In this document: positions 1-64,000 of the stretch, one piece after another | How positions within the stretch are numbered: position 1 is the stretch's first letter | Layout: each line of letters starts with the position of its first letter | From: Pseudomonas songnenensis | GTDB lineage: Bacteria; Pseudomonadota; Gammaproteobacteria; Pseudomonadales; Pseudomonadaceae | Length of the DNA stretch: 64,000 nucleotides | NCBI RefSeq assembly: GCF_003696315.1 | Contig: NZ_RFFN01000003.1 | Span: forward strand, 186,001-250,000 | Reading direction: 5' to 3' | Made by a program: the position numbers and the translations under genes | Notes under the pieces: model-generated | The model's database searches: none | What the model was told of the DNA's origin: nothing | Seen by the model: only the letters and a program-made list of their open reading frames with translations

Positions 1-707
1 CGCAGAATGCCGATGTCATTTGCCTGCAGGATACCCGCGCCTCTGCCTTGGAACTCGACGACCCGGCCTACCAGCTGGACGGTTACTTTCTCTATGCCTG
101 CGATGCCGAGATTCCGGAGCAGGGAGGCGTGGCGCTCTACTCCAGGCTGCAACCCAAAGCCGTGATCACCGGCCTGGGCTTCGAGACGGCGGATCGCTAC
201 GGGCGTTATCTGCAGGCCGATTTCGACAAGGTCAGCATTGCCAGCCTGCTGGTGCCTTCGGGCCATGGCGGCGACGCCAACCTGAATCACAAGCTCAAGT
301 TCATGGACGACTTCGCCCATTATCTGGACAAGCAGCGCCGCAAGCGCCGCGAGTACATTTACTGCGGCTCGCTGTACGTCGCCCATCAGAAGCTGGACGT
401 GAAGAACTGGCGCGACTGTCAGCAGGATCCGGGCTTTCTCGCGCCCGAGCGCGCCTGGCTGGACGAGATCTTCGGCAACATGGGCTATATCGACGCACTG
501 CGCGAGGTCAATCGCGAAGGTGACCTGTTCAGCTGGTGGCCGGATACCGAACAGGCCGAGATGCTCAACCTCGGCTGGCGCTTCGACTACCAGATTCTCA
601 CTTCAGGCCTGCGCCGCTTCGTGCGCAGCGCGCGCCTGCCGCGCCAGCCGCGCTTCTCGCAGCACGCCCCGCTGATCGTCGATTACGACTGGACGCTGAG
701 TCTGTAA
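1..707 (+). CDS. crc: Crc catabolite repression control protein (5' end outside window)
   Basis: C-terminal ~234 residues of an exonuclease III-fold (EEP family) protein; the reading frame is already open at base 3, so the start lies upstream of the window. The text, including DVICLQDTRAS, YCGSLYVAHQKLDVKNW and the C-terminal SQHAPLIVDYDW, matches Pseudomonas Crc as I remember it. Family knowledge: Crc has the nuclease fold but no nuclease activity; with Hfq it represses translation of A-rich mRNAs during carbon catabolite repression in the cytoplasm. Its neighbours rph, yicC, gmk, rpoZ and spoT agree with the Pseudomonas crc locus. A true exonuclease III is the alternative, but the Crc-like text and context make it unlikely. 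Confidence 0.93.
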   Translation, partial: QNADVICLQDTRASALELDDPAYQLDGYFLYACDAEIPEQGGVALYSRLQPKAVITGLGFETADRYGRYLQADFDKVSIASLLVPSGHGGDANLNHKLKFMDDFAHYLDKQRRKRREYIYCGSLYVAHQKLDVKNWRDCQQDPGFLAPERAWLDEIFGNMGYIDALREVNREGDLFSWWPDTEQAEMLNLGWRFDYQILTSGLRRFVRSARLPRQPRFSQHAPLIVDYDWTLSL

Positions 708-776
708 GCCCGCGTTGGCGGCCGGCGCGAAACGTGTCGGCCGCCGCTCAGCTGCCAACCGAAGGCCGAAGCCGCC

Positions 777-1145
777 CTATTTGACGATCCGCCAACAGAA
801 CGGATAGCGGTAGGGCTTGCCCTCGTTGGCGCGAATACCGGCGATCACCACCAGTACCAGCGCCACCACGCTCACCAGCACCATCAGCGGAAAGCCGATG
901 AGGATCCAGGCCAGCACGCCGCAGATCATCATCGCGATGCTGAAGGTCAGCTGAAAATTCAGCGCCTCCCTGCCCTGCTGATCGACGAAAGGGTCCATGT
1001 CCTTCTTCAGCTGCCAGACGATGAGCGGACCGATCACGTTGCCGATCATGGGTGCCAGAAACCAGAAGAATGCCGAGTAATGGCAGAACATCGCCCACTG
1101 GCGCGCTTCGCGACTGGGCAACGGCACGAGATCCTGATCGGTCAT
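777..1145 (-). CDS. DUF4870-domain membrane protein
   Basis: 122 residues from an ATG at 1145 (MTDQDLVPLPSREARQW). The open frame extends further upstream, but that extension runs into rph and reads like non-coding translation, so the internal Met is preferred. About three hydrophobic segments are visible: FFWFLAPMIGNVIGPLIVW, a middle stretch near LTFSIAMMICGVLAWILIG, and LMVLVSVVALVLVVIAGI. The polar HYS...DPFVDQQGREALNFQ pattern between them is typical of DUF4870 (Tic20-like) proteins. Function is unknown. It lies 16 bases downstream of rph on the same strand and converges on crc, so it is probably the distal gene of an rph transcript. Confidence 0.8.
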   Translation of the reverse strand: MTDQDLVPLPSREARQWAMFCHYSAFFWFLAPMIGNVIGPLIVWQLKKDMDPFVDQQGREALNFQLTFSIAMMICGVLAWILIGFPLMVLVSVVALVLVVIAGIRANEGKPYRYPFCWRIVK

Positions 1146-1161
1146 TTCGCCTACCTCTCGC

Positions 1162-1884
1162 TCAGTCCGCCAGCGCCGCGCGCTGTAGCTCGAACAGCTG
1201 GCGCACGCCATCATGGGCCAGAGCCAGCATCGCATTGAGTTCCTCAGGATGGAACGGTGCACCCTCGGCCGTGCCCTGCACCTCGATAAAGCCGCCTGCG
1301 TCGGTCATCACGACGTTCAGATCGGTTTCAGCCGCCGAATCTTCCAGATAATCCAGATCCAGTACCGGTTCGCCCCGATAGATACCGACCGAAACCGCCG
1401 CAATCATCTGCTTGATCGGATCGCCCGACTTCAGGCCGCCACGCTTCTTCAGCACCTTGAGCGCGTCGATCAGCGCAACCATGGCTCCGGTGATCGATGC
1501 GGTACGGGTACCGCCGTCGGCCTGGATCACATCGCAATCCACGAACAGCGTGTTCTCGCCAAGCTTGCTCATATCCAGAGCGGCGCGCAGCGAGCGACCG
1601 ATCAGACGCTGGATCTCCAGCGTGCGCCCACCCTGCTTGCCTCGCGAAGCCTCACGCTGGTTCCGCTCACCGGTAGCGCGGGGAAGCATGCCGTACTCGG
1701 CAGTCAACCAGCCCTGTCCCTGTCCTTTCAGGAAGCGCGGGACGCCGGTTTCGATGCTGACCGTGCAGATCACCTTGGTATCGCCGAACTCCACCAGCAC
1801 CGAGCCCTCGGCGTGCTTGGTGTAGTTGCGGGTGATGCGGATCGAGCGCAGCTGATCGGCGGCACGGCCACTGGGTCGCTTCAT
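1162..1884 (-). CDS. rph: Ribonuclease PH
   Basis: 240 residues, the usual family length, starting [17 protein letters not shown]. RNase PH is a phosphorolytic 3'-5' exoribonuclease that trims the 3' extension of tRNA precursors in the cytoplasm. Conserved text includes the phosphate-site region [17 protein letters not shown] and the [19 protein letters not shown] core. The C-terminus is intact; the known frameshift of E. coli K-12 rph is not present. It is divergent from yicC across a ~150-base gap, an arrangement common in gammaproteobacteria. Confidence 0.96.
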
Positions 1885-2035
1885 GGATACGTCCTGCTAG
1901 AGAAGAAAGTGAGCGGCATTATAGAGCCCATTACCGGGGAAAAGGGTCGCGGCCGTCCGGCGATCGCTGCAGTGATGGCCGGTTTTACTTTACAATCCTC
2001 CGCCTTTCGCAGCCCGCATTCGAGAGGTATCCCCG

Positions 2036-2899
2036 ATGGTCCACAGCATGACGGCCTTTGCCCGCAGCGAGCAGGCCGGCACCCATGGCACCCTCAGCTG
2101 GGAAATCCGCTCGGTCAACCATCGCTATCTGGAGCCGCACCTGCGCCTGCCGGAAGCCTTTCGCGACCTCGAAGGTGCGGTCCGCGACGCCCTGCGCAAG
2201 GGTCTCTCGCGCGGCAAGGTCGAATGCACCCTGCGCTTCTCCGAAGAAAACAACCGCACCGCGCTGCAGGTCGACCGCGAGCGCGCCAGTCAGTTGATCG
2301 CGGCCGCCGAAAGCGTTGCTGCACTGATCAGCCAACCCGCAGCCATCGACCCACTGCAAGTGCTTGGCTGGCCAGGCGTGCTGGTAGGTGACGCGCTCGA
2401 CCCACAGGCACTCAACCAGAGTGCTCTGCAGCTGTTCCACGATGCCCTCGAACAGCTGAAGGAAGGTCGCCGCCGCGAGGGCGAGGAGCTGGCCAAGCTG
2501 CTCAACGAGCGCCTGGACAGCATCCTCGAAGAAGTCGCCACGCTGCGCGAGCAGGTGCCGCAGATGCTCGCAGCCCAGCGCCAGAAAATTCTCGACCGCT
2601 TCGCCGAGATGCGTGCCGAGCTCGACCCACAGCGTCTCGAGCAGGAAATGGTGCTATTGGCGCAGAAGAGTGATGTCGCCGAAGAGCTCGACCGCCTGAG
2701 CACCCATGTAACGGAAGTGCGCCGCGTGCTCAAGACCGGCGGCGCGGCTGGACGCCGCCTCGACTTCCTCATGCAGGAACTCAACCGCGAAGCCAACACC
2801 CTCGGCTCGAAGGCGTTCGATCCGCGCAGCACCCAGGCCGCGGTCAATCTCAAGGTATTGATCGAGCAGATGCGCGAGCAGGTGCAGAACCTCGAATAA
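2036..2899 (+). CDS. yicC: YicC family endoribonuclease-like protein
   Basis: 287 residues, the normal YicC length, starting MVHSMTAFARSEQ. The N-terminal YicC_N region occupies about residues 1-155, with VNHRYLEPHLRLPE and the RGKVECTLRF motif. The C-terminal DUF1732 region is about residues 205-287, with RLEQEMVLLAQKSDVAEELDRL and KAFDPRSTQAAVNLK, which contain the conserved acidic residues. E. coli YicC has been reported as an endoribonuclease acting on small RNAs. It lies upstream of gmk with a 69-base gap and probably shares a transcript with it. Identification is secure; the substrate in this organism is unknown. Confidence 0.93.
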   Translation: MVHSMTAFARSEQAGTHGTLSWEIRSVNHRYLEPHLRLPEAFRDLEGAVRDALRKGLSRGKVECTLRFSEENNRTALQVDRERASQLIAAAESVAALISQPAAIDPLQVLGWPGVLVGDALDPQALNQSALQLFHDALEQLKEGRRREGEELAKLLNERLDSILEEVATLREQVPQMLAAQRQKILDRFAEMRAELDPQRLEQEMVLLAQKSDVAEELDRLSTHVTEVRRVLKTGGAAGRRLDFLMQELNREANTLGSKAFDPRSTQAAVNLKVLIEQMREQVQNLE

Positions 2900-3589
<690 letters not shown>

Positions 3590-3704
3590 CTCGGTTGGCG
3601 CACAGCCCGCAGAAACAGCGCTTCCATTAAGGCTGGTGATTTTTTAGACTACTCCGTCCGCTCGCCCATTCGGGCACGCTCTACCGCTATTGATGAGGAA
3701 CACC

Positions 3705-3968
3705 ATGGCCCGCGTTACCGTTGAAGATTGCCTGGACAACGTCGATAACCGCTTCGAGCTGGTCATGCTCGCTACCAAGCGCTCGCGCCAGCTGGCCACC
3801 GGTGGCAAGGAGCCCAAGGTCCCATGGGAAAATGACAAGCCGACCGTCGTCGCCCTGCGCGAAATCGCTTCCGGCCTGGTCGACTACGATGTCATTGCAC
3901 AGGACGAGATCGTTGACGACGAACCGCTCTTCACCCAGTACGAGGAAGAGCCGAACGAGGCCATCTGA
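3705..3968 (+). CDS. rpoZ: RNA polymerase omega subunit
   Basis: 87 residues from the ATG at 3705 ([20 protein letters not shown]), preceded by GAGGA at the right spacing. An ATG 15 bases earlier would place the ribosome site inside the gene. Omega binds the beta-prime subunit, helps core assembly and forms part of one ppGpp site on RNA polymerase. The VEDCLDNV...[16 protein letters not shown] motif and the acidic C-terminus are characteristic. The 115-base gap after gmk carries a TAGACT hexamer (near 3647) that could be a -10 element for rpoZ-spoT. Partnership with spoT is conserved in proteobacteria. Confidence 0.96.
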
Positions 3969-4028
3969 ATAAATGCCAGGTCGAAGTCGAACCGATAACA
4001 TCGAAGCCTGCTGGCAAGGAGCACTGTC

Positions 4029-6137
4029 TTGCCAGCCATAGACGCGCTTGCGGATCGTCTATCGACCTACCTAGGCCCGGACCAGGTGAATCTGGTTCGC
4101 CGCGCCTACTTCTATGCCGAGCAGGCCCATGACGGGCAGCGCCGGCGCAGCGGTGAAGCCTACGTCACCCATCCCCTCGCGGTAGCCAACATCCTCGCCG
4201 ACATGCACATGGACCATCAGAGCCTGATGGCCGCGATGCTGCATGACGTCATTGAAGACACCGGCATTCCCAAGGAAGCGCTGGTTGCCCAGTTCGGCGA
4301 AACCGTGGCTGAGCTGGTCGACGGGGTCAGCAAGCTGACCCAGATGAACTTCGAGACCAAGGCTGAAGCCCAGGCCGAGAACTTCCAGAAGATGGCCATG
4401 GCCATGGCCCGCGACATCCGCGTGATCCTGGTCAAGCTCGCCGACCGCCTGCACAACATGCGCACGCTGGAAGTGCTGGCCGGCGAAAAGCGCCGCCGCA
4501 TCGCCAAGGAAACCCTGGAAATCTACGCGCCCATCGCCAACCGGCTGGGCATGCACACCATGCGCGTGGAGTTCGAGGACCTGGGCTTCAAGGCCATGCA
4601 TCCGATGCGTTCTGAACGCATCCGGGCAGCCGTGCGCCGTGCTCGTGGCAACCGCAACGAGATCGTCGAGAAGATCGAGCAGTCGCTGATTCACTGCCTG
4701 GAACGCGAAGGCCTGGAAGGTGAGGTGCTGGGGCGCGAGAAGCACCTGTACAGCATCTACAAGAAGATGCGCGGCAAGCGCAAGGCGTTCCACGAGATCA
4801 TGGACGTCTATGCCTTCCGCATCGTGGTGGACAAGGCCGACACCTGCTATCGCGTGCTCGGCGCGGTGCACAGCCTGTACAAACCGCTGCCGGGCCGCTT
4901 CAAGGACTACATCGCGATCCCCAAGGCCAACGGCTACCAATCCCTGCACACCACGCTGTTCGGCATGCACGGCGTGCCCATCGAGATCCAGATCCGCACC
5001 CGCGAGATGGAAGAGATGGCCAACAACGGCATCGCCGCGCACTGGCTGTACAAGTCCCCCGAGGACGAAGTGCCCAAGGGCACTCACGCCCGCGCCCGCC
5101 AGTGGGTCAAGGGTGTACTGGAGCTGCAACAGCGCGCCGGCAACTCGCTGGAATTCATCGAGAGTGTGAAGATCGACCTGTTCCCCGACGAGGTCTACGT
5201 CTTCACCCCCAAGGGCCGCATCATGGAGATGCCCAAGGGTTCCACCGCCGTCGACTTCGCCTATGCGGTGCATACCGATGTCGGCAATACCTGCATCGCC
5301 TGTCGCGTCAACCGTCGCCTGGCGCCGCTGTCACAGCCACTGGAGAGTGGCTCGACGGTGGAGATCGTCACCGCACCGGGCGCGCGGCCGAATCCGGCCT
5401 GGCTGAACTTCGTCGTCACCGGCAAGGCGCGCACCCATATCCGCCATGCACTGAAGCTGCAGCGCCGCTCGGAATCGATCAACCTCGGCGAGCGCCTGTT
5501 GAGCAAGGCGCTCAGTGGCTTCGAGACCAGCCTGGAAAAGATCAGTCCCGAGCGCATCCAGCAGGTACTCACCGAGTACCACATGGAATACGTCGAGGAT
5601 CTGCTGGAAGACATCGGCCTGGGCAACCGCATGGCCTATGTGATCGCGCGCCGCCTGATCCTGCGCGACGACGAGCAGGCGCCAGCGCTCGAAGGCCCAC
5701 TGGCGATTCGCGGCACCGAAGGGCTGGTACTCAACTACGCCAAGTGCTGTACCCCGATCCCAGGCGATCCCATCGTCGGCCACCTGTCCGCCGGCAAGGG
5801 CATGGTGGTGCACCTGGAAACCTGTCGGAACATCGCTGACGTACGCCACAACCCGGACAAATGCATCCAGCTGTCCTGGTCAAAGGATGTCACCGGCGAG
5901 TTCAACGTCGAGCTGCGCGTCGAGCTGGAGCACCAGCGCGGCCTGATCGCGCTGCTGGCCGGCAGCGTCAATGCCGCCGACGGCAACATCGAGAAGATCG
6001 GCATGGACGAGCGCGACGGCCGCATCAGCGTCGTGCAACTGGTGGTGAGCGTGCACGATCGCGTGCATCTGGCCCGGGTGATCAAGAAGCTGCGCGCGAT
6101 CAAGGGCGTCACCCGCATCACCCGCGTCAAGGCCTGA
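4029..6137 (+). CDS. spoT: Bifunctional (p)ppGpp synthetase/hydrolase SpoT
   Basis: 702 residues. The start is a TTG at 4029, seven bases after a strong AAGGAG at 4016-4021, and no ATG fits better. SpoT degrades (p)ppGpp to GDP/GTP and pyrophosphate, and in most proteobacteria also synthesises it during nutrient and fatty-acid stress. Domains in order: HD hydrolase (His72-Asp73 in HDVIEDT, followed by the [12 protein letters not shown] motif), a RelA/SpoT synthetase region near residues 240-350 ([21 protein letters not shown]), TGS near residues 386-450 ([19 protein letters not shown]), a zinc-finger-like CCTPIPGD stretch, and a C-terminal ACT domain. It lies 60 bases after rpoZ in one operon. 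RelA is the alternative, but the intact HD motif decides for SpoT. Confidence 0.97.
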
Positions 6138-6238
6138 CCCCCGTCGACTCCGACCTATCAGCAAAACGCCACGGCTGGCCGCTCTCGCCGCCAGCCATTA
6201 TGCTGGCTGCCCGTTGCGCAATTTCCAGAGGAGTTTCC

Positions 6239-6619
6239 ATGAGCAAGACCGTGATCAACACCGACAAGGCCCCGGCCGCCATTGGCACTTACTCCCAGGC
6301 CATCAAGGTCGGCAATACCGTCTACCTGTCCGGACAGATCCCGCTGGATCCGAAGAGCATGGAGCTGGTGGAAGGTTTCGAAGCGCAGGCGGTGCAGGTG
6401 TTCGAAAACCTCAAGGCAGTGGCCGAAGCCGCAGGCGGCTCGCTGAAGGACATCGTCAAGCTCAACATCTTCCTCACCGACCTGGGCAACTTCGCCACCG
6501 TCAACGAGGTGATGAGCCGCTACTGCCAGCAGCCGTACCCGGCCCGCGCCGCCATCGGCGTCGCCGCGCTGCCGAAGGGCGCGCAGGTTGAAATGGACGC
6601 GGTTCTGGTCATCGACTGA
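6239..6619 (+). CDS. ridA: RidA family reactive intermediate deaminase
   Basis: 126 residues, starting [20 protein letters not shown] after AGAGGAG. RidA (YjgF/YER057c/UK114) hydrolyses reactive enamine/imine intermediates released by PLP-dependent dehydratases, preventing inactivation of PLP enzymes. The signature near the end, [21 protein letters not shown], includes the conserved Arg and the terminal Glu used for substrate and water binding. The trimeric chorismate-mutase-like fold is expected at this length. It follows spoT after ~100 bases, as in other pseudomonads, and probably belongs to the same block. Confidence 0.95.
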
Positions 6620-6661
6620 CCGGACGCCTGCCGGCGCGGCGCCAGTCGCCGCGTCATCGAC

Positions 6662-7243
6662 TCAACGCACCAGAATTTCGACCCGCCGATTGCGCGGCTC
6701 GGCCGTGGCATCCGGCGTCGCTATCAGCAGATTGCGCTCGCCGTGGGATTCCACCCGCAACTCCATCGCCTCCAGCCCCTTGACGCGCAGTAGCTCGGCA
6801 ACCGCCTGGGCGCGTCGCAGACCGACCTGCTCGTTGGCCGCACGATGCCCCAGGGTATCGGTATGGCCGATCACCGTTACCACCGGATAATCCCGACGAC
6901 GAGCCGCCAGCAGAACGCCGTCGAGCAGCTGCTCAGCGGCACCGTCCAGCTGACCGGATGGCGCAAGATGCAGGGTGAATCGCTCCGGCAGAGCCGGTTG
7001 AGCCGCCAGCGCGCGGTCAAAATCCGCCTTGCGCCGCACATCCGACACGGCGAATGCCAGCCCCGCGGCGATCGCGATGCCCTGCCCGGAAGCGTCCAGC
7101 CGACGCTCGCCATCTTCTCCGAGCACCACACCACCGAGCCCACCGCCATTGTCCGCCAGCATCACGTAGGACTGCTGGGCACAGCCAGCCAGCGTCGCCA
7201 TTGCCAGCAGTGCCATGGTTTTCGTCAGCGATATCGGCTTCAC
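6662..7243 (-). CDS. OmpA-family outer-membrane lipoprotein
   Basis: 193 residues. The N-terminus is a lipoprotein signal with lipobox LAGC (Cys21), so the mature protein is probably anchored to a membrane by a lipid. Residues ~75-193 form an OmpA C-terminal-like peptidoglycan-binding domain, with VTVIGHTDTLGHRAANEQVGLRRAQAV and a C-terminal NRRVEILVR, the usual diaminopimelate-binding elements. The start codon overlaps the stop of the upstream FecR-domain gene by four bases, so the two are translationally coupled. A structural or sensing role linking the envelope to peptidoglycan is inferred. No beta-barrel portion is present. Confidence 0.82.
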   Translation of the reverse strand: MKPISLTKTMALLAMATLAGCAQQSYVMLADNGGGLGGVVLGEDGERRLDASGQGIAIAAGLAFAVSDVRRKADFDRALAAQPALPERFTLHLAPSGQLDGAAEQLLDGVLLAARRRDYPVVTVIGHTDTLGHRAANEQVGLRRAQAVAELLRVKGLEAMELRVESHGERNLLIATPDATAEPRNRRVEILVR

Positions 7244-7701
7244 GGCCCCACCTTCATCAGCACCTGGCCGCCGCGCACGCCGATCCGGCCGTCCGGCGTC
7301 TCGATGGAGATTGCCTGCGGATCGAGGCGGGCCATGTCGCCCGCAATCAGATTGAGAGTGCCCCGGTTGAGCGTCGCGCGCAGCCGCAGCTCATCCGCGG
7401 CGGGGGCGAAGCGGTAGTCATCCAGCGTCAGCTCGCTGTGCGGGCCGAACGACAACACGCTGCCGTCACCGAGGATCACTCCCAACGCTCCTTCAGCACC
7501 GGTACTCAACCCGACGCCCGGGACGATCGCCTGGCCGACCTTGGCGGCATTGGTATAGCCACGGCTGCTGATATAGGCGGCGCCTTCCACCCGCGCCACA
7601 TGCCCTACGGGCTCGGGCAGGTTCTCGGCCAAGGCAGGCCCGATCCAGACGGCGGCGACCATGCAGGAGGCTCGCAATAGGTAGTTGTGAGGACTGATCA
7701 T
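7240..7701 (-). CDS. Secreted FecR-domain protein
   Basis: 153 residues from the ATG at 7701 (MISPHNYLLRASC). An upstream in-frame Met exists, and the exact start is not certain. A signal peptide ends near GPALA. The body has the FecR pattern: VGHVARVEGAAY, VGQAIVPGVGLSTGAEGALGV with GDGSVLSFGPHSELTLD, then IETPDGRIGVRGG. Here the domain is periplasmic or secreted without the cytoplasmic and membrane parts of a true FecR anti-sigma factor, and no fecI or TonB receptor lies nearby. Pairing with an OmpA-like lipoprotein resembles FecR/OmpA modules found beside CHASE2-type cyclases in some bacteria, but no cyclase is seen here. Function unknown. Confidence 0.75.
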   Translation of the reverse strand: MISPHNYLLRASCMVAAVWIGPALAENLPEPVGHVARVEGAAYISSRGYTNAAKVGQAIVPGVGLSTGAEGALGVILGDGSVLSFGPHSELTLDDYRFAPAADELRLRATLNRGTLNLIAGDMARLDPQAISIETPDGRIGVRGGQVLMKVGP

Positions 7702-8109
7702 CGAAGCTCTCATCAGTAAGGCAGAGGGAGCGATGCCGTTCGGCTCCACCGGAGTAAGGCAGTGCAAACCGGCAAAAAATCCCTCGGCCGTTTCGTTTTC
7801 ATAAATCCATGTGTTTCAACACCGCTTTACGCGCATGCCCATCGGTTCCGTGGGTAACCGGTCATTCGTCGCAAACCCCATCGCCGTTCGTCGCGCAATC
7901 ATTCAGGGAGCCCCGCTTGCCGTATCCTCGCCGCTGTCGGTTGATCAATAACTGACCAGCGGTCTGGCACAGAACAGCATCCATAAGCTAGCGACCGCAC
8001 GCACCTTTGCCTTGTGCGCCAGCGGGTACTCCCCGCGCCAGAAAACTGTGGTCTGCCCACTTCGGGCAGTGTTTATCGATGCGTCGGGTCTGGCCCGATT
8101 GGATGTGAA
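7702..8109. other. 408-base intergenic region between divergent fecR-like and ftsH-like genes
   Basis: No convincing gene. It should hold the divergent promoters of the FecR/OmpA pair and the FtsH-like gene. Two small hairpins lie just ahead of the FtsH-like gene: CTGCCC (8053-8058) with GGGCAG (8064-8069), and TCGGG (8084-8088) with CCCGA (8094-8098), the second ending ~11 bases before the start codon. They could shape the 5' leader of the protease mRNA; this is inference only. Confidence 0.5.
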
Positions 8110-10086
<1,977 letters not shown>

Positions 10087-10120
10087 AACATTGCCTGAAC
10101 GCTCGGCAACGCCCGAGTGC

Positions 10121-10738
10121 TCAGGGCAACAGCACCAGCCGATTGGGCAGCTCGTTGCGCTCGTGAGTCTTCGGCACATGCTGCGCCAGCAGCGCGCCGC
10201 TGGCCTCGATGCAGCCGAGAAAGCCTTCCAGCACCTGCCCCTGTTTCACCCGATCGGTGAAACAGGCGACGATGGATTCCCAGGCCGCATTGTCGATGCG
10301 GCTGGATATGCCGCGGTCGACGAGAATCTCCACATAACGCTCGGCTTCGGAAACGAAGATCAGGACGCCGGTATCAGCATCGGTGTGATGCAGATTGAGC
10401 TCGATGAACTGCCGCCGCGCCAGGTTGCAGGCACGCCAGCAGCGCACCGAACGCGGAATCAGCCGGCTGGTCAGTGCCGGCATGCGGAATAGCACCGCCA
10501 GCACGATAAAGGTCGCCCACTGCACCAGCAGCAGTTGCCAGGCACCGAGCCAACCGCTGAAGAACAGCAGCGCCCCCGGTAGCAGCAGCGCAATCAAACT
10601 GGCCCAAAGCAGCGGAATGTAGCGGTAGTCGTCTGCCTGCGCTGCCAGCACCGTTACCAGTTCGGCATCGGTATTGCGTTCGACCTGCTCAATCGCCTCG
10701 GCCACCTGTCGCAGTTCGCTTTCGCTGAGTAAGGTCAT
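10121..10738 (-). CDS. TPM-domain membrane protein
   Basis: 205 residues. A short polar N-terminus (LSESELRQVAEAIEQVERNTDAELVTVLA) resembles the start of a TPM domain (TLP18.3/Psb32/MOLO-1). Two hydrophobic segments follow at about 43-85. The C-terminal half continues the TPM-like fold with DTGVLIFVSEAERYVEILVDRGI, then WESIVACFTDRVKQGQ. It is the third gene of a lemA / TPM / TPM operon and begins ~20 bases after the previous stop. Function is unknown; TPM proteins are linked to membrane-protein quality control in chloroplasts and bacteria, which would fit the neighbouring FtsH-like protease, but that link is inference. Confidence 0.8.
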   Translation of the reverse strand: MTLLSESELRQVAEAIEQVERNTDAELVTVLAAQADDYRYIPLLWASLIALLLPGALLFFSGWLGAWQLLLVQWATFIVLAVLFRMPALTSRLIPRSVRCWRACNLARRQFIELNLHHTDADTGVLIFVSEAERYVEILVDRGISSRIDNAAWESIVACFTDRVKQGQVLEGFLGCIEASGALLAQHVPKTHERNELPNRLVLLP

Positions 10739-10756
10739 CGTTCATCCATTATTGAA

Positions 10757-11509
10757 TTACCAGCCGCCGGAAGCACCACCGCCGCCGAAGCCACCACCGC
10801 CACCACCGAAGCCGCCGCCGCCGAAACCACCACCACCGAAGCCGCCACCACGGCCCATGCCGCCAAGCAAGGCACCCAGCAGCAGGGCGCGCCGGCCACC
10901 CCCGCGGCCACCGCGACCACCGCCGATGACGAAGATCGCCACCAGCATGAGGAAGAAGCCGAGAATCCCGAGGCCGCCGGGTTGTTGCTGGCCCATCGGC
11001 ATCACTGGTCGCAGCTCGGCAGGCAACGCGTCGCCGCCGAGCACGGTGATGATCGCCTCCGCCCCTTCGGTTATTCCGGCGGCGAAGTCGCCGCGCTGGA
11101 ATGCCGGCGCGATGATCCGGTTGATGATCACCGAGGATTGCGCGTCGGTGAGCCGGCCTTCGAGGCCGTAGCCGACCTCGATGCGAATCTTGCGGTCATC
11201 CCGGGCGACGATCAGCAGCGCACCGTTGTCCTCATCCTTCTGCCCGATGCCCCAGCTGCGGCCCAGCTCCAGCCCGAACTCCTCGATGCTGCGCCCGCCC
11301 AGGTCCGGCACGGTGACCACTACCACCTGTTCACCGGTCGCCTGCTCGTGCCCGGCCAGCATGCTGGTCAGGCGCGCCTCGGCCTGGGTATCGAGCAGCT
11401 CGGCGCGATCGACCACGCGGCCGGTCAGCGCCGGCAAATCGCTTTCCTGAGCAACGAGGCCTGCGGTCCAGAGCAGCAGGACCAGCAGTAGCGGAAACCT
11501 GGACGTCAT
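10757..11509 (-). CDS. TPM-domain protein with glycine-rich tail (YgcG type)
   Basis: 250 residues. A signal peptide (MTSRFPLLLVLLLWTAGLVAQ) precedes a TPM domain at ~25-150, with GRVVDRAELLDTQAEARLTS, then VVVTVPDLGGRSIEEFGLEL and IEVGYGLEGRLTDAQSSVII. A membrane segment lies near residues 178-195 (LGILGFFLMLVAIFVIG), followed by a tail of ~45 residues that is mostly Gly with a few Phe, ending ASGGW. This is the classical YgcG architecture. The start overlaps the lemA stop by four bases, so the two are coupled. Role unknown; a membrane-bound accessory of LemA is the usual inference. Confidence 0.88.
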   Translation of the reverse strand: MTSRFPLLLVLLLWTAGLVAQESDLPALTGRVVDRAELLDTQAEARLTSMLAGHEQATGEQVVVVTVPDLGGRSIEEFGLELGRSWGIGQKDEDNGALLIVARDDRKIRIEVGYGLEGRLTDAQSSVIINRIIAPAFQRGDFAAGITEGAEAIITVLGGDALPAELRPVMPMGQQQPGGLGILGFFLMLVAIFVIGGGRGGRGGGRRALLLGALLGGMGRGGGFGGGGFGGGGFGGGGGGFGGGGASGGW

Positions 11510-12114
11510 TGAAACTGCACTTGCGGCGCTTGCTCGGCGTTCTCGGCCGTCGCCTCGAAGTTCTCGCGGATCGGCATATCGCTGTACATCAGCTTGTGCC
11601 AGATACGGCCGGGAAAGGTGCGGATCTCGGTGTTGTAGCGCTCCACCGCCGCGATGAAGTCGCGACGTGCCACCGCGATGCGGTTCTCGGTACCTTCGAG
11701 TTGCGACTGCAGCGCAAGGAAGTTCTGGTTCGATTTGAGCTCCGGGTAGCGCTCGGACACCGCCATCAGCCGGCTCAGGGCGCCGGTCAACTGGTTCTGC
11801 GCCTGCTGGAACTGCTGCAGCTTCTGCGGATCGTCGAGGGTATTGGCGTCGACCTGAATCGAGGTGGCCTTGGCCCGCGCTTCCACCACCGCAGTGAGGG
11901 TTTCCTGCTCCTGACGGGCGAAGCCCTTGACCGTCTCGACGAGATTGGGAATCAGGTCGGCACGCCGCTGATACTGGTTCTCCACTTGCGACCAGGCGGA
12001 TTTCACCTGCTCGTCATAGCGGGGGATGTTGTTGATACCGCAGCCGGCCAGCAGCCAGGACATGAGGACGACAACGGTCAGTTGCCAGGTGTAGCGAAAA
12101 CGCTGCGTATGCAT
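11506..12114 (-). CDS. lemA: LemA family protein
   Basis: 202 residues from the ATG at 12114, which has GGACGAG upstream; two earlier in-frame Met codons have no ribosome site. The N-terminal segment ends in a lipobox-like LLAGC. The LemA signature follows: WSQVENQYQRRADLIPNLVETVKGF, then long amphipathic helices (LTAVVEARAKATSIQVDA, QLTGALSRLMAVSERYPELKSN). LemA proteins are small membrane-anchored helical bundles of unsettled function, commonly in operons with TPM proteins. This is not the LemA/GacS sensor kinase of Pseudomonas, which shares only the name. Confidence 0.92.
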   Translation of the reverse strand: MHTQRFRYTWQLTVVVLMSWLLAGCGINNIPRYDEQVKSAWSQVENQYQRRADLIPNLVETVKGFARQEQETLTAVVEARAKATSIQVDANTLDDPQKLQQFQQAQNQLTGALSRLMAVSERYPELKSNQNFLALQSQLEGTENRIAVARRDFIAAVERYNTEIRTFPGRIWHKLMYSDMPIRENFEATAENAEQAPQVQFQ

Positions 12115-12175
12115 GGTGCGCTCGTCCATTCTGTTAACCAGTACGCAGATAAGAATAGCCAAGGGCCATAAGAGT

Positions 12176-13123
12176 TCAGGTCGACGATGAAACTCCCTGC
12201 GCCGCGGACAGCGTCCACGGTGCCCGCACCAGCAGGGCCGCGCAACGCGTCTGCAAGTGCTCGTGGAGCAGCCTTACCGGCTTGCTCAGCTGCGCACGGT
12301 GGGCGCAGAGCAGGCCGAGCGGCGCCGCTTCGCCGAGGCACTCCGGCAACAGTATTCGCAGACGATCGGCCGCCACATCATCGGCGATGTCCAGCCACGA
12401 CTTGTAGGCCAGCCCGAGGCCGGCCAGGGCCCAGCGTCGCACCACATCGGCATCGTCGCTGACGCGGTCGCCAGCGACCTGCACGGTGCGCCCCCGGCGC
12501 CCTTCCTGAAAGCACCAGCGGTCATGCACGCGGCCGGCGAGCATGAAGCGCAGACAATTGTGTGCTGCCAGCTCGTCCAGCCGCTGCGGCGCGCCGTGGC
12601 GCTGCAGGTAGGCCGGCGAGGCGCACAGCACCCGGCGATTGCCGGCCGCCACCGGCAGCGCCACCAGGCTGGAATCCTGCGGCTCGCCGTAACGCAGGAC
12701 CAGGTCCACCGGCTGCCGGAACAGGTCGGTCAACCCGTCGCCCAGCAGCAGGCGCAGCTGCAACTGCGGATGGCGCGCCTGGAATTCGTCGAGCCAGGGC
12801 AGCAGGACGTTGCGACCGAAGTCCGATGGTGCCGACAGCTGCAGCACGCCGCGGATCGCCTCGCGCCCGCCAGCGAGGGTCTGGGCGCCCTCGTGCAGGC
12901 TGGCCAGTGCCGCCCGGGCATGCAGCAGATACGCCTCACCCTCGGCAGTCAGGCGCAGGCTGCGTGTGGAGCGCACGAACAGTCGCGCCCCCAGGCTCGC
13001 CTCCAGGCGCTTCAAGGCCGCACTGGCCACCGCCGGCGACACGTCGAGCCCGCGCGCGGCCGCGGAAAGGCTACCGCTGTCGGCGGTGCGGACGAACAGC
13101 TGCAGGTCATCGATACGCAGCAT
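12176..13123 (-). CDS. LysR-family transcriptional regulator
   Basis: 315 residues from the ATG at 13123 (MLRIDDLQLFVRTADSGSLS). The N-terminal winged helix-turn-helix spans ~1-60 (SAAARGLDVSPAVASAALKRLEASLGARLF), followed by a type 2 periplasmic-binding-like effector domain. It resembles the CrgA/DsdC-like subgroup that has FVRTADSGSLSAAA. It is divergent from the quinone-oxidoreductase-like gene across 101 bases, which suggests it controls that gene. An inverted repeat TTTCAA-N7-TTGAAA directly precedes its start codon. The effector is unknown. Confidence 0.9.
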   Translation of the reverse strand: MLRIDDLQLFVRTADSGSLSAAARGLDVSPAVASAALKRLEASLGARLFVRSTRSLRLTAEGEAYLLHARAALASLHEGAQTLAGGREAIRGVLQLSAPSDFGRNVLLPWLDEFQARHPQLQLRLLLGDGLTDLFRQPVDLVLRYGEPQDSSLVALPVAAGNRRVLCASPAYLQRHGAPQRLDELAAHNCLRFMLAGRVHDRWCFQEGRRGRTVQVAGDRVSDDADVVRRWALAGLGLAYKSWLDIADDVAADRLRILLPECLGEAAPLGLLCAHRAQLSKPVRLLHEHLQTRCAALLVRAPWTLSAAQGVSSST

Positions 13124-13142
13124 TTTCAAAATCCTGTTGAAA
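13124..13142. promoter_or_regulatory. Candidate LysR-type operator (inverted repeat)
   Basis: TTTCAA (13124-13129) and TTGAAA (13137-13142) form a perfect 6-base inverted repeat with a 7-base spacer, immediately upstream of the LysR start codon and within the divergent gap to the oxidoreductase gene. Position and symmetry suggest autoregulation; nothing else supports it. Confidence 0.35.
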
Positions 13143-13224
13143 GAGCCTCGCTTATCACCCCGTTTTTCCGCCGAGTCAAATAGCTGAGCATGCCCTCCCA
13201 ACCGAATCCATACGGAGCAACAGC

Positions 13225-14238
13225 ATGAAAGCGGTCGCCTACTTCCAATCCCTCGCCATTGACGATCCCCGCGCGCTGCAGGACGTGGAACTGCCCGAGC
13301 CGGTACCCGGCCCGCGCGATCTGCTGGTGGAGGTGCGCGCCATTTCGGTCAACCCGGTGGATACCAAGGTACGCCGCAACACGCAGCCCGAGGGCGGTCA
13401 GCCGAAGGTGCTGGGCTGGGACGTCGCCGGTGTGGTCGTCGGGGTGGGCAGCGAAGTCAGCCTGTTCAAGGTCGGCGACGAGGTGTTCTACGCAGGCTCC
13501 ATCGCCCGCGCCGGCGGCAACAGCGAACGCCATCTGGTGGACGAGCGCATCGTCGGGCGCAAGCCGCGGAGCCTGAGCTTTGCCGAGGCCGCCGCACTGC
13601 CGCTGACTGCCATCACCGCCTGGGAGCTCTTGTTCGAACGCCTGCAACTGGTGGAAGGCCAGGGCGCCGGGCAGCGGTTGCTGATCGTCGGTGCCGCCGG
13701 CGGCGTCGGTTCGATCATGCTGCAGCTGGCCCGTCAGCTCACGAAGGTCAGCGTGATCGCCACCGCCTCGCGCCCGGAAACCCAGGCCTGGGCCCGCGAA
13801 CACGGCGCCCATCATGTCATCGACCATAGCCAGCCGCTGCACGCCGAGCTGCAGCGCGCCGGTTTCGCCAGCGTCAGCCATGTCGCCAGCCTGACCCAGA
13901 CCGATCAGCATTTCGACCAGCTGGTCGAGGCACTGGCGCCCCAGGGCCGCCTGGCGCTGATCGACGATCCGGCCCAGCCGCTGGACGTGATGAAGCTCAA
14001 GCGCAAGAGTCTGTCGCTGCACTGGGAGCTGATGTTCACCCGCTCACTGTTCGAGACGCCGGACATGATCGAGCAGCACCACCTGCTGCAGCGCGTCAGC
14101 CAGCTGGTCGATCTGGGCGTGCTGCGCACCACCCTCGGCGAGCACTTCGGCACCATCAACGCGGCCAACCTGCGCCGCGCCCATGCCCTGCTGGAAAGCG
14201 GCAAGGCCAAAGGCAAGATCGTGCTGGAAGGCTTCTGA
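13225..14238 (+). CDS. Zinc-type alcohol dehydrogenase-like / quinone oxidoreductase family protein
   Basis: 337 residues, MDR superfamily. The N-terminal GroES-like domain has VRAISVNPVDTKVR and LGWDVAGVVVGVG. The Rossmann domain has the NADP-binding motif VGAAGGVGSIMLQLARQL at ~155-172. The Cys/His zinc ligands of classical alcohol dehydrogenases are not evident, so it is probably a zinc-independent NADPH quinone or enone reductase (ZADH/QOR2-like). The C-terminal HALLESGKAKGKIVLEGF is typical. It is divergent from a LysR regulator, so induction by an electrophile or quinone is plausible. Physiological substrate unknown. Confidence 0.88.
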   Translation: MKAVAYFQSLAIDDPRALQDVELPEPVPGPRDLLVEVRAISVNPVDTKVRRNTQPEGGQPKVLGWDVAGVVVGVGSEVSLFKVGDEVFYAGSIARAGGNSERHLVDERIVGRKPRSLSFAEAAALPLTAITAWELLFERLQLVEGQGAGQRLLIVGAAGGVGSIMLQLARQLTKVSVIATASRPETQAWAREHGAHHVIDHSQPLHAELQRAGFASVSHVASLTQTDQHFDQLVEALAPQGRLALIDDPAQPLDVMKLKRKSLSLHWELMFTRSLFETPDMIEQHHLLQRVSQLVDLGVLRTTLGEHFGTINAANLRRAHALLESGKAKGKIVLEGF

Positions 14239-14255
14239 GCTAGATAGCCTCCAGG

Positions 14256-15479
14256 CTAGATCACTCCGGCCGCGCGCAGGCCGGCGATCTGCTCGTCGCT
14301 CATGCCCAGCAGGCGCTGCAACAGCGCCTCGCTGTGCTCGCCGAGCAGCGGCGGCGGGTTGCGGTACGCCACTGGCGAAGCGGACAGCCGCAGCGGGCTG
14401 GCCACCTGCGGCACGCGGCCGGCCAGCGGATGCAGCATATCGACGTTCAGCCCGCGATGCTGCACCTGCGGGTCGGCGAACACCTGCGCCAGGTCGTTGA
14501 TCGGCCCGCAGGGCACACCGGCCTGCTCCAGCGCACTGACCCATTCGGCCGTGGTGCGGAACACCGTGACCTGGCGGATCAGCGGAATCAGTTCGGCGCG
14601 ATGGGCAACGCGCGCGCGATTGGTGGCGAAGCGGGCATCGGCCGCCCACTCGGGACGCCCGGCCCCCTCGCAGAACTTGCGGAACTGACCGTCGTTGCCG
14701 ACGGTGAGGATGATGTCGCCGTCGGCAGTGGGGAAATCCTGATAGGGCACGATGTTCGGATGGGCATTGCCCATGCGCCTGGGCGCCACGCCGGTGGTGA
14801 GGTAGTTGAGCGCCTGGTTGCCGAGGCAGGCGACCTGCACGTCGAGCAGCGCCGTGTCGATATGCTGGCCCTCGCCGCTGCGTTCGCGATGTGCCAGCGC
14901 AGCGAGCACGCCAACGGTGGCGTACAGGCCGGTGAGGATATCGGTCAGCGCCACGCCGACCTTCACCGGCCCGGCGCCCTCCTCCGCATCGCTGCGCCCG
15001 GTCAGGCTCATCAGCCCGCCGAGGCCCTGGATCATGAAGTCGTAGCCGGCACGTGTGGCGTAGGGGCCGTCCTGGCCGAAACCGGTGATCGAGCAGTAGA
15101 TCAGCCGCGGATTGATCGCCTTCAGGCTTTCGTAATCCAGCCCGTAGGCGGCCAGCCCGCCGACCTTGAAGTTCTCCAGCAGCACATCGCACTGCGCCAC
15201 CAGCTCGCGGATGATGCGCTGGCCCTCGGGCCGGGTGAAGTCGACGGTCAGCGATTGCTTGTTGCGGTTGGCGGTCAGGTAATAGGCGGCCTCCGAAGTG
15301 TTCTCGCCGTGCTGGTCCTTGAGATAGGGCGGGCCCCAGTGACGGGTATCGTCGCCCGTGCCAGGGCGCTCGACCTTGATCACCTCGGCGCCGAGATCAC
15401 CGAGGATCTGCCCGCACCAGGGCCCGGCGAGCACGCGCGACAAGTCGAGAACACGGATATGGGACAAGGCGCCGGGCAT
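14256..15479 (-). CDS. gcoT: CaiB/BaiF CoA-transferase, probable glutarate CoA-transferase
   Basis: 407 residues, full length for class III CoA-transferases. It starts MPGALSHIRVLDLSRVLAGP, with WCGQILGDLGAEVIKVERPG and the catalytic-region pattern GVALTDILTGLYA, in which Asp180 is the likely nucleophile. Family knowledge: in P. putida the gene after gcdH (gcoT) makes glutaryl-CoA from glutarate using a CoA donor such as succinyl-CoA. Here it follows gcdH on the same strand, with gcdR divergent, the same order. The 122-base gap to gcdH is filled by a palindromic repeat. Specificity rests on context, not on sequence alone. Confidence 0.88.
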   Translation of the reverse strand: MPGALSHIRVLDLSRVLAGPWCGQILGDLGAEVIKVERPGTGDDTRHWGPPYLKDQHGENTSEAAYYLTANRNKQSLTVDFTRPEGQRIIRELVAQCDVLLENFKVGGLAAYGLDYESLKAINPRLIYCSITGFGQDGPYATRAGYDFMIQGLGGLMSLTGRSDAEEGAGPVKVGVALTDILTGLYATVGVLAALAHRERSGEGQHIDTALLDVQVACLGNQALNYLTTGVAPRRMGNAHPNIVPYQDFPTADGDIILTVGNDGQFRKFCEGAGRPEWAADARFATNRARVAHRAELIPLIRQVTVFRTTAEWVSALEQAGVPCGPINDLAQVFADPQVQHRGLNVDMLHPLAGRVPQVASPLRLSASPVAYRNPPPLLGEHSEALLQRLLGMSDEQIAGLRAAGVI

Positions 15480-15506
15480 GGACGAAAACCTCGAAGCTCA
15501 AGTGAA

Positions 15507-15595
15507 CGTAGGGTGGATCGGGGCGCGTAGCTGATGTTTCACCCATCCACCGTGCGTGGCCAACGGTGGATGAAAAGAGCGTCATCCACCCTACG
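15507..15595. repeat. Palindromic intergenic repeat between gcdH and gcoT
   Basis: The outer ends are inverted: CGTAGGGTGGAT (from 15507) against ATCCACCCTACG (to 15595). An inner hairpin pairs CATCCACCGT (15544-15553) with ACGGTGGATG (15563-15572). The ~89-base unit fills the gap between gcdH and gcoT and resembles the GTAGGGTGGA-type extragenic palindromes scattered through pseudomonad and other gammaproteobacterial genomes. In the operon mRNA it would form a long hairpin that could act as an attenuator or a stability element. A half-copy lies at 17892. Confidence 0.75.
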
Positions 15596-15601
15596 GCAGC
15601 G

Positions 15602-16783
15602 TCAGAAGAACGCCTGAATGCCTGTCTGCGCGCGGCCGAGAATCAGTGCATGCACATCGTGGGTGCCCTCGTAGGTGTTCACCACCTCCAGGTTGACCAG
15701 GTGCCGGGCCACGCCGAACTCGTCGCTGATGCCATTGCCGCCCATCATGTCGCGCGCCATGCGCGCCACGTCGAGCGCCTTGCCGCAGCTGTTGCGCTTC
15801 ATGATCGAAGTGATTTCCACCGCGGCGGTGCCCTCGTCCTTCATCCGGCCGAGGCGCAGGCAACCTTGCAGGGCCAGGCTGATCTCGGTCTGCATGTCGG
15901 CCAGCTTCTTCTGGATCAGCTGGTTGGCAGCCAGCGGCCGGCCGAACTGCTGGCGGTCGAGCACGTACTGGCGCGCGGTGTGCCAGCAGAACTCGGCGGC
16001 GCCCAGCGCGCCCCAGCTGATGCCGTAGCGGGCACTGTTCAGGCAGGTGAACGGCCCCTTCAGCCCGCGCACGTCGGGGAAGGCGTTCTCTTCCGGGCAG
16101 AACACGTTGTCCATGACGATCTCGCCGGTGATCGAGGCGCGCAGGCCGACTTTTCCGTGAATCGTCGGGGCGGACAGCCCTTCCCAGCCCTTTTCCAGCA
16201 CGAAGCCGCGAATCTCGCCGGCGTCATCCTTGGCCCAGACCACGAAGACATCGGCGATCGGGCTGTTGGTGATCCACATCTTGCTGCCGGACAGGCGATA
16301 GCCGCCGTCGACCTTTTTCGCCCGGGTGACCATCGAGCCAGGGTCGGAGCCGTGGTTCGGCTCGGTGAGGCCGAAGCAGCCGATGTATTCGCCGCTGGCC
16401 AGCTTGGGCAGGTACTTCTGCCTGGTCGCCTCGTTGCCGAACTCGAAGATCGGCACCATCACCAGCGAGGACTGCACGCTCATCATCGAGCGGTAGCCCG
16501 AATCGATGCGCTCGACCTCGCGGGCGATCAGGCCGTAGCACACGTAGCTCAGCCCGCTGCCGCCGTAGGCTTCGGGAATGGTCGCACCGAGCAGGCCGGT
16601 CTCGCCCATCTCGCGAAAGATCGCCGGATCGGTGCGCTCATGGCGGAAGGCTTCCAGCACCCGCGGCGCCAGCTTGTCGGCGGCGAACTGCGCGGCGCTG
16701 GCCTGCACCATGCGCTCTTCTTCGGTCAGCTGCTGGTCGAGCAGCAGCGGGTCGATCCAGTTGAAGCTTGCTTTGCCGGCCAT
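15602..16783 (-). CDS. gcdH: Glutaryl-CoA dehydrogenase
   Basis: 393 residues from the ATG at 16783, preceded by GAGGAG; the open frame upstream of this is not coding. It oxidises and decarboxylates glutaryl-CoA to crotonyl-CoA with FAD, passing electrons to ETF, in lysine and glutarate catabolism. Acyl-CoA dehydrogenase features: [16 protein letters not shown] in the flavin/substrate region, [20 protein letters not shown], and the C-terminal [16 protein letters not shown] with the likely catalytic base Glu372. The N-terminal [17 protein letters not shown] is typical of GcdH. Divergent from gcdR and upstream of gcoT. Confidence 0.96.
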
Positions 16784-16877
16784 TCGGGGGCTCCTCTTGT
16801 TGTCTTCGGCACCGCAGGCGCGCGGGCGGGATGAGCTGATCCTAGGCGCCACGACAGCGCGTCGCAAACGAGGATTT

Positions 16878-16939
16878 CGCATCAAACTGTGCGTTTCCCT
16901 CACTCCGAGATAAGCTCTTCGTCCATTAGCAGGCTTATC
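16878..16939. promoter_or_regulatory. Candidate GcdR operator/promoter region
   Basis: The 174-base gap between divergent gcdH and gcdR holds two inverted repeats: CGCA (16878-16881) with TGCG (16890-16893), and GATAAGC (16909-16915) with GCTTATC (16933-16939). Either could be a LysR-type binding site controlling both genes. Assigned from position and symmetry only. Confidence 0.4.
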
Positions 16940-16957
16940 CCGTGAGGTCTTTGCATA

Positions 16958-17860
16958 ATGCGCCGCAAGATTCCCAGTACCGCCGCGCTGATCGCCTTCG
17001 AGGCCGCCGCCCGCCACGAAAGCTTCACCCGCGCGGCCGACGAGCTGGCGCTGACCCAAAGCGCCATCTGCCGACAGATCGGCGGGCTGGAGGGATTCCT
17101 CGGCCTGGCGCTGTTCCGCCGTTCGCGGCGCGGCGTGAAGCTGACCGCCGCCGGCCAGTCCTACGCCCGCCGCATCGCGGCGCAGCTGGACGCGGTGGAG
17201 CGCGACACGCTTTCGGTGATGGGCCAGCAAGGCGCGATGAGCCTGGAACTGGCCGTGGTGCCGACCTTCGGCACCCAATGGCTGGTGCCGCGCCTCAGGC
17301 ATTTCCAGGCGCTGCATCCGGAGATCACGGTGAACCTGACCAACCGCACTAGGCCCTTTCTGTTTGCCGATACCGAGTTCGATGCTGCCATCTACTTCGG
17401 CGATGCCGACTGGTCCGGTACCGAGGCGCACTACCTGATGCCCGAGGACCTGCAGCCAGTCTGCAGCCCCGCCCTGCTGCGCGACGGTCAGCCGTTCACG
17501 ACCCAGACCCTGGCCGAACTGCCGCTGCTGCAGCAGACCACCCGGCCCTATGCCTGGCGCCAATGGTTCGATTCGTTGGGGCTGAAAGTCGCCCGCGACA
17601 TGACCGGCCCGCGGCTGGAGCTGTTCTCCATGCTGGCGCAGGCGGCCGAGCACGGCATGGGGGTAGCGCTGATTCCGCCGTTCCTGATCCAGCGGGAACT
17701 GGCCGAGGGGCGGCTGGTGCTGGCGCATCCGCACGCCTATCGCAGCGAGACGCGGGCGTACTACCTGATGATTCCGGAGCGCAAGGTGGAGTCGGCGGGG
17801 CTGGTGGCGTTTCGGGATTGGTTGAAGGAGGAAGCGAGGGTTTGGCGGGAGGGGGCGTAG
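16958..17860 (+). CDS. gcdR: LysR-family regulator of glutarate catabolism
   Basis: 300 residues, starting [20 protein letters not shown]. The helix-turn-helix is at ~5-62 ([28 protein letters not shown]), then the effector domain with [18 protein letters not shown] and [19 protein letters not shown], a GcvA-like subgroup. Divergent from gcdH, the arrangement of gcdR in Pseudomonas, where GcdR activates gcdH-gcoT in response to glutarate. The name rests mainly on context. Confidence 0.88.
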
Positions 17861-17891
17861 GAAGGTGTGGGGATCTGGCACCAGGAAGGCG

Positions 17892-17923
17892 GTAGGGTGG
17901 AAGCCGCGCAGCGTTTTCCACCA
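17892..17923. repeat. Short palindromic repeat related to the 15.5 kb element
   Basis: GTAGGGTGGAAG followed ~10 bases later by TTTTCCACCAC. It shares the GTAGGGTGGA head with the element at 15507 but is shorter. It lies in the 147-base convergent gap between gcdR and the SCP2 gene and could serve as a bidirectional terminator-like hairpin. Confidence 0.55.
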
Positions 17924-18007
17924 CAGGTGGCGCAGGTTTGGGCCTGACGAGCCAGGTGCCAGGACATCCCAGAAATGAGCGCGCCGGATCGCGGGCTCAG
18001 GGCGACA

Positions 18008-18382
18008 CTACTTCTTCTTTTTCGGCTTCAGGTATTTGGTCAGCCCCTGAAACCACATCACCAGCGCCGGATTCCCCTGGATCTGGATGTCCTTGTTCTG
18101 AATCCCCTGCATGAACGCCAGCTGCTTGTTCTTCGCCGTCATGGTGGCGAAGCCATAGGCGGCATCCTTAAACCCCAGGGAGAACGCCGGCTCACTCGCC
18201 GGGCCGCGCTTGCTGGTGACGCGCTGGTCTTTCACCACGAAGTGCCGGGCGACCTTGCCGTCCAGGGTGTGCAGCTGAAAGGTCAGATCCTTGTCGCCCA
18301 GCTGCTGCTGGAACTCGGGGTTGGTACGGCTGGCCTTGGCCATCAGGCGGCCAAGCATCCAAAGCAGAAAGCGGAATTTCAT
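18008..18382 (-). CDS. SCP2 sterol-carrier-like domain protein
   Basis: 124 residues from the ATG at 18382 (MKFRFLLWMLGRLMAKASR). The body, with FQLHTLDGKVARHFVVKDQRV, then AFSLGFKDAAYGFATM and IQGNPALVMWFQGLTKYL, has the SCP2 fold pattern, a hydrophobic tunnel that binds lipids or hydrophobic ligands. The C-terminus is a run of Lys (KPKKKK). Function is not established; similar small SCP2 proteins are common in pseudomonads. It is on the same strand as hupB, 139 bases downstream, and is not obviously co-transcribed. Confidence 0.8.
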   Translation of the reverse strand: MKFRFLLWMLGRLMAKASRTNPEFQQQLGDKDLTFQLHTLDGKVARHFVVKDQRVTSKRGPASEPAFSLGFKDAAYGFATMTAKNKQLAFMQGIQNKDIQIQGNPALVMWFQGLTKYLKPKKKK

Positions 18383-18486
18383 GGTGAGGTCCCGACCGGT
18401 ACGAGAAAAGGCCGCATTGTAGTGGCTTGGTCGGCTGGGGAAAGGATGGGTACGAACGGGTCCGAGGCGGACCGGGCAGTCAGGTT

Positions 18487-18512
18487 GACCCGGAGCCCGC
18501 TGGCTCCGGGTT
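18487..18512 (-). terminator. Hairpin downstream of hupB
   Basis: A 10-base inverted repeat: ACCCGGAGCC (18488-18497) pairs with GGCTCCGGGT (18502-18511). It lies ten bases past the hupB stop codon in the direction of transcription. There is no clear T-run, so it may be an mRNA 3'-end stabiliser or a weak terminator. Confidence 0.5.
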
Positions 18513-18521
18513 GGCGCAGCG

Positions 18522-18794
18522 TCAGTTGACCGCGTCTTTGAGCATCTTGCCGGGCTTGAAGGCAACGGTGTTGCTGGCCTTGATGGTCACCGGTTGCCCG
18601 GTTTGCGGGTTTTTCCCGGTGCGGGCGCCGCGGTGGCGCTGAACGAAGGTGCCGAAACCAACCAGGGTCACGCTGTCCTTGCGGTTCAGCGCGTTGGTGA
18701 TTTCATCCAGCACGGCGTTGAGTACCCGATTGGCCTGATCCTTGGACAGGTCAGCCTTCTCGGCAATGGCTGCGGCGAGTTCCGGTTTACGCAT
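18522..18794 (-). CDS. hupB: HU-family DNA-binding protein
   Basis: 90 residues from the ATG at 18794 (MRKPELAAAIAEKADLSKD). An upstream in-frame Met would add 15 residues that do not match the family. The arm and signature region VGFGTFVQRHRGARTGKNPQTG contains the conserved arm, followed by IKASNTVAFKPGKMLKDAV. HU bends DNA and compacts the nucleoid. P. aeruginosa has a HU-type gene at the equivalent position beside rubredoxin reductase. Confidence 0.93.
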   Translation of the reverse strand: MRKPELAAAIAEKADLSKDQANRVLNAVLDEITNALNRKDSVTLVGFGTFVQRHRGARTGKNPQTGQPVTIKASNTVAFKPGKMLKDAVN

Positions 18795-18943
18795 GGGAAG
18801 CCTCTGAGACGTTTTTGTTGTTGTGTCCGTACTGTTCACAAGAACAGCGCTAAAGGCGCTGCAACAGCTCTAGGCTGGGGCAGACCCATGGAGAATGGCA
18901 CGGCGCTAGCACCTGCGCCAGTCCCTCCGGACGCCGCGCAGCC

Positions 18944-20128
18944 TCAGCTGGGGGACTTTAGCGACAGAATTTGCGGTAGTTCCGCCAGCACTGGCGGCAG
19001 CTGCTTGTTCAGCGCCAGGCGTTCCTGTACCGCCGCACCGGTCAGGGCATAGCCGAGCAGTTGGCCCGAAGTACCGAGATAGAGCGCTTTGACGTCGTTA
19101 CCCTGGGCTTCGACGGTCCAGTTTCCGGCACTGCCAACCGCAGGCAGGGAGACCACTACCGGGCATGCCGGGGTCTTCACCGTGATCGGCATGGGGCCGT
19201 AGCTGACAAAGGTAGGATTGCCAAACAGCGTTTTAGCCAGGGCTCGCGCCCCAGCCATCAGCGGCATCACGTAGAGCAGGCTGAGCCCTTCGACTTCGGC
19301 GCAATCGCCTAGGGCATAGACGTGTTCCGCCGAGGTCTTGAGCAGGCGATCGACGACGATGCCACGCTTGACCTCGAGCCCCGCCTCGGCAGCCAGTTCG
19401 ATGCGCGGGCGCAACCCGACGGCACTGACCACCAGATCGCAGCCCCGCTGCGAGCCGTCGGACAGGGTCGCCTGCAGACCATCGGAGCTGCGCTGCAGGC
19501 GCTCCAGCGTAGCCCCGAGGTGAAAGCGCGCGCCGATGCCCTCCAGGCCGCGCTTCACCGCCTCGGCGGCCTGCAGCGGCAGCAGGCCGGGCATGACCTG
19601 CTCGCTGGGGGCGACCAGATCGACCTCGTGCCCCCCCAGCAGCAGATCATTGGCGAACTCGCAGCCGATCAGCCCGGCACCGAGGATCAGCACGCGACGC
19701 TTGCCGGCGGCAGCGGCACGGAAGCGGCCGTAATCGTGCAGGTCGTTGATCGGATAGACCGCGTCCGCCGCATCGCCCTCCACCGGCACCTGAATCGTCT
19801 GCGCGCCCCAGGCCAGCACCAGGTCGCGGTAGGGCACCGGCTCGTTGCCGATCCACACACGCCGATTCGCCGGGTCCAGACGGGTGACGCGGGTATGGGT
19901 ACGAATCTCCGCGTTCAGCTGCTCGGCCATGGCGCCGGCGGTGGCCATGCCGAGATTCTCCGCGTTCTTGTTGGCGGCGAAACCGGTGGAAAGCAGCGGT
20001 TTGGAGTAGGAGCGCCCGTCGTCGGCGGTGATCAGCAACAGCGGCGTCTGGGGGTCCAGCTTGCGGAATTCCCGGGCCAGGTTATAGCCGGCCAGGCCGG
20101 TGCCGATGATGACTACAGGTGCGCTCAC
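18944..20128 (-). CDS. rubB: Rubredoxin-NAD(+) reductase
   Basis: 394 residues, starting [20 protein letters not shown]. The FAD-binding GxGxxG motif is at 8-13, the NAD-binding motif near residue 150 ([17 protein letters not shown]), and the second FAD motif at [10 protein letters not shown]. It passes electrons from NADH to rubredoxin for oxygenases such as alkane hydroxylase, or for oxidative-stress defence. A 34-base gap separates it from the rubredoxin gene upstream, forming a rubredoxin/reductase operon as in other pseudomonads. Confidence 0.93.
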
Positions 20129-20162
20129 GATCTTGTTCTCCAGAGAAGCGTTGCGAAAGCGA

Positions 20163-20330
20163 TCAGCCGATGGCGATCATTTCGAAGTCCATCTTGCCGA
20201 CGCCGCAATCCGGGCACACCCAGTCTTCCGGCACATCTTCCCATGCCGTCCCAGGCGCGATGCCCTCGTCAGGCGCGCCCAGTGCTTCGTCATAGATATA
20301 GCCGCACACCACACATTGCCATTTTTTCAT
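20163..20330 (-). CDS. rubA: Rubredoxin
   Basis: 55 residues, starting [18 protein letters not shown] and ending MIAIG. Two CxxCG motifs (Cys6-Cys9 in CVVCGYIYD and Cys39-Cys42 in CPDCGVGK) provide the four thiolates for a single iron, and WEDVPEDW is the classic central motif. It is a small cytoplasmic electron carrier between the reductase encoded downstream and an unidentified oxygenase or peroxide-reducing partner. Only one rubredoxin gene is present here, whereas I recall two in tandem in P. aeruginosa. Start chosen from the family N-terminus. Confidence 0.95.
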
Positions 20331-20400
20331 CGCTAACCTCGATGTTCCGTCGACTGCGACGCACGCTATACCAGAACGGCGCGCCGCACCAAACCCACAA

Positions 20401-20430
20401 ATGAAAACGGGCGGCCTAGGCCGCCCGTTG
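20401..20430 (-). terminator. Intrinsic terminator of the glc operon
   Basis: A perfect 22-base palindrome at 20407-20428 (11-base arms, centre CTAG, almost all G/C). Read on the minus strand it is followed directly by TTTT. It lies 15 bases after the glcA stop codon and before rubA, so it ends glcDEFGBA transcription and insulates rubA. Confidence 0.85.
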
Positions 20431-20444
20431 CGCTACCGCCAGGC

Positions 20445-22148
20445 TTAGCCTGCGGCACCCACCAGCGGATCGCTGATGCCCATCACGTAGAACCCGATCA
20501 GGCCGATGGTGCCGGCCAGGATGAGGTAGTACAGGGTCGGCAGCATGGTCTTGCGCAGGGTGATTCCTTCGCGACCGAGCAGGCCGACGGTGGCCGAGGC
20601 CGCCACCACGTTGTGGATGGCGATCATATTGCCCGCCGCCGCACCTACCGACTGCAGCGCCACCATCAGCGCACCGGACAGCCCCAGCAGGCCTGCGGTG
20701 TTGAACTGGAACTGCGACAGCATCAGGTTGGACACGGTATTGGAACCGGCGATGAAGGCACCCAGGCCACCGACGGCCGGGGCGAAGAACGGATAGACAC
20801 CGCCCACGCTGTTGGCCACCAGCTGCGCCATCGCCACCGGCATGGACACCAGGTCGGAGCCGTTCACGCCCGAGTTGATCAGAATCCGCACCATCGGAAT
20901 GGTGAAGATCAGCACGAAACCCGCGCCGAGCAGGGTCTTGCTCGACTCGGAAATCGCCGCGCCCAGCTCCTGCGCCTTCATGCGGTGCAGGAAGAAGGTG
21001 ATCAGCACCACGATGCAGAGAATCCCGCCTGGCAGGTACAGCGGCTCCAGCGTACCGGAAACGCCCGTTTCGCCGAGGATGTCCTTCCAGCCGAAGCTGA
21101 ACGACATCAGCAGTGCCTTGAAGTCAGGGAATACCCGCGAGGCGACCAGCAAACCGGCCAGTACCAGGTACGGCGCCCAGGCCATCGGCACGGAGATCGG
21201 CGTCTTGCCGGCGACATCCTCGATCTTCATCTCGATCTTGCCCATCCACTCGGACGGCCATTCCTTCGCCGGAGCGAAGTCCCAGGTGTCCTTGGGCAGC
21301 AGGAAGCCGGCCTTGGCCGCCGGTACGACGATGGCCAGACCGACCAGCGCGCCGATCATCGAGGGGAATTCCGGTCCGAGGAACACACCGGCCGCCGCGT
21401 ACGGAATGACGAAAGCCAGACCGGTGAACACCGCGAACGGCGCGACCGCCAGACCTTCGGTCCAGGATTTGTTGCGACCGAAGTAGCGGGTCATGATGCT
21501 GACCATGATCAGCGGCATGAGAATCCCGCACAGCGCATGGATGATCGCGACGCGCGAGAAGATCAGGTGGAAGAACACCTCCCAGTTACTGCCCACCGCC
21601 GCCAGCTGTTCGCTGATGCCGGTCTTGTCCAGACCCGCACCGACACCGACCAGGATCGGCGTGCCCACCGCACCGAAGGACACCGGCGTGGACTGCACCA
21701 TCATCCCCATGACCACCGCCGCCAGTGCCGGGAAGCCCAGCGCGACCATCAGCGGTGCCGCCACCGCCGCTGGCGTGCCGAAGCCCGAGGCCCCCTCGAT
21801 GAAGCAGCCGAACAGCCAGGCGACGATCAGCACCTGAACGCGACGGTCAGGACTGACATTGGAGAAGCCACGCCGAATCGAACTGATCCCCCCGGAATGT
21901 TTCAGCGTGTTGAGCAGCAGAATCGCACCGAAGATGATCCAGAGGATCGCCGCGGTGAGGATCAGACCCTGCAAGGTGGAAGCGATGACCCGGTTGAGGG
22001 TCATGTCCCAGGCCAGCAGGCCGATCAGCGCAGTGAGGACGAAAACCAGCGGCATGGCGTACTTGGCCGGCCAGCGAAAGCCGATCAGCAGCACACCCGC
22101 CAGCACCAGCGGCACGAAGGCCAGGATGGACAGTAGTGTTTGACTCAT
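20445..22148 (-). CDS. glcA: Lactate permease family transporter, probable glycolate permease
   Basis: 567 residues, 12 or more hydrophobic segments, an LldP/GlcA (LctP) family inner-membrane H+ symporter. Family text includes [30 protein letters not shown], and near the end [21 protein letters not shown]. LldP and GlcA are similar and both carry lactate and glycolate. Being the last gene of glcDEFGB in the E. coli glcDEFGBA order favours glycolate uptake as the main role. It lies 219 bases after glcB, a gap without a clear gene, and ends at a strong terminator. A lactate-specific role cannot be excluded. Confidence 0.88.
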
Positions 22149-22367
22149 TTGTTGGGTCCCTGCGTTTTTTGTTGTGAACCGCTTCTATTGTGTCCGGGCA
22201 CGCCCGGTGCTTCGCATGAAACGCCCCCACGCGGTGCGCTTCCCAACGGCCCGGCCGAAACCGTGCCGCTCATGCTCGAAAGCCCCGGACGCCAACTCGG
22301 CGCCTGGGGCTGCTGTCCTGCACCGCGTGCGCCTGGCTTCAGGCAGCACACGGTTTCCCCGGCCCTG

Positions 22368-24548
22368 TCAGGCCTGACTTGCCTTGTAGCGCTGACGCCA
22401 CGCGTGCAGCAGCGGCTCGGTGTAGCCCGCCGGCTGCTCGCGGCCCTTGAACACCAGATCCGACGCTGCCTGGAAGGCGATCGACTGAGTGTAGTCGCTG
22501 GACATGGCGCGATAGAGCGGATCGCCGGCGTTCTGCTGATCGACCACCTTGGCCATGCGCTCCAGGGTCTCCTGAACCTGCTCGCGGCTGACCACGCCGT
22601 GGTGCAGCCAGTTGGCAATGTGCTGGCTGGAGATACGCAGGGTGGCGCGGTCTTCCATCAGGCCGACGTTGTGGATGTCCGGCACCTTGGAGCAACCGAC
22701 GCCCTGTTCGACCCAGCGCACCACGTAACCGAGGATGCCCTGGCAGTTGTTGTCCAGCTCCTGCTGCTTCTCCTCAGCGCTCCAGGTGTCTTCGGCGACC
22801 ACCGGAATGGTCAGCAGATCGTTGAGCAGCCGATCGCGCTCGGCCGCCAGGTCGATCTTCTCCAGCTCGCTCTGCACGGCCTGCACGTTCACCTGGTGGT
22901 AGTGCAGCGCGTGCAGGGTGGCGCCGGTCGGCGACGGCACCCAGGCGGTGTTGGCGCCGGATTTCGGGTGGCCGATCTTCTGCTCGAGCATGGCCGCCAT
23001 CAGATCCGGCATGGCCCACATGCCCTTGCCGATCTGCGCCTTGCCGCGCAGGCCGCAGGCCAGGCCGACCAGCACGTTGTTGCGCTCGTAGGACTGGATC
23101 CACGGGGTGGATTTCATGTCGCCCTTGCGCAGCACCGGGCCGGCTTCCATGCAGGTGTGCATCTCGTCGCCGGTACGGTCGAGGAAGCCGGTATTGATGA
23201 ACGCCACGCGGTGCTTGGCCGCGGCGATGCAGGCCTTGAGGTTGGCGCTGGTACGGCGCTCCTCGTCCATGATGCCCATCTTCAAGGTGTAGCGCGGCAC
23301 ACCGATGAGGTCCTCGACGCGACCGAACAGCTCGTCGGCAAAGGCGACTTCCTTCGGCCCGTGCATCTTCGGCTTGACGATGTAGACGCTGCCGGTGCGC
23401 GAGTTGCCCTTGCGCTTGAGATCATGCTTGGCGATCAGGCTGGTGAACACGCCGTCCATGATGCCTTCCGGAATCTCGCGGCCGTCTTCCAGCAGGATCG
23501 CCGGGTTGGTCATAAGGTGACCGACGTTGCGGATGAACAGCAGCGAGCGGCCGTGCAGCTTCAGCTCGCCGCCGTTGGGCGCGCTGTACTCACGGTCCGG
23601 ATTCAGGCGGCGGACGAAGCTCGAGCTGCCCTTGGCCACTTCCTCGCTGAGGGTGCCCTGCACGATGCCCAGCCAGTTGCGGTAGGCCAGCACCTTGTCG
23701 TCGGCATCCACCGCGGCGACCGAGTCTTCGCAGTCGAGAATGGTGGAAACCGCGGACTCGACCAGCAGGTCCTTCACGCCGGCGGCATCGGTCTGGCCGA
23801 TCGGGCTGTTCGGGTCGATCTGGATTTCGACGTGCAGGCCGTTGTTCTTCAGCAGCACGGCCTTCGGCTCGACCGCTTCACCCTGGAAGCCGACGAACTT
23901 CTCCGGCTGCTTGAGGCCGGTGACGCTGCCGTTCTCCAGGGTGACCTTCAGCTGACCGTCCTGCACGCGGTAGGCGGTGGCGTCGGCATGGCTGCCTTCG
24001 GCCAGCGGCGCGGCCTGATCGAGGAAATTGCGCGCGTAGGCAATGACCTTGGCGCCACGGACTTCGTTGTAGCCCGGCCCCTTCTGCGCACCGCCCTCTT
24101 CGGAGATGGCGTCGGTGCCGTAGAGCGCGTCATACAGCGAGCCCCAGCGGGCGTTGGCGGCGTTCAGCGCATAACGCGCGTTCATGATCGGCACCACCAG
24201 CTGCGGGCCGGCCTGGGTGGCGATCTCGCTGTCGACGTTGGCCGTCTCGATCTTCACCTCGCCCGGCACGGGCAACAGGTAACCGATGGACTCGAGGAAG
24301 GCGCGATAGGCCGCCATGTCCTTGATCGGGCCCGGATTGGCCTTGTGCCAGCTGTCCAGCTCGAGCTGCATACGGTCGCGCTCGGCGAGCAGCTCACGGT
24401 TCTTCGGCGCCAGGTCGTGGACCAGGGCGTCCAGGCCCTGCCAGAAGGCGGCGGCTTCGATACCGGTGCCCGGCAGGACTTCGTCTTCGATGAATCGCTG
24501 CAGATTGGCCGCAACCTGCAGGCGGCCCAGGGTTACACGCTCGGTCAT
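22368..24548 (-). CDS. glcB: Malate synthase G
   Basis: 726 residues from the ATG at 24548 ([19 protein letters not shown]), the usual MSG length. It condenses glyoxylate with acetyl-CoA to malate, consuming the glyoxylate made by GlcDEF. Visible family blocks: [53 protein letters not shown] and [20 protein letters not shown], with the active-site Arg/Glu/Asp set in these blocks. The upstream open frame through glcG is not coding. It follows glcG by 20 bases within one operon. Confidence 0.97.
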
Positions 24549-24568
24549 CTGTCGTTCTCCTTGTCTGT

Positions 24569-24973
24569 TCAGTTGGCCAGGGCAGCGACGCCGGCCTTGG
24601 CGATCTGGGCGTCCTGCGCCGCGGTCACGCCGGAGACACCGACCGAACCGATGACCTGGCCGTCGACCACCAGCGGCACGCCACCTTCCAGCGAGCAGAC
24701 CACCGGCGCGGAGAGGAAGGCACTGCGACCGCCGTTGACCATGTCCTCGTAACCCTTGGTTTCGCGACGGCCGAGGGCCGAGCTGCGGGCCTTCTCGGTG
24801 GCGATGTAGGAGGCGATCGGCGCGCAGCCGTCCAGACGCTCCAGCGCCAGCGGATGGCCGCCGTCGTCGGCGACGACGATGGTCACGGCCCAGCCGTTGG
24901 CCTGCGCTTCGGCACGGGCGGCGGCGAGGATGGTGGCGACTTCGGTCTGGCTCAGTACGGCTTTGCTTTTCAT
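24569..24973 (-). CDS. glcG: GlcG/HbpS family protein
   Basis: 134 residues from the ATG at 24973, preceded by GGAGAATCG. The DUF336 (GlcG/HbpS) fold is seen in [44 protein letters not shown] and [23 protein letters not shown]. Members include HbpS (heme-binding) and PduO C-terminal domains. The role in glycolate use is not known, though the gene is a fixed member of glc operons. Located between glcF (73 bases upstream) and glcB. Confidence 0.9.
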
Positions 24974-25046
24974 CTCGATTCTCCTGTCTTCGTATTTCGG
25001 TTGTTCGCTGGTCGCCCTGGCTGGGCGACCGAACCATGAGGCGTTG

Positions 25047-26264
25047 CTACTGCATCGATTCCTCGACCACTTCGATCCAGTGCTTGACCGGCGTGCGCCC
25101 GGCACCGTCGAGGTGGGTCTGGCAGCCGATGTTGGCGGTGACGATCACTTCCGGCTTGCCGCTCTCCAGCGCGTTGAGCTTGTTGTCGCGCAGCTGGTGG
25201 GAAATCTCCGGCTGGGTGATCGAATAGCTGCCGGCCGAGCCGCAGCACAGGTGCGCATCGGGCACCGCAGTGAGCTGGTAGCCCAGACGGGTGAGCACGT
25301 CTTCGACCGCGCCGCCGAGCTTCTGTGCGTGCTGCAGGGTGCACGGGCAGTGGAAGGCCATGCGCTTGTCGGCGCGCACGTCGAGCTTTTCCAGTTCGGC
25401 GCTGCGCAGCACTTCGACCAGATCCTTGGCCAGCTCGCTGACCCGCGCGGCCTTGGCGGCGTAGGCCGGGTCGTCCTTGAGCAGATGGCCGTATTCCTTG
25501 ACGAAGGCACCGCAGCCGCTGGCGGTCTGCACGATGGCTTCGGCACCGGCTTCGATGGCCGGCCACCAGGCGTCGATGTTGCGCCGTGCGCGGTCCAGAC
25601 CGGCATCCTGGGCGTTGAGGTGGTAGTCCACCGCGCCACAGCAGCCGGCTTCGCGCGCCGGGCTGACGCTGATGCCCAGACGGTCGAGCACGCGTGCAGC
25701 AGCGGCGTTGGTGCTCGGCGACAGGCTCGGCTGCACGCAGCCTTCGAGCATCAGCACGCGGCGGCTGTGCATCACCTGCGGGCGCGGCTTGGCCGGGCGG
25801 ATCTCGCGCGGCAGGTGATCCTTGAGCGAGGCCGGCATCAGCGGCTTCAGCGCGTTGCCGGCGCCCAGCAGTGCCTTGAACAGGCCGGGACGCGGGATCA
25901 CCGTACGCAGGCCGCCGCGCACGATGCGCTCGCCCAGCGGGCGCTGCACCTGCTGCTCGATGAAGTCGCGGCCGATGTCCAGCAGGTTGTGGTACTTCAC
26001 CCCGGACGGACAGGTGGTTTCGCAGTTGCGGCAGGTCAGGCAGCGGTCCAGGTGCAGCTGGGTGCTCTCGGTCACCTCGCCGCCTTCGAACATCTGCTTC
26101 ATCAGGTAGATGCGCCCGCGCGGACCGTCCAGCTCGTCGCCCAGCAACTGGTAGGTCGGGCAGGTGGCGTTGCAGAAGCCGCAGTGCACGCAGGAGCGCA
26201 GGATGCTTTCGGCTTCCTCGGCGCGCGGCAGTTTTTTCGCGGCTTCGCTCAGATTCGTTTGCAT
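25047..26264 (-). CDS. glcF: Glycolate oxidase iron-sulfur subunit
   Basis: 405 residues. Two 4Fe-4S ferredoxin motifs lie near the N-terminus (CVHCGFCNATCP and CLTCRNCETTCP), followed by two CCG-type domains with EGCVQPSLS, REAGCCGAVDYH and HLCCGSAGSYS. GlcF passes electrons from the GlcD/GlcE flavins to the membrane quinone pool. The gene lies six bases after glcE, in the same operon. All cysteines expected for two clusters are present. Confidence 0.96.
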   Translation of the reverse strand: MQTNLSEAAKKLPRAEEAESILRSCVHCGFCNATCPTYQLLGDELDGPRGRIYLMKQMFEGGEVTESTQLHLDRCLTCRNCETTCPSGVKYHNLLDIGRDFIEQQVQRPLGERIVRGGLRTVIPRPGLFKALLGAGNALKPLMPASLKDHLPREIRPAKPRPQVMHSRRVLMLEGCVQPSLSPSTNAAAARVLDRLGISVSPAREAGCCGAVDYHLNAQDAGLDRARRNIDAWWPAIEAGAEAIVQTASGCGAFVKEYGHLLKDDPAYAAKAARVSELAKDLVEVLRSAELEKLDVRADKRMAFHCPCTLQHAQKLGGAVEDVLTRLGYQLTAVPDAHLCCGSAGSYSITQPEISHQLRDNKLNALESGKPEVIVTANIGCQTHLDGAGRTPVKHWIEVVEESMQ

Positions 26265-26270
26265 ACGTCG

Positions 26271-27332
26271 TCAGACCTCGGAATACATGCGGCCGGGGTT
26301 GAAGATCCCCTGCGGATCCAGCGCGGCCTTGAGCTGGCGGTGATAGCGCAACAGCGGCGCCGACAGCGGCTGGAACGGATTGCTCGTGGCGCCTGCGGTA
26401 AAGCAGGTGGCGTGGCCGCCGACCTCGATAGCGATGCCGCGAATGGTCACCGCGTCGGCGTCGGACTTCAGCCAGCGCTGGGCACCGGCCCAGTCCACCA
26501 GCTGATCGCCCGGCAAGCCGAGCGCCGGCGTGTTGTTCGGCAGCGACAGGCGCCACAGCGGACGCGGGTCGGCGAAGAAGGCCAGGCGCTGCTCGCGCAG
26601 CTCGTTCCAGTAGCCAGGGTCGAGATCCTCGCCGCCGATGCGTTCGCGCGCGGCATTGACCGACCCTTCGCCACCTTCCAGGCGCAGGTAAAGGGCCTTG
26701 CCGTCATGGCTGGCGGCGCTGATCGGTACCGGCTGCTGGCCCCACTCGGCAAGCTTGAGCAGCGCGCGGTCGAGATCGATTTCCAGACGCAGGCTGGTGC
26801 ACAGGCGCGGCTTGGGCAGCACCTTGAGCGAGACTTCGGTGAGTACGCCGAGGCAACCGAAGCTGCCGGCCATCAGGCGCGACAGGTCGTAGCCGGCGAC
26901 GTTCTTCATCACCTCGCCACCGAAACGCAGGTGCTTGCCCTGGCCGGTGATGACCCGCGAGCCGAGCACGAAATCGCGCACCGAACCGCTCCACGGGCGA
27001 CGCGGGCCGGACAGCCCGGCGGCGATCATGCCGCCGACGGTGGCGCCCTCGGCGAAGTGCGGCGGCTCGCAAGGCAGCATCTGCCCGGCAGCATCGAGCG
27101 CGGCTTCCAGCTCCGTCAGCGGCGTACCGGCGCGAACGGTGACCACCAGCTCGGTGGGATCGTAGCTGACGATGCCGCGGTGCTCGCGGGTATCGAGCAG
27201 CACACCGTCGGCCTGCCGCCCGAGAAAGCTCTTGCTGCCGCTGCCCTGGATGCGCAGCGGCGTGTTGGCGGCAAGCGCCTGGTTGACCTGGTCCAGCAAC
27301 TGCGCGCTGGCGTCGTTGGCGATTACGGACAT
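26271..27332 (-). CDS. glcE: Glycolate oxidase FAD-binding subunit
   Basis: 353 residues from the ATG at 27332. FAD-binding PCMH/oxidase type: TPLRIQGSGSKSFLGRQ, a flavin-site region ADGVLLDTREHRGIVSYDP, and the central CEPPHFAEGATVGGMIAAGL. The start codon shares its A with the glcD stop (TGATG), so translation is coupled. It forms glycolate dehydrogenase with GlcD and GlcF, converting glycolate to glyoxylate at the inner face of the membrane. Confidence 0.95.
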   Translation of the reverse strand: MSVIANDASAQLLDQVNQALAANTPLRIQGSGSKSFLGRQADGVLLDTREHRGIVSYDPTELVVTVRAGTPLTELEAALDAAGQMLPCEPPHFAEGATVGGMIAAGLSGPRRPWSGSVRDFVLGSRVITGQGKHLRFGGEVMKNVAGYDLSRLMAGSFGCLGVLTEVSLKVLPKPRLCTSLRLEIDLDRALLKLAEWGQQPVPISAASHDGKALYLRLEGGEGSVNAARERIGGEDLDPGYWNELREQRLAFFADPRPLWRLSLPNNTPALGLPGDQLVDWAGAQRWLKSDADAVTIRGIAIEVGGHATCFTAGATSNPFQPLSAPLLRYHRQLKAALDPQGIFNPGRMYSEV

Positions 27333-28831
27333 CAGAAACGCTCCAGTTCGGGGAAAGGCAGCTGGCCGTTGTGGATGTGCATGCGACCGAATTCGGCGCA
27401 GCGATGCAGGGTCGGAATGTTCTTGCCCGGGTTGAGCAGGCCGCTCGGGTCGAAGGCGGCCTTGACCGCATGGAACAGCGTCAGCTCGTCGGCGTTGAAC
27501 TGCGAGCACATCTGATTGATTTTCTCGCGGCCGACGCCGTGCTCGCCGGTGATGCTGCCGCCCACCTTCACGCACAACTCGAGAATCTTGCCGCCCAGGT
27601 CTTCGGCGCGTTCCAGCTCACCGGGCTGGTTGGCATCGAACAGGATCAGCGGGTGCATGTTGCCGTCACCGGCGTGGAACACGTTCGCCACGCGCAGGCC
27701 GAACTGCTCGGACAGATCGGAAATGCCCTTCAGCACGCCCGGCAGCTCGCGGCGCGGGATGGTGCCGTCCATGCAGTAGTAGTCCGGCGAAATACGGCCG
27801 ACCGCCGGGAAGGCATTCTTGCGCCCGGCCCAGAAGCGCACGCGCTCGGCTTCGTCCCTGGCCAGGCGCACTTCGGTGGCGCCGGCCAGCTTGAGCACTT
27901 CGCTGACGCGGGCGCAGTCGTCGTGCACGTCGGCTTCCACGCCATCCAGTTCGCAGAGCAGGATCGCTTCGGCATCCACCGGGTAACCGGCATGGATGAA
28001 GTCCTCGGCGGCGCGGATCGACAGGTTGTCCATCATCTCCAGGCCACCGGGGATGATGCCGGCGGCGATGATGTCGCCCACCGCACGACCGGCCTTCTCA
28101 ACCGAGTCGAAGGCGGCCAGCAGCACCTTGGCCACCTGCGGCTTGGGCAGCAGCTTGACCGTCACCTCGGTGACGATACCGAGCATGCCCTCGGAGCCGG
28201 TGAACAGCGCCAGCAGATCGAAGCCCGGCGAATCCAGCGCATCGGAGCCGAGCGTCATGCGCTCGCCCTCGACGGTGAGGATGTCCACCTTGAGCAGGTT
28301 GTGCACGGTCAGGCCGTACTTCAGGCAGTGCACGCCGCCGGCGTTCTCGGCGACGTTGCCGCCAATCGAACAGGCGATCTGCGACGAGGGGTCCGGCGCG
28401 TAGTACAGCTCATAGGGAGCCGCGGCCTGGGAAATCGCCAGGTTGCGCACGCCGGGCTGGACGCGGGCGAAGCGGCCGGCCGGGTCCACTTCGAGAATCT
28501 TGTTGAAGCGCGCCATCACCAGCAGGATGCCCTGCTCCAGCGGCAGCGCGCCGCCGGACAGCCCGGTACCGGCACCGCGAGCAACTACCGGCACGCCGCG
28601 CTGGTGACACAGTTTGAGCAGCGTCTCGACCTGCTCGATGCGCTCGGGCAGCACCACCAGCAGCGGCGTGGTGCGGTAGGCGGAAAGCCCGTCGCACTCG
28701 TAGGGCTTGAGGTCCTCGCTGCGGTGGAGGATGTCCAGATCGGGTAGCTGCGCCTGCAGCTCGGCCAGCAGGGCGGCCTTGTCGACCTTGGGCAACGCAC
28801 CATCGACGCGTTCGTCGTAGAGAATGTTCAT
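27332..28831 (-). CDS. glcD: Glycolate oxidase subunit GlcD
   Basis: 499 residues from the ATG at 28831 (MNILYDERVDGALPKVDKA). FAD-linked oxidase: VPVVARGAGTGLSGGALP is the flavin pyrophosphate loop, then SIGGNVAENAGGVHCLKYGL; the C-terminal domain has NVFHAGDGNMHPLILFD and GGSITGEHGVGREK, which carry the conserved substrate/metal His residues. First gene of the glc operon, with glcC divergent 235 bases away. A palindromic operator lies ~100 bases upstream of the start. Confidence 0.97.
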   Translation of the reverse strand: MNILYDERVDGALPKVDKAALLAELQAQLPDLDILHRSEDLKPYECDGLSAYRTTPLLVVLPERIEQVETLLKLCHQRGVPVVARGAGTGLSGGALPLEQGILLVMARFNKILEVDPAGRFARVQPGVRNLAISQAAAPYELYYAPDPSSQIACSIGGNVAENAGGVHCLKYGLTVHNLLKVDILTVEGERMTLGSDALDSPGFDLLALFTGSEGMLGIVTEVTVKLLPKPQVAKVLLAAFDSVEKAGRAVGDIIAAGIIPGGLEMMDNLSIRAAEDFIHAGYPVDAEAILLCELDGVEADVHDDCARVSEVLKLAGATEVRLARDEAERVRFWAGRKNAFPAVGRISPDYYCMDGTIPRRELPGVLKGISDLSEQFGLRVANVFHAGDGNMHPLILFDANQPGELERAEDLGGKILELCVKVGGSITGEHGVGREKINQMCSQFNADELTLFHAVKAAFDPSGLLNPGKNIPTLHRCAEFGRMHIHNGQLPFPELERF

Positions 28832-28930
28832 GGCAGGTTCCGGTTCTCGTGGGTTGCAGCCAGCGCGAACGACTGCGGTGGAATGACGCATCTTTAACGT
28901 CGAAGATGGTCACCCGTCCATGAGCTAGAC

Positions 28931-28947
28931 AACTGGTCCTACCAGTT
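28931..28947. promoter_or_regulatory. GlcC-type operator 1
   Basis: AACTGGTCCTACCAGTT is a perfect palindrome with 7-base arms around CCT. It matches the TGGT-N3-ACCA pattern of FadR-subfamily GntR regulators (PdhR, LldR, GlcC). It lies ~100 bases upstream of glcD in the gap shared with glcC. A second near-identical copy lies at 29038, with centres 107 bases apart. Confidence 0.82.
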
Positions 28948-29037
28948 TTTTGTAGTCGCCCGATGAAAGGCACTACCGAATGACCCTCCAGGCGGCACTG
29001 TTCCTGGTATGCAGCCATTCAGGGTAAACTCGCTCAA

Positions 29038-29054
29038 AACTGGTCCTACCAGTG
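29038..29054. promoter_or_regulatory. GlcC-type operator 2
   Basis: AACTGGTCCTACCAGTG, identical to operator 1 except for the last base. It ends 12 bases before the glcC ATG, where binding would block glcC translation or transcription, which suggests autoregulation. The two sites could be bridged by GlcC dimers through a DNA loop. Confidence 0.8.
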
Positions 29055-29066
29055 GGGAACAAAGAC

Positions 29067-29840
29067 ATGCGGAACGAAAACCACAATGACCGTCGTCAAG
29101 TCGCCGATGTCGTCGCCGAACGCATCGAACGGCTGATCGTCGACGGCGTATTGAAGGTGGGCCAGGCGCTGCCATCGGAACGCCGCCTGTGCGAGAAGCT
29201 GGGCATTTCCCGCTCGGCGTTGCGTGAGGGCCTGCGCGTTCTGCGCGGGCGCGGCATCATCGAGACCTCCCAGGGTCGTGGCTCCTTCGTTGCCGAACTG
29301 TCGGGCAACCATGACGCCAGTCCGCTGATGCACCTGTTCAACTCGCAACCGCGGACGCTCTATGACCTGCTGGAAGTGCGCGCGCTGCTGGAAAGCGAAT
29401 CCGCCCGGCTGGCGGCCTTGCGCGGCACCGACGCGGATTTCGTGCTGCTGCGCCGCCGCTACGAGGAAATGCTCGCCGCCCACGCCAGCGAGAACGGCGC
29501 CGACCCACGCGAGCATGCCCGCCTCGATCATGCCTTCCACCTGGCCATCTGCGAGGCCTCGCACAACCCGGTGCTGGTGCACACCCTGCAGTCGCTGACC
29601 GACCTGATGCTGAGCACCGTGTTCGCCTCGGTGAACAACCTCTATCACCGCCCGGCGCAGAAGCGGCAGATCGACCGTCAGCACTCGCGGCTCTACCACG
29701 CGGTGATCGAACGCCTGCCGGAACAGGCCCAACGTGCCGCGCGCGACCATATCCACGGCATTCGTGACAACCTCAAGGAGATCGAGCAGGAGGAACAGCG
29801 CCTGGTGCGCGCCACCATGCGCCTGGAAGGCTGGACCTGA
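29067..29840 (+). CDS. glcC: GntR/FadR-family regulator of glycolate use
   Basis: 257 residues from the ATG at 29067, preceded by GGGGAAC. A GTG at 29052 would lie inside operator 2 and is less likely. The N-terminal GntR winged helix is at ~10-75 (VADVVAERIERLIVDG, LPSERRLCEKLGISRSALREGLRVL, GRGSFVAEL). A C-terminal FCD domain is at ~90-225, with RALLESESARLAALR and metal-ligand His residues in DHAFHLAICEASHNPVLV. It activates glcDEFGBA when glycolate or glyoxylate is present. Divergent from glcD. Confidence 0.94.
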   Translation: MRNENHNDRRQVADVVAERIERLIVDGVLKVGQALPSERRLCEKLGISRSALREGLRVLRGRGIIETSQGRGSFVAELSGNHDASPLMHLFNSQPRTLYDLLEVRALLESESARLAALRGTDADFVLLRRRYEEMLAAHASENGADPREHARLDHAFHLAICEASHNPVLVHTLQSLTDLMLSTVFASVNNLYHRPAQKRQIDRQHSRLYHAVIERLPEQAQRAARDHIHGIRDNLKEIEQEEQRLVRATMRLEGWT

Positions 29841-29872
29841 TCATTCTGTAGCGCCGCCGGCGCGACCCTACA

Positions 29873-29914
29873 GCCGCTGCAGGCGTCGGGTTGTCGCCTG
29901 CGTCCTGCAGCGGC
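29873..29914. repeat. Nested palindrome between glcC and ubiC
   Basis: GCCGCTGCAG (29873-29882) pairs with CTGCAGCGGC (29905-29914); alternatively GCAGGCG (29879-29885) and CGCCTGC pair inside it. The 42-base unit could be a REP-type element or the glcC terminator. There is no T-run. Confidence 0.6.
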
Positions 29915-29948
29915 CGGGCCGCATGCTAGACTCGCCGATCTTTCCGCT

Positions 29949-30503
29949 ATGCCCGAACGCGCCGTGTCCGAATTCCTTGACTGGCTAAGTGCCGACCGCC
30001 TGCCCTCCCCCCTCGAACCTGCCCTGCATGACTGGCTCTACGTCGACAAAGGCTCGCTGACCCGCCGCCTGACGGAGCTGGCCGATGGCGCGTTCAGCGT
30101 GACGCCGCTGCACGAAGCCTGGCAGCCCCTGCGCGCCGACGAGTGCGCCGCGCTCGGCGTGCCGACAGAGAGCGAGGGCTGGGTGCGCGAGGTGTATCTG
30201 TGCGGCCATGGCCAGCCCTGGGTGTTCGCCCGCAGCGTCGCGGCACGAGCGCAGCTGGAGGATTCCGGCCTCGACCTGCAGCGCCTGGGCAATCGCTCCC
30301 TCGGCGAGCTGCTGTTCAGCGATCCGGCCTTCACCCGCGGCACGCTCCAGGCCCGCCATTACCCCGCGCACTGGCTGCCGGATGCTTGCCGTGTCGACGG
30401 CCTCTGGGCGCGACGCTCGTGCTTCCGCCAGAATCGCCTCGGCGTGCTGGTCGCCGAAGTGTTCCTGCCTGAGCTGTGGCAGGCTGCCGCCGTCACGCCC
30501 TGA
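29949..30503 (+). CDS. ubiC: Chorismate pyruvate-lyase
   Basis: 184 residues, starting [18 protein letters not shown]. UbiC removes pyruvate from chorismate to give 4-hydroxybenzoate, the first committed step of ubiquinone synthesis. Family features: [20 protein letters not shown] with the conserved Arg, LGELLFSDP, and the C-terminal [22 protein letters not shown] with active-site Arg and Glu. A TAGACT hexamer ~20 bases upstream may be its -10. It lies 43 bases before ubiA, and the pair is a conserved operon. Confidence 0.95.
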
Positions 30504-30546
30504 GCGCGCCGCTCTGCATGCCCCCTTCCGCCAAGGAGAGCCGCTG

Positions 30547-31440
30547 ATGTATCTGAAACTGCTGCAATCGTGCAATCGCCTCCACCCGCGCGCCTGGGAC
30601 TTCATCCAGCTGATGCGCCTGGACAAGCCCATCGGCACTTACCTGCTGCTGTGGCCGACGCTGTGGGCGCTGTGGATTGCTGCCGAAGGCGTGCCCAGCG
30701 CGAAGAACCTGTTCATCTTCATTACCGGCGTGATCCTGATGCGCGCCGCCGGCTGTGTGGTCAACGATTTCGCCGATCGCAACTTCGATGGCCACGTGCA
30801 GCGCACCCAGGCGCGCCCGATGGCCGCCGGTCGGGTCAGCTCGCGTGAGGCCTGGACGCTGTTCGCCGTGCTGGTGGGCCTGAGCTTCGGCCTGGTGCTG
30901 CTGACCAACGCGACGACGGTCTACCTGTCCTTCGGCGCGCTGGCCCTGGCCGCCTGCTACCCGTTCATGAAGCGCTACACCTTCTACCCGCAGGTGGTGC
31001 TCGGCGCGGCATTCTCCTGGGGCATGCCGATGGCGTTCACTGCCGAAACCGGCAGCCTGCCACCGGAAGCCTGGCTGCTGTTCATCGCCAACCTGCTGTG
31101 GACGGTGGCGTACGACACCTACTACGCCATGGCCGATCGCGACGACGACCTGAAAATCGGCATCAAGTCCACCGCCATCCTCTTCGGCGAAGCGGACCGC
31201 GTCATCATCGTCACGCTGCAGGGCCTGGCCCTGTTCTGCCTGCTCCTCGCTGGCGTGCGTTTCGAGCTCGGCCAGTGGTTCCACCTCGGCCTTGTGATCG
31301 CCGCCGGCTGCTTCGCCTGGGAGTTCTGGAAGACTCAATCGCGCAAGCCACAGGCCTGCTTCAAGGCTTTTCTGCATAACCACTGGGCGGGGCTGGCGAT
31401 CCTTGCCGGCATCGTGCTGGATTACGCCACCCGGGCTTAA
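30547..31440 (+). CDS. ubiA: 4-hydroxybenzoate octaprenyltransferase
   Basis: 297 residues from the ATG at 30547 after AAGGAGAGCC. An integral membrane prenyltransferase (about eight or nine hydrophobic segments) that attaches the polyprenyl tail to 4-hydroxybenzoate. The two Asp-rich motifs that bind Mg-diphosphate are present: [15 protein letters not shown] and [16 protein letters not shown]. The N-terminal [20 protein letters not shown] is characteristic. It takes the product of UbiC directly. Confidence 0.96.
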
Positions 31441-31492
31441 GCCTGCACGCACCGGGCTAGAGCCATCCTTTCGCTGCTGGGTTGCCGTCTGC

Positions 31493-31510
31493 CTGTCACA
31501 TGGCTGCAAT
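31493..31510 (+). promoter_or_regulatory. Pho box upstream of phoB
   Basis: CTGTCAC-ATGG-CTGCAAT, two 7-base half-sites 11 bases apart, matching the PhoB box pattern CTGTCAT-N4-CTGTCAT. It lies 50 bases upstream of the phoB ATG, fitting autoinduction of phoBR under phosphate starvation. The second half-site deviates by two bases. Confidence 0.7.
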
Positions 31511-31559
31511 AATTCCGTTATCTAATGCCGGACGACAAGAACAGACCCGAGGCTTGACC

Positions 31560-32249
31560 ATGAATGGCAAGAGCATACTGATCGTCGATGACGAGGCGCC
31601 GATCCGGGAGATGATCGTCGTCGCCCTGGAAATGGCTGGCTATGACTGTCTCGAAGCAGAGAACACCCAGCAGGCCCATGCGCTGATCATCGACCGCAAG
31701 CCGGACCTGATCCTGCTCGACTGGATGCTGCCCGGCACCTCGGGCATCGAGCTGGCCCGCCGCCTCAAGCGTGACGAGCTGACCGCCGACACGCCGATCA
31801 TCATGCTCACCGCCAAGGGTGAAGAGGACAACAAGATCCAGGGCCTGGAAGTCGGTGCCGACGACTACATCACCAAGCCCTTCTCGCCACGCGAACTGGT
31901 GGCACGTCTGAAGGCCGTGCTGCGCCGGGCGACACCGGTGGACAGCGAGTCGCCGATCGAGATCGGCGGCCTGTTGCTCGACCCGGTCAGCCACCGCGTC
32001 ACCATCGACGGCAAGCCGGCCGAGATGGGCCCCACCGAATACCGCCTGCTGCAGTTCTTCATGACCCACCAGGAGCGCGCCTACACCCGCAGCCAGTTGC
32101 TCGATCAGGTCTGGGGCGGCAATGTCTATGTCGAGGAGCGCACCGTGGACGTGCATATCCGCCGACTGCGCAAGGCCCTCGGCGAAGCCTATGAGAACCT
32201 GGTGCAGACGGTACGCGGCACCGGTTATCGTTTCTCCAGCAAAAGCTGA
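31560..32249 (+). CDS. phoB: Phosphate regulon response regulator PhoB
   Basis: 229 residues from the ATG at 31560. Receiver domain: acidic pair Asp10-Asp11, phospho-acceptor Asp54 in [15 protein letters not shown], and Lys in [10 protein letters not shown]. An OmpR-type winged helix follows ([20 protein letters not shown], then [13 protein letters not shown]). When phosphorylated by PhoR it binds Pho boxes and activates phosphate-starvation genes. A Pho box precedes it and phoR follows 68 bases later. Confidence 0.96.
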
Positions 32250-32317
32250 GCACGCCGGGTGAGCATGCGTCCCGGCGTTTTCCACCCCATCATCGCCACC
32301 TCTCTGGAGTGCATCGG

Positions 32318-33619
32318 TTGAATCAGGACTGGCAAGGAGCCCTCGTTCGTCGTCTGCTGCTCCTGCTCGGCGGCTGCCTGCTGCTGGGGCTGATCACCGG
32401 CGAATATGCCTGGGTGCTGGTGATCGGTTTGAGCGGCTATCTCGTCTGGACCCTGCGCCAGCTGCTGCGTCTGCAGCGCTGGCTGCACCGTGCCGATCCG
32501 GACGAGCCACCGCCCGATTCGGCCGGCATCTGGGGCGATGTGTTCGACAATCTCTACCAGATGCAGCGCCGCGACCTGCGCCTGCGTGGCGAGCTGCAGG
32601 GCATCATCGACCGCGCCCAGGGTTCGACCGCAGCCCTCAAGGATGCGGTGATCATGCTCGACAGCGACGGCAACCTGGAATGGTGGAACCCCGCCGCCAA
32701 CCGCCTGCTGGGGCTGAAGAAGCCGCAGGATGCCGGCCACCCCATCGGCAATCTGGTGCGCCATCCGGCATTCAAGGAGTACTTCGACAAAGGCAACTAC
32801 GACCAGCCGCTGGAGCTGGCCTCGCCGGTGGACGATCGCCTGCGCCTGCAGTTCAACATCACCCGCTACGGCAATCGCGAACACCTGCTGCTGGTGCGGG
32901 ACGTGACTCGCCTGCATCAGCTCGAACAAATGCGCAAAGACTTCGTCGCCAACGTCTCCCACGAGCTGCGCACGCCGCTCACCGTGATCGCCGGCTATCT
33001 CGAAACGCTGCTGGAAAATGCCGAAGCGGTGAACCCTCGCTGGCTTCGCGCGCTGCAGCAGATGAACCAGCAGGCCGGCCGCATGCAGCACCTGCTAAAC
33101 GACCTGCTCTTGCTGGCCCGCCTGGAAACCAGCAGCCGCCCGACCGACAACCAGCCAGTGGCGGTGGGCCTGCTGTTGCAGTCGATCATCAGCGATGCCC
33201 GTGCCCTGTCCGGCAACCGCGGGCACCTGATCAGCCTCGACGCCGATCCGGCGTTGCAGCTCAAGGGCAGCGAGGCGGAACTGCGCAGTGCCTTCTCCAA
33301 CCTGGTGTTCAACGCGGTGAAGTACACACCGGACGGCGGCAGCGTGCATGTGCGCTGGTGGGGTGACGAGGTTGGCGCGCACCTCAGCGTCGAGGACAGC
33401 GGTATCGGCATCGAGCAGAAGCATCTGCCACGCTTGACCGAGCGTTTCTATCGGGTCGACTCCAGCCGCGCCAGCAGCACCGGCGGCACCGGGCTCGGCC
33501 TGGCGATCGTCAAGCATGTGCTGCTACGCCATCAGGGACGCCTGGACATCAGCAGCACCCCCGGCCAGGGCAGTCGCTTTTCCTGCCACTTCCAGAACAG
33601 CCAGGTGCCCGGCCGCTGA
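32318..33619 (+). CDS. phoR: Phosphate regulon sensor kinase PhoR
   Basis: 433 residues from a TTG at 32318, eight bases after GGAG. A GTG nine bases earlier overlaps that ribosome site and is rejected. Order: two short hydrophobic segments (LLLLLGGCLLLGLITG, AWVLVIGLSGYLVW), a PAS region near residues 105-200 (LKDAVIMLDSDGNLEWWNPAAN), HisKA with His215 in VSHELRTPLTVIAGYLETL, and HATPase with NLVFNAVKYTPDGG and STGGTGLGLAIVKHVL. It senses phosphate status through PstSCAB-PhoU, which are not in the window. Confidence 0.95.
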   Translation: MNQDWQGALVRRLLLLLGGCLLLGLITGEYAWVLVIGLSGYLVWTLRQLLRLQRWLHRADPDEPPPDSAGIWGDVFDNLYQMQRRDLRLRGELQGIIDRAQGSTAALKDAVIMLDSDGNLEWWNPAANRLLGLKKPQDAGHPIGNLVRHPAFKEYFDKGNYDQPLELASPVDDRLRLQFNITRYGNREHLLLVRDVTRLHQLEQMRKDFVANVSHELRTPLTVIAGYLETLLENAEAVNPRWLRALQQMNQQAGRMQHLLNDLLLLARLETSSRPTDNQPVAVGLLLQSIISDARALSGNRGHLISLDADPALQLKGSEAELRSAFSNLVFNAVKYTPDGGSVHVRWWGDEVGAHLSVEDSGIGIEQKHLPRLTERFYRVDSSRASSTGGTGLGLAIVKHVLLRHQGRLDISSTPGQGSRFSCHFQNSQVPGR

Positions 33620-33720
33620 TTGCGGTATATCCGCGAGCAGCTGGAAAAATCCCGCTGCTCGCTTGAAAAGCCGGCTCGTCGCCGCCATCCTGTCGCGATC
33701 ATTGGCTACCCGAACCCTTC

Positions 33721-35064
33721 ATGGACCCCTCCCCCAGTTACGCCGCCTCTTCCTACTTCGCCGATTTCGGCCTGATCCTCTTCGCTCTGTTCCTCGTGCT
33801 GCTCAACGGCTTCTTCGTCGCCGCCGAGTTCGCCATGGTCAAGCTGCGCGCCACCAAGGTGGAAGCCATCGCCAGCCGGCATGGCTGGCGCGGACACATC
33901 CTGCGTACCGTGCACAATCAGCTCGATGCTTACCTCTCCGCCTGCCAACTCGGCATCACCCTGGCGTCGCTGGGTCTCGGCTGGGTCGGCGAGCCGGCGT
34001 TCGCGCACCTGCTCGAACCGCTGCTGGCGGGCATCGGTATCCAGTCGCCGGCACTGGTGCATGGCATCGCCTTCTTCACGGCGTTCTTCATCATCTCCTA
34101 CCTGCATATCGTCATTGGCGAGCTGGCACCGAAGTCCTGGGCGATCCGCAAACCGGAGCTGCTGTCGCTGTGGACGGCCGTGCCGCTGTACCTGTTCTAC
34201 TGGCTGATGTACCCGGCGATCTACCTGCTCAACGCCAGCGCCAACGCCATCCTGCGCATCGCCGGCCAGGGTGAGCCGGGCATGCACCACGACCATCACT
34301 ACAGCCGCGAGGAGCTCAAGCTGATCCTGCACTCCAACCGCGCCCGCGACCCGAGCAACCCGCAGATCCAGGTGCTGGCCTCGGCGGTGGAGATGAGCGA
34401 GCTGGAAGTGGTGGACTGGGCCAACTCCCGTGAGGATCTGCTGCAGCTGGACCACGATGCACCGCTGGCTGAGATCCTGGAAATCATCCGCCGCCACAAG
34501 TACAGCCGTTATCCGGTCTACGACAGCGCCAGGGGCGAGTACGTCGGGCTGCTGCACATCAAGGACCTGCTGCTGGCGCTGGCCGCCAATGGCGCGCTCG
34601 CCGAGGACTTCTGCCTGAGTGAGCTGCTGCGTCCGCTGGAGCGGGTGTCCAAACACATGCCGCTGGCCAGCCTGCTGGAACAGTTCCGCCAGGGCGGCGC
34701 GCATTTCGTGCTGGTCGAAGAAGGCGACCACAAGGTCATCGGCTTCCTGACCATGGAAGACGTGCTGGAAGTGCTGGTCGGCGATATTCAGGACGAGCAC
34801 CGCAAGACCGAACGCGGCGTGCTCGCCTACCAGCCGGGCAAGCTGCTGGTGCGCGGCGACACGCCGCTGTTCAAGCTTGAACGCCTGCTGGGCATCGATC
34901 TCGACCATGTCGAGGCGGAAACGCTGGCAGGGCTGGTTTACGAAACCCTCAAGCGGGTACCGGACGAGAACGAAGTGCTTCAGGTCGATGGCCTGCAGAT
35001 CGTCATCAAGAAGATGCGCGGCCCGAAGATCGTGCTCGCGAAAGTCCTGCGGCTCAAGGACTAA
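33721..35064 (+). CDS. CNNM/CBS-domain membrane protein (HlyC/CorC family)
   Basis: 447 residues. The N-terminal CNNM (DUF21) domain has about four membrane segments (ILFALFLVLLNGFFVAAEFAM, CQLGITLASLGLGWVGEPA). A pair of CBS domains spans ~215-345 (LAEILEIIRRHKYSRYPVYDSARG and VIGFLTMEDVLEVLVGDI), and a C-terminal CorC_HlyC domain follows (LLGIDLDHVEAETLAGLVYE, DGLQIVIKKMRGPKI). Older annotation calls these haemolysins; cation (Mg2+/Co2+) transport or its regulation is more likely. As I recall, P. aeruginosa has a homologue right after phoR. Substrate unknown. Confidence 0.88.
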   Translation: MDPSPSYAASSYFADFGLILFALFLVLLNGFFVAAEFAMVKLRATKVEAIASRHGWRGHILRTVHNQLDAYLSACQLGITLASLGLGWVGEPAFAHLLEPLLAGIGIQSPALVHGIAFFTAFFIISYLHIVIGELAPKSWAIRKPELLSLWTAVPLYLFYWLMYPAIYLLNASANAILRIAGQGEPGMHHDHHYSREELKLILHSNRARDPSNPQIQVLASAVEMSELEVVDWANSREDLLQLDHDAPLAEILEIIRRHKYSRYPVYDSARGEYVGLLHIKDLLLALAANGALAEDFCLSELLRPLERVSKHMPLASLLEQFRQGGAHFVLVEEGDHKVIGFLTMEDVLEVLVGDIQDEHRKTERGVLAYQPGKLLVRGDTPLFKLERLLGIDLDHVEAETLAGLVYETLKRVPDENEVLQVDGLQIVIKKMRGPKIVLAKVLRLKD

Positions 35065-35255
35065 CCCCTAGCGGATGCAGGCAATTCACAACTTACATTT
35101 TCGTTTACATACCTGCCGCTAACCGTTGATTTACAAAGAAATACGACCGCTCGTCGTAATCGTCAGAATTAATCGCGAGCAGTTCCAGTCCACGCCATAG
35201 GCGGCTCGCTCGAGCCGCCACCGATTCTCAATCGAATGACGATGGAGCTACCCGC

Positions 35256-36017
35256 ATGCGCATCAATGCTTTGACCACTGCAACCGCCCTGGCCCTCGGC
35301 CTGACAGCGACCTCCCAGGCGTTCGCCCAGTCCGCCACCGGTCCAATCTCGAACTTCGGCGTCATTGGCTCGCACAATCAGTACAAGCTGACCGTGAACG
35401 ACGAAAGCGACAAGGAACGCCTCAACCAGGGCGGGCTGTACTACAACTTCGGCAACAAGATGACCGGCCAGGAAGGCTTCATCTACCAGGCCGGCATCGA
35501 AGGTCAGTACCGGGAAAAGGACGACGTGGAATACATGTCCGCCCGCGCCGATATCGACCTGGGCCTGCGCGCTGCGCTGAGCACCAACAACTATGTCGAC
35601 GTGATCGTCGGCGGTGGCTACGACTGGGGCCGCATCGAGCAGGACGACGTCGATTTCGGCCTGTTCGAGGAAGACGTCAAGCTGACCACCCGCTCGCCGT
35701 TCGCCAAGGCCGGGGTTGGCTACAACTACCTGACCCCGGACTACACCGTACGCCTGGAAGTCGGCGCCCGTTACTCCATCGAAGCCGACAGCAAGCTGAA
35801 GGTTGGCGGTGAAAGCGACACCGTCGACCTGAAGGACAAGGTCAACCCGTACGGCGAACTGAGCGTGCTGTGGAACAAGGGCATCAACAACATGCCGATC
35901 AGCACCAGCCTGTACTACACCCAGACCCGCTACGAACTCGATAGCAGCAGTGAGTTCGCCGAGAACAGCAAGCTCAAGCAGGAGCAGGTCGGCCTGAAGG
36001 TTGGCCTGGCGTTCTAA
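35256..36017 (+). CDS. Outer-membrane beta-barrel protein
   Basis: 253 residues. A signal peptide ends at AQAFA (residue 24). The mature chain alternates hydrophobic and polar residues, is rich in Gly/Tyr/Asp, and ends in Phe (LKVGLAF), the usual outer-membrane barrel C-terminus. Likely 8-10 strands: GLYYNFGNKM, FIYQAGIEGQYREK, VDVIVGGGYDWGRI, FAKAGVGYNYLT, VRLEVGARYSIEAD, ISTSLYYTQTRYEL, QVGLKVGLAF. I do not recognise the family. It is preceded by an A/T-rich 190-base promoter region and separated from the next operon by 607 bases. A link to the downstream adhesin operon is possible only by proximity. Confidence 0.75.
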   Translation: MRINALTTATALALGLTATSQAFAQSATGPISNFGVIGSHNQYKLTVNDESDKERLNQGGLYYNFGNKMTGQEGFIYQAGIEGQYREKDDVEYMSARADIDLGLRAALSTNNYVDVIVGGGYDWGRIEQDDVDFGLFEEDVKLTTRSPFAKAGVGYNYLTPDYTVRLEVGARYSIEADSKLKVGGESDTVDLKDKVNPYGELSVLWNKGINNMPISTSLYYTQTRYELDSSSEFAENSKLKQEQVGLKVGLAF

Positions 36018-36624
36018 GCTGTTCGACTGCCCGTCGATGCTGCGCGTGCGAGCCGCGACGCAGCAAGGCGGGCAGAGCGAGGCGGCCTTGCCTGGTGAGT
36101 CACCCCGTCATACCGGGGCGACCACCTCCACTGAAACCATTCTGCACTCCTCCAACGGCGGCCAAACGGCTTGCTGCACCCCTCCCTCGATACCAACGAC
36201 CTAAAGAACTAATCCCTTAGTACTGATCGGACGATTGGTACTCGCATTGCGAAACGTTTAGCCACACATTTGACGCCAGAATTTGAGGAATAGACGACAA
36301 GAATTAATCCCCATACAGTTCGTCGGGAACTGCGTCACAGCCAGCCTGTGAGGCACATCACTTGCTAATGCCTACTTAACGACAAGAAAACAACATCGGC
36401 TGCAGCTTCCTGCGGCAGCCGAATTCTCGGCCTGGTCAGGGTCGAGAGCTAGACCCTCGCCTCAGTGGACTCGAAGCGATCGGAGCACAACGGTGCTGTG
36501 AGGACTGCTGGTGCCTGTGCGAAACCGCCGTGCCTGGTGCACGTCCGGCATGGATGCCGGGGATCGACCGATTTCGCGCAGCTACGGCCGCGCGGTAACC
36601 CAAACCGTTTCGCAGACGCTTCCG
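36018..36624. other. 607-base intergenic region with hairpin-rich leader
   Basis: No supported gene. The first ~370 bases are A/T-richer than the flanks and probably contain the adhesin-operon promoter. The last 230 bases hold three inverted repeats: CGGCTGC (36397-36403) with GCAGCCG (36415-36421), AGGGTC (36438-36443) with GACCCT (36452-36457), and CCGGCAT (36545-36551) with ATGCCGG (36554-36560). The leader could be a structured 5' UTR. I saw no match to a known riboswitch consensus, including c-di-GMP types. CCCCG (36103-36107) with CGGGG (36114-36118) may end the beta-barrel transcript. Confidence 0.6.
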
Positions 36625-38145
36625 ATGACGTATCTACCTTACGCTAAGACCACCCTGGCCCTGGTTGCCGCCCTGTCCCTTACCGCCTGTGCCCAGCTGG
36701 AGCCGCGCCCGCTGACCGAGCAGACGCTGATCGATCAGAATCGCGCTGATCAGCAGAGCGCGCAGCAGGACGTGGATCCCATCATCGGCGCCCTGACGCT
36801 TGACGAGGCCATGGCCCGCGCCCTCAAGTACAACCTCGATCGCCGCGCACGACTGCTCGAGCAGGCGCTGGCCTTCCAGCAGTACGACGTATCGCGCTAC
36901 GACATGCTGCCCAAGCTGCTGGCCCAAGCCGGCTACAGTTCGCGCGACAACGACAAGATCAGTCAGAGCCGCAATGCCGAAGACGGCTCTCTGTCGCAAT
37001 CACGCTTCATCTCCCAGGACCGCGATCACACCGTCAGTTCCCTGGCGCTGAGCTGGAACATGCTCGATCTGGGAGTTGGCTACTACGGAGCGCGCCAGCA
37101 GGCCGACCGCGCGCTGGTGGCCGGCGAGAAGCGGCGCAAGGCCATGCACCTGCTGATGCAGGATGTGCGCACCGCCTTCTGGCGCGCCGTGAGCGCACAG
37201 AAGCTCGGCAGCGAAGTACGTGCCGCCACCCAGATGGCCGAAGAAGCGCTTGCCGATGCCCGCCAGGCCGAGGCCGAACGGCTGCGCAACCCGCTCGACT
37301 CGCTGCGCTACCAGCGCCAGGTGCTGGAAAACCTGCGGCTGCTCGAAGCCATCGAACAGGAACTCTCCACCGCCCAGACCGAACTGGCGCTGCTCATCAA
37401 CGCCCCGCTGGGCCAGCCGATCACCCTCGTCGAGCCAGCCTTCGAACTCGACCGTCAGGCACTGGCCGTGCCGGTCGCCGTGATGGAAGACACTGCGCTG
37501 GGCGCCAACGCCGATCTGCGCGAGGCCCACTACAACGCCCGCATCGCCCGCGAGGAAACCCGCAAGACACTGGTGCGGCTGTTTCCCAGCCTGAACTTCA
37601 GCTACGGCCTGAACTACGACACCGACAGCTACCTGGTGAACCGCCAGTGGAACGAAGCCGGTGTGCAGCTTTCCTTCAACCTGTTCAACCTGCTGACCGG
37701 CCCGGGACAGCTCAAGCTGGCCGAGGCGGGTGTCGCGCTGGCCGACCAGCGGCGGGTGTCCATGCAGATGGCGGTACTCGCCCAGGTCCACCTGGCACGT
37801 CAGCAACTGGCCAACGCCCAGCATCAGTTCAGCCGTGCCGATGCCATCTGGACCATCGACCGCCGCATCAGCGAGCACATGGATAACCGTGAGGCGATGC
37901 AGGTGCAGAGCAAGCTCGACCGGGTCGCCAACCAGACCACCACCATTCTCAGCCTGCTGCGCCGTTACCAGGCGCTCGCCCAGGCGCAGACCGCCGAAGC
38001 GCGGCTGCAGGCCACGCTCGGCGTGGAGCCGGAGATCGGCAGCGTCGGTGATCTGACGCTGGCCGAACTGGCCCGGACGCTGGCCGCCGGCCACGGCAAC
38101 TGGCAGACGCTCGCCCGCCGCGACGGCGAGGAATCCAGCCGATGA
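36625..38145 (+). CDS. TolC-family outer-membrane lipoprotein
   Basis: 506 residues from the ATG at 36625. An upstream ATG at 36511 would add a non-signal-like extension. The signal peptide ends at a lipobox LTAC (ALVAALSLTACAQ), so the protein is lipid-anchored like OprM-type TolC proteins. The body is long amphipathic helices in two internal repeats: LTLDEAMARALKYNLDRRARLLEQAL, ALSWNMLDLGVGYYGARQQADRAL, then LFPSLNFSYGLNYDTDSY and LSFNLFNLLTGPGQLKLAEAGVALADQR. It should form the trimeric outer-membrane exit duct. First gene of the adhesin operon; its stop overlaps the next start (ATGA). Confidence 0.88.
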   Translation: MTYLPYAKTTLALVAALSLTACAQLEPRPLTEQTLIDQNRADQQSAQQDVDPIIGALTLDEAMARALKYNLDRRARLLEQALAFQQYDVSRYDMLPKLLAQAGYSSRDNDKISQSRNAEDGSLSQSRFISQDRDHTVSSLALSWNMLDLGVGYYGARQQADRALVAGEKRRKAMHLLMQDVRTAFWRAVSAQKLGSEVRAATQMAEEALADARQAEAERLRNPLDSLRYQRQVLENLRLLEAIEQELSTAQTELALLINAPLGQPITLVEPAFELDRQALAVPVAVMEDTALGANADLREAHYNARIAREETRKTLVRLFPSLNFSYGLNYDTDSYLVNRQWNEAGVQLSFNLFNLLTGPGQLKLAEAGVALADQRRVSMQMAVLAQVHLARQQLANAQHQFSRADAIWTIDRRISEHMDNREAMQVQSKLDRVANQTTTILSLLRRYQALAQAQTAEARLQATLGVEPEIGSVGDLTLAELARTLAAGHGNWQTLARRDGEESSR

Positions 38146-38921
38146 AGACAATCCCCCTCGTTCTGCTGCTGATCGCCGCGACTGGCATGGCCCAGGCGCA
38201 AACCGCGGAAACCGCGCCGGCACGCGCCGGGCTGGAGCGTCAGGAAATCCGCGCACAGCTGTTGCCACGGCAGTTCACCACCCTGGCTGCGGAGATCGGT
38301 GCCAAGGTCAACAAGCTGCCGGTTGCCGAGGGCGGCGCGTTCAAGGCCGGACAGCTGCTGGTCAGCTTCGATTGCAGCGTGCAACAGGCGATGTTGCAGA
38401 AGGCGCGTGCCGAGCTGAACGCCGCCGAGGCGACCGACAAGGCCAACCAGCGTCTGGCCGAGCTGAATTCCGTCGGTCAGCTGGAAGTGGACCTCGGCCG
38501 CGCCGGTCGGCAGAAAGCCGTCGCCGAAGTCGGCGCGCAGCAGGCGGTGCTCGGCAAGTGCGGTATCAGCGCGCCCTTCGCCGGGCGCGTCGCCGAGCAG
38601 AAGGTGCGCGAGCAGCAGTTCGTCCAGCCCGGCCAGCCGTTGCTGGACATCCTCGACGACAGCGTCTTGGAGCTCGAATTCCTGGTGCCGTCTGCCTGGC
38701 TGGTCTGGCTACGCACCGGGCAGACCTTCGATGTGGAAATCGACGAGACCGGCCAGCGCTACCCGGCACGCTTCGAGCGCATAGGCGCGCGGGTCGACCC
38801 GGTCAGCCAGTCGGTCAAGGTCGCCGCCGCCATCGATGGCCGCTTCCCCGAACTGATCGCTGGCATGAGCGGCCGCGTGCGTGTCACGCCGCCCAATGCC
38901 AACCAGACGCCCAATCAATAA
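38142..38921 (+). CDS. Periplasmic adaptor (membrane fusion) protein
   Basis: 259 residues, short for the family (usually 350-400). The signal peptide ends near MAQAQ. The lipoyl/barrel-sandwich region has AAEIGAKVNKLPVAEGGAFKAGQLLVSFD, then one short helical hairpin (QAMLQKARAELNAAEATDKANQRLAEL), the return half ISAPFAGRVAEQKVREQQFVQPGQPLLDI, and a beta-barrel region. There is no membrane helix, unlike the second adaptor at 46419. It resembles RND-type adaptors. Coupled to the TolC gene by a 4-base overlap and 49 bases upstream of the giant protein. It probably bridges an inner-membrane component to TolC. Confidence 0.86.
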   Translation: MKTIPLVLLLIAATGMAQAQTAETAPARAGLERQEIRAQLLPRQFTTLAAEIGAKVNKLPVAEGGAFKAGQLLVSFDCSVQQAMLQKARAELNAAEATDKANQRLAELNSVGQLEVDLGRAGRQKAVAEVGAQQAVLGKCGISAPFAGRVAEQKVREQQFVQPGQPLLDILDDSVLELEFLVPSAWLVWLRTGQTFDVEIDETGQRYPARFERIGARVDPVSQSVKVAAAIDGRFPELIAGMSGRVRVTPPNANQTPNQ

Positions 38922-38970
38922 ACGCAGGCATTTCCGCTGGTGCTGCTGACGCTGCCCATCGAGGTCCGAC

Positions 38971-41900
38971 ATGGCTGACAAGACCCGAACCAACACCGCC
39001 CCCTCCCGCCTGGTGCGCAATCGCCCGCGGCCCATGGCGCTCGAGCAGCGCTTCGTCTTCGACGGGGCGGCAGCGGCCGACGCGGTGGATGCCATCGCCG
39101 ATGACGGCGGATCCGCCACACACACTTCGATCAACGTAGCGGCAGCGGCCGAAGCGCCATCGATCGTGTTCAATGCGCCGCCGGAAGCGTCATCCGCATT
39201 CACCGAAGCCCAAGCAGACGCAAGCCGGATGATCGGCGAGTTTCTGTCCACGGCAGACAACGGAACGCTTTTCAACCTATTCAATGGCGGTCGCAGCTCG
39301 CCGGACAGTGACTGGCAGGCTGCGGCGGACGCCTGGCTTAACTCGCTACGAGATGGTACGGCTCAGGTGAAGGTAGAGCTTCGCAGCCATGACGAGTTGC
39401 AGGGTGCCCTAGGCGCGTTCGCCGCTAGCGGACCCACCGGCAGTCCTACGGTTTTCGTGAACGCCGATTGGGTCGCGCTTGCCTCAGATAAAGCGATGAT
39501 TACTCGTGTACTGGTAGAAGAAGCCGGACACGCTATTGACTATGCCATCAACGGACCGCTGGACACAGCAGGCGACGAGGGCGAAGCCTTCGCAGCCGCT
39601 GTCTACGGAATCGAGCTGAGTGCTGCCGATGCGCAACGCATCCGCAGCGAGAACGACAGCCGCGAGATAACCCTGGATGGCATCAGCTATGAGGTAGAGG
39701 AAGCAGCGGTCACGTTTACGCAGGTGTTCAAGATCACACCGGTGTCGCAAAGTGAAGAAGCAAACAGCTTTATTACCGATCCGCTGGCAGTCAGCGGCAC
39801 CGGTTTCCGCTTCACGTCCAGCGATCCGTCTGCCCCCTACTTTTCCGGAAACAATGTCTCCGGCGTCCTGAGCTGGACCGATAGCCAGTCGGGTGAAACC
39901 AGATCCGTTTTCGGTGTGGTTAGCCGGCTGATCAAGAGCGGTAGCCGTGTCGATGGCCTGTATTTCTATGCGCCCGGCGCGGACGGTGTAATTGGTACAG
40001 GCAATGACGACTCAGCCTACGTCCTGCGTGTGAACGAAACGTTCAATTTCACCGGGGCTACCAACTATCGCACCAGTAGCGATCCGGTCGACACGGCGAT
40101 GAACAAGTTCATTCAGCCGAATCAGGCGCCGAATGTGGTCAATGACAGCGCCACCGTGCTGGAAGACAGCCTGGCACCATTGACCGGCAACCTGTTGACC
40201 AATGACAGCGACCCTGATGGCGACCCGCTGCGCGTATCGCAGATCACCTTGAACGGCACGGCCCATGCTATTGCAGCGGGCAGCCAGGTAACCCTGAGCC
40301 TGGCCGCTGGCAGCCTGACAGTAGCCAGCAACGGGCAGTACAGCTTTCAGCCAGCGACAAACTACGCAGGTGCCGTGCCGACGGTGGGTTATCTAGTCAC
40401 TGATGGCAAAGCCAGTGCGGTCGGCAGTCTGATTTTGACCATCGTCCCGGTAAATGACGCACCGGAAGGAACCGACCGCAGCGTGGCGATCAAGGCAGGC
40501 GCCAGCTACACCTTTTCCGCGGCGGACTTCGGCTTCCGCGACCCCAACGACAGCCCGGCCCATACGCTGGCAGCCGTACGCATCAGTTCGCTGCCCACAA
40601 ACGGTACGCTCTACTTCAAGGGCGTTGCCCTGACCGCCGGCCAGATCGCCACGGGCTACGAAGTAGCCGTGGGCGAGCTTACCCAGCTGACGTTCGTCGC
40701 CTCCCAGAGCAACGGGACAGCCAGCTTTGGCTTCCAGGTGAGGGACGACGGCAGCACCGCCAACGGCGGCATCGATCTGGACCCAACGCCCAACACCTTT
40801 ACCTTCAACGTGAGCATCGGTAACCGCGCGCCTGTAGTCACTGGCAGCGTTACCGGCGAAGCAGTGGAAGCGGGCGGGGTGGCCAACGGAACCAGCGGCA
40901 GCGCTGCCAGCGGCAGCCTACTCGTCGGCATCAGCGATCCAGACGGCGACAGTTTGACCCTCGCCAGCGTCGGCACCACCGTCGTTTCCGCCAACGGCAC
41001 CACGCAGATCACAGGCCTCTACGGCACGCTGAGCGTCAGCGCCGACGGCGCCTACAGCTACCAGCCCAATGACAGCGCCGCGGCCGTGCAGGCACTGCGC
41101 AACGGGTCCCTGAACGAGACATTTACCTACAGCGTTCGTGATCCCGCGGGGCTGTCGGTAAGCAATACGTTGGTGATCACCATCCAGGGTCGCAACGATG
41201 CCCCCGTGGCCGTGGCTGACTTCAACACGGTGAAGGAATCGGCAACCGGTTACGCCGGATCGACCACGGCCACCGGCAATGTGCTGACCAACGACATCGA
41301 TGTGGATGCGGGCGACAGTAAGACGGTAAGCGGCATTGTCGCTACGGCCAATGCGATTACCAGCTCGTCGGTAACCACGAGCCTGATCAAAATCACCAAC
41401 GTCAGCGGCTTCGACACGACGAAGGACTACGCGGTTTACCGCGGCACCGACACAACCACTCGAATCGGCACCTATTCCAGAGGATCTGCAATTGTCGACC
41501 TCGACGGCGCCGGGGCAGGGACAATCGGCACCATTCAACTTGACGCCAATGTGACGGTGAGTAATGGCGAAAGTCTGACCTTCTACCAGCGCAACGGACA
41601 AAGCGCGAACTTCAGCAGCGGATCAATCAGCGCTGCGGCGATCGTCAGCGGGACAAGTAACACAGCGGTGCAACTGACGGATATCAGTGGCAGCGTACTG
41701 GTGGGCATGGCGGTCAGCGGCGCAGGTATTCCAGACGGAACCACGGTGACCGCAATCACTGGCAGTACCGCAACACTTAGCAGCGCTGTGTCGCTATCAA
41801 GCGCGACACGAATCGATTTCACCCAACCGGTCGGGCTGAACGGCACTACGCTAACCGGGACGCGCGGTAACTTGCTGCTCCGCAGCGACGGCAGCTACAC

Positions 41901-44900
41901 CTACACCCTGACCGATATGGGTCTTTCCTCCGGGGACGTGCGAAGCGATACCTTTACCTACCGCATGCAGGACGCCTCTGGGGCCAGCAGCACAGCGACA
42001 CTGACCATTCGGATCGAAGGCACCACCGACAACACTGAGCCGGATGCGCAGGACGCGGCCGGCACTGCAGTCGAGCAGGGCTTTGCGGCCAATGGCACTG
42101 CCATCGGCAGCAACGCCACCGGCGATGTCTGGAGCGGTACCGGCACAGTTACGCAGGCATGGTCCGAGGCAACGCCGGGCACCACAGGCCTGAGCGTGGC
42201 CGGCCGCTACGGCTCGCTGACACTGCAGGCTGATGGCACTTACGTCTACACGCCGGCCAATGCGAACCCGGCAGTGGATGCACTGGCCCTTGGCCAGACC
42301 CTGACCGACACCTTCTTCTACCGCGTCAGTAATGGCGCCAAATCTGACGTTGCGCGGCTGACCATTACCCTGCAGGGCGCAAACGACGCACCTGTGGCGG
42401 TGGCTGACACTGCGACGGCACGTGAGGCAAGCGGTGCCGCCAACGCCATTGCGGGCTTCGACCCGAGCGGCAACCTGCTGAGCAATGACCGCGATGTGGA
42501 TGCAGGCGACAGTCTCACACTGACCCGCATCGGCGCAGGGAACGGGGCACCGGCGACCCTCGTGGCCGCTGGCAGTACCTCGGCGAGCAGCGCAACGAGC
42601 GTGACAGGCAGCTACGGCACTCTGCTGCTGGGGGCAGACGGCAGCTATCGCTACGCGGTCGACAATACCAACCCTACCGTTGATGCCCTGCTTGGCGGCC
42701 AGTCGCTGAGCGAAGTATTTACCTACGAAGTTACCGACAGTCACGGCAAGTCAAGCACGGCCAGCCTTACCATCAGCATCCAGGGCGCCGACGACAGCAA
42801 CGCTCCGATCAACAGCATGCCAGGCTCGCTTAGCGTCAACGAGTTCGACCGTCTTGCCATACCGCTTGCGGTAGCCGACATCGATGGTGATCTGGCCAGC
42901 GCTCGTATCACCGTTACCAGCGGTCGCCTCAGCATCGATGCACTTCACGCGGTGCGGATCAGCAGCGGCAGCAACGGAAGTGATCAGCTGGTTCTTAGCG
43001 GTACGCAGCAACAGATCAATGACGCCCTGGCCACCCTGAGCTATCAGCCAGGCGACAACTATGTAGCCCGCGATACCCTGGTGCTGACGAGCATCGACGC
43101 GCTGGGCAACCGCGACACCGATACGCTGATCCTGGACATCGTGGCCGACGATCGCGACCTCACAGTAAACAGCCCCACCGTCAACGAGGCATCGCCCTAC
43201 GTACATTTCAACGTGACCGGCGAAGCCGGGCAGCGCGTAACACTGGCGCTTGCAGCTGGCACCGCCAGCGCCGGACTGGACTACGTGCCGGTGCTCGAAT
43301 ACCTCGAGGGCAGTACCTGGGTCACCTATCTGAGCGGCACCGTCACCCTGCCTGCAGGGGGCGTGCTGCAGGTTCGCGTAGCGATTCTTGGTGACACCCT
43401 GAACGAGGGCAGCGAGACGTTCGAGCTGCGCGCTTGTAATTCGGCCAACGAAGTCTTTACCGGTACCGCCACGATCGTCGATGACGGCAGCGGCGTGCTG
43501 TTCGATCCCGCGGGCCAGCCTGACACCACCAGCACGCTGGACGACGATAGGCCGCTCTCCGTCAGCAGCGTGGAAGTCAACGAAGGTTCGCCTTACGCAA
43601 TCTTCCAGGTTGGCGGCGCTACGGGGCAGCGCGTCGCTCTATCGCTGGTCAATGGCAGCGCGGTGGATGCGGATCATGGCACCACCTTGCAGTATCTGGA
43701 CGGCAACCAGTGGCGAAACTACACCGGCCCGATCAGCCTTTCCGCCCCAACTCTGCTCGTGCGCGTTGCGATCGTGGCCGACGGTGTATACGAGGGCCGC
43801 GAAACCTTCGGACTGGTGGCGCAAAACAATGGAGGCGGCAGCGCAGTCGGTACAGCCGGCATCCACGATGACGGCACCGGCGTGATGTTTGATGGAGAAA
43901 ACAAGACAGGCAACCCGGATACCGCACCGCTCACCGATGACCGCACCCTCAGCGTATCCAGCCCGACTGTGAACGAGGCTTCCGACTGGGCCGTGTTCAC
44001 CGTCAGCGGCGACGCCGGCTTGTCCGTTTCGCTCTCGGTCGTGCAGCAAAGCGGTACGGGGCGCGCCGATCTGGGGACGCTTCCAGCGATTCAGGTGTGG
44101 AACGGCCAGGAATGGACCGATTACACCGCTGCTTCATTGCCCGCCCTGGACGGCCAGGGTCAACTGCTTGTTCGCGTTGACATCAGGGCTGAGCAGGACA
44201 CCGCCTATGAAGTCGCAGAAACCTTTGAGCTGCTCGCTAATCTTGCCCCGCCTAATGGGCGAGCTGGCGTGACTGGCACGGCGACGATCGTCGACAACGG
44301 GAACGGCGTGATCTACCTGCCGGGTGCCCCTGGCGCCAACGGCCTGCCTGCAACTTCAACGCTGGGCCTGGACAACGACAACCCCGGCAACCAGCCCTCC
44401 GTGCTGCGGCCCGACAGCCAGACCATCGATGAGGACAGCATCGCAAGGGGCAATGTGCTCGAGAACGACAGCGACCCCGACGACATTCTTAGGGTGGCCG
44501 GCTTCAGCATTGGCGGAACCTCCTACATACCGGGGAGCACCGCAACCCTGTCCGACATTGGCAGTCTGGTACTCAACGCCGACGGCAGCTACGTATTCAC
44601 CCCCGTAGCCGACTGGAATGGCAGCCTGCCGACAGTGACCTACAGCACTCAAACCGGCGCCAGCAGCACACTCGATATCACCGTACGCCCGCAACCGGAC
44701 GCCGCGGTAATCGGCGGTGTCGATATTGGCTCAGTAACCGAAGACCTCAATATTACAGCGGGCAACCTGACCACCGGCGGCAGCCTGACCGTCACCGACC
44801 CGGATGCCGGTGAAGCCAGCTTCCAGCCCACCGTCAGCGCACCGGCCGGAACACTGGGCACTCTGACCATTTCCACCACCGGCACCTGGACCTACAGCGT

Positions 44901-46422
44901 AACGAACAGCGCGGTGCAGTACCTGAAGTCCGGTGAAACCAAGGTCGAGACCTTTACCGTCAGAACTGTAGACGGCACCCAGCACACCGTCACCGTGACC
45001 ATCCATGGCGTAAGCGACACTGCCGTCGTCGGCGGCTACGCAGTGGGTTCGGTGACCGAAGATCTCAACGTCACAGCGGGCAACCTGACCACCGGCGGCA
45101 GCCTGACCGTCACCGACCCGGATGCCGGTGAAGCCAGCTTCCAGCCCACCGTCAGCGCACCGGCCGGAACACTGGGCACTCTGACCATCTCCACCACCGG
45201 CACCTGGACCTACAGCGTGCCGAACAGCGCGGTGCAGTACCTGAAGTCCGGTGCAACCAAGGTCGAGACCTTTACCGTCAGCACCGTGGACGGCACCCAG
45301 CAGACCGTCACCGTGACCATCCACGGCGTGAACGATCCAGCGCAGTTCGCGCCGAGCGGCCAGCAGGGCTATGTTCAGGAGGACACCTTGCTCACCTCGG
45401 AGGGGCAGCTCAGCGTGACGGATGCCGATCAAGGCGAGGCTGTGATCGTGGCGCAGCCAGCCACCCGCGGACAATTTGGCGAGTTCAGCATCGACAGCAC
45501 CGGGCACTGGCGCTATACGCTGGACAATACCAATCCGGCCGTGCAGGCACTGGGCACGGCCGATCGCCGCACCGAAACCTTCACCGTGACCTCTGGCGAT
45601 GGCAGCAGCACGACGGTAGTAATCACGGTTCAGGGGTTGGACGAGCCTGTAGTGTCGCAGCCGCAACCGCAGCCCGTGCCTCCGGTTGTCGTCGCGCCGC
45701 CGCAGCCGGCCGCACCGCTGCCCGTTCCGCCTCCTGCGGCACCGGAGCCAGTGGCTCCGCCTGCGCCGCCGGCTCCGTTCGATACCACGGTAGCACCTGC
45801 CAATACGCTGGCCGCGCCTGCCGCTGTCGCGGCACCTCTGATTGCAGCTGTGCAGAGTCGCGACCTGGACCTGGCGCTGCACAGCCGAGCCACATTCGCG
45901 GACATCTATACCCAGCGCGCCGGCTTCCAGATCGTTGTGATCGAAGCGCCCCAGCCGCGCCTGAGCCTGTATCACGGTGTAGCGGACCAGTATGCAGACG
46001 CAGGCACGCAGACCAGTTTCTCGGTGCCATACGATGCCTTTGCGCACACCGATCCGAACGAGCGCATCCTGCTAAGCGCCACGCAAGCCGACGGCCAACC
46101 ACTGCCGAGCTGGGTGCGCTTCGACCCGCAGAGCGGCAAGTTCGAACTGGCCGCCCCGTCCGGCTATCGCGGCGAGCTGACCATCAAGGTCGTGGCGCGT
46201 GACAGCCAAGGCCGGGAAGCCAGCTCGCTGTTCCGCTTCAACGTGGGTGATCGCAAGGCGAGCGATGCCAGCGGCCGAGCCACGTTGTCCGACCAGCTCC
46301 GCCAGGCGGCGGGCCAGCGCCCGGTCCAGGCGTTGGAGCGGGCGCTTTCCAGCAGCCGTGCCGAACCTGCCCAGACCGTTCGCGGCCCAGGCGAGTCTCG
46401 GCCGGATCACAAGGCAAGTTGA
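38971..46422 (+). CDS. Giant repeat surface protein (LEPR-type N-terminus, VCBS/cadherin-like and Calx-beta-like repeats)
   Basis: 2483 residues. Order: basic N-terminus with LEQRFVFDGA at 24-33, a variant of the LEPRxLFDGA motif of giant exported proteins; a zincin-like segment with Glu183-Glu184-x-x-His187 and D202EGE; cadherin/VCBS-type domains from ~384 to 1390 (repeated LEDSLAPLTGNLLTNDSD-type openings, SDPDGD, GxYxYxP, NDAPVAVAD), one enlarged by an insertion; three Calx-beta-like repeats at ~1392-1780; further VCBS repeats including a 106-residue tandem duplication at 1918-2129; a Pro-rich linker at ~2226-2270; and a He_PIG-like domain at ~2330-2425. No RTX nonapeptides, no autotransporter barrel and no standard signal peptide are visible. 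Probably a calcium-binding surface adhesin exported by the neighbouring genes; its ligand is unknown. Confidence 0.85.
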   Translation: MADKTRTNTAPSRLVRNRPRPMALEQRFVFDGAAAADAVDAIADDGGSATHTSINVAAAAEAPSIVFNAPPEASSAFTEAQADASRMIGEFLSTADNGTLFNLFNGGRSSPDSDWQAAADAWLNSLRDGTAQVKVELRSHDELQGALGAFAASGPTGSPTVFVNADWVALASDKAMITRVLVEEAGHAIDYAINGPLDTAGDEGEAFAAAVYGIELSAADAQRIRSENDSREITLDGISYEVEEAAVTFTQVFKITPVSQSEEANSFITDPLAVSGTGFRFTSSDPSAPYFSGNNVSGVLSWTDSQSGETRSVFGVVSRLIKSGSRVDGLYFYAPGADGVIGTGNDDSAYVLRVNETFNFTGATNYRTSSDPVDTAMNKFIQPNQAPNVVNDSATVLEDSLAPLTGNLLTNDSDPDGDPLRVSQITLNGTAHAIAAGSQVTLSLAAGSLTVASNGQYSFQPATNYAGAVPTVGYLVTDGKASAVGSLILTIVPVNDAPEGTDRSVAIKAGASYTFSAADFGFRDPNDSPAHTLAAVRISSLPTNGTLYFKGVALTAGQIATGYEVAVGELTQLTFVASQSNGTASFGFQVRDDGSTANGGIDLDPTPNTFTFNVSIGNRAPVVTGSVTGEAVEAGGVANGTSGSAASGSLLVGISDPDGDSLTLASVGTTVVSANGTTQITGLYGTLSVSADGAYSYQPNDSAAAVQALRNGSLNETFTYSVRDPAGLSVSNTLVITIQGRNDAPVAVADFNTVKESATGYAGSTTATGNVLTNDIDVDAGDSKTVSGIVATANAITSSSVTTSLIKITNVSGFDTTKDYAVYRGTDTTTRIGTYSRGSAIVDLDGAGAGTIGTIQLDANVTVSNGESLTFYQRNGQSANFSSGSISAAAIVSGTSNTAVQLTDISGSVLVGMAVSGAGIPDGTTVTAITGSTATLSSAVSLSSATRIDFTQPVGLNGTTLTGTRGNLLLRSDGSYTYTLTDMGLSSGDVRSDTFTYRMQDASGASSTATLTIRIEGTTDNTEPDAQDAAGTAVEQGFAANGTAIGSNATGDVWSGTGTVTQAWSEATPGTTGLSVAGRYGSLTLQADGTYVYTPANANPAVDALALGQTLTDTFFYRVSNGAKSDVARLTITLQGANDAPVAVADTATAREASGAANAIAGFDPSGNLLSNDRDVDAGDSLTLTRIGAGNGAPATLVAAGSTSASSATSVTGSYGTLLLGADGSYRYAVDNTNPTVDALLGGQSLSEVFTYEVTDSHGKSSTASLTISIQGADDSNAPINSMPGSLSVNEFDRLAIPLAVADIDGDLASARITVTSGRLSIDALHAVRISSGSNGSDQLVLSGTQQQINDALATLSYQPGDNYVARDTLVLTSIDALGNRDTDTLILDIVADDRDLTVNSPTVNEASPYVHFNVTGEAGQRVTLALAAGTASAGLDYVPVLEYLEGSTWVTYLSGTVTLPAGGVLQVRVAILGDTLNEGSETFELRACNSANEVFTGTATIVDDGSGVLFDPAGQPDTTSTLDDDRPLSVSSVEVNEGSPYAIFQVGGATGQRVALSLVNGSAVDADHGTTLQYLDGNQWRNYTGPISLSAPTLLVRVAIVADGVYEGRETFGLVAQNNGGGSAVGTAGIHDDGTGVMFDGENKTGNPDTAPLTDDRTLSVSSPTVNEASDWAVFTVSGDAGLSVSLSVVQQSGTGRADLGTLPAIQVWNGQEWTDYTAASLPALDGQGQLLVRVDIRAEQDTAYEVAETFELLANLAPPNGRAGVTGTATIVDNGNGVIYLPGAPGANGLPATSTLGLDNDNPGNQPSVLRPDSQTIDEDSIARGNVLENDSDPDDILRVAGFSIGGTSYIPGSTATLSDIGSLVLNADGSYVFTPVADWNGSLPTVTYSTQTGASSTLDITVRPQPDAAVIGGVDIGSVTEDLNITAGNLTTGGSLTVTDPDAGEASFQPTVSAPAGTLGTLTISTTGTWTYSVTNSAVQYLKSGETKVETFTVRTVDGTQHTVTVTIHGVSDTAVVGGYAVGSVTEDLNVTAGNLTTGGSLTVTDPDAGEASFQPTVSAPAGTLGTLTISTTGTWTYSVPNSAVQYLKSGATKVETFTVSTVDGTQQTVTVTIHGVNDPAQFAPSGQQGYVQEDTLLTSEGQLSVTDADQGEAVIVAQPATRGQFGEFSIDSTGHWRYTLDNTNPAVQALGTADRRTETFTVTSGDGSSTTVVITVQGLDEPVVSQPQPQPVPPVVVAPPQPAAPLPVPPPAAPEPVAPPAPPAPFDTTVAPANTLAAPAAVAAPLIAAVQSRDLDLALHSRATFADIYTQRAGFQIVVIEAPQPRLSLYHGVADQYADAGTQTSFSVPYDAFAHTDPNERILLSATQADGQPLPSWVRFDPQSGKFELAAPSGYRGELTIKVVARDSQGREASSLFRFNVGDRKASDASGRATLSDQLRQAAGQRPVQALERALSSSRAEPAQTVRGPGESRPDHKAS
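44722..45357 (+). repeat. Tandem duplication of a 318-base VCBS unit
   Basis: Two adjacent copies of a 106-residue VCBS repeat, offset by exactly 318 bases. A 116-base stretch is identical (44755-44870 and 45073-45188), much closer than any other pair of repeats in the gene. This points to a recent duplication and a site for unequal recombination, so repeat number may vary between strains. Confidence 0.9.
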
Positions 46423-47726
46423 AGGTGGAACGGTCCCCCCTTGCAGGCCTGCTTGAATTAGGCCGTCAGGCTCGGCAAGCCGAAACGCCGGCCGAGCTGC
46501 AGTTCCTGCTGGTCAACGATAGCCATGCGCTGTTGCCTTACCGACAGGCAGCGCTCTGGCTCACCGGCAGCGTGCGAGCGCTATCGGGCATCGTTCAGGT
46601 CGAAGCCAACGTGCCCTATGTGCTGTGGCTCCAGGCGCTCTGCGGGCGGCTGACGCAGACACCGGAGCCGCGGGTGGTTACGCGCGACGTCTTGCCCGAG
46701 GCACTTGCGCAGGACTGGAGTGAGTGGCTGCCAGACCAGGCGCTGTGGGTCCCGCTTGGCGACGATAGCGGCGTGCTGTTTGCCCGCGATCTGCCCTGGC
46801 GGGACAGCGAGGTCGCGTTGCTCGTCGAATGGGCCGGAATCTGGCATCACGCCTGGCTTGCACAGCAGGCACCACGGCGGCGCTGGGGCATTCGGCCGCG
46901 TAAGATGCAGGGCGGCAAGACTTCGCGTCGCCGCTGGTACTGGGCGCTGGCCGTGTGCCTGCTCGTACTGGTTCCGGTGCGGCTGACGGTATTGGCTCCC
47001 GGTGAACTGGTACCGGCTAGCCCTGCGCTCATCCGCGCACCGCTCGAAGGCGTGATCGATACCTTCCATGTGCAACCCAACGAAATCGTTCGCCAAGACC
47101 AACCGTTGTTCGGCTTTGACGAAGCGCTGATTCAGAACCGCCTCGAGGTAGCGCGCCAGGCGTTGGTCACCGCTGAAGCCGAGTACCGACAGACAGCCCA
47201 ACAGGCTCTTGCCGATCCGCGCGCCAAGGCACAATTGGCCGTGCTCACCGGGCGCATCGAGGAGAAGCGCACCGAACTGGCCTTCGGCACCGACCAGCTG
47301 AGCCGCGCCCGAGTGCTCGCACCGCGTGACGGCATTGCCCTGTTCGACGACCCGTCCGAATGGATTGGACGGCCGGTCTCGATCGGCGAACGTATCATGC
47401 GCATCGCCACGCCGCAGGATGTAGAGGTCGAAGCCTGGGTGCCGTTGGCCGATGCGATCCCAATGGCCGATGGCAGTCGCGTTGCCCTGCACCTCAACGC
47501 CAGCCCGTTGGCACCCGCCAGTGCAACGCTGCGCTACTTCGCCCACGATGCCGTGGAGCGGCCGGACGGCAGCTACGCCTATCGGGTGCGAGCGCGCCTG
47601 GACGCGCCGACCGAGCATCGCGTAGGTCTCAAAGGCACCGCGCGTTTCAGCGGCGGCTGGGTGCCACTCGGTTACTGGGCGCTGCGCCGGCCACTGGCCA
47701 GTCTGCGCGCGATGATCGGCTGGTGA
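46419..47726 (+). CDS. HlyD-family membrane adaptor with cytoplasmic GAF-like domain
   Basis: 435 residues from a TTG at 46419 that overlaps the stop of the giant protein (TTGA), with AAGG just upstream; a GTG at 46425 is an alternative. Residues ~1-155 look like a GAF domain ([38 protein letters not shown]). A membrane helix at ~173-190 is followed by a HlyD/lipoyl region: [22 protein letters not shown], helices with [14 protein letters not shown], return half [15 protein letters not shown], then barrel text. A cytoplasmic GAF domain on an adaptor is unusual and could sense a ligand or dock the substrate. Translationally coupled on both sides. Confidence 0.82.
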
Positions 47727-49828
47727 ACGTGACCTGGCCACTGCTACGCGAGGAGCTCTCCCTGCTGCCCGGCCCTAAGCTGGCTGACGGCCAGCCGAGC
47801 TGGACATTGCACGACCCGGCTCGCAACCGCTTTTTCAGCATCGACTGGTCGACATTCGAGGTACTGCGCCGCTGGTCGATCGCTGACGCAGAGGCCATTG
47901 CCGAGAGTGTGAGTCAGGATTCGACTCTGAAACTCGGGGTGGACGATATCGAACAGGTATCGCGTTTTCTTGGCGAGAACCAGCTGCTGCAGGCGCGCCC
48001 CGGCAATGCTCGCCAACAGGCCGAGCGCCTGAACAAAGCTCACGGTAGCCGCTTCAAATGGTTGCTGCACCATTACTTGTTCTTCCGCGTGCCCCTGGTT
48101 CGTCCAGATGCCTGGCTCGGCCGTTGGCAGGGTCTGGCTGCTCGCTTCAGCAGCCGCAGCTTTGCCCTGTTGACGCTTGCAGCGCTGCTGCTTGGGCTGA
48201 CTCAGGTCGCCCGACACTGGGAACACTTCGCCGCGTCGCTGGTGGATACCTTCACCTGGAGCGGCCTGGCTGCCTATGGCGTAGCACTGATTGTGGTCAA
48301 GCTGCTGCATGAATTGGGACACGCCTTCACCGCCAAGCGCTATGGATGCCGGGTACCGACCATGGGTGTGGCCTTTCTTGTGCTCTGGCCGATGGCGTAT
48401 ACGGATACCAACGAGACCTGGCGCCTTACCAGTCGCTGGCAGCGTCTGCGCATCGCGGCGGCGGGCATCGTCACCGAACTGGCTGTGGCAGCCTGGGCCA
48501 CACTGGCCTGGGGGCTTTTGCCAGATGGCGAGCTACGCTCTGCCGCTTTCGTGCTGGCGACGACCAGTTGGATCGCCACGCTGGCGATCAACGCCAGCCC
48601 CTTCATGCGCTTCGATGGCTACTTCATCCTCTCGGACTGGCTGGACATGCCGAACCTGCACGAGCGCAGCTTCGCCCTGGCCCGCTGGAAATTGCGTGAG
48701 TGGCTGTTCGATCTGGGCGAGGAACGCCCTGAGCGCTTCGCTGCCGGCAAGGAGCGCGCGCTGATCGTCTTTGCCTGGGTCACCTGGGCTTACCGACTGG
48801 TGGTGTTCCTCGGCATCGCCGTGCTGGTCTATCACTTTGCCGTCAAGGCCATCGGCATCCTGCTGTTCGTGGTCGAGATCGCCTGGTTCATCCTGATGCC
48901 AATCCGCCAAGAGTTACGTGCATGGCAGCAACGCTGGCCGGCGATTCGCCGCCGCCAGCGCAGCCTGCTGACCCTCCTCCTGCTAACTGCGCTGCTTGCC
49001 TTGGCGCTTGTACCTTGGCCTGGGCGGATCAGCACCAGCGGCATGCTGAGCCCTGTCGCAGTATGGCCGGTGCATGCGCCAGGCCCCGCTCAGCTGGCGG
49101 AGATGCCCCACGCCGAAGGCAGCCTCGTCGCTGCTGGCGAGCCAATCGCCCGCCTGGTCTCACCGACCCTGCTTGCGCGACGTGAAACAGCTGCAGCGCA
49201 ACTCGAGCGGCTGCGCTGGTTGGCGGCTTCTGCCAGCTTCGGTAGTGATTCACGAAATCGCCTGCAGAGCGCTCAGGAGGAACTGGCGACCGCCGAAGCC
49301 GAGTTTGCAGGTCTGAACCGCGAGCTGACTCGCTACGAGCCGCGCGCACCGTTCACCGGCCGCCTCTACGATCTCGACCCGGATTTGCATTCCGGCCAAT
49401 GGTTGGCCGACAAAGAACGTCTGGCCTTGCTGGTTGGCGACGAGGGCTATCGGGTTGAAACCTATCTCGGCGAGGAAGCGGTCAAACGCATCCAGCCGGG
49501 GAGCCCGGCGCGCTTCGTCACCGATGGGGGCAATGGAACCGTACTGCGGTTGAAGGTCAGCCATGTCGATATCGACGCAACCCGCGTGCTCGATGACGGT
49601 CGTCTGGCCGCACAGACCGGCGGCCATGTGCTGGTTCGTGAGCGACGCGGGCAATTGATTCCCGAGCAAGGGCTCTATCGGGTGACACTGGCGGTGGACT
49701 CACCTGTCGGTGCGCTGGCCGGCCAATCCTGGCGGGGCACACTGGTGGTTCATGGAGAGAGGGAATCGCTGGCTGGGCGCTACCTGCGCAACGCCCTTAG
49801 CGTGCTCCTGCGCGAAGCAGGTTTCTGA
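47723..49828 (+). CDS. PqqD-like / M50 site-2-protease-like / HlyD-like fusion membrane protein
   Basis: 701 residues from a GTG at 47723 overlapping the previous stop (GTGA). Order: a PqqD/RRE-like N-terminus at ~1-95 ([36 protein letters not shown]); membrane helices from ~145; the M50 motif HELGH at 196-200 and a second metal-ligand motif with Asp298 in [15 protein letters not shown]; more helices to ~430; then a periplasmic HlyD/lipoyl-like part ([21 protein letters not shown], coiled helices, [21 protein letters not shown]). About eight membrane segments. It occupies the position of the ABC transporter in a type I cluster but has no Walker motifs. PqqD-like domains commonly bind leader peptides, so substrate recognition and export or processing of the giant protein are inferred. 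The gene ends 12 bases before the convergent M23 gene. Confidence 0.82.
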
Positions 49829-49840
49829 TTACCACTGGCC

Positions 49841-50737
49841 CTACTCACCGCCGACTGCGAAGTTCGGCAGGCTGTTGACCGGCTGGGAGAAGTCGAACGG
49901 GATCGACTCGATGGCCAGACCCACATTGCGCTGCACCACGAAGTGCAGGTGCGGGCCGGTGCTGTTGCCGGTGTTGCCGGAGCGTGCGATACGCGTACCG
50001 GTCTCGATCCGCTGGCCTTCGCGCACGGCCACCGAGCCTTTCATCAGGTGCAGATAGACGCCCATGGTGCCGTCGTCATGCATGATGCGCACGAAGTTGC
50101 CGGCCGGGTTGTTGCCGCGGCCGCTCTGCTCGTTCTCGATCTTCACCACCATACCGCCGCGCGCTGCGACGATGGGCGTGCCTTCGGGCATGGCGATATC
50201 CACGGCGTAACGGCCCTTTGGCGTGAAGTGGCTGTACTGGCCGTTGGCGCCCTGGGTCAGGCGAAACGGACCGCCCTGCCAGGGCAGCGGGTATTTGTAA
50301 GGCTTGGGAATCAGCCGCGGATCGCCCAGCGCATGGCGCAGCTTGGGCGTGTACTTGAGCGGCTTGCTGGCATCACGCGGCGCCAGGGTCGCCAGGCGGA
50401 TCTGGCTGCGCGGCGGTAATACCCAGCGGATCGGCTTGGTCGGCGCGCCAATGGCGTTCTCGACGTTCTCCAGCTTCAGCTCGATATCCACTGGGGCGAA
50501 CAGGTCGTTGCGCACCAGCAGCGTCTCGCCCGCGTCATGCTTGCGGGTTTCCAGTTTCACCTGGGTGTCTAGCTTTTCCACCATGCGATCACGGAAGACG
50601 AACACCTGCGCGCCAGCCGCAGCCTGATCGCTGTAGGTCACGACACCATTGGCGTCAGTGTATTTGTAGATGGTCAGGGCCAGCGCCGGCGTGGCCAGCA
50701 GCGGCAGCCCGAGCAACAAGAGAATGCGCCCCAGCAT
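49841..50737 (-). CDS. M23-family peptidase with DUF4124 domain
   Basis: 298 residues. The signal peptide ends near ATPALA. A DUF4124 motif follows (IYKYTDANGVVTYSDQAAAGAQ). The C-terminal LytM/M23 domain is at ~165-270, with SHFTPKGRYAVDIAMPEGTPIVAARGG, then MGVYLHLMKGS, GSVAVREGQRIETGTRIARSGNTGNSTGPHLHFVVQ. The zinc ligands His/Asp and the closing HLHF appear present, so it may be an active peptidoglycan endopeptidase in the periplasm. It lies downstream of the response regulator on the same strand; I recall this pair near phoR in P. aeruginosa. Confidence 0.9.
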   Translation of the reverse strand: MLGRILLLLGLPLLATPALALTIYKYTDANGVVTYSDQAAAGAQVFVFRDRMVEKLDTQVKLETRKHDAGETLLVRNDLFAPVDIELKLENVENAIGAPTKPIRWVLPPRSQIRLATLAPRDASKPLKYTPKLRHALGDPRLIPKPYKYPLPWQGGPFRLTQGANGQYSHFTPKGRYAVDIAMPEGTPIVAARGGMVVKIENEQSGRGNNPAGNFVRIMHDDGTMGVYLHLMKGSVAVREGQRIETGTRIARSGNTGNSTGPHLHFVVQRNVGLAIESIPFDFSQPVNSLPNFAVGGE

Positions 50738-50879
50738 AACGGCAGTTTCTAGTGGTTATAGTGTTGGAGCGGGAAGACTAGCAGTGGCGAGCGGCCTGTG
50801 CGAGCCACCGACCGTCGGCGTGTGATGCTCGTCAGTTTGTAGAGGATGGCAGGCGCCGAACGGTCGCCTGCCGGGTTGT

Positions 50880-51797
50880 TCAGGCGCCCGGAACGAAGTG
50901 CCGCTGCGCCGTGCCACGGGCGATCAGGCGCGAAAGGTAATCCATCTTCTGCGGATCGCGATCGACGAAGCGGAACGACAGCTGCAGCCATTCGCTGTCG
51001 GGCTTGGGTTCGAACGCTGCGACGGCGTGCAGGTAGCCGTTGAGACGGGCAACCTCGCCACCTTCGCCCTGCTCGAGGTCGAGAACGGCGCTTTCCAGTA
51101 CCTGCGGCAGCTGCTCGCCGCGCTTGACCACCAGCAAAGCCTCCTTGAGGCTCAACGCCTTGATCACGCAGGCCACACTGCCGTTGGCCAGGCGCAGCTG
51201 GCCTTGCCCACGACCTGAAGCGGCGCCGGCCGGGGCACTGGCAGGCGCTGCGCTGGGCTGGATCAGTGGCGAGGCCTTGGCTTCGGTGGCAGGCGCGGCA
51301 GGCGCCGCGGGACGCACCACCTCAGCCTTGCCACCGGTCAGTGCGGCCAGCGAATCATTGGCCATGCCGGTCGCCATGCTTCTGATCGGAGCGCTGGCTG
51401 CCAGCGCATCCAGCTTGCCGGCACGCCCGAGCGCCTTGCGAACCTTGCTGGTTAGCTGCTCGTTGGAAAACGGCTTGCCGACGAAATCCGACACTCCGGC
51501 CTGAATGGCCTGTACTACGTTTTCCTTGTCGCCACGGCTGGTGACCATGATGAATGGCGTAGTCTTCAGCGCATCCTGAGTGCGACACCAGGTCAGCAGC
51601 TCCAGCCCCGACATCTCCGGCATTTCCCAATCGCAGAGAATCAGATCGAAGCGCTCGCGGCTGAGCATCTGCTGGGCCTTTCGCCCGTTGACCGCATCCT
51701 CGATGCGAATGCCAGGGAAGTGACTACGGAGCGCCTTCTTTACCAGATCCCGGATAAAGGGCGCGTCATCCACTACCAGCACACTGACCTTGCTCAT
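50880..51797 (-). CDS. CheY-like response regulator with C-terminal PilZ-like region
   Basis: 305 residues from the ATG at 51797 (MSKVSVLVVDDAPFIRDLV). Receiver domain at 1-125 with Asp10-Asp11, phospho-acceptor Asp56 in LILCDWEMPEMSG, the switch Thr region FIMVTSRGD and Lys in FVGKPF. A flexible Ala/Pro-rich linker follows at ~135-200. The C-terminal domain (LRLANGSVACVIKALSLKEALLVVKRGEQLP, then WLQLSFRFVDRDPQKMDYLSRLIARG) ends like a PilZ-type domain, but the RxxxR / DxSxxG c-di-GMP motif is not clear. No kinase is adjacent. Output probably by protein interaction. Confidence 0.8.
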   Translation of the reverse strand: MSKVSVLVVDDAPFIRDLVKKALRSHFPGIRIEDAVNGRKAQQMLSRERFDLILCDWEMPEMSGLELLTWCRTQDALKTTPFIMVTSRGDKENVVQAIQAGVSDFVGKPFSNEQLTSKVRKALGRAGKLDALAASAPIRSMATGMANDSLAALTGGKAEVVRPAAPAAPATEAKASPLIQPSAAPASAPAGAASGRGQGQLRLANGSVACVIKALSLKEALLVVKRGEQLPQVLESAVLDLEQGEGGEVARLNGYLHAVAAFEPKPDSEWLQLSFRFVDRDPQKMDYLSRLIARGTAQRHFVPGA

Positions 51798-51974
51798 CCT
51801 TAACTCCTGCTCGAATGCCGGCAAGCATAGCCGCAGGATCGGATCGACAAAAGCACGAGCGACCATAGCCAGCAAAGTTGTTGCGCCCGATCAAGGCAGC
51901 GCACCGGCCTTGGCAGGACATGGCGCTGCCGTCGCGGCATACTTGCGGCTTTCGCCAGCTCCGCGAGGTCACCC

Positions 51975-52787
51975 ATGTTTCAGCAAGATCGGGTTCAGCA
52001 CATTCTGGTCGCCCACGACCTCAGCCCGGACGCCGACCTCGCGCTGCAGCGTGCCGCAGGCCTGGCGCGCCAGGCCGGAGCCCGCATCAGCCTGCTGCAT
52101 GTGCTCGACGACCGTGATTCGTCGAGCGATGAGCAAGCCGCACGGACGCTGCTGCAGCAGCGACTGCAGCAGAACGAGCTGAGCCAGATCGAGCCGTGGA
52201 TCCGCCGCGGCCAGCCGGTGGAGGAGATCCTCACACAGGCCGAGGGCCTGGTGGCCGACCTGCTGGTGATGGGCCGCCACCACAAGGGCTCGAACCAGGG
52301 ATTCGCCGGCACCACGCTGGAGCGCATCATGCTCGAAAGCCCGGCACCGTTGCTGCTGGTGATCACCCCGGCGGACGCTCCGTATCAACGCGCCATGGCC
52401 GCGCTGGACTTCTCCCGTTGCGCCAGCCGGGCCATGCAATGCGCCTGGGAGCTGCTCGGCGATGGCGCCGAACTGCACGCGCTGCACGTGCATGAAATGG
52501 CCGAGGTGCATGGCCCCGACCCCGAAGGCCTGGCGCTGCAGCAGGAACTGTTCGATCAGCTGGTCGAGGACATTCAGCAGCAGTTGCCGGACAACGGGGC
52601 ACTGCTGAGCTACAGCCTTTACCAGGGCGAGCGCAACAACTGCATGGACGCTGCCTTGCGCGACCTGCACCCGCAACTGCTGGCACTGGGCAGCCACAGC
52701 CGGGGCGAGATGAGCAGCGCGCTGCTCGGCAGTCTGGCCCGACAATTTCTCGACAACCCGCCCTGTGACCTTCTGATCGCCCGCTAA
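51975..52787 (+). CDS. Universal stress protein with two Usp domains
   Basis: 270 residues. The first Usp domain is at ~7-137 (HILVAHDLSPDADLALQRAA, LLHVLDD, DLLVMGRHHKGSNQGFAGTTLERIM...PLLLV), the second at ~143-270 (RAMAALDFSRCASRAMQCAWEL, LLALGSHSRGEMSSALLGSLARQFL). Both have an incomplete G-2x-G-9x-G(S/T) ATP-binding pattern: GRHHKGSNQGFAGT in the first and GSHSRGEMSSALLGS in the second. A cytoplasmic stress protein; exact role unknown. Divergent from the response regulator across 177 bases. Confidence 0.88.
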   Translation: MFQQDRVQHILVAHDLSPDADLALQRAAGLARQAGARISLLHVLDDRDSSSDEQAARTLLQQRLQQNELSQIEPWIRRGQPVEEILTQAEGLVADLLVMGRHHKGSNQGFAGTTLERIMLESPAPLLLVITPADAPYQRAMAALDFSRCASRAMQCAWELLGDGAELHALHVHEMAEVHGPDPEGLALQQELFDQLVEDIQQQLPDNGALLSYSLYQGERNNCMDAALRDLHPQLLALGSHSRGEMSSALLGSLARQFLDNPPCDLLIAR

Positions 52788-53172
52788 GCCCCTTCTCTCA
52801 AGGCCTGCGCGCCGGGCCCCAGGAACACGTCAGACGTCATTGCGCGACCGCCAGGTTGCGCCCGGGCAAACCCCTGCTACGTTTAGAGCCAGAACAACAA
52901 TAAGAAGAAGACGCCCATGTGCCTCGCTTCGACTCGTTTCTGGTTCAGCCTTTCAACGTCCAACCACCTGTCTTTCCGCGACCTGACGCGAGTGCCGCGC
53001 GCCCACCCGTCGCGGTACGGCGCGGCCCGCCATACCACCGCTGCCGCTATGCATTCGGCGCCGCTGGGTTCAGCACAAGCGCCAACCTGCCCGGTTTTTC
53101 CCTAACCCCGGCCATATGGATCGCCATGCATGGCGCGCGTCCGTATGCCGAGCAAACGTGAAGGAGACACGC
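52788..53172. other. 385-base intergenic region upstream of the ABC transporter operon
   Basis: No supported gene. Short open frames start at 52917-52919 after an A-rich AAGAAGAAG, but their translations are Ser/Arg-rich and look random. A 14-base palindrome CGCCATGCATGGCG (53122-53135) lies ~40 bases before the substrate-binding-protein start and could be an operator. AAGGAG at 53161-53166 is the ribosome site of the first ABC gene. Confidence 0.5.
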
Positions 53173-54378
53173 ATGAAGCTTTCAGCAATCGCAGCGGCAA
53201 CCCTTACGGCCGCGGTCGCCGTACCCGCCTCGGCCGAGATTTCCGACGGCAAGGTGAAGATCGGCATCCTCAATGACCAGTCCGGCGTGTATGCCGATTT
53301 CGGCGGCAAGTGGTCGTTCGAAGCGGCGAAGATGGCGGCCGAAGACTTCGGCGGCAAGGTGCTCGACGCGCCCATCGAGATCGTCACCGCCGATCACCAG
53401 AACAAGCCGGACATCGCCTCCAACATCGCGCGGCAGTGGTACGACCGCGAGCAGGTCGACTCGATCATGGAGCTGACCACCTCCTCGGTGGCGCTGGCGG
53501 TACAGGGTATTTCCAAGAGCAAGAAGAAGATCAACCTGGTCACCGGCGCTGCCACCACCGAGCTGACCGGCAAGCAGTGCTCGCCCTACGGCTTCCACTG
53601 GGCCTACGACACCCACGCGCTGGCGGTCGGCACCGGCGGTGCGCTGGTGTCCCAGGGCGGCGACAGCTGGTATTTCCTCACCGCCGACTACGCCTTCGGC
53701 TATTCGCTGGAGGAACAGACCTCCAAGTTCGTCAAATCCAAGGGTGGCGAGGTCAAGGGCGCGGTGCGCCATCCGCTGGCGAGCACCGATTACTCCTCGT
53801 TCCTCCTGCAGGCGCAATCCTCCGGGGCCAAGGTCATCGGCCTCGCCAATGCAGGCCTGGACACCGCCAACAGCATCAAGCAGGCGGCCGAGTTCGGTAT
53901 TGTCGCCGGCGGTCAGCGCCTCGCCGCGCTGCTCTTCACCCTCGCCGAAGTGCACGGGCTGGGCCTGGACGCCGCCCAGGGCCTGACCCTGACCGAGAGC
54001 TTCTACTGGGACCGCGACGACAAGTCCCGCGAGTTCGGCGAGCGCTTCTTCAAGCGCACCGGGCGTATGCCGAACATGGTCCACGCCGGCACCTATTCCG
54101 GCGTCATGCAGTACCTCAAGGCGATCGAGAAGGCGGGCACCGACGCCACCGAGCCGGTCGCCAAGGCCATGCACGAGATGCCGGTGGACGACGTTTTCGC
54201 ACGCAACGCCAAGGTCGGCGCCAACGGCCGGCTGATCAGTGACGTCTACTTGATGGAAGTGAAGAAGCCCGAGGAAAGCAAACGCGCCTGGGACTACTAC
54301 AAGGTGCTGGCCACCGTGCCGGGTGATGAGGCCTACATCAAGCCGGCCGACAGCGGCTGCGAGCTGGTCGGGCAATGA
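53173..54378 (+). CDS. ABC transporter substrate-binding protein (branched-chain amino acid type)
   Basis: 401 residues from the ATG at 53173, preceded by AAGGAG. The signal peptide ends near PASA. Periplasmic-binding fold of the LivJ/Peripla_BP_6 group: VKIGILNDQSGVYADFGGKW, IVTADHQNKPDIASNIARQWYD, NLVTGAATTELTGKQCSPYGFHWAYDT, SWYFLTADYAFGYSLEEQ. The ligand cannot be told from sequence; relatives bind amino acids, amides, urea or aromatic acids. It is followed by both ATPases and then both permeases, coupled by 4- to 8-base overlaps. Two Cys residues (in KQCSPYG and SGCELVG) are probably disulfide-bonded. Confidence 0.9.
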   Translation: MKLSAIAAATLTAAVAVPASAEISDGKVKIGILNDQSGVYADFGGKWSFEAAKMAAEDFGGKVLDAPIEIVTADHQNKPDIASNIARQWYDREQVDSIMELTTSSVALAVQGISKSKKKINLVTGAATTELTGKQCSPYGFHWAYDTHALAVGTGGALVSQGGDSWYFLTADYAFGYSLEEQTSKFVKSKGGEVKGAVRHPLASTDYSSFLLQAQSSGAKVIGLANAGLDTANSIKQAAEFGIVAGGQRLAALLFTLAEVHGLGLDAAQGLTLTESFYWDRDDKSREFGERFFKRTGRMPNMVHAGTYSGVMQYLKAIEKAGTDATEPVAKAMHEMPVDDVFARNAKVGANGRLISDVYLMEVKKPEESKRAWDYYKVLATVPGDEAYIKPADSGCELVGQ

Positions 54379-55175
54379 GCGTGGCCGCCGTTCAGCCCAG
54401 CGCGGCTGGCGACGCCGGACGGGATACTCCCGTGATGCTCTCGGCGCGCGGCCTGCGCAAGGAGTTCGGCGGCTTCGTCGCGGTCAACAACGTCGATCTG
54501 GACGTGCACCATGCCCGGGTACACGCCCTGATCGGCCCCAACGGCGCGGGCAAGACCACGGTGTTCAACCTGCTGACCAAGTTCCTGCAGCCCACCGCCG
54601 GAACCATCCGCCTGCTCGACCATGACATCACCCGCACGGACCCTGCCAAGGTGGCGCGCATGGGCCTGGTGCGCTCGTTCCAGATTTCCGCGGTATTCCC
54701 GCACCTCTCGGTGCTGGACAACGTGCGCGTCGCCCTGCAGCGCCCGGGTGGGCTGGCCACCCAGTTCTGGCTGCCGATGCGTTCGCTGAACCGGCTGAAC
54801 GAACGTGCCCTGCAGCTGATCGAGTCGGTCGGCCTGGCCGACAAGCGCCACGAACTGGCCGCCGATCTGTCCTACGGGCGCAAGCGCGTGCTGGAGATCG
54901 CCACCACCCTGGCGCTGGAGCCCAAGGTGCTGTTGCTCGACGAACCCATGGCCGGCATGGGCCACGAGGACGTGCACGTGGTGGCCGAGATCATCCGCGA
55001 GGTGGCCACCCAGCGTGCGGTGCTGATGGTCGAGCACAACCTCAAGGTGGTGGCCGACCTCTGCCATCAGGTGACCGTGCTGCAGCGTGGCGAAATCCTC
55101 ACCTCCGGCGACTACCGCACAGTCAGCCAGGACGAGCGCGTGCGCGAGGCCTATATGGGGACCGACGATGACTGA
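54375..55175 (+). CDS. ABC transporter ATP-binding protein (LivG type)
   Basis: 266 residues. Walker A GPNGAGKT at 54-61, the LivG-type signature LSYGRKRVLEIA in place of LSGGQ, Walker B LLLDEPMAGMG, and a switch His in VEHNLKVV. A ~20-residue N-terminal extension (VAAVQPSAAGDAGRDTP) precedes the domain. It energises the importer whose binding protein is encoded just upstream; its ATG overlaps that stop by four bases. The C-terminal VREAYMGTDDD is typical of LivG. Confidence 0.92.
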   Translation: MSVAAVQPSAAGDAGRDTPVMLSARGLRKEFGGFVAVNNVDLDVHHARVHALIGPNGAGKTTVFNLLTKFLQPTAGTIRLLDHDITRTDPAKVARMGLVRSFQISAVFPHLSVLDNVRVALQRPGGLATQFWLPMRSLNRLNERALQLIESVGLADKRHELAADLSYGRKRVLEIATTLALEPKVLLLDEPMAGMGHEDVHVVAEIIREVATQRAVLMVEHNLKVVADLCHQVTVLQRGEILTSGDYRTVSQDERVREAYMGTDDD

Positions 55176-55872
55176 ACCGCTGCTCAGCGTGCGCGAGCTG
55201 AATGCCTGGTATGGCGAAAGCCATGCCCTGCACGGCATCGACCTGGACGTCCATGCGGGCGAGACGGTGACCCTGCTCGGGCGCAACGGGGTGGGCAAGA
55301 CCACTGCGCTGCGCGCCATCGTCGGCATCATCCGCAAGCGCAGCGGAACGATCCGCTTCGACGGCAAGGACATGCTGCGCGTGCCACTGCACCGCACCGC
55401 CCGCCACGGCATCGGCTACGTGCCGGAGGAGCGCGGCATCTTTTCCACGCTTACCGTCGAGGAGAACCTCACTCTGCCGCCGGTGATCGCCAAGGGCGGC
55501 ATGACCCTGACTGAGATCTACCAGTTGTTTCCCAACCTCGAGGAACGCCGCAAGAGCCCGGGCACCAAGCTTTCTGGTGGCGAGCAGCAGATGCTGGCCA
55601 TGGCGCGCATCCTGCGCACGGGCGCCAAGCTGCTGCTGCTCGACGAGCCCACCGAAGGCCTGGCGCCGGTGATCATCCAGCGCATCGGCGAGGTGCTGCA
55701 GACGCTCAAGCAGCGCGGCATGACCATCCTGCTGGTGGAACAGAACTTCCGCTTCGCCAGCAAGGTGGCCGACCGCTTCTACGTGGTGGACCATGGCCAG
55801 GTCATCGACACCTTCGACGTTGCCGATCTGCCTGGCCGCATGAGCATGCTCAACGAAGCCCTGGGGGTCTGA
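55168..55872 (+). CDS. ABC transporter ATP-binding protein (LivF type)
   Basis: 234 residues from the ATG at 55168, overlapping the LivG-type gene by eight bases. Walker A GRNGVGKT at 38-45, signature LSGGEQQMLAMAR, Walker B LLLDEPTEGLAP and the LivF-specific GYVPEERGIFSTLTVEENL. It pairs with the LivG-type ATPase as the second nucleotide-binding subunit. Confidence 0.93.
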   Translation: MTEPLLSVRELNAWYGESHALHGIDLDVHAGETVTLLGRNGVGKTTALRAIVGIIRKRSGTIRFDGKDMLRVPLHRTARHGIGYVPEERGIFSTLTVEENLTLPPVIAKGGMTLTEIYQLFPNLEERRKSPGTKLSGGEQQMLAMARILRTGAKLLLLDEPTEGLAPVIIQRIGEVLQTLKQRGMTILLVEQNFRFASKVADRFYVVDHGQVIDTFDVADLPGRMSMLNEALGV

Positions 55873-56759
55873 TGACGACGATTTTCGATGTGCCGATCCA
55901 GGCGTTTCTCGGCCAGCTGCTGATCGGCCTGATCAATGGCTCGTTCTACGCCATGCTCAGCCTGGGCCTGGCGATCATCTTCGGCATGCTGAAGATCATC
56001 AACTTCGCCCACGGTGCGCAGTACATGATCGGCGCCTTCGCCGGCTACCTGCTGCTGGCGACCCTGGGCATCGGCTACTGGCCGGCGCTGATCCTTGCGC
56101 CGATCATCGTCGGCCTGTGCAGCGCGGTGATCGAACGCCTGGCGCTGTCGCGGCTGTACAACCTCGACCACCTCTACAGCCTGCTCTTCACCTTCGGCCT
56201 GGCGCTCGCCCTGGAGGGCGCCTTCCGCTACTTCTACGGCTCCTCCGGGCAACCCTATGCGGTGCCCAAGGAACTGGCCGGCGGCTACAACCTGGGCTTC
56301 ATGTTCCTGCCCAAGTACCGCGCCTGGGTGGTGCTGGCCTCGCTGGTGATCTGCATCGCCAGCTGGCTGCTGATCGAGAAGACCAAGCTCGGCGCCTACC
56401 TGCGTGCCGCCACCGAGAACCCGACGCTGGTGCGCACCTTCGGCATCAACGTGCCGCTGCTGCTGACCTTCACCTACGGCATGGGTGCAGCGCTGGCCGG
56501 GCTGGCCGGCATGCTTGCCGCGCCGATCTACCAGGTCAGCCCGCTGATGGGCTCGAACCTGATCATCGTGGTGTTCGCCGTAGTGGTGGTCGGCGGCATG
56601 GGCTCGATTCTCGGCGCAATCATCACCGGCTACATGCTCGGCATTCTCGAGGGCCTGACCAAGGTGTTCTATCCGGAGGCTTCCAACATCGTGATCTTCG
56701 TGATCATGGCGATCGTGCTGCTGGTGCGTCCCGCCGGCCTGATGGGGAGGGACGCCTGA
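55872..56759 (+). CDS. ABC transporter permease (LivH type)
   Basis: 295 residues, about eight membrane segments. Family text: LINGSFYAMLSLGLAIIFGM, INFAHGAQYMIGAFAGY, LGAYLRAATENPTLVRTFGIN (the cytoplasmic coupling loop), and VVVGGMGSILGAIITGYMLG near the end. The start overlaps the previous stop by four bases and its own stop overlaps the next start (ATGA-type coupling). Confidence 0.93.
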   Translation: MTTIFDVPIQAFLGQLLIGLINGSFYAMLSLGLAIIFGMLKIINFAHGAQYMIGAFAGYLLLATLGIGYWPALILAPIIVGLCSAVIERLALSRLYNLDHLYSLLFTFGLALALEGAFRYFYGSSGQPYAVPKELAGGYNLGFMFLPKYRAWVVLASLVICIASWLLIEKTKLGAYLRAATENPTLVRTFGINVPLLLTFTYGMGAALAGLAGMLAAPIYQVSPLMGSNLIIVVFAVVVVGGMGSILGAIITGYMLGILEGLTKVFYPEASNIVIFVIMAIVLLVRPAGLMGRDA

Positions 56760-57745
56760 TGAACAGCCAGCTGAGCGTCACCCCGACCACCAAACGCCCG
56801 CTGCTGCGCCTGGAAACCGTGCTGATCCTGATCGGCGTGGTCGCCCTGGCGCTGGCGCCTTTCTACTTCTATCCGATCTTCCTGATGAAGGTGCTGTGCT
56901 TCGCCCTCTTCGCCTGCGCCTTCAACCTGCTGCTCGGCTACACCGGCATCCTCTCCTTCGGCCATGCGGCCTTTTTCGGCGGCGCGGCGTATTTCACCGC
57001 CCATGCGGTGAAGGAATGGGGGCTGACGCCGGAACTGGGGATTCTCGTCGGCGTCGCAGGTGCGGCGTTTCTCGGGCTGATCATCGGCTTCCTGGCGATC
57101 CGCCGGCAGGGCATCTACTCGACGATGATCACCCTGGCGCTGTCGCAGATGTTCTTTTTCTTCTGCCTGCAGGCTTCGTTCACCCACGGGGAGGACGGCA
57201 TCCAGAATATCCCCCGCGGCCACCTGTTCGGCCTGATCGACCTGGAAGAGCCGCTGTACATGTACTTCTTCGTGCTCTCGGTATTCCTCGCCGGCATGCT
57301 GCTGATCTGGCGGGTGATCCATTCGCCGTACGGCATGATCCTGCGCTCGATCCGCGAGAACGAGAACCGTGCGATCTCCCTCGGCTACACGGTGTCGCGC
57401 TACAAGCTGGGCGCCTTCGTGATGTCCGCCGCGCTGGCAGGGCTCGCTGGCGGCTTGAAGGCGCTGGTGTTCCAGTTCGCCACGCTGACCGACGTCAGCT
57501 GGCAGATGTCCGGCGAAGTGGTGCTGATGACACTGCTCGGCGGCATCGGCACCCTGGTCGGGCCAGTCTTCGGCGCGGCGCTGGTGACCACGCTGGGCAA
57601 CTACTTCGCCACCTCGGAGCTGCCGGTGACCCTGGTCACCGGGATCATCTTCATGGTCTGCGTGCTGGTGTTCCGCCGCGGGATGATCGGCGAACTCTAT
57701 GCCTCGCGGCTGGGCAAGAAGCTGGAGCGGCGCACTGAAGACTAA
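56759..57745 (+). CDS. ABC transporter permease (LivM type)
   Basis: 328 residues from the ATG at 56759, about nine hydrophobic segments. LivM text: FNLLLGYTGILSFGHAAFFGG, AIRRQGIYSTMITLALSQMFFF, the coupling loop YGMILRSIRENENRAISLGY, and LMTLLGGIGTLVGPVFGAAL. Last gene of the importer operon, convergent with parA across only 26 bases with no obvious terminator. Confidence 0.93.
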   Translation: MNSQLSVTPTTKRPLLRLETVLILIGVVALALAPFYFYPIFLMKVLCFALFACAFNLLLGYTGILSFGHAAFFGGAAYFTAHAVKEWGLTPELGILVGVAGAAFLGLIIGFLAIRRQGIYSTMITLALSQMFFFFCLQASFTHGEDGIQNIPRGHLFGLIDLEEPLYMYFFVLSVFLAGMLLIWRVIHSPYGMILRSIRENENRAISLGYTVSRYKLGAFVMSAALAGLAGGLKALVFQFATLTDVSWQMSGEVVLMTLLGGIGTLVGPVFGAALVTTLGNYFATSELPVTLVTGIIFMVCVLVFRRGMIGELYASRLGKKLERRTED

Positions 57746-57771
57746 GTCGCCGGGCGCAGCGACGATCGGAT

Positions 57772-58545
57772 TCAGCCGTGCGCTTCGAGCAGATCGTGCA
57801 GCTCCACGAACTGCTGGCTGAGCTTGTGCCGCGGGTCCAGGTACACCAGCGGCGTGCAGGCCTGGTGCGATTCGCGCATCTTTACCGAACTCATAAGGTT
57901 GACCGGCAGCACCGGCAAACCCTCACTCAGCAGTTCATCGATCATCTGCTGCGGCAGCGCGGCCCGTGGCTGGAACTGATTGACCACGATGCCCTCGACC
58001 TCGAGCGTCTCGTTGTGGTCATCCTTCATCTCCTCGATCTCCGCCAGCAGGCTGTACAGCGCCTGACGGGAAAAGCTGTCGCAGTCGAAGGGAATCAGGC
58101 AGCGGTCGGCAGCGATCAGCGCCGAAACGGTATAGAAATTCAGTGCGGGCGGAGTATCGAGGTAGATGCGGTCGTAGTCTTCAGCGAGGCCGTCGAGCAA
58201 TTTTCGCAGCTTGTTGATCTTGTGCTTGGCCTCCAGCTTGGGCTGCAGGTCGGCCAGTTCGGCCGTGGCGCTGATCAGGTGCAGGTTGTCGAAGGCCGTC
58301 TCGAGGATCGGCGGGCGTGCCTTCTTGCCAGCCGTGCCGCCAGCGAGGATCTGCTTGAAGAAGTCGGCGATACCGGTCGGAATGTCATCGCCGGTCAGCC
58401 CGGTCAGGTAGTGCGTGGAGTTGGCCTGGGCGTCCAGGTCCACCAGCAGCGTGCGGTAGCCCTGCGATGCGCTGACCGCAGCCAGGTTGCAGGCGATGCT
58501 CGACTTGCCGACACCACCCTTCTGATTGAACACGACCCTGCGCAT
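57772..58545 (-). CDS. ParA-family ATPase (orphan)
   Basis: 257 residues from the ATG at 58545 ([20 protein letters not shown]). The deviant Walker A KGGVGKSS is at 9-16, with signature Lys9; Walker A-prime [15 protein letters not shown] and Walker [14 protein letters not shown] are also present. No parB gene lies next to it, so it is more likely a positioning ATPase for some other cargo than the chromosomal ParA. A 142-base inverted-repeat element sits just upstream of its start. Cargo unknown. Confidence 0.88.
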
Positions 58546-58568
58546 GACTTGGCTCCCAAGAAACCCCG

Positions 58569-58710
58569 AGGGCCTGCTCACGATCTGCTGCGCGTCGGCC
58601 CTGCTGCGTTAAAGAACCGGCTCGGAATGCTCATTTACATAAGTAAATTCCGCTTCCTCACCGGTTTTTGCCTTGCAGGACTCTAGCTCGCGAGATCGTG
58701 AAAAGGCCCT
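58569..58710. repeat. 142-base element with 18-base inverted ends upstream of parA
   Basis: AGGGCCTGCTCACGATCT (58569-58586) and AGATCGTGAAAAGGCCCT (58693-58710) are inverted copies with about three mismatches. The interior holds a small palindrome, ATTTAC-ATAA-GTAAAT. Size and structure resemble a non-autonomous (MITE-like or REP-derived) intergenic repeat. I recall similar text in other Pseudomonas genomes but cannot check that here. It fills most of the gap between thyA and parA and probably contains the parA promoter. Confidence 0.6.
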
Positions 58711-58775
58711 GAGCGGTCGAGTCTATACGGCAAATATGACAGCCGCGTTATCCGCGCCGACGAACCCGACCAAAG

Positions 58776-59570
58776 TCAGACGGCAACGGGCGCCTTGATG
58801 TGCGGATGCGCCTCGTAGCCGACCAGCTCGAAGTCCTCGAAGCGGAAGGCGAACAGGTCCTTCACCTCGGGATTGAGCTTCATGGTCGGCAGCGGCAGCG
58901 GCTCGCGGGTCAGCTGCAGATCGGCCTGTTCCAGGTGGTTGGCGTAAAGATGGCAATCGCCGCCACTCCAGATGAACTCGCCCGGTTGCAGGTTGCAGAC
59001 CTGCGCCACCATCAGCGTCAGCAGGGCATAGCTGGCGATGTTGAACGGCACGCCGAGGAAGATATCCGCCGAGCGCTGGTACAGCTGGCAGCTGAGCTTG
59101 CCGTCGGCGACGTAGAACTGGAACAGCGCGTGGCACGGCGGCAGCGCCATCTGCTCGACCAGCGCCGGATTCCAGGCCAAGACGATCAGTCGGCGCGAAT
59201 CCGGATTCTTCCTGATCATCGCCAGCAGGTTGGCAATCTGGTCGATGGATTCGCCGTTCGGCGCCGGCCAGGAGCGCCACTGGTAGCCGTAAACCGGGCC
59301 CAGTTCGCCGTTCTCGTCGGCCCACTCGTCCCAGATGCGCACGCCGTTTTCCTTCAGGTACTTGATGTTGGTATCGCCCTGAAGGAACCACAGCAGCTCG
59401 TGGATGATGGATTTGAGGTGGCACTTCTTGGTGGTGACCAGTGGAAAGCCTTCGGCCAGGTCGAAGCGCATCTGATGGCCGAACACGCTGTAGGTACCGG
59501 TGCCAGTGCGGTCCGTCTTGAAGGTGCCGTGTTCGCGCACGTGGCGCATCAGGTCGAGATACTGTTTCAT
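58776..59570 (-). CDS. thyA: Thymidylate synthase
   Basis: 264 residues, the E. coli ThyA length, from the ATG at 59570 ([20 protein letters not shown]). It methylates dUMP to dTMP using methylenetetrahydrofolate. The catalytic Cys is Cys146 in [14 protein letters not shown]. The [11 protein letters not shown] phosphate loop, the [22 protein letters not shown] block and HLYANHLEQ are intact. Downstream of lgt on the same strand, the order known from other proteobacteria. Confidence 0.97.
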
Positions 59571-59641
59571 CGATTGACTCGAAGCAGGCGCCGAAGCGCG
59601 GTAAAAAAGGCTGCGCGAATAGTAAAAGCCCGGGGCCCGCT

Positions 59642-59660
59642 TGTCGCCTTCGCGGCGACA
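59642..59660 (-). terminator. Hairpin between lgt and thyA
   Basis: TGTCGCC (59642-59648) pairs with GGCGACA (59654-59660) around a 5-base loop, ~15 bases past the lgt stop. An A-run (AAAA at 59624-59627) becomes TTTT further along on the minus strand. Possible lgt terminator or attenuator. Confidence 0.35.
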
Positions 59661-59674
59661 GGCAGGCCTTCGGA

Positions 59675-60475
59675 TCAGGCCGGCGCCCGGCCGGCTTCGC
59701 GCCGGTAACCCCAGGCGATCATCCCTGCACCCAGCAGCACCATGGGGATGCACAGCACCTGCCCCATCGTCAGCCAGCCGAACGCGAGGTAGCCCAGCTG
59801 GGCATCCGGCACGCGGACGAACTCGACGATGAAACGGAAAATGCCGTAGCACACCGCGAACAGTCCGGAGACCGCCATGGTCGGCCGAGGTTTGCGCGAA
59901 TACAGCCAGAGGATGACGAACAGCGCGACGCCTTCCAAGGCGAACTGATAGAGCTGCGACGGATGCCGCGCCAGCTGCTGCGGATCGGTCGGGAAGACCA
60001 TCGCCCAGGGCACATCGGTGGCCTTGCCCCACAGCTCGGCATTGATGAAGTTGCCGATGCGCCCGGCGCCCAGGCCGATCGGCACGAACGGCGCGATGAA
60101 GTCCATCAGCTCGAAGAAGCTCTTGCCGTTGCGCCGGGCAAAGATCCAGCTGCACAGCAGCACGCCGATCAGGCCGCCGTGGAACGACATACCGCCCTTC
60201 CACACCTGCAGGATCAGACTCGGCTGGTTGATGTAGGCGGCCAGGTCGTAGAACAGCACGTAGCCCAGGCGGCCGCCGACGATCACCCCCATGGCCACCC
60301 AGAACACCAGGTCGGAGAGCTTGTCCTTCGGCCATTCCGGCGCGAAGCGCTGCACCCGCAGCGAGGCCAGCCACCAGGCGCCGCCGATGCCGATCAGGTA
60401 CATCAGACCGTACCAGTGAATCTGCAAGGGGCCGATGGCGATGGCCACCGGGTCGATCTGCGGATAGGGCAGCAT
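59675..60475 (-). CDS. lgt: Prolipoprotein diacylglyceryl transferase
   Basis: 266 residues, about seven membrane segments. Lgt transfers diacylglycerol from phosphatidylglycerol to the lipobox Cys of prolipoproteins in the inner membrane; clients in this window include LemA, the OmpA-like and the TolC-family lipoproteins. Family motifs: [24 protein letters not shown] (with the catalytic-region His) and [17 protein letters not shown] (with the essential Arg). The TSUP gene ends ten bases upstream, so they may be co-transcribed. Confidence 0.96.
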
Positions 60476-60485
60476 CCGTTACTCC

Positions 60486-61268
60486 TCAAACCAGAAAATT
60501 GATGCCGACGCTCAGCAGCAGCAGAGCGAACAGCCGTTTCAGAACCGTTGCCGACAGCCGATGCGCCAGCCGCGCGCCGAGCCTGGCGAAGAACATGCTG
60601 GTGGCGGCGATACCGAGCATCGCCGGCAGATAGACGAAGCCGAGACTCCACTCCGGCAACTGTGGCTGGTGCCAGCCGACCCACATGAAACTCAGCGCCC
60701 CGGCAATGGCGATCGGCAAGCCACAGGCGGCGGATGTCGCCACCGCCTGCTGCATCGGCACGCTGCGCCAGGTCAGATAGGGTACCGACAGCGAGCCGCC
60801 GCCGATGCCGAAAATCGCCGACGCCCAACCGATCACCACGCCGACCAGCGACAGCTCCGGACGTCCCGGCGCTCGTCCAGTGGCTTTGGGCCGCAGGTCG
60901 AAGCCCATCTGCACGGCCATCGCCAGGGCGAATACACCGATGACTTTCTGCAGCATCGGCCCCTGGATCGCCGCCGCGGTCAGGCTGCCGAGCGCCGCAC
61001 CGAGGAGGATGCCGAAGGTCATCCACAGCACCGTCGACCAGCGCACCGCACCTTTGCGATGGTGCGTGAGAATCGAATTGATCGAGGTGAAGACGATGGT
61101 GGCCAGCGACGTCCCTACCGCAAGATGGGTGAGGATTTCCTGGGAAAACCCCTGAGCGCTGAAACTGAATACCAGTACCGGCACGATGATCAATCCGCCG
61201 CCCACGCCGAACAGACCGGCCAGCACGCCCGCGAAGCCACCCAGCAGCAGATACAGCAGAAACTCCAT
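60486..61268 (-). CDS. TSUP-family (TauE/SafE) membrane transporter
   Basis: 260 residues from the ATG at 61268 (MEFLLYLLLGGFAGVLAGLF). About eight hydrophobic segments in two inverted halves, each with the family motif: GVGGGLIIVPVLV near residue 20 and GIGGGSLSVPYLTW in the second half. Members move sulfite, sulfoacetate and other anions; the substrate here is unknown. The upstream open frame before Met is rejected because it runs over the promoter of the divergent NRDE gene. P. aeruginosa has a homologue next to lgt, as I recall. Confidence 0.9.
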   Translation of the reverse strand: MEFLLYLLLGGFAGVLAGLFGVGGGLIIVPVLVFSFSAQGFSQEILTHLAVGTSLATIVFTSINSILTHHRKGAVRWSTVLWMTFGILLGAALGSLTAAAIQGPMLQKVIGVFALAMAVQMGFDLRPKATGRAPGRPELSLVGVVIGWASAIFGIGGGSLSVPYLTWRSVPMQQAVATSAACGLPIAIAGALSFMWVGWHQPQLPEWSLGFVYLPAMLGIAATSMFFARLGARLAHRLSATVLKRLFALLLLSVGINFLV

Positions 61269-61425
61269 GTGCCCCGTCCCGGCGAAACAAAGCGGCATGT
61301 TAGCGGAAAACCCGCGCAGCACGCTCGCCCGGATGCTCGCGCTGGCAGACGCACGGCCCGCCTGGCGGTGGCTTCCACGTGCGTTGCGCCTGTACTCTGG
61401 CGACCCGGCCAGAGAGTAGGAACCC

Positions 61426-62181
61426 ATGTGCCTGATCGTCTTTGCCTGGCGCCCGGACCACTGTCAGCCACTGGTGGTAGCCGCCAACCGCGACGAATTT
61501 TACGCCCGTCCCAGCTTGCCTCTGGGCCACTGGGAGGATGCCCCGTGGATCATCGGCGGGCGAGACCTGCAGGCGGGCGGCACCTGGATGGGCATCACCG
61601 CCCATGGGCGCTTCGCCGCCGTGACCAACATCCGGGCGCCTGGCCAGCCTGTCGGCCTGCGTTCACGTGGCGAACTGCCGGAACAGTACCTGCGCGCAGA
61701 GCTGTCGCCGGCCGATTACCTGACCGAACTGACCGCGCGCCGTCATGACTATGCCGGCTTCAATTTGCTGGTCGGCGATCATCAGAGCCTGTGGCATCTG
61801 AATTCCCGTAGCGGCGAAGCAACGCAGCTCGGAGCCGGCGTTTACGGGCTGTCCAACGCGGGTCTGGATACGCCCTGGCCGAAGCTGGAGAAAGCTCGCG
61901 CCGCGCTGGCTGCAGGACTCGACCAGCCCGACACCGGCCGCCTGCTGGCCCTGCTCGCCGATCCGCAGCAGGCCGCCGAACATGAGCTACCACAGACAGG
62001 CGTTCCGCTGGAGTGGGAGCGACGACTGTCGAGCATCTTCATCATCAGCCCCGAATACGGTACGCGCGCCAGCACAGCGCTGATCCGCCACGCCGACGGC
62101 ACGCTGGATATCCTGGAGCGGAGTTTCGGCCCGGACGGGCCGTTGGGCGACGTGCGCTACCGCCATCCACCACGCGGCTGA
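61426..62181 (+). CDS. NRDE-family (TANGO2-like) protein
   Basis: 251 residues, starting MCLIVFAWRPDHCQPLVVAANRDEFYARP. The N-terminal Cys2 and the NRDE motif (residues 21-24) define the family (DUF833). The WIIGGRDLQAGGTWMGI block and GVYGLSNAGLDTPWPKL are typical. Cys2 resembles the nucleophile of Ntn hydrolases after Met removal, but no bacterial substrate is established. Eukaryotic TANGO2 has been linked to heme handling. Its stop lies six bases from the convergent ptsP stop. Confidence 0.88.
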   Translation: MCLIVFAWRPDHCQPLVVAANRDEFYARPSLPLGHWEDAPWIIGGRDLQAGGTWMGITAHGRFAAVTNIRAPGQPVGLRSRGELPEQYLRAELSPADYLTELTARRHDYAGFNLLVGDHQSLWHLNSRSGEATQLGAGVYGLSNAGLDTPWPKLEKARAALAAGLDQPDTGRLLALLADPQQAAEHELPQTGVPLEWERRLSSIFIISPEYGTRASTALIRHADGTLDILERSFGPDGPLGDVRYRHPPRG

Positions 62182-62187
62182 GCGTGC

Positions 62188-64000
62188 TCAGACGGCGGCA
62201 GACGGGTTGATCAGCTTGTCCAGTCCCAGGTTGCGCAAGGTCAGCTGGACCGTACTATGGATCACCTGCGGGCTATCCAGCAGCATGACGCGCGCAAGCA
62301 GCTGTTGAGCGGTATCCATGCTGATCTGGCGCAGCAACCATTTTACCTTGGGCAAGTTGGTGGCGTTCATCGACAGGCTGTCGAAGCCCATCGCCAGCAG
62401 CAGCACGGCTGCCGCCGGGTCGCCCGCCATCTCGCCGCAGATACTCACCGGCTTGCCTTCGCTATGCGCTTCCTTGACCACCCGCTGCAGCGCCTCGAGC
62501 ACGGCAGGGTGCAGGTAGTCGTAGAGGTCGGCCACGCGCGGATTGTTGCGATCGACCGCCAGCAGATACTGAGTCAGGTCGTTGGAGCCGACCGAGATGA
62601 AGTCCACCTGCCGGGCCAGCTCGCGGGTGAGATAAACCGCTGCTGGCACTTCGATCATCACGCCCACCGGTGGCATGTGCACGTCCAGTCCCTCGTCGCG
62701 CACCTCGCACCAGGCGCGATGGATCAGGTGCAGCGCCTCTTCCAGCTCACCGATGCCGGAAATCATCGGCAAGAGGATGCGCAGGTTGTTCAGCCCGGCG
62801 CTGGCCTTGAGCATGGCGCGGGTCTGCAGCAGGAAGATTTCGGGATGGTCGAGGGTGACGCGGATACCGCGCCAACCGAGAAACGGGTTCTCTTCCTTGA
62901 TCGGGAAGTACGGCAGGCACTTGTCGCCACCGATATCGAGACTGCGCATGGTCACCGGCAGCGGATGGAAAGCCTCCAGCTGTTCACGGTAGATCGCCAT
63001 CTGCTCCTTCTCGCTGGGGAAGCGCTCCTTGATCATGAACGGCACTTCGGTGCGATACAGGCCGACGCCTTCGGCGCCACGCTCCTGCGCACGCACCACA
63101 TCGGCGAGCAGCCCGGTATTCACCCACAGCGGGATGCGGTGGCCGTCGATGGTCTCGCACGGCAGCTCACGCAATACATCGAGGCCCTCGGAGAGCTGGC
63201 GCTCCTGCTCGGCCAGCACTTCGTACTGCTCACGCAGCACCTTGCCCGGGTTGGTGATGATTTCGCCGCGGTAGCCATCGACGATCAGCTCGATGCCGTC
63301 GACCTTGGAATACGGCAGGTCCACCGCGCCCATCACCGTCGGAATGCCCATCGCACGGGCAAGGATGGCGACGTGGGAGTTGCTCGAACCGAGCACGGAA
63401 ACCATGCCCACCAGCTTGCCTTCGGGCACTTCGCCGAGCATCGCCGGCGACAGCTCCTCACTGACCAGGATGGTCTTGTCGGGGTAGGTCAGGGTCTGCT
63501 GACGGGCTTCCTGCAGATAGGAGAGCAGGCGCCGACCGATATCCTTGACGTCCGAAGCGCGCTCGCGCAGATAGGCGTCGTCCATCATCTCGAAGCGCCG
63601 CACGTGCTCCCTGACCACCTGACGCAACGCGCCCTGGGCCCATTGTCCGGTGCGGATGACCTTGGTCACCTCGCCACCGAGGGCCGAATCGTCGAGCATC
63701 ATCAGGTAGACATCGAACAGTGCGCGCTCTTCCTTGCGCATCTGCGTGGCGAGCTTTTCCGACAGGTTGCGCATGTCCGCGCGTACGGCTTCAAGCGCGG
63801 CTTCGAACAGCGTCAGCTCGGCATCGATGTTATCGATATGCTTATCCGGCACCACATCCAGATCAGCCGGTGGCAGCACCACCAGAGCGGTGCCCACACC
63901 GGCGCCCGGCGCACCCGGGATGCCGATGAAGCGGGTTTCCTGAATACCCTTGCCCTGCCGGCCAAGACCACGGATCGAGCCGGTCGCCTCGGCATGAGCG
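62188..64000 (-). CDS. ptsP: PEP-protein phosphotransferase PtsP, EI-Ntr (5' end outside window)
   Basis: The C-terminal ~600 residues; the frame runs out of the window at 64000. EI-Ntr uses phosphoenolpyruvate to phosphorylate NPr in the nitrogen phosphotransferase system. Visible parts: the N-domain, the swivelling His domain with GKLVGMVSVLGSSNSHVAILARAMGIPTVMG (active-site His in SNSHVAI), and the PEP-binding barrel with GVGLYRTEVPFM, VTMRSLDIGGDKCLPY, FISVGSNDLTQYLLAVDRNN and ISICGEMAGDP-like text. The N-terminal GAF domain expected for PtsP lies beyond the edge. The full-length gene probably continues with rppH, the order in pseudomonads. Confidence 0.95.
   Translation of the reverse strand, partial: AHAEATGSIRGLGRQGKGIQETRFIGIPGAPGAGVGTALVVLPPADLDVVPDKHIDNIDAELTLFEAALEAVRADMRNLSEKLATQMRKEERALFDVYLMMLDDSALGGEVTKVIRTGQWAQGALRQVVREHVRRFEMMDDAYLRERASDVKDIGRRLLSYLQEARQQTLTYPDKTILVSEELSPAMLGEVPEGKLVGMVSVLGSSNSHVAILARAMGIPTVMGAVDLPYSKVDGIELIVDGYRGEIITNPGKVLREQYEVLAEQERQLSEGLDVLRELPCETIDGHRIPLWVNTGLLADVVRAQERGAEGVGLYRTEVPFMIKERFPSEKEQMAIYREQLEAFHPLPVTMRSLDIGGDKCLPYFPIKEENPFLGWRGIRVTLDHPEIFLLQTRAMLKASAGLNNLRILLPMISGIGELEEALHLIHRAWCEVRDEGLDVHMPPVGVMIEVPAAVYLTRELARQVDFISVGSNDLTQYLLAVDRNNPRVADLYDYLHPAVLEALQRVVKEAHSEGKPVSICGEMAGDPAAAVLLLAMGFDSLSMNATNLPKVKWLLRQISMDTAQQLLARVMLLDSPQVIHSTVQLTLRNLGLDKLINPSAAV

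Follow-up and report, generated by a model that had tools for sequence, protein, structure and literature searches.

The five-gene operon at positions 36625 to 49828 (+ strand) of the window, i.e. the whole 64,000-nucleotide stretch of Pseudomonas songnenensis DNA analysed here, is on balance probably a dedicated route for the export and display of one giant, repeat-rich protein devoid of a Sec-type signal. Sequences and predicted structures suggest that surface proteins of very large size, marked by a tag, leave the cell by way of this gene set. The existence of an export set for LExR-tagged giants, as a widely shared genetic unit, is well supported. Export itself is likely, the reading of the tag by an RRE domain plausible and cleavage by the M50 protease less certain, and operation without an ATPase is the most tentative part of this reading.

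The genes are those described in the initial annotation, in the order TolC-like, adaptor, giant, HlyD2 and M50-HlyD, with the ATGA, TTGA and GTGA overlaps that it reported. The first gene (36625..38145, +) codes for a TolC-like outer-membrane duct of 506 residues with two stretches matching PF02321 (OEP, 3.4e-24); the start of this protein looks lipoprotein-like by eye. HlyD1 (38142..38921, +) is a small periplasmic adaptor of 259 residues (HlyD_3, 5.5e-22; 117 bits against TIGR01730, above the cut-off), in which a Kyte-Doolittle scan detected no transmembrane segment. The secreted-type giant (38971..46422, +; 2483 residues) harbours cadherin/VCBS repeats (profile matches to TIGR01965, 3.8e-144, and PF17803, 5.7e-79). 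Its putative leader, LEQRFVFDG, occupies residues 24-32 (39040..39066, +), and a conserved C-terminal module at residues ~2374-2455 (46090..46335, +), ending with GRATLSDQLR, is a putative second signal. HlyD2 (46419..47726, +; 435 residues, TTG start) comprises a GAF-like domain (residues ~3-153), one transmembrane helix (~169-193) and a periplasmic HlyD part, and its gene is translationally coupled to that of the RRE(PqqD-like)-M50-HlyD membrane protein (47723..49828, +; 701 residues, GTG start). A terminator-like stem-loop, assigned by consensus match only, overlaps the end of the M50 gene (49807..49821, +; 1 found versus 0.2 expected in shuffles), and a promoter scan upstream of the operon found none. 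The operon is preceded by phoR-like, CorC-like and small outer-membrane barrel genes. Downstream, the opposite strand carries genes for a response regulator and a peptidase of family M23, and the same side of the operon also has genes for a universal stress protein and for an importer of branched-chain amino acids; no exporter is encoded among these neighbours on either side.

We collected relatives of the M50 protein, accepting 5646 of 8000 scored candidates in a protein search, and located at least 590 places in genome contigs, of which 80 were kept. Of the 145 genomes in the order sample, 64 had a match of any strength, and a further 30 loci were picked from these on the basis of score, several genomes providing two. 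Of the resulting 110 loci, only 44 have flanks that extend 9 kb or more upstream and 5 kb or more downstream. HlyD2 adjoins M50 in 103 of the 110 loci, the remainder being three contig edges (L011, L019, L045) and four divergent loci (L140, L143, L144, L146). TolC and HlyD1 genes were found at 24 and 38 of the 110 loci, respectively, the flank being often filled by the upstream giant, and the far loci harbour the same genes in other orders. Clustering of the neighbouring ORFs at the 80 loci showed that the commonest family outside the core and the giants is hybrid-histidine-kinase-like (12 of 80), with ABC-type ORFs at 6 of 80, neither of which is a general partner. We count this closed gene set in favour of the export route, because the HlyD2-M50 pair is nearly constant and its other neighbours are so infrequent.

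Among the large ORFs, 32, at 32 of the 110 loci, have a pattern of the LEQRFVFDG class within their first 300 residues, compared with 2 of 2282 control ORFs. These counts were obtained with the wider of two patterns; the narrower one misses the window's own giant. At the 80 close loci, the motif is present in 15 of the 18 giants whose frames open inside the locus, the exceptions being those of L038, L041 and L076, the last of which is partly masked. The motifs form a graded series: near relatives have LEQRFMFDG and far ones LEPRLLLSADP, with LEPRMLFDG in between, and the LEPRLLLSADP form is NCBI's LEPR-8K (NCBIfam NF012209).

LEPR-8K was found in 14 of 145 genomes in the order sample, all 14 among the 39 M50-positive ones (Fisher 1.4e-9), and in 32 of 299 in the phylum sample, all 32 among the 72 M50-positive ones (Fisher 2.5e-23), these values being upper limits of surprise since the samples partly overlap and the genomes are related. 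M50-positive genomes were defined in the order sample by E <= 1e-18, a cut chosen after viewing the list (64 genomes pass E <= 0.001), and in the phylum sample by E <= 1e-20; removal of five partial matches from the latter leaves 67 genomes and retains all those with LEPR-8K. Of 44 LEPR hits, 21 are within 60 kb of an M50 gene on the same contig and 21 are on a contig different from those of the listed M50 rows. The LEPR-8K-matching frames reach 19,427 codons. The proposal of a secretion route for LEPR-type giants holds in part: the gene set accompanies LEPR-8K throughout both samples, and the NF012209 proteins have in common with the window giant an N-terminal LExR motif and an M50-HlyD partner, but the window giant does not match the NF012209 model, which has no match in the window genome. 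We count this co-occurrence as evidence for the export route, and the failure of the window giant to match the model as evidence against it.

At their other end, the window giant and giants from 62 of the 80 loci, picked by an LPxW signature (n = 63), have a terminal module in common, after which comes GRxxLSxQLR. The latter motif is found in the last 140 residues of 50 of the 63 giants, its frequency being 0.4% in shuffles and 0.9% among 1782 control ORFs, and on the basis of this alignment we propose that the conserved module may represent a second signal. Three or more RTX repeats were found in none of the 63 giants, many of which are cut at the 5' side, while a LapA piece from the window's own genome, used as a control, yielded 10; the window giant itself has no match to the RTX pattern, as had been claimed.

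The absence of an ABC exporter from the cluster, also part of the initial annotation, was borne out: none of the five proteins harbours a Walker A or LSGGQ-like motif, and 99 of the 110 loci lack an ABC-like ORF in the flank. At the other 11, the ABC-like ORFs near M50 are mostly frames with the size of a single ATPase domain (127-373 residues); L053 has frames of 231 and 1166 residues, and L120 a 1032-residue frame that falls outside the ABC profile. A protein with the size and likeness of a type I exporter was found at one locus in 110, L066 (597 bits to TIGR01846, cut-off 725.55), where the gene is followed by lipase-like and RTX-like ORFs of its own. LapB exceeds its cut-off in 23 of 39 M50-positive versus 29 of 106 other genomes in the order sample (odds ratio 3.8), and in 39 of 67 versus 68 of 232 in the phylum sample (odds ratio 3.4). 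The window genome codes for five ABC-membrane proteins, and its LapB scores 919 bits against TIGR03375 (cut-off 693.1). An ABC exporter that might serve the giant is thus encoded elsewhere in this genome, although it belongs to a distinct locus (contig C12, ~751-760 kb) equipped with its own HlyD adaptor, TolC duct, RTX protein, LapD (LapD_MoxY_N, GGDEF and EAL domains) and LapG-type protease (PF06035). The enrichment of LapB in M50-positive genomes and its presence in the window genome count against the export route and for a first alternative.

It is conceivable, though rather unlikely in our view, that a type I ABC exporter encoded elsewhere (LapB here, others in other strains) or a housekeeping one such as MsbA drives transport, with the five genes supplying the duct, the adaptors and a processing protease. 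LapB is over cut-off in 30 of the 50 relative genomes taken from the 80, and 15 of the remaining 20 have a PrtD-type exporter over cut-off; this set therefore leaves room for help in trans. Similarly, 15 of 21 genomes, including that of the window, harbour the C39 peptidase domain (PF03412), which is so common that this set cannot show the absence of type I exporters; clearer cases are provided by the order sample. However, no single type I class is common to the M50-positive genomes, as 16 of 39 and 28 of 67 (41-42%) have no LapB over cut-off; LapB as a partner common to such gene sets is unsupported, although it might serve the giant here. A PF00664 search covered 11 of the 16 LapB-less M50-positive genomes of the order sample, and the hits were classified in eight of them (G018, G012, G016, G014, G104, G126, G088 and G112). 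Of their 26 ABC-membrane hits, 25 could be assigned to a class (MsbA, MsbA-related, PglK-, CydD- or SmdAB-like), and none of these is over a type I cut-off; the 26th, from G018, is divided between two frames. The gene set is present at the loci of G018 (L129), G012 (L136) and G016 (L137 and L148), and these complete genomes, which have no classified ABC exporter at type I cut-off, count in favour of the export route; the giants of G012 and G016 run off the edge of the locus, and no tag was seen in the part covered. G014, G126, G088 and G112 contribute no locus to the sample, and that of G104 is divergent. Both G018 and G404 belong to the same genus as the window. G404 harbours all five genes, with transport genes 86-95% identical (local alignment) and a LEQRFVFDG-containing giant, and a search for LapB alone gave no match in it at E <= 1e-190, which likewise favours the export route.

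The features of the M50-HlyD protein bear on a second alternative. Its residues 5-92 are predicted to adopt an RRE/PqqD-like winged-helix fold, in which R10 and D32 (model numbering) are invariant in 59 of 59 relatives, a point in favour of the export route. The same 59 proteins all match PF02163, and the HExxH motif and distal NxxPxxxxDG zinc/catalytic residues in their membrane helices, typical of M50 site-2 proteases, are invariant. A Pfam search yielded no PqqD match among these 59 relatives and a GAF match in 2 of 60 HlyD2 relatives, and the PqqD and GAF assignments are thus based on predicted structure; no M50 protease figures among the 50 rows listed for the re-aligned Foldseek top chains. 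The M50 core resembles those of the daptide (NF041824, 168 bits over residues 54-390, curated cut-off 300) and YydH/LiaK (NF058609, below the cut-off of 225) processing proteases. The partners of M50 site-2 proteases in RiPP systems are short peptides, whereas here the protease is fused to HlyD and has a giant protein as its partner. Unlike the RRE domains that lasso-peptide synthetases carry (6jx3, 5v1v), this one is part of a membrane protease-adaptor, and its modelled fold suggests that it may read a leader. The invariant catalytic residues and the kinship with processing enzymes would also fit a protease of release or regulation, as LapG is for LapA, the giant crossing the inner membrane by another route. 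This is improbable, as the protein has an HlyD adaptor domain, its gene is coupled to the GAF-HlyD gene and the set contains no alternative inner-membrane pump.

In a hydrophobicity scan, the N-termini of 31 of the 32 tagged giants showed no strongly hydrophobic segment, and the N-terminus of the window giant, with a top 19-residue mean of 0.85, is not signal-like; by hydrophobicity alone, the substrate is devoid of an N-terminal Sec signal, which we also count for the export route. Although two-step secretion routes have general precedent and the TolC-like and HlyD1 proteins have secretory starts by eye, these N-termini make it very unlikely that Sec or a general translocase takes the giant to the periplasm and that the TolC/adaptor set performs the outer-membrane step alone.

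With type I secretion systems, the operon shares an HlyD-type adaptor and a TolC-type duct, but the system includes no ABC exporter; the motif conserved at the C-termini of the giants is at most a candidate for the uncleaved C-terminal signal of type I substrates. As in LapA/LapBCE, the substrate is a giant repeat protein without a Sec signal, but the set has no retention module, C-terminal RTX nonapeptide repeats, LapD or LapG, three HlyD-type proteins are present instead of one, and an RRE-M50 protein is encoded instead of the pump. MacAB-TolC and RND tripartite pumps differ as well, as the operon contains no MacB, RND or MFS pump. Type V systems (autotransporter or two-partner) have a translocator barrel or a POTRA partner, and no Pfam family of either kind was found among the five proteins, in agreement with the initial claim that no autotransporter domain is present. 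A literature search, with subscription papers and preprints mostly outside its scope, retrieved no work on secretion through M50-HlyD and no description of the export of LEPR-tagged giants from the cell; in a passage of PMC8277102, 'M50' designates a residue number or a fragment, unrelated to proteases.

In the export route that we favour, the giant would be withheld from Sec and its N-terminal LExR leader (LEQRFVFDG) bound by the RRE/PqqD-like domain, as suggested by the fold and by co-occurrence. The LSxQLR motif of the C-terminal helix might perhaps serve as a second signal, for the GAF domain of HlyD2. Given their families, HlyD2 and M50-HlyD would form the inner-membrane base, HlyD1 would complete the adaptor ring, and exit would be through the duct provided by the TolC-like protein. 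The M50 protease, whose catalytic residues are invariant, may trim the leader or free the giant. There would be no dedicated ATPase, and energy would come from a general source, which may be the proton motive force, extracellular folding or an ABC protein with housekeeping functions. The five genes might suffice to move the giant, and M50-HlyD might functionally stand in for HlyB. A more tentative possibility is that these systems form a separate envelope-spanning secretion class, in which the RRE reads the LExR leader, M50-HlyD is both inner-membrane gate and processor, and TolC-type exit is powered without an ABC ATPase by the proton motive force and outside folding.

Few bacterial proteins are larger than the LEPR-tagged giants, for which the link to one gene set provides a candidate exporter. 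If transport can indeed do without a dedicated ATPase, the rule that protein secretion of the TolC type requires an energised inner-membrane pump would fail, and an RRE domain acting on a giant adhesin-like protein would bring RiPP leader logic to the secretion of large proteins.

Among the 110 loci collected around relatives of the M50-HlyD gene, the sole type I exporter seen adjoining the five-gene set is an HlyB-like protein in locus L066, where the M50 gene is directly followed by the exporter gene and then by lipase-like and RTX-like ORFs (L066:12121-17205). The genome from which the window originates also harbours a Lap-type locus, separate from the set, at ~751-760 kb of its contig C12 (G000; L087 and L088), which codes for LapB, HlyD, TolC, an RTX protein, LapD and a LapG-type protease.

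In the window, a gene for a small outer-membrane beta-barrel protein (PF13505; 35256-36017) precedes the operon. Members of a hybrid histidine-kinase family are encoded close to the set in 12 of the 80 close loci (e.g. L009:6091-9135); this family is a possible regulator.

Regarding the giant proteins, that of a congeneric genome (G018; L129:11664-17738) harbours the motif LEPRMMFDG immediately followed by DUF4347 (PF14252). In Pseudomonas sp. P818, the giant is covered by two overlapping frames (L007:1652-8706), which may reflect either a sequencing error or a real break. Near its N-terminus, the window giant contains a zincin-like stretch, EEAGHAID...DTAGDEGE (window 39517-39590, residues ~183-205), and a similar pattern was found in 7 of the 14 related giants tested. 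This stretch may represent a metalloprotease-like domain, either degenerate or active.
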